Positions 1 to 10,605 of a stretch of 10,605 nucleotides of DNA are shown piece by piece (within the stretch, counting starts at the first letter, position 1; every line of letters starts with the position of its first letter). The translations under genes were made by a program, and so were the position numbers. The notes under the pieces were generated by a model. That model ran no database searches and was not told where the DNA came from. It saw nothing but the letters and a program-made list of their open reading frames with translations. The stretch is from JBHIBR01 sp046759145 [NCBI: Nitrospinota bacterium] (lineage in GTDB: Bacteria > UBA8248). The stretch lies in assembly GCA_046759145.1 (NCBI GenBank), contig JBHIBR010000031.1:1-10605 (forward strand), given 5' to 3'.

Positions 1-348
1 GGCCTCTGGTCCGGGGTGCGACCGGGGCAACTCCTGATCCCACTCGACGCTCACGTGGTGCGCCTCTCGCAGCTCTTGGGCTTCACGCGGCGGACGAGCC
101 CCGGCCGCGCCATGGCCATCGAGGTCACGGAGGCCCTCCGGAACCTGGACTCCGCCGACCCCATCAAGTACGACTTTGCCCTCTCGCGCATGGGCATCCT
201 GGACCGCTGCCCCCGCCGCCGGGACATCAACCTCTGCAGGCGGTGCCCCATCCGCGACATCTGCCGCTTCTGGCGAAACCGCCGAAGCCCGCGGAAGGGG
301 GAGCACCCCCTCGCCCCCTCCGGGCCTCCCGGCCTCGGACCCGCCTGA
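1..348 (+). CDS. TIGR02757/DUF2400 family protein, C-terminal part
   Basis: This is the 3' end of a gene that begins before the window. The frame is open from base 1 and reads GLWSGVRPGQLLIPLDAHV. The L-I-P-L-D-x-H-V motif, the following R-L-x-x-L-L-G-F-T-R-R segment and the D-P-I-K-Y-D-F-A-L-S-R-M-G motif are typical of the C-terminal half of TIGR02757 (DUF2400) proteins, whose biochemical function is not established. A GTG at base 16 could be called as a start but lies inside the conserved domain, so I treat the gene as partial. Near the C-terminus four cysteines are spaced C-x8-C-x2-C-x5-C (bases about 205-270). This resembles the four-cysteine iron-sulfur loop of endonuclease III relatives (C-x6-C-x2-C-x5-C), so a metal cluster is plausible but inferred. 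The tail after it is proline-rich and low in complexity. nadK follows after 68 bases on the same strand. Confidence 0.8.
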   Translation, partial: GLWSGVRPGQLLIPLDAHVVRLSQLLGFTRRTSPGRAMAIEVTEALRNLDSADPIKYDFALSRMGILDRCPRRRDINLCRRCPIRDICRFWRNRRSPRKGEHPLAPSGPPGLGPA

Positions 349-403
349 GGGCGCGCTTGTTGGCCCACCGGCCCCATGCTAACTTAGGCTGATTTCGGCG
401 AAT

Positions 404-410
404 GGGGAGA
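404..410 (+). promoter_or_regulatory. ribosome binding site deciding the nadK start
   Basis: GGGGAGA sits six bases upstream of the ATG at 417. It lies inside the reading frame of a possible earlier ATG at 402, so it argues for initiation at 417. The NAD kinase fold begins at once after 417 (F-R-R-I-A-I-T). Confidence 0.6.
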
Positions 411-416
411 GCTCCC

Positions 417-1343
417 ATGGCGCAGGCTTTCCGCCGCATCGCCATCACTTCGAAGCCCTCCCGCGAAGAGGGAGAGAAGTTCGTCCGGGAACTGGTCGAG
501 TGGCTGGAGGAGCGGGGCTGCGAGCTCGTCCTGGACGCAACAACGGCGTCCGCCGCGGGGCGTCGGACAGACCTCAAGCGCGAGGAGGTGAGCCGCGGGG
601 CGGACCTCCTGGTGGTGCTGGGGGGGGACGGCACCTTCCTCAGTGCGGCGCGCACCCTGGGCGCGGACGGCCCCCCCATCCTGGGCATCAACCTGGGGCG
701 ATTGGGCTTCCTGACGGCCCTGCCCCAGCCGGCCCTCTTCCCCTCCCTCGAGCGCATCCTCGCGGGGGATTACCTCCTGGAAGAGCGCCAGCGCCTCCGG
801 CCGGCTCTCCACCGAGGGGGAGAGGTCATCCCGCTGCGCGACGTCCTCAACGACGTGGTCATCACCCCCATCTCCCTGGCCCGGCTGGTCGAGCTCACAA
901 CCCGGGTGAACGGCCGCCACCTGGCGACCTTCCGGGCGGACGGACTGATCCTCTCCACTCCCACGGGTTCCACTGCTTACGCCCTGGCGGCCAGCGGGCC
1001 CATCATGGTCCCGCGGGTGCAGGCTCTCATCCTGTGCCCCATTTGCCCCCACAACCTCTCCAACCGGCCCATCGTCCTCCCGGACGACGTTGCGGTGCAG
1101 ATCGCCCTCCGGGAAAGGGATACGCCCCACGTCCTCCTCACCCTGGACGGCCAGGAGGGCCACACCCTCGAGCCCGGGGACGTGGTGGAGGTGGCCAAGA
1201 GCCCCCACCCTGTGCGCCTCGTCCATCCGCCCGACAGCGACTTCTTCCAACTCCTGCGGGAGAAGCTGGGGTGGGAGGTCAAGCCCCTGGCCATGGACCT
1301 CCCCCAAGAGGCGGACCGTGCTGCGCCTGCTGCGGATTGCTAA
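417..1343 (+). CDS. nadK: NAD kinase
   Basis: ATP-NAD kinase phosphorylates NAD+ to NADP+ in the cytoplasm. Counting from the ATG at 417, the 308-residue product is of normal family length. It shows the catalytic G-G-D-G-T at residues 69-73 (general-base Asp71), N-L-G-R-L-G-F around 92-98, L-N-D at 144-146 (usually N-E, so Glu is replaced by Asp), the substrate loop A-D-G-L-I-L-S-T-P-T-G-S-T-A-Y at 174-188 and P-H-N-L-S-N-R-P at 211-218. An ATG at 402 is also in frame, but the purine-rich GGGGAGA at 404-410 lies six bases before the 417 ATG and favours the shorter form. The last 26 bases overlap the start of a recN remnant in another frame, which matches the common nadK-recN gene order. A weak promoter-like pair, TTGTTG (357-362) and TAACTT (380-385) with 17-base spacing, lies upstream. 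Confidence 0.95.
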   Translation: MAQAFRRIAITSKPSREEGEKFVRELVEWLEERGCELVLDATTASAAGRRTDLKREEVSRGADLLVVLGGDGTFLSAARTLGADGPPILGINLGRLGFLTALPQPALFPSLERILAGDYLLEERQRLRPALHRGGEVIPLRDVLNDVVITPISLARLVELTTRVNGRHLATFRADGLILSTPTGSTAYALAASGPIMVPRVQALILCPICPHNLSNRPIVLPDDVAVQIALRERDTPHVLLTLDGQEGHTLEPGDVVEVAKSPHPVRLVHPPDSDFFQLLREKLGWEVKPLAMDLPQEADRAAPAADC

Positions 1344-1380
1344 CTTCGCCATCGTCAGCGAGATGCTGGGGATGGAGTGA
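1318..1380 (+). pseudogene. recN: truncated recN 5' stub
   Basis: A GTG at 1318 overlaps the end of nadK by 26 bases and is preceded by AGAGG at 1307-1311 with six-base spacing. It opens a 20-codon frame ending at TGA 1378-1380. The first 15 residues include LRLLRIANFAIVSE. This matches the start of RecN proteins, which typically begin M-L-x-x-L-x-I-x-N-F-A-I-V/I-x-E. RecN is an SMC-like ATPase of double-strand break repair, about 550 residues long, and its gene often follows nadK. Here the Walker A region (G-E-T-G-A-G-K-S), expected about 20 residues further on, is absent from all forward frames, and only nine bases separate the TGA from the stop of the convergent flavoprotein gene. The stub therefore looks like the residue of a deletion or rearrangement. 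An assembly join or a chance match over 15 residues is less likely but possible. Confidence 0.7.
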
Positions 1381-1389
1381 GGGACCTCC

Positions 1390-2616
1390 TCAGCGGAGGG
1401 TCGCCCGAGGCGCCGTGCGGGGAAGCACCCTCCCCAGCACCCGCACCGGCCACCGGCGGCTGAGCTGCCCGTGGGCTTCCCGGTAGCTCAGGCGCCCCGA
1501 AATGACGGCCGAAAAGAGGTCGCGAACCTCCCCACTCCAGCATCCGGCCAGATAGGCGACCAGCGGCTGGCAAAGGAGGAGCGAGGCGAACTTTTGCACG
1601 CAGTGGAGGTCGGGGAGGATGTCCGAGGAGATCCGCTCCGAGTAAGCGGCAAGGGAGGCCCGGCCCGAGAGGAGGTCGTCCACCGCCTCGGCCGCCCGGG
1701 CCCCGCTGATGACGGCGTGGTGGATGCCCTCGCCCGTGAGGGGGTCCACGAGGCCGGCCGCATCTCCGGCGACCACCGCGCGCTCCCCGTGGAGGCGCTG
1801 GCCGGGTCCCCCCGTCCGCAGGGGCAGGCCGGCGCCCGTCACCGCCACCGAGAGCCGGCGCCCCAGCCAGGGCTGGACCGCCAGGAACCCGTCGAAGACG
1901 CGCCGCAACCCCCCCGAGCCGCCCGCCATGGAGCAGACCCCCGTGGAGAGGTGCTCGCGCTTGGGAAACACCCAGGCGTAGCCCTGGGGGAGGGCGCCAA
2001 AGTCGAACAGCGCGAAGGGGGCCGCCCGCTCGAAATCCGGCGGGGGAACCCGCACCTCCCCCGAGAGGGCACCCCCGAAGCGCACCCCGCGCCAGAGGCC
2101 CAAGTCCCGCGCCACCACGCTGCGAGCGCCATCCGCCCCGATGACGGCCAGCGCCCGCAGCGAGAAGCGCTCCCCCTCCCGCTCCACGAGGAGGTGCACC
2201 CCATCCCGCTCCTCCGCTAGACGCAGGGCCCGCGCCCCATCCCAGAGGGCGGCCCCGGCCTCCCGAGCTTTCTCCACCAGGAAATTGTCAAACACCTCCC
2301 GCATCACCATCCGGACCTCGAGGGCGCGGGGCTCGAGGGCCCGGGGCCACCTCCCCCGGTAGCTGAACACCACGCGGCTCACCTTCCTCTCCACCACATC
2401 TCGGCCCGCCCGGTCACGCCCCAGGGGGAAGTCGAGGGCTCGGACGGTGGTCTCGCTGATGACACCCGCGCAGCACTTGTCCCGGGGAAAACGGTGGGCG
2501 TCAAGCAGGAGGACGGAGCGGCCCCGGAGGGCGAGCCTGCGGGCCGCCGTGGCACCGGCGGGTCCGGCTCCCACCACCAGGCAATCCCAGCCCCTCTCCG
2601 CCCGCTCGGGGGGCAT
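1390..2616 (-). CDS. geranylgeranyl reductase family FAD-dependent oxidoreductase
   Basis: A flavoprotein of the geranylgeranyl reductase / p-hydroxybenzoate-hydroxylase-like superfamily, which typically reduces isoprenoid double bonds or modifies lipid-like substrates. The 408 residues show the dinucleotide-binding G-x-G-x-x-G (GAGPAG, 16-21) with an acidic residue ending the second strand (Asp39), the family motif R-D-K-C-C-A-G (45-51), the G-A-D-G-A-R-S motif (160-166) and the FAD-phosphate motif G-D-A-A-G-L-V-D-P-L-T-G-E-G-I (284-298). The arrangement is that of TIGR02032 proteins. The start ATG lies three bases after the stop of the upstream small membrane-protein gene, and GGGAGG sits about eight bases before it, so translation is probably coupled. 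It is the last gene of the minus-strand string and converges on the recN stub. The substrate is unknown; membrane isoprenoid or quinone side chains are reasonable inferences. Confidence 0.88.
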   Translation of the reverse strand: MPPERAERGWDCLVVGAGPAGATAARRLALRGRSVLLLDAHRFPRDKCCAGVISETTVRALDFPLGRDRAGRDVVERKVSRVVFSYRGRWPRALEPRALEVRMVMREVFDNFLVEKAREAGAALWDGARALRLAEERDGVHLLVEREGERFSLRALAVIGADGARSVVARDLGLWRGVRFGGALSGEVRVPPPDFERAAPFALFDFGALPQGYAWVFPKREHLSTGVCSMAGGSGGLRRVFDGFLAVQPWLGRRLSVAVTGAGLPLRTGGPGQRLHGERAVVAGDAAGLVDPLTGEGIHHAVISGARAAEAVDDLLSGRASLAAYSERISSDILPDLHCVQKFASLLLCQPLVAYLAGCWSGEVRDLFSAVISGRLSYREAHGQLSRRWPVRVLGRVLPRTAPRATLR

Positions 2617-2619
2617 CCC

Positions 2620-2796
2620 TCAGCCTCCCGCTCCCCGGGCCTCCATCCAGCGACCGGCCGCGAAGAGCACAATGCCGAGGACCAGCAGCTCGAGCTCGGA
2701 CCACATGCCCCCCCCCGAGGAGAGCCCCGCGTAGAGGGCATAAGCGAGGTCCATCATCGCCGCCACTTGGAGGGCCCGGCCGAAGAAATAGAGCAC
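2620..2796 (-). CDS. small two-helix membrane protein, 58 aa
   Basis: A short gene in the gap between the aminotransferase and the flavoprotein. From the GTG at 2796-2794 it encodes 58 residues: an F-F-G-R start followed by a hydrophobic segment (about 8-25), a short Gly/Ser-rich loop (26-32) and a second hydrophobic segment (about 35-48), ending in A-A-G-R-W-M-E. The two helices carry G-R at similar places (F-F-G-R and A-A-G-R), a loosely repeated design. Function is unknown. It begins eight bases after the stop of the aminotransferase gene and ends three bases before the flavoprotein ATG, so it is almost surely co-transcribed with both. Alternative starts at internal ATG codons (residues 14-15) would cut into the first helix, and I prefer the GTG. 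The frame continues upstream inside the aminotransferase gene, but that part reads as shadow sequence. Confidence 0.65.
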   Translation of the reverse strand: MLYFFGRALQVAAMMDLAYALYAGLSSGGGMWSELELLVLGIVLFAAGRWMEARGAGG

Positions 2797-2803
2797 CGCC
2801 CGC

Positions 2804-3997
2804 CTACTCCAGCCTCTCCACGGCCACCGAGATGCGCGAGAGACCCTCCTCCACCTGCTCCACGGAGCAGGCGAAGGAGAAACGGATGTAGCCATCGTCC
2901 CCGAAGGCCACCCCCGGCACCGTGGCGCAACGGGCGCTCGAGAGGAAGAAGGAGGCCACGTCGAGGGAGCTCCTGAGCTCCCCCTCCGGCCCGCTCTTGC
3001 CGAAGAGGCCGCGCACACGGGGGAAGGCGTAGAAGGCCCCCTGGGGGGAGAGACAGCTCACGCCCGGCAGCTCGTTCAGGCCTGCCACCAACACCCGGCG
3101 CCTGCGGTCGAACTCGGCCACCCACCCGCGGAGGAAGTCTTGGGGGCCCTCCAGGGCGGCGATGGCGGCGGGCTGGGCGAAGGAGACCGGGTTGGTGGTG
3201 CTCTGGCTCTGCACGCTCGCCATGGCCCCCATCAGGTGCTCCGGGCCGAGGGCGAAACCCAGCCGCCAACCCGTCATGGCGTAGGTCTTGCTCAGCCCGT
3301 CCACCACGACGGTCCGCTCCTTGAGCTCGGGCGAGAGGGAGGCGATGCTCACGTGCTCGACGCCGTCGTAGAGGATCTTGCCGTAGATCTCGTCGCTGAT
3401 GACCGTGAGGCGGCGCCGGGCCACCACCTCTCCGATGGCCTCGAGGTCAGAGCGGCGGAGGACAGCGCCCGTCGGGTTGCACGGGCTGTTCAGGAAGAGG
3501 GCCTTGGTGCGGGGGGTGACGGCCTCCTCCACGGCCTCGGGGCGGAGGCGGAAGCCGTCCTCTTCCCGCGTCGGGAGGCGCACCGGCCGCGCGCCCGAGA
3601 GCTCCACGATGGGCTCGTAGGACACCCAAGCGGGGACGGGGATGAGCACCTCATCCCCCGGGCCGAAGAGAGAAAGGGCGATGTTGAACACGCTGTGCTT
3701 GGCCCCCATGGAGACCACCACCTGCTGGGGGGAGTAACGGAGGCCCTTCTCTCTCTCCACCCAGTCGGCGATGGCCCGCCGGAGGGCCTCGGTGCCGCGG
3801 ACGGCGGTGTACTTGGTGTGTCCTTCCCGGAGCGCCCGGATGGCCGCCTCCTTGACGTGCTCGGGAGTGTCGAAGTCGGGCTCGCCGGCCGCGAAGGAGA
3901 GGACGTCCAGGCCCTGCGCGCGCAGGGCGGCGGCGCGGGTGTTCATCTCCAGAGTGGCGGCGGGCGCGAGCCCTCGCACCCGTTCGGAGAGCTCCAT
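2804..3997 (-). CDS. class I PLP-dependent aminotransferase (aspartate aminotransferase-like)
   Basis: A fold-type I aminotransferase of the I-gamma aspartate/prephenate group, expected to move an amino group between aspartate or a similar donor and a 2-oxo acid in the cytosol. All landmarks of the 397-residue enzyme are visible: F-A-A-G-E-P-D-F-D-T-P (35-45), K-Y-T near 62-64, N-S-P-C-N-P-T-G (170-177; Asn174 contacts PLP), S-D-E-I-Y (201-205; Asp202 binds the pyridine nitrogen), the Schiff-base lysine in S-K-T-Y-A-M-T-G-W-R (Lys237, Arg245) and I-R-F-S-F (371-375; Arg372 binds the substrate alpha-carboxylate). Length is normal. A strong GGGGAGGAG precedes the ATG. The upstream coaD stop is 16 bases away and the small membrane-protein gene starts eight bases after its stop, so it is inside an operon. 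Exact substrate preference (Asp, prephenate or another amino acid) is not decided by these motifs. Confidence 0.93.
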   Translation of the reverse strand: MELSERVRGLAPAATLEMNTRAAALRAQGLDVLSFAAGEPDFDTPEHVKEAAIRALREGHTKYTAVRGTEALRRAIADWVEREKGLRYSPQQVVVSMGAKHSVFNIALSLFGPGDEVLIPVPAWVSYEPIVELSGARPVRLPTREEDGFRLRPEAVEEAVTPRTKALFLNSPCNPTGAVLRRSDLEAIGEVVARRRLTVISDEIYGKILYDGVEHVSIASLSPELKERTVVVDGLSKTYAMTGWRLGFALGPEHLMGAMASVQSQSTTNPVSFAQPAAIAALEGPQDFLRGWVAEFDRRRRVLVAGLNELPGVSCLSPQGAFYAFPRVRGLFGKSGPEGELRSSLDVASFFLSSARCATVPGVAFGDDGYIRFSFACSVEQVEEGLSRISVAVERLE

Positions 3998-4013
3998 GGG
4001 CTCCTCCCCTTCC

Positions 4014-4499
4014 TCAGCGGCGAGCGAACTTCTTCTTCAGTGCGGCCCACACTGGGGGCGGCACGAGGGCGCTGGCGTCCCCTCCCAGCGAGGCCACCTC
4101 CTTCACCAGGCGGCTGCTCAGGTAGGTGTACTGCTCGCTGGGCATCAGGAACAGCGTTTCCATCTCGGGGCTCAGCCCGCGATTCATGAGGGCCATCTGG
4201 AACTCGTACTCGAAGTCGCTCACCGCCCGGAGCCCCCGGACCAGCACCCTCGCCCCCACCCGCCGGGCGAAGTCCACCACCAGCCCCGAGAAGCTCTCCA
4301 CCCGCACCGAAGGCCGACCGGCGAACACCTCCGCCAAGAGGGCGCGTCGCTCCTCGACGGTGAAGAGAGGCTCCTTCTCCGGGTTCGCGGCGATGGCCAC
4401 GACGACCGGGTCGAACATCCGCAACGCCCGCTCCACCAGGTCCACATGACCGTTGGTCGGCGGGTCGAAGGTCCCAGGGTAGATGGCGCCGATGGGCAT
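4014..4499 (-). CDS. coaD: phosphopantetheine adenylyltransferase
   Basis: CoaD catalyses the fourth step of coenzyme A synthesis, joining AMP from ATP to 4'-phosphopantetheine to give dephospho-CoA. The 161-residue product has the normal length of bacterial PPAT. It begins with the nucleotidyltransferase signature [12 protein letters not shown] (7-18; the T/H pair binds ATP phosphates), then [12 protein letters not shown] (88-99), which binds phosphopantetheine and ATP, and S-S-R-L-V-K-E (128-134), the second signature motif. GAGGGG at 4509-4514 read on the minus strand lies nine bases before the ATG. It is between the RDD protein gene (42 bases upstream) and the aminotransferase gene (16 bases downstream), consistent with one transcript. 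Confidence 0.96.
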
Positions 4500-4541
4500 G
4501 GGGGCGTTCCCCTCGGGCGGAAGCGGTGGGGGGCTCGGCCG

Positions 4542-5126
4542 CTAGCCCGCCGCCCTCCCCGATTCGGTGCGGGCGCGGCGCGCCACCACCACGCGGGTCC
4601 CCGAGAAGGTGTCGTGGAGGCAGCGGCCCGCGGCGCCGAAGATGGCCAGGGCCTCGAAGGGGATGAAACGGATAGCCGTGCGGGCGAGGGCCCGCAAGAG
4701 GGAGGGCTGCATCCCCTCCTCGTCCACCACGCGCATGCCCAGGGCCCACTTGCCGGCCGTCCGCCCGAAACGGCCCTCCAGCATCCAGAAGTAGAGGAAG
4801 AGGAGGAGGTATGCCGTTGGGCCCAACTTTCCCTCCACAATCGCCCCCCCGCCCGCGCTCCCAAAATCCAGGCTGCCAAGGCCCGCCAGCCCGGCGATGG
4901 CCACCAGGATCACCAGATCCGCCGCCCAGGCAAGCAGCCGCCGGAAGCGGCCCGCCGGCGGGAGCGTCCAGCGCGCCAGCTCCTCCCCCCCGGGGAGGGC
5001 GACCCCGAAGCGCCGGCACAGCTCCAGGTATTCCCTCTCGCCCACCCCCAGGTGCTCGGCCGCCCGACGGGGGTCGGAGAAAACCCTCGAAGCGGTGCGC
5101 ACGCGCTCGGCATCCGGGGGAGGCAT
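4542..5126 (-). CDS. RDD-domain membrane protein with N-terminal extension
   Basis: A 194-residue integral membrane protein with a C-terminal RDD domain. The domain shows R-F-R-R-L-L-A-W-A-A-D (60-70), a first hydrophobic helix (about 69-85), a second (about 103-116), the diagnostic G-R-T-A-G-K-W-A-L-G-M-R-V-V-D (121-135) and a third helix (about 152-166), then C-L-H-D-T-F-S-G-T, the usual RDD ending. The transported or bound partner of RDD proteins is generally unknown. The first 58 residues form a charged, soluble stretch with an amphipathic helical look (about 5-40) that I do not recognise. It might be a small cytoplasmic partner-binding segment. The gene starts eight bases after the moaB stop. 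No strong ribosome binding site is visible, so it probably depends on coupling to moaB. Confidence 0.85.
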   Translation of the reverse strand: MPPPDAERVRTASRVFSDPRRAAEHLGVGEREYLELCRRFGVALPGGEELARWTLPPAGRFRRLLAWAADLVILVAIAGLAGLGSLDFGSAGGGAIVEGKLGPTAYLLLFLYFWMLEGRFGRTAGKWALGMRVVDEEGMQPSLLRALARTAIRFIPFEALAIFGAAGRCLHDTFSGTRVVVARRARTESGRAAG

Positions 5127-5134
5127 CGCTCGGG

Positions 5135-5707
5135 CTACTTGGTGAGCTCCCGCACCATGTGCGCGAGCTCGGGGAGGAGGAGGCGCGTCATGGCGGTCTT
5201 ACACGCGTTCCCGGAGCCCGGCATGGCGGCCACGAGCTTCCCCCGGCACACCCCCGCCACCGCCCGCGAGAGCATCGCCGGGGGGCCGATCTCCTGAAAG
5301 GAGATGTAGCGGAACAGCTCCCCGAAGCCATCCACCCTCTTCTCCAGGTTGCGGACGATGACGTCGTAGGTCGTATCCCGGCGCGCGATGCCCGTGCCCC
5401 CGTTGGTCAGGATGGCCTGGACGCCGGGGTCGGAGAGAACCTCGTCGAGCTTCTTCTGGATCTCCGCGGGCTCGTCGCGGACGATGGCATAGCCCGCCAC
5501 CCGGTGGCCGCCCTCTTTCAGCAGCTCCATGATGATCTGCCCGCTGGTGTCGCTCTCGGGCGTGCGGGTGTCGCTCACCGTGATGATGTAGCAGGCCACA
5601 CTCTCCGGGGCCTCCCGGCGGTGCTCCTCATAGGTCTTGCGCGCTGCGGCCTCCTCGAGCCTCTCCCTCTCGCCAGGAGGATGTGGATGACGACCTTCGG
5701 CCCCCAC
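5135..5707 (-). CDS. moaB: MoaB/Mog family molybdopterin adenylyltransferase-like protein
   Basis: A member of the MogA/MoaB family of molybdenum cofactor synthesis, in which molybdopterin is adenylylated before metal insertion; some MoaB proteins lack this activity. Visible motifs are I-I-T-V-S-D-T-R-T, S-D-T-S-G, the phosphate-binding T-N-G-G-T-G-I-A-R-R-D-T-T-Y, G-F-G-E-L-F-R, the E-I-G-P-P-A-M-L-S-R-A segment and P-G-S near the C-terminus. The start is uncertain. The only plausible in-frame initiator before the conserved Y-E-E-H-R-x-E-A-P segment is the GTG at 5707-5705, preceded by GGAGG only two bases away. This gives about 25 residues before the usual MoaB N-terminus. It heads the minus-strand gene string, eight bases before the RDD gene. 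No other Mo-cofactor gene is in the window. Confidence 0.88.
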   Translation of the reverse strand: MGAEGRHPHPPGERERLEEAAARKTYEEHRREAPESVACYIITVSDTRTPESDTSGQIIMELLKEGGHRVAGYAIVRDEPAEIQKKLDEVLSDPGVQAILTNGGTGIARRDTTYDVIVRNLEKRVDGFGELFRYISFQEIGPPAMLSRAVAGVCRGKLVAAMPGSGNACKTAMTRLLLPELAHMVRELTK

Positions 5708-6147
5708 GACCTCCGCCTCAGAAGAGCCTGCCCCCCCATGCGGGCAGGTCGACCCCCACGGCGAGCAGCCCGCGACGCCACACCTTTCTCCCCTCCGACG
5801 CCGGAGCGGCGGATTTCTCCCTACTTACCTCAATTCCCGGCCCTCGGCAAGGCGCCGGAGCCGGCCCCGATCGCCGCGGCCTGCCGGGTGGGATTGCGAA
5901 CTCGCCGGGAGGGTTCGAGAACTCAGATTCGGCGAGCCGCAGCCGCCCCTTCCTGCACCGCGGCCACCTCCGAGCACCACGGATCTTTGACAGCGAGAGG
6001 GGAAAAGTCTAGAGTTAAGGTTGAGGGGAATCCACCAACAGCTCGAACAACCCCGAGGACATCCTTTTCTCATGAACGCTGCGCTCACCGGCCTCGCCAG
6101 GGGCGGGGGCAAAGGTTCCCTGGGGACCTGAGAGGCGAGAGCTGGCC
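5708..6147. other. divergent intergenic region, 440 bases
   Basis: This gap separates the minus-strand moaB string from the plus-strand isomerase gene and must hold the promoters of both. On the plus side a good sigma70-like promoter is visible at 5987-6015. On the moaB side I see no convincing -35/-10 pair. A 7-bp inverted repeat, CCTGCCC at 5727-5733 and GGGCAGG at 5742-5748 with an 8-base loop, lies in what would be the moaB leader. A 19-codon ATG frame at 6072-6131 in the isomerase leader has no clear ribosome binding site. The rest is GC-rich and I see no coding signal or repeat array in it. Confidence 0.6.
5987..6015 (+). promoter_or_regulatory. sigma70-type promoter for the isomerase-mmgE unit
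   Basis: A perfect -35 hexamer TTGACA (5987-5992) is followed, after exactly 17 bases, by TAGAGT (6010-6015), a 4-of-6 match to TATAAT. The region around the -10 is unusually AT-rich for this window. The predicted transcript would start near 6022, leaving a leader of about 125 bases before the ATG at 6148. Confidence 0.6.
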
Positions 6148-6864
6148 ATGGGGGAGCCGATGCGGGCAATCGGACTGGTGGTGCCCTCCCGGAACCGGGT
6201 GATGGAAGCCGATTTCCACCGGAGGGTCCCCCACGATGTGTGCGTGGCGACGAGTCGGGTCTGGAAGGCCCGGGCGCGCGTAGACGTCGCCGCGCTCGAT
6301 GAGGTGCTCGCCCACTTCGAGGAAGCTGCCGAACGGGTGGCGACGACCAAGGTGGACGTCATCATGTTCGGATGTACGTCCGCAAGCTTCATGCACGGGG
6401 CCGAAGCCACCGAGGCCCTCGAGTCGCGCACAAGGGAACAGACCGGCATTCCAACCCTCACGACTTCAACGGCAGTCGCGGAGTGCCTGCGTCGGCTCGG
6501 GGTTCAGAAGGTCGCAATCTTCACACCCTACACCGACGAACTGAACGAAAGGGAGCGGGCCTACTTCGAGGCAAAGGGCTTCCGGGTCTCCAGGGTCGGT
6601 GGGCTGGGGTTCGAAACTAGCGAGGAAAATTACTCTTGCCCGCCCGAGCGGATTCGAGGGCAAGCCCTGGAATTCATGGCGGACGATGACGCCGCACTCT
6701 TCATCAGCTGCACGAACTTTCGCGCCTATCCTGTTGCCTCGGCCCTCGCGCGCGAGCTGGGTCGGACGGTGGTCACCTCCAATATGGCCTCTCTATGGGC
6801 GAGCCTGGAAAGGCTCGGGCATCCGAAAGCCGATTCGATCCTGGCCGAAGGACGGCCCGAGTAG
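6148..6864 (+). CDS. maleate cis-trans isomerase / Asp-Glu racemase superfamily enzyme
   Basis: A 238-residue enzyme of the family that includes maleate isomerase and arylmalonate decarboxylase. Such enzymes act on small dicarboxylic acids without a cofactor, using cysteine. The first catalytic region is V-P-S-R-N (12-16; Asn16 fits the substrate-binding Asn). Cys76 in F-G-C-T-S-A-S-F and Cys188 in I-S-C-T-N-F-R-A correspond to the two catalytic cysteines. Having both agrees with a maleate isomerase or racemase mechanism, because arylmalonate decarboxylase keeps only the second. Length fits the family. ATG 6148 has GAGAG six bases upstream. An in-frame ATG at 6160 is a possible alternative, losing four residues. 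The gene is 101 bases before the MmgE/PrpD gene and probably transcribed with it from the promoter at 5987. The true substrate cannot be named from these motifs. Confidence 0.85.
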   Translation: MGEPMRAIGLVVPSRNRVMEADFHRRVPHDVCVATSRVWKARARVDVAALDEVLAHFEEAAERVATTKVDVIMFGCTSASFMHGAEATEALESRTREQTGIPTLTTSTAVAECLRRLGVQKVAIFTPYTDELNERERAYFEAKGFRVSRVGGLGFETSEENYSCPPERIRGQALEFMADDDAALFISCTNFRAYPVASALARELGRTVVTSNMASLWASLERLGHPKADSILAEGRPE

Positions 6865-6892
6865 CCGCGAATGACGGAAGACTCTACGCCAA

Positions 6893-6951
6893 GGGTGTCG
6901 CGGGATGAAGATGAAGAGCGATCCATTTTGAGATAGCTTCGTCGGACACCC
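6893..6951 (+). promoter_or_regulatory. inverted repeat in the leader of the mmgE/prpD gene
   Basis: GGGTGTC at 6893-6899 and GACACCC at 6945-6951 are perfect 7-base complements separated by 45 bases of less GC-rich DNA. The right arm ends immediately before the ribosome binding site GAGGGGG of the next gene. It could be an operator half-site pair or a long-range RNA stem that limits access to the ribosome site. A 7-base match can also occur by chance. Confidence 0.3.
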
Positions 6952-6965
6952 AGAGGGGGGGCACC

Positions 6966-8336
6966 ATGAGCGTCGCCGAGCGGTTCGCCGAGTTCATCAC
7001 CAGAACCCGCTTCGAAGACCTGCCGCCGGAGACGGTGCGCTTCGCAAAGGAGCTCACGCTCAAGAATGTGGCGGGCATGCTCGCCGGCTCAGCAGAACCG
7101 GCGGCGGGGCCGGTCCTCCACTACGTGCGGGAGCACCGCGGCACTCCCCAGGCCGGTGTGATCGGCTGGGGCTTCCGGACGACGGTGGAGCACGCGGCGC
7201 TCGCCAATGGCTACTTCGCCCACTGCTCGGAGCTCGAGGACGACCAGTTCCCGGGCGGCGGCGTGAGCGCCATCACGGTGTGGCCGGCCCTGTTGCCCCA
7301 GGCGGAGCACCTGGGCCTGAGCGGGCGGGAGTTCCTGGCTGCGGCCGTAGTCGGCGTTGAGGTCCAGAACCGCCTCGCCTACCACATCTCGGCCGAGACG
7401 GACGGGATCGGCATCATGGGGCTCTCCCTCTACGGCGGTTTCGGGAGCGTGGCGGCGGCGGCCAAGGCTTACAGGCTCGACTACGATGCGACCCTCCGGG
7501 CGCTGGGCCTCGCCCTCACCCAAGGCATCGGCTACTGGCTCACGGTGGGGACGAACACGCACTTCTTCGAGTCCGCCGCGGTGTGCCGGAACGGCGTCGT
7601 GGCGGCACAGCTCGCCCGCGAGGGCCTCACGAGCAACCCCGATCTCCAGCGCTGGGTGGACGTGTGGTTCGGGGAGGGGAAGGTGAACCTCTCGCGAGCA
7701 GTGGAGGGGCTGGGGGAGCCACCTTATTTCATCCACAGGATATGGGTGAAGAAGTTCCCCAACTGCTTCTTCATCCACCGCCACATGGACGCCCTCGCCA
7801 TGCTCCTCGCCGAGCGGGCCATCCCTTACGAGCAGGTGGAGCGCGTGGAGGCCCACATCGGCCCCATCGAGAGCATCTGCGACCGGCCCGAGCCGCAGAC
7901 GGAAGGGGACCTGCGCTTCAGCTACCAGCACGCGCTGGGGGCGGTGCTCCTGGGGGAGGAGGTGGGGCTCGAGCTCTTCGAGGAGTCCAAACTCCACGAT
8001 CCGCGCCTGCGGGAGGCGAGGGCCAAGGTCCACACGGTCTACCCCCCCCACTGGCCCCGGCGCTACATGACGGGGGGCGTGGCCCGGGTGGAGCTCCGCC
8101 GCAAGGACGGCACGACCCACGTCAAGGAGCTCGACCAGAGCCTCGGGGCGCCCAAGTACCCCCTCGCCACGGAGCAGTTCGTCGAGATGTATCGCAAATA
8201 CACCCGGCATGTGCTCCCGGAGCGCGAGACCGACCGGACCCTCGAGCTCATCCTGAGCCTCGATGAGCAGCCCGACCTCCGGGAGCTCACGGAGGTCCTC
8301 ACCTTCCGGGCGGGAAAGAGCCCACGGGTCCGGTAG
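6966..8336 (+). CDS. MmgE/PrpD family protein
   Basis: A 456-residue member of the MmgE/PrpD family, which includes 2-methylcitrate dehydratase and cis-aconitate decarboxylase and acts on tricarboxylic or related acids in the cytoplasm. The N-terminal helical domain shows A-A-L-A-N-G-Y-F-A-H-C-S-E-L-E-D-D (77-93), equivalent to the family A-x-A-H-x-L-D-x-D-D motif. The K-K-F-P-N-C-F-F-I-H-R-H-M-D-A segment (262-276) is the K-x-Y-P-x-C-x-x-x-H motif in the second domain. The family motifs vary: usual Asp residues in the first motif appear as Ser-Glu-Leu-Glu. Length is normal. GAGGGGG lies about six bases before the ATG at 6966. It follows the isomerase gene, and both may serve one degradation pathway for a di- or tricarboxylic acid. 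Such proteins are often misnamed, so the substrate is left open. Confidence 0.9.
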   Translation: MSVAERFAEFITRTRFEDLPPETVRFAKELTLKNVAGMLAGSAEPAAGPVLHYVREHRGTPQAGVIGWGFRTTVEHAALANGYFAHCSELEDDQFPGGGVSAITVWPALLPQAEHLGLSGREFLAAAVVGVEVQNRLAYHISAETDGIGIMGLSLYGGFGSVAAAAKAYRLDYDATLRALGLALTQGIGYWLTVGTNTHFFESAAVCRNGVVAAQLAREGLTSNPDLQRWVDVWFGEGKVNLSRAVEGLGEPPYFIHRIWVKKFPNCFFIHRHMDALAMLLAERAIPYEQVERVEAHIGPIESICDRPEPQTEGDLRFSYQHALGAVLLGEEVGLELFEESKLHDPRLREARAKVHTVYPPHWPRRYMTGGVARVELRRKDGTTHVKELDQSLGAPKYPLATEQFVEMYRKYTRHVLPERETDRTLELILSLDEQPDLRELTEVLTFRAGKSPRVR

Positions 8337-8440
8337 GCAGCTCCCCCGGGCGCGCGAGGGGAAGGGATGGAAGTCTTTGGCCGCCGGGTCCGGCAAGAGG
8401 TCGGAACCGCTCCGAGGACTGGCCTCCCCAGGGTGATTCC
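8337..8440. other. short intergenic stretch after the mmgE/prpD gene
   Basis: No gene is seen here. There are weak hairpins: TCCCC/GGGGA around 8342-8365 and TCGGA-accgc-TCCGA at 8401-8415. Neither is followed by a T-run, so a factor-independent terminator is not supported. GC content falls after about 8440. Confidence 0.4.
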
Positions 8441-8548
8441 ATGACGCCTCATACGCCAACTTCTAAATGGATGCAAACCGCGGATGGCTCTTCCCTTGGA
8501 AAGTCCATTGGCGTACGCGAAATTGTGGCTCTGGAGGATCAAACGTGA
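8441..8548 (+). CDS. possible 35-aa leader ORF, coupled to the lipoprotein gene
   Basis: An ATG at 8441, preceded by AGGGTGA about five bases upstream, opens a 35-codon frame (start M-T-P-H-T-P-T-S-K-W, end A-L-E-D-Q-T). Its stop TGA (8546-8548) overlaps the GTG start of the lipoprotein gene as GTGA. That four-base overlap is the usual arrangement of translationally coupled genes. The product is polar, has no signal or membrane segment and is not recognised. It may be a regulatory leader peptide, the tail of a decayed gene or chance. Confidence 0.25.
   Translation: MTPHTPTSKWMQTADGSSLGKSIGVREIVALEDQT
8452..8515. repeat. 8-base inverted repeat upstream of the lipoprotein gene
   Basis: TACGCCAA (8452-8459) and TTGGCGTA (8508-8515) are perfect inverted copies 48 bases apart. 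Sequence inside each arm is also partly matched (ATGGA at 8467-8471 and TCCAT at 8504-8508). The second arm overlaps the palindrome GCGTACGC (8511-8518). It may be a regulator site or an RNA stem before the lipoprotein gene. No transposase or target duplication is seen. Confidence 0.35.
8533..8537 (+). promoter_or_regulatory. ribosome binding site fixing the lipoprotein start
   Basis: GGAGG lies seven bases before the GTG at 8545, an ideal distance. It supports this start over the in-frame ATG at 8467, which would add 26 residues that do not suit a lipoprotein signal peptide. Confidence 0.65.
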
Positions 8549-9084
8549 GACAGATCTCTCAATCCCTGCGGATAGTGAAGGGAACGCGATGTTATCCCTT
8601 GGTCCTGGGGATACTCTGCATTCTTACAGCGGGCTGTGCGACAGCCACGCTTAAGATGTACGAGGGCCCGGAAAAGCCCAGGGGGACGGTCGCTGTTATT
8701 GTGAACGAGGGATGGGGTTTATGGATAAGGAATGTGGATGGCAAGGATGTAGAAGTTGCATCTCATAGGGCTTTGTTTCAGGACTACTCAAGTGTCGCCC
8801 TCGAACCAGGCGAGCATCGCTTGGGCGTATCCTATGACACACTGACTCAAGTGCCGGAGTTCATATACGTTTACCATAAAGATTTTTCCCTTAAAGTGAC
8901 TGTTAAGGGCGGCCATACGTACGCCCTCAGGTATACAACGTCGGGGGGTCCGTTTGAGCCGTATATGCGCGTGTGGGTTGAAGATTCATCTACCGGAGAG
9001 AAGATCGCAACCGCATCGGGAATAGTAGAAACAGAGGAATTCGGTCCATTTAACGGGGATCTCCGTGAGGGTCGTTGTGACTGA
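8545..9084 (+). CDS. putative outer-membrane or periplasmic lipoprotein
   Basis: From the GTG at 8545 this encodes 179 residues. The N-terminus has a type II signal peptide: basic residues (Arg9, Lys12, Arg15), a hydrophobic stretch (17-27) and a lipobox L-T-A-G-C with the lipidated cysteine at 31. The mature part begins C-A-T-A-T-L-K-M-Y-E-G-P and contains a short beta-rich region with V-A-L-E-P-G-E-H-R-L-G-V-S-Y and V-K-G-G-H-T-Y-A-L-R-Y. This pattern is seen in many small lipoproteins whose domain resembles PEGA-like or carboxypeptidase-regulatory folds. Function is unknown. Codon use and base composition are noticeably less GC-rich than in the genes to its left, which suggests a different origin. 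A possible 35-codon ORF is coupled upstream. The proteasome-like gene converges on it from the right. Another in-frame GTG (8575) would give a shorter signal peptide but lacks a good ribosome site. Confidence 0.8.
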   Translation: MRQISQSLRIVKGTRCYPLVLGILCILTAGCATATLKMYEGPEKPRGTVAVIVNEGWGLWIRNVDGKDVEVASHRALFQDYSSVALEPGEHRLGVSYDTLTQVPEFIYVYHKDFSLKVTVKGGHTYALRYTTSGGPFEPYMRVWVEDSSTGEKIATASGIVETEEFGPFNGDLREGRCD

Positions 9085-9378
9085 TAGAAAAGGATGTGTT
9101 TAGATCGAAAACGGAATCCGTGCTGAGATTGCAAAAGGGCTACGTGAGCCAGAATCCCGCGACGTTTCGAACCGGATGATTCGCGTCCGCTCATCCAGCT
9201 CTGGCGGCTCGCAGCCGATGGCCGCCGGGGAAGATGACAGATGGGGCTGCTTCTGGAGGCTGGCCTCCTAGATGTCTTCTCCGGGACCTGCCAATCCACC
9301 GTGCCGGATACATTGCCAATCTCTCTCCTGGGTCTTCTGACCCCTGTCCTGTTCCCGCTCATCATCGGGCCCTCCCCC
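9085..9378. other. convergent intergenic region, 294 bases
   Basis: This lies between the ends of the lipoprotein and proteasome-like genes. No coding signal is convincing. Two hairpins could end transcription: CTGGCGGC/GCCGCCGG at 9201-9228, which contains an alternative inner stem CGGCT-cgc-AGCCG, and GGAGG-ctgg-CCTCC near 9255-9268 (6-bp palindrome). Neither has a clear T-run. Confidence 0.45.
9201..9228. terminator. hairpin between convergent genes
   Basis: CTGGCGGC (9201-9208) pairs with GCCGCCGG (9221-9228) over 8 bp with one G-T pair and a 12-base loop. It could terminate the lipoprotein transcript or slow RNA polymerase from either side. No poly-T follows, so this is a weak call. Confidence 0.25.
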
Positions 9379-10110
9379 TCAAGGGGCCAGAGGACTCGGC
9401 TCCCACAGGTCGAGGAGGAGCTTGCGAAAGGTTTGGACCTTGGGCCGACAGCTCCGCATCAACTCGTATATCCCGTTCTCGCTGACGCGCTCAAATCCAT
9501 TCCGGAGTGTCACCGTCGCGGCTTGGATAGGTCCCCCGACCGTGGCTTCAACGGTCATCGTTTCTAACATCAAGAACACAGCCAGCTCCTTGAGCTGGTC
9601 CACCATCATCTCGGGATAGTGGGATTTTTTCGCCAAGTAATGTGCGACGTGGTAATGTGCGGCCAAAAACATCGGGTTGAGGACCCCTTCCGCTTGAAAT
9701 GCCCTCGAACTCTGAAACGATGTCACCTTAAATTGGTTCGTGTGCACACTGTCATAACCCGCCAGGATGAACCCCACAAATCCTTGAGGGGCTGCTTCCG
9801 GCTGCGCGTTTGCCCAGTTGTTGAATTCCTCCTGGAAAATTCCCTGCGCGGCCTTTTCAATCTCTTGGAAACTCGGGAACCGCTGCCGCTTAGCCTCCTC
9901 CACCAGGCGGCTGATGCCGCTGTATCCGGGCTCGGCCAAGCCATAAGTGAGCACGCCAATATCCCTGTTGACCTGTAAGAACTTTTCGGAGGTGTCTCGG
10001 GTCATCTCCTGAATCCGGCCGGTCGCCGGATCCGCTCCCACCGACGTCACGCGGCTATCCGTGCCCAGTACCAGCCCGTTGCAGCCCCGGAGCGCCAAGG
10101 CCAGGGTCAT
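9379..10110 (-). CDS. proteasome-fold Ntn hydrolase (beta-subunit-like), catalytic residues kept
   Basis: A 243-residue protein with the proteasome/HslV/Anbu Ntn-hydrolase fold. After removal of Met1 the chain would begin with Thr1, as in active beta subunits. G-L-V-L-G-T-D-S-R places Asp17 and Arg19 exactly as in proteasome G-x-x-x-A-x-D-S-R. Lys42 in S-E-K-F-L-Q-V-N fits Lys33 of the family, with about nine extra residues in the loop before it. Later motifs are D-I-G-V-L-T-Y-G, F-V-G-F-I-L-A-G-Y-D (111-120) and E-L-A-V-F-L-M-L-E-T (175-184), followed by V-E-A-T-V-G-G where proteasomes usually have R-D-A-x-S-G-G. Proteolytic or amidohydrolytic activity is inferred. Length is close to proteasome subunits and longer than HslV. 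A perfect AGGAGGT precedes the ATG. It follows a paralogous gene after 27 bases. It could be related to Anbu, but the sequence is not clearly that family. Confidence 0.75.
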   Translation of the reverse strand: MTLALALRGCNGLVLGTDSRVTSVGADPATGRIQEMTRDTSEKFLQVNRDIGVLTYGLAEPGYSGISRLVEEAKRQRFPSFQEIEKAAQGIFQEEFNNWANAQPEAAPQGFVGFILAGYDSVHTNQFKVTSFQSSRAFQAEGVLNPMFLAAHYHVAHYLAKKSHYPEMMVDQLKELAVFLMLETMTVEATVGGPIQAATVTLRNGFERVSENGIYELMRSCRPKVQTFRKLLLDLWEPSPLAP

Positions 10111-10113
10111 ATT

Positions 10114-10120
10114 ACCTCCT
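10114..10120 (-). promoter_or_regulatory. strong Shine-Dalgarno before the proteasome-like gene
   Basis: AGGAGGT on the minus strand, three bases before the ATG at 10110-10108. It is a full match to the anti-SD and lies in the 27-base gap after the upstream paralog, showing that the downstream subunit is translated strongly in its own right. Confidence 0.7.
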
Positions 10121-10137
10121 GCCGGGGGCAGTCCTAG

Positions 10138-10605
10138 CTAAAACAGACCGATGCAGCCGAGTGCGAGCCGATGCGATTTCTGCCTGGCGAGTTCGAGAAA
10201 CCGCCGAATGACGTCCTCGGCCTCCCACTGAAAGCCCCTTTCCCGGTCGACCGTTGCCATCGCAATGTGGGGCCGGACCTCGGGGAGCGCCAGATGGGTT
10301 TCCGAAATGAGAAATACGGCCAGTTCTCGGCTGAGCTCCAAAGAGAGATTCCGGTTCCATATGCGGTCCATGAGATATCGGGCGATCGATGAATAGGATC
10401 CAATGAACAGATTTCCCGGGAAAGCCTCTACCTTCACCTCCTTTTCAGTCCACATGATCTCCCTCACCGCATCGTCATCAACCCCGGCAGGGTCGATGCC
10501 GGCCACCGCCATCCCGACATTAGGGCCACCGCCCGGCGGGTTCGCTTTCACATATGCCGCCAGAGACTGAGCGAAATCCCCCGCCTTCGTGGGAAGAGGG
10601 TGAGT
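10138..10605 (-). CDS. second proteasome-fold Ntn hydrolase homologue, C-terminal part
   Basis: The minus-strand frame is open from the window edge (reading T-H-P-L-P-T-K-A-G-D-F) to a TAG at 10140-10138, so 155 C-terminal residues are visible and the N-terminus lies beyond the window. A GTG at 10551 is not a likely start, because homology to the neighbour begins before it. It aligns through its length with the 9379-10110 protein: N-V-G-M-A-V-A-G-I-D against F-V-G-F-I-L-A-G-Y-D, S-S-I-A-R-Y-L against Y-H-V-A-H-Y-L, and E-L-A-V-F-L-I-S-E-T against E-L-A-V-F-L-M-L-E-T. It is therefore a diverged paralog. The region facing the active site lacks the V-E-A-T-V-G-G of its partner and has L-A-L-P-E-V-R-P instead. 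It may be a structural or altered subunit, but the missing N-terminus must be seen before calling it inactive. It is transcribed first, 27 bases ahead of the partner gene. Confidence 0.65.
   Translation of the reverse strand, partial: THPLPTKAGDFAQSLAAYVKANPPGGGPNVGMAVAGIDPAGVDDDAVREIMWTEKEVKVEAFPGNLFIGSYSSIARYLMDRIWNRNLSLELSRELAVFLISETHLALPEVRPHIAMATVDRERGFQWEAEDVIRRFLELARQKSHRLALGCIGLF

What the first reader, a model, noticed from the sequence alone, without database searches (positions are those of the whole stretch)
9379..10605. Tandem paralogous proteasome-fold hydrolases in one operon
Two adjacent genes, 27 bases apart, encode homologous Ntn-hydrolase-fold proteins (shared A-G-x-D and E-L-A-V-F-L-x-x-E-T blocks). 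Known bacterial relatives outside actinobacteria (HslV, Anbu) are mostly single-subunit particles, while a catalytic plus non-catalytic pair is the design of the 20S proteasome. A two-subunit bacterial proteasome-like complex would be unusual and may be undescribed. No unfoldase, tagging enzyme or ubiquitin-like partner is visible within the window.
Basis: partly seen in the sequence, partly recalled or inferred. Interest (0 to 1): 0.75.

Follow-up and report, generated by a model that had tools for sequence, protein, structure and literature searches.

The report
Two-part proteasome-like pair beside toxins
Two neighbouring bacterial genes encode a cutting and a probably non-cutting relative of the proteasome; the same pair was found in three other bacteria, each time in a tight row with a small acidic protein and a self-poisoning toxin, which suggests a dedicated protein shredder wired to a toxin switch.

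Summary
Gene A (9379-10110, -) and truncated gene B (10138-10605, -) lie 27 bases apart and are homologous (profile-profile E 5.6e-19), with the proteasome fold. The same B-A pair occurs in three Chloroflexota genomes (L001, L002, L099). The four A's form one clade and the four B's another: an inherited pair, not a recent tandem copy. A keeps Thr/Asp/Lys/Gly of the proteasome active site in 4 of 4; B has lost Thr, Lys and Gly in 3 of 3 complete copies. B is under purifying selection (dN/dS about 0.23). In the three complete loci the operon runs B-A-small acidic protein-toxin (MazF, MazF, PIN). Single proteasome homologues of Chloroflexota have like neighbours in 7 of 46 loci (Doc x4, ParE, RelE, MazF). 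I propose a dedicated two-subunit proteasome-like peptidase that controls a toxin-antitoxin-type module, most likely by destroying the antitoxin. The window itself shows no toxin; B's upstream side is cut off. Complex, activity and substrate are untested. The one broad survey of proteasome homologues found reports no telling gene context. New variant of a known kind.

The parts
9379..10110 (-). Gene A: catalytic proteasome-like subunit, 243 aa, starts Met-Thr; Thr2, Asp18, Lys43, Gly57 correspond to proteasome Thr1, Asp17, Lys33, Gly47
   Evidence: PF00227 E 2.2e-4; PDB profile search finds proteasome subunits; the four residues are invariant in 4 of 4 A sequences
10138..10605 (-). Gene B (5' part outside the window): probably non-catalytic proteasome-like subunit, last 155 aa
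   Evidence: homologous to A (E 5.6e-19), groups with the complete B's (96/95), which lack Thr1, Lys33, Gly47
10111..10137 (-). 27-base spacer B-A (28 bases in L099, 4-base overlap in L001 and L002): one transcription unit inferred

Best explanation
A and B are the two subunits of a small proteasome-like peptidase. A is the active subunit: Met1 is removed, Thr becomes the N-terminal nucleophile, and the enzyme works only in an assembled particle (inferred from proteasomes). B is an inactive partner that builds, gates or targets the particle, like an alpha subunit (inferred). The particle belongs to a toxin-antitoxin-type operon, order B-A-small acidic protein-toxin. Most likely it destroys the free, poorly folded small protein (the antitoxin) under stress or infection without an ATPase, which frees the toxin (MazF or PIN RNase) and stops growth. 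Shown: homology, conserved pairing, active-site retention and loss, purifying selection, recurrent toxin neighbours. Inferred: complex, proteolysis, substrate, trigger. In the window copy the toxin half is not visible: absent downstream, unknown upstream.
For: Pairing: B lies directly upstream of A in 4 of 4 loci (window; L001, L002; L099), and A's and B's are separate clades (100/100 and 96/95). Active site: T2/D18/K43/G57 in 4 of 4 A's; in 3 of 3 complete B's the residue aligned with Thr1 is Lys/Lys/Asn, with Lys33 Val/Ala/Ser, with Gly47 Asp/Asp/Pro, Asp17 being kept. Selection, L001 against L002: dN/dS about 0.23 (B), 0.12 (A), 0.18 (small protein), 0.05 (MazF); dS is near or above 1, so the ratios are rough. 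Fold: B's model matches proteasome chains over 187-205 residues at Z 16, an archaeal alpha subunit first in Foldseek (3h4p_A, E 1.3e-6); A's model has Anbu first (E 7.3e-5, TM 0.40). Operon: small protein + MazF in L001 and L002, small protein + PIN in L099 (E 7.3e-11); flanks of L001 and L002 differ, so the four genes seem to move as a unit. The three small proteins have pI 4.1-4.3. Same architecture around single homologues: 7 of 46 loci carry Fic/Doc (4), ParE, RelE or MazF downstream, in four separate places of the tree; in G495 and G415 that Doc is the genome's only Fic match.
Against: The window has no MazF or small-protein relative in six frames and 294 bases without a convincing gene downstream of A, so the pair can occur without that toxin half, or it lies upstream outside the window. 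Only four pairs are known. No complex, activity or substrate was tested. The toxin could follow defence-island life in general: L002 and L099 lie among restriction-modification genes. 39 of the 46 single-type loci have no Pfam toxin downstream, and the pattern was noticed in the same loci in which it was counted. Both AF2 models are of low confidence (pLDDT 55 and 54), and B's alignment included A rows. Among the single homologues nearest to the pair (L101-L107, L109) I saw no toxin gene downstream on reading; L108 has a PIN gene (E 1e-10) upstream of the homologue, not downstream.
Confidence: 0.45

Rival explanations
1. The pair works the other way round: the small protein is an adaptor that delivers the toxin to the A-B peptidase, so A-B is part of the antidote (as SocA hands SocB to ClpXP).
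For: Same operon evidence. The small proteins look different with MazF and with PIN while A-B stays, as expected of adaptors. SocA as a proteolytic adaptor is described in PMC8832971 (passage).
Against: Toxins of these families are compact and stable, a poor substrate without an ATPase (recalled knowledge); no PF16450 ATPase in 9 of 9 genomes, though other unfoldases were not searched for there.
Confidence: 0.2
2. A-B is a free-standing peptidase; toxin modules are chance or defence-island neighbours.
For: The window pair has no toxin module in view; most single homologues have none downstream (39 of 46); L002 and L099 sit among restriction-modification genes.
Against: 3 of 3 complete loci have the same order on one strand with spacers of at most 28 bases or short overlaps. 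Downstream toxins in 7 of 46 single-type loci against one HigB match among 122 upstream ORFs (Fisher p 0.03); chance at an assumed 1-2% of genes would be 4e-7 to 3e-5.
Confidence: 0.22
3. A forms the particle alone, as HslV or Anbu do; B is a pseudo-enzyme that regulates or inhibits A without being built into the ring.
For: Single homologues are the rule in the Chloroflexota samples. B has a higher dN than A (0.21 against 0.13) and long branches.
Against: B is kept in 4 of 4 loci, upstream and close to A, and its model keeps the fold.
Confidence: 0.12
4. A is not a protease but a specific transferase or ligase, as connectase is.
For: Connectase shows that the fold can do this (PMC8665760, abstract).
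Against: Connectase is monomeric and has a two-helix insertion between strands 3 and 4 (PMC8665760); I see no insertion of that size in the A's, apart from about ten extra residues in window A. Weak evidence.
Confidence: 0.05

Closest known systems
20S proteasome (alpha + beta subunits)
   Same: Two homologous subunits, one with Thr/Asp/Lys, one without; profile of A and model of B match proteasome subunits.
   Different: L001 A scores at most 23.8 bits on proteasome equivalog models with cut-offs of 219 and more, L001 B none; B lacks the alpha N-terminal helical extension and starts at strand 1, A has no propeptide (starts as called); no PF16450 ATPase in 9 of 9 genomes; toxin-type operon.
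Anbu, HslV, BPH and the 22 further homologue families of Fuchs, Alva and Lupas 2021 (PMC8665760)
   Same: Bacterial proteasome homologues with the Thr/Asp/Lys/Gly site; Anbu is the first Foldseek match of A's model (E 7.3e-5).
   Different: No pair is mentioned in the parts of the paper that I read (2-4 of 6); the words tandem, operon and toxin do not occur in its main text, and it states that no genomic context suggestive of a function was found.
Type II toxin-antitoxin modules (mazEF, vapBC, phd-doc, relBE/parDE)
   Same: Toxin of a known family preceded by a small, mostly acidic protein on the same strand.
   Different: One or two proteasome-like genes come first in the row; the small proteins scanned pass no Pfam cut-off.
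RosmerTA (ImmA protease antitoxin) and SocAB (proteolytic adaptor)
   Same: Proteolysis built into a toxin-antitoxin system (PMC10440598 and PMC8832971, passages).
   Different: ImmA is a metalloprotease (recalled) and ClpXP is a shared housekeeping enzyme; the word proteasome does not occur in either paper's main text.

Membership tests
Proteasome superfamily (Pfam PF00227, Ntn-hydrolase fold) | Profile score above the curated cut-off | tested here: inconclusive
   Window A 21.3 bits against 22.4; orthologue L001 A 40.2 bits, passed; B not passed
Proteasome superfamily (Pfam PF00227, Ntn-hydrolase fold) | Fold: two sheets between two pairs of helices | tested here: met
   A: Z 10.0 with Anbu over 170 residues, rmsd 4.4, best Z 10.8 over 84 residues; B: Z 16 over 187-205 residues; model confidence low
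Proteasome superfamily (Pfam PF00227, Ntn-hydrolase fold) | N-terminal Thr with Asp17, Lys33, Gly47 in the active subunit | tested here: met
   T2, D18, K43, G57 invariant in 4 of 4 A's
20S proteasome | Catalytic beta plus non-catalytic alpha homologue | tested here: met
   B lacks Thr, Lys and Gly in 3 of 3 complete copies; window B too short to tell
20S proteasome | Alpha N-terminal helical extension before strand 1 | tested here: not met
   B's start at strand 1 in L001, L002 and L099; start sites are inferred, and longer frames with other starts exist in L001 and L002
20S proteasome | Equivalog models of proteasome alpha/beta (NCBIfam) | tested here: not met
   L001 A: best 23.8 bits against 219; L001 B: no hit; window A and B: no such hit
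20S proteasome | Cognate ATPase (Mpa/ARC/PAN type) | tested here: inconclusive
   PF16450: 0 of 9 genomes, among them G001 and G002; the control also rings in E. coli, so the model is not clean, and MAGs may be incomplete; the window's genome is not held
Anbu / HslV / BPH / 22 further families | Membership of one of the published sequence clusters | not testable with these tools
   Reference alignments are not held; only parts of the paper were read
Type II toxin-antitoxin module (the neighbours in L001, L002, L099) | Toxin of a known family and small upstream partner | tested here: met
   L001, L002: PemK 8.2e-12 and 5.5e-13; L099: PIN 7.3e-11
Type II toxin-antitoxin module (the window's own pair) | Toxin of a known family and small upstream partner | tested here: inconclusive
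   No MazF or small-protein relative in the window; the side upstream of B is not in the window
Type II toxin-antitoxin module (the neighbours in L001, L002, L099) | Small partner neutralises the toxin | not tested
   Needs an experiment; no Pfam match for these small proteins

The most novel reading that the evidence does not exclude
Bacteria have built dedicated proteasomes into toxin-antitoxin operons several times; the B-A pair is the two-subunit form, a heteromeric proteasome-like particle that senses infection or stress by degrading one disordered guardian protein and so releases a growth-stopping RNase, as part of anti-phage defence.
Probability: 0.3. Interest if true: 0.88.

Novelty: new variant of a known kind. 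Interest (0 to 1): 0.66.

Why it matters
Twenty-two families of prokaryotic proteasome homologues were described in 2021 with hardly a clue to their function, and that survey found no telling gene context (PMC8665760). A recurring place in toxin-antitoxin operons would give some of them a job that can be tested in E. coli, and would answer how an ATP-independent proteasome-like particle finds a substrate: its substrate is encoded next door. An active/inactive subunit pair outside the known 20S families would also be a second case of the alpha/beta division of labour.

Tried and rejected
Chance similarity of A and B: rejected. B as a broken fragment: rejected, dN/dS about 0.23 and open in 3 of 3 complete copies. 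A recent tandem duplication in the window: rejected by the tree. A phage or plasmid gene: no relative of A in viral contigs, phages or plasmids at the settings used. A toxin or small-protein remnant in the window: none in six frames; the 164-aa minus-strand ORF at 8871-9365 has no Pfam match and overlaps a likely lipoprotein gene on the other strand (my reading), so I took it as spurious. Known defence proteins: no PADLOC match for the window's A and partial B, L001 A and B, the small proteins and MazF of L001, the small protein of L002, or the small protein and PIN of L099. Window's organism: no whole genome is held, so it stays unknown. VIA rows list no HslV; that says nothing. The pattern scan gave no promoter and terminator-like sites near the shuffled level (3 against 1.6). 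Literature: ten searches listed no paper that I recognised as reporting a proteasome homologue in a toxin-antitoxin operon; some lists were capped (20 of 126, 10 of 23, 15 of 32), and the library holds openly licensed papers only. PMC8165232 (passages) discusses a possible link between the mycobacterial Pup-proteasome and toxin-antitoxin turnover; nothing on a shared operon in the passages seen. PMC8195603 and PMC11980606 were searched for terms only.

Counting notes: the 46 single-type loci are the 49 without L052, L055 and L082; L044, L079 and L084 have 0, 1 and 420 bases of room downstream and were left in. Near-identical loci (such as L046, L047, L050) were not collapsed. Of the neighbouring ORFs, 115 of 126 downstream and 122 of 145 upstream were scanned (those at or near contig or locus ends left out); one search shows 25 of 32 families. 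The toxin pattern was first noticed in loci that are part of the count (L023 = L063, L024 = L067), so the count is not an independent test. The 1-2% chance rate is my assumption, guided by 1-10 MazF (5 genomes) and 1-6 Fic (9 genomes) matches per genome. SocA/Panacea-like and HEPN-like readings of some neighbours (L053, L017, L038) have no Pfam support.

Full report
What is in the window. Two genes at the right end of the window, on the minus strand, are as described: A at 9379-10110 (243 aa) and the end of B at 10138-10605 (155 aa, open at the window's edge), 27 bases apart. Window A is a borderline Pfam proteasome hit (E 2.2e-4, 21.3 bits against a cut-off of 22.4) and window B has none. The gene left of A, at 8467-9084 on the other strand, is a likely lipoprotein gene by my reading (no Pfam match above cut-off), so A is the last gene of its unit as far as can be seen.

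Relatives. One scan of the genome collection (one genome for each of 84,980 species) with six exact peptide patterns of window A, which finds close relatives only, gave 17 candidate stretches and two relatives, both at 49% identity, in Chloroflexota MAGs (L001 Chloroflexi bacterium, L002 Anaerolineae bacterium). A profile of the three A's was then run on samples of Chloroflexota genomes: 400 of the phylum, 3 and 1 of two orders, 396 of one class and 353 of another; the samples overlap. Besides G001 and G002 (the genomes of L001 and L002) one more close relative came up, G764 (E 2.6e-83); the other matches were much weaker (2.5e-20 or worse). In all three genomes a B gene lies directly upstream of A: overlapping by four bases in L001 and L002, 28 bases away in G764 (L099). 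So the pair is rare but is kept in 4 of 4 loci. No relative of A was found in viral contigs, phages or plasmids.

One family, two subunits. The four A's and four B's are homologous (hhalign probability 99.1, E 5.6e-19). In a tree of 32 proteasome homologues the A's form one group (100/100) and the B's another (96/95), the window's partial B included; B branches are long, so their depth is unsure. An earlier tree without L099 and the window's B joined A's and B's as one group (99/89). The split thus precedes the divergence of the four loci: this is a two-gene system passed on as such. Between L001 and L002, dN/dS is about 0.23 for B and 0.12 for A (dS 0.9-1.1, so rough): B is under purifying selection.

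Active site. All four A's have Thr2, Asp18, Lys43 and Gly57 (window numbering), the counterparts of Thr1, Asp17, Lys33 and Gly47 named in PMC8665760 (section 3.3). The three complete B's keep the Asp but have Lys, Lys and Asn at Thr1, Val, Ala and Ser at Lys33 (a Lys lies three columns on in L099 B), and Asp, Asp and Pro at Gly47. L002 B starts Met-Thr, but that Thr is one residue out of register. I infer that A is the enzyme and B is not. Whether the window's own B is the same cannot be read, since its N-terminus is missing.

Fold. The profile of three A's finds proteasome subunits in the PDB (best 1.3e-6); window A alone does not; the profile of four B's finds them only weakly (best 0.0039). 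The AF2 model of window A (pLDDT 55, pTM 0.57) has Anbu as its first Foldseek match (E 7.3e-5, TM 0.40; Z 10.0 over 170 residues, rmsd 4.4). The model of L001 B (pLDDT 54, pTM 0.55; A sequences were in its alignment) matches proteasome chains with Foldseek E 1.3e-6 (3h4p_A, named proteasome alpha) and Z 16 over 187-205 residues. Both models are of low confidence, but the matches shown are nearly all to one superfamily.

Operon context elsewhere. In L001 and L002 the two genes are followed, on the same strand and with spacers of 2-17 bases or a 4-base overlap, by a 119-aa protein without Pfam match and a MazF/PemK toxin (E 8.2e-12 and 5.5e-13). Their flanks differ: metabolic genes by my reading in L001; a Type III-like methyltransferase before (PF01555 5.1e-16; PADLOC MTase_III 2.2e-21) and a sub-threshold ResIII match after (0.0014) in L002. 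In L099 the order is B, A, an 89-aa protein and a PIN-domain toxin (E 7.3e-11); a Type IIG restriction-modification gene (PADLOC 3.1e-85) starts 1.3 kb from B and a GmrSD gene about 10 kb on. So the same pair goes with two different toxins; the three small proteins are acidic (pI 4.1-4.3), as antitoxins often are. The small protein of L001/L002 is under purifying selection (dN/dS about 0.18).

The same arrangement around single homologues. A profile of nine single Chloroflexota homologues (alignment A5) found hits in 25 of 400 genomes of the phylum at E 0.001 and 27 of 396 of the class at E 1e-8, A itself among them. Around 46 such loci, 7 have a Pfam toxin as first or second gene downstream on the same strand: Fic/Doc in L067, L069, L070, L071; ParE in L035; RelE in L072 (E 1.5e-5, 25.6 bits, just under its cut-off of 27); MazF in L063. 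Of 122 upstream ORFs one is a toxin (HigB). In G495 and G415 the Doc is the only Fic-family match of the genome. On the tree the toxin-linked homologues lie in four separate places among unlinked ones. A small ORF of 70-125 aa lies between homologue and toxin in L035, L063, L067, L070, L071 and L072; in L069 none of 50 aa or more was listed. 39 of 46 loci show no such toxin, the small ORFs of L070 and L071 are not acidic (pI 9.4 and 6.2), and the pattern was first noticed in loci that are part of this count.

How it may work. Antitoxins are usually partly unfolded and short-lived (established knowledge), and 20S particles can clear unstructured proteins without ATP (summarised in PMC8665760, discussion). 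G001 and G002 have no other PF00227 match at E 0.01, though the A5 profile finds two further divergent homologues in G002 (contigs C449 and C342); neither genome has a PF16450 match. The simplest reading is a private proteasome-like particle, A active and B structural or gating, whose substrate is the small protein encoded next to it; its loss frees the toxin. The reverse, in which the small protein hands the toxin to the particle, is not excluded. Everything from complex formation on is inference.

What is against. The window copy has no toxin module in view: none downstream, and upstream is cut off. Four pairs are few; the three named or sampled hosts are Chloroflexota genomes, and two of these three loci lie among restriction-modification genes, where toxins may be common anyway. 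The single homologues nearest to the pair (L101-L107, L109) show no toxin gene downstream on reading; in L108 a PIN gene (E 1e-10) lies upstream. A homologue in L110 sits behind a Cdc48-type ATPase, so some relatives may well use an unfoldase. The chance rate used for the enrichment is an assumption.

Known or new. Proteasome homologues of bacteria are known in many families (PMC8665760; I saw the outline and abstract, parts 2-4 of 6 and a term search). That paper reports no suggestive genomic context, and the words tandem, operon and toxin do not occur in its main text. Ten literature searches listed no report of the link (some lists were capped). I rate it a new variant of a known kind: a two-subunit proteasome-like pair in toxin-antitoxin-type operons.

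Noticed in passing
L067 2353-2972, L069 811-1266, L070 820-1487, L071 2376-3040, L035 980-1508, L072 802-1486, L063 2354-3071: Single proteasome homologues of Chloroflexota directly upstream of a Doc, ParE, RelE or MazF toxin, in all but L069 with a small ORF between: a wider pattern than the tandem pair.
   Followed up: partly
L110 3550-6450 (G272): A Cdc48-type AAA ATPase gene (CDC48_N E 1.3e-13, two AAA stretches) ends 49 bases upstream of a proteasome homologue that is split into two open frames: a bacterial Cdc48-proteasome-homologue neighbourhood.
   Followed up: partly
L010 1-2319 (= L032): Proteasome homologue directly after an E1/ThiF-like gene (ThiF E 1.3e-7, BilD model 1.7e-14): possible ubiquitin-like conjugation plus peptidase unit.
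   Followed up: no
L029 2930-8106: Rhizobium plasmid: a hypothetical protein that matches a proteasome homologue over 16% of its length (E 5e-6) lies about 1.4 kb from a multiubiquitin-domain protein and a ThiF adenylyltransferase.
   Followed up: no
L080 1486-2805 (G498): A JAB-domain gene (Prok-JAB E 5.2e-24) lies upstream of a proteasome homologue on the same strand.
   Followed up: no
L108 4280-6161 (G796): A PIN-domain gene (E 1e-10) with a 97-aa ORF before it lies upstream of a single proteasome homologue on the same strand.
   Followed up: no
L100 2732-4276 (G764): A third proteasome homologue (PF00227 E 8.4e-15) about 12 kb from the B-A pair, followed by a DUF5678 protein and an aspartyl-protease-like protein, beside a GmrSD gene.
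   Followed up: no
L053 1802-2269; L017 1053-1484: Proteasome homologues next to a gene that I read as SocA/Panacea-like; Pfam does not confirm it.
   Followed up: no
L064, L068: Two related homologues are followed by an AAA_15/AAA_21 ATPase gene.
   Followed up: no
window 6148-8336: Arylmalonate-decarboxylase-like gene next to an MmgE/PrpD gene: perhaps a small catabolic unit.
   Followed up: no
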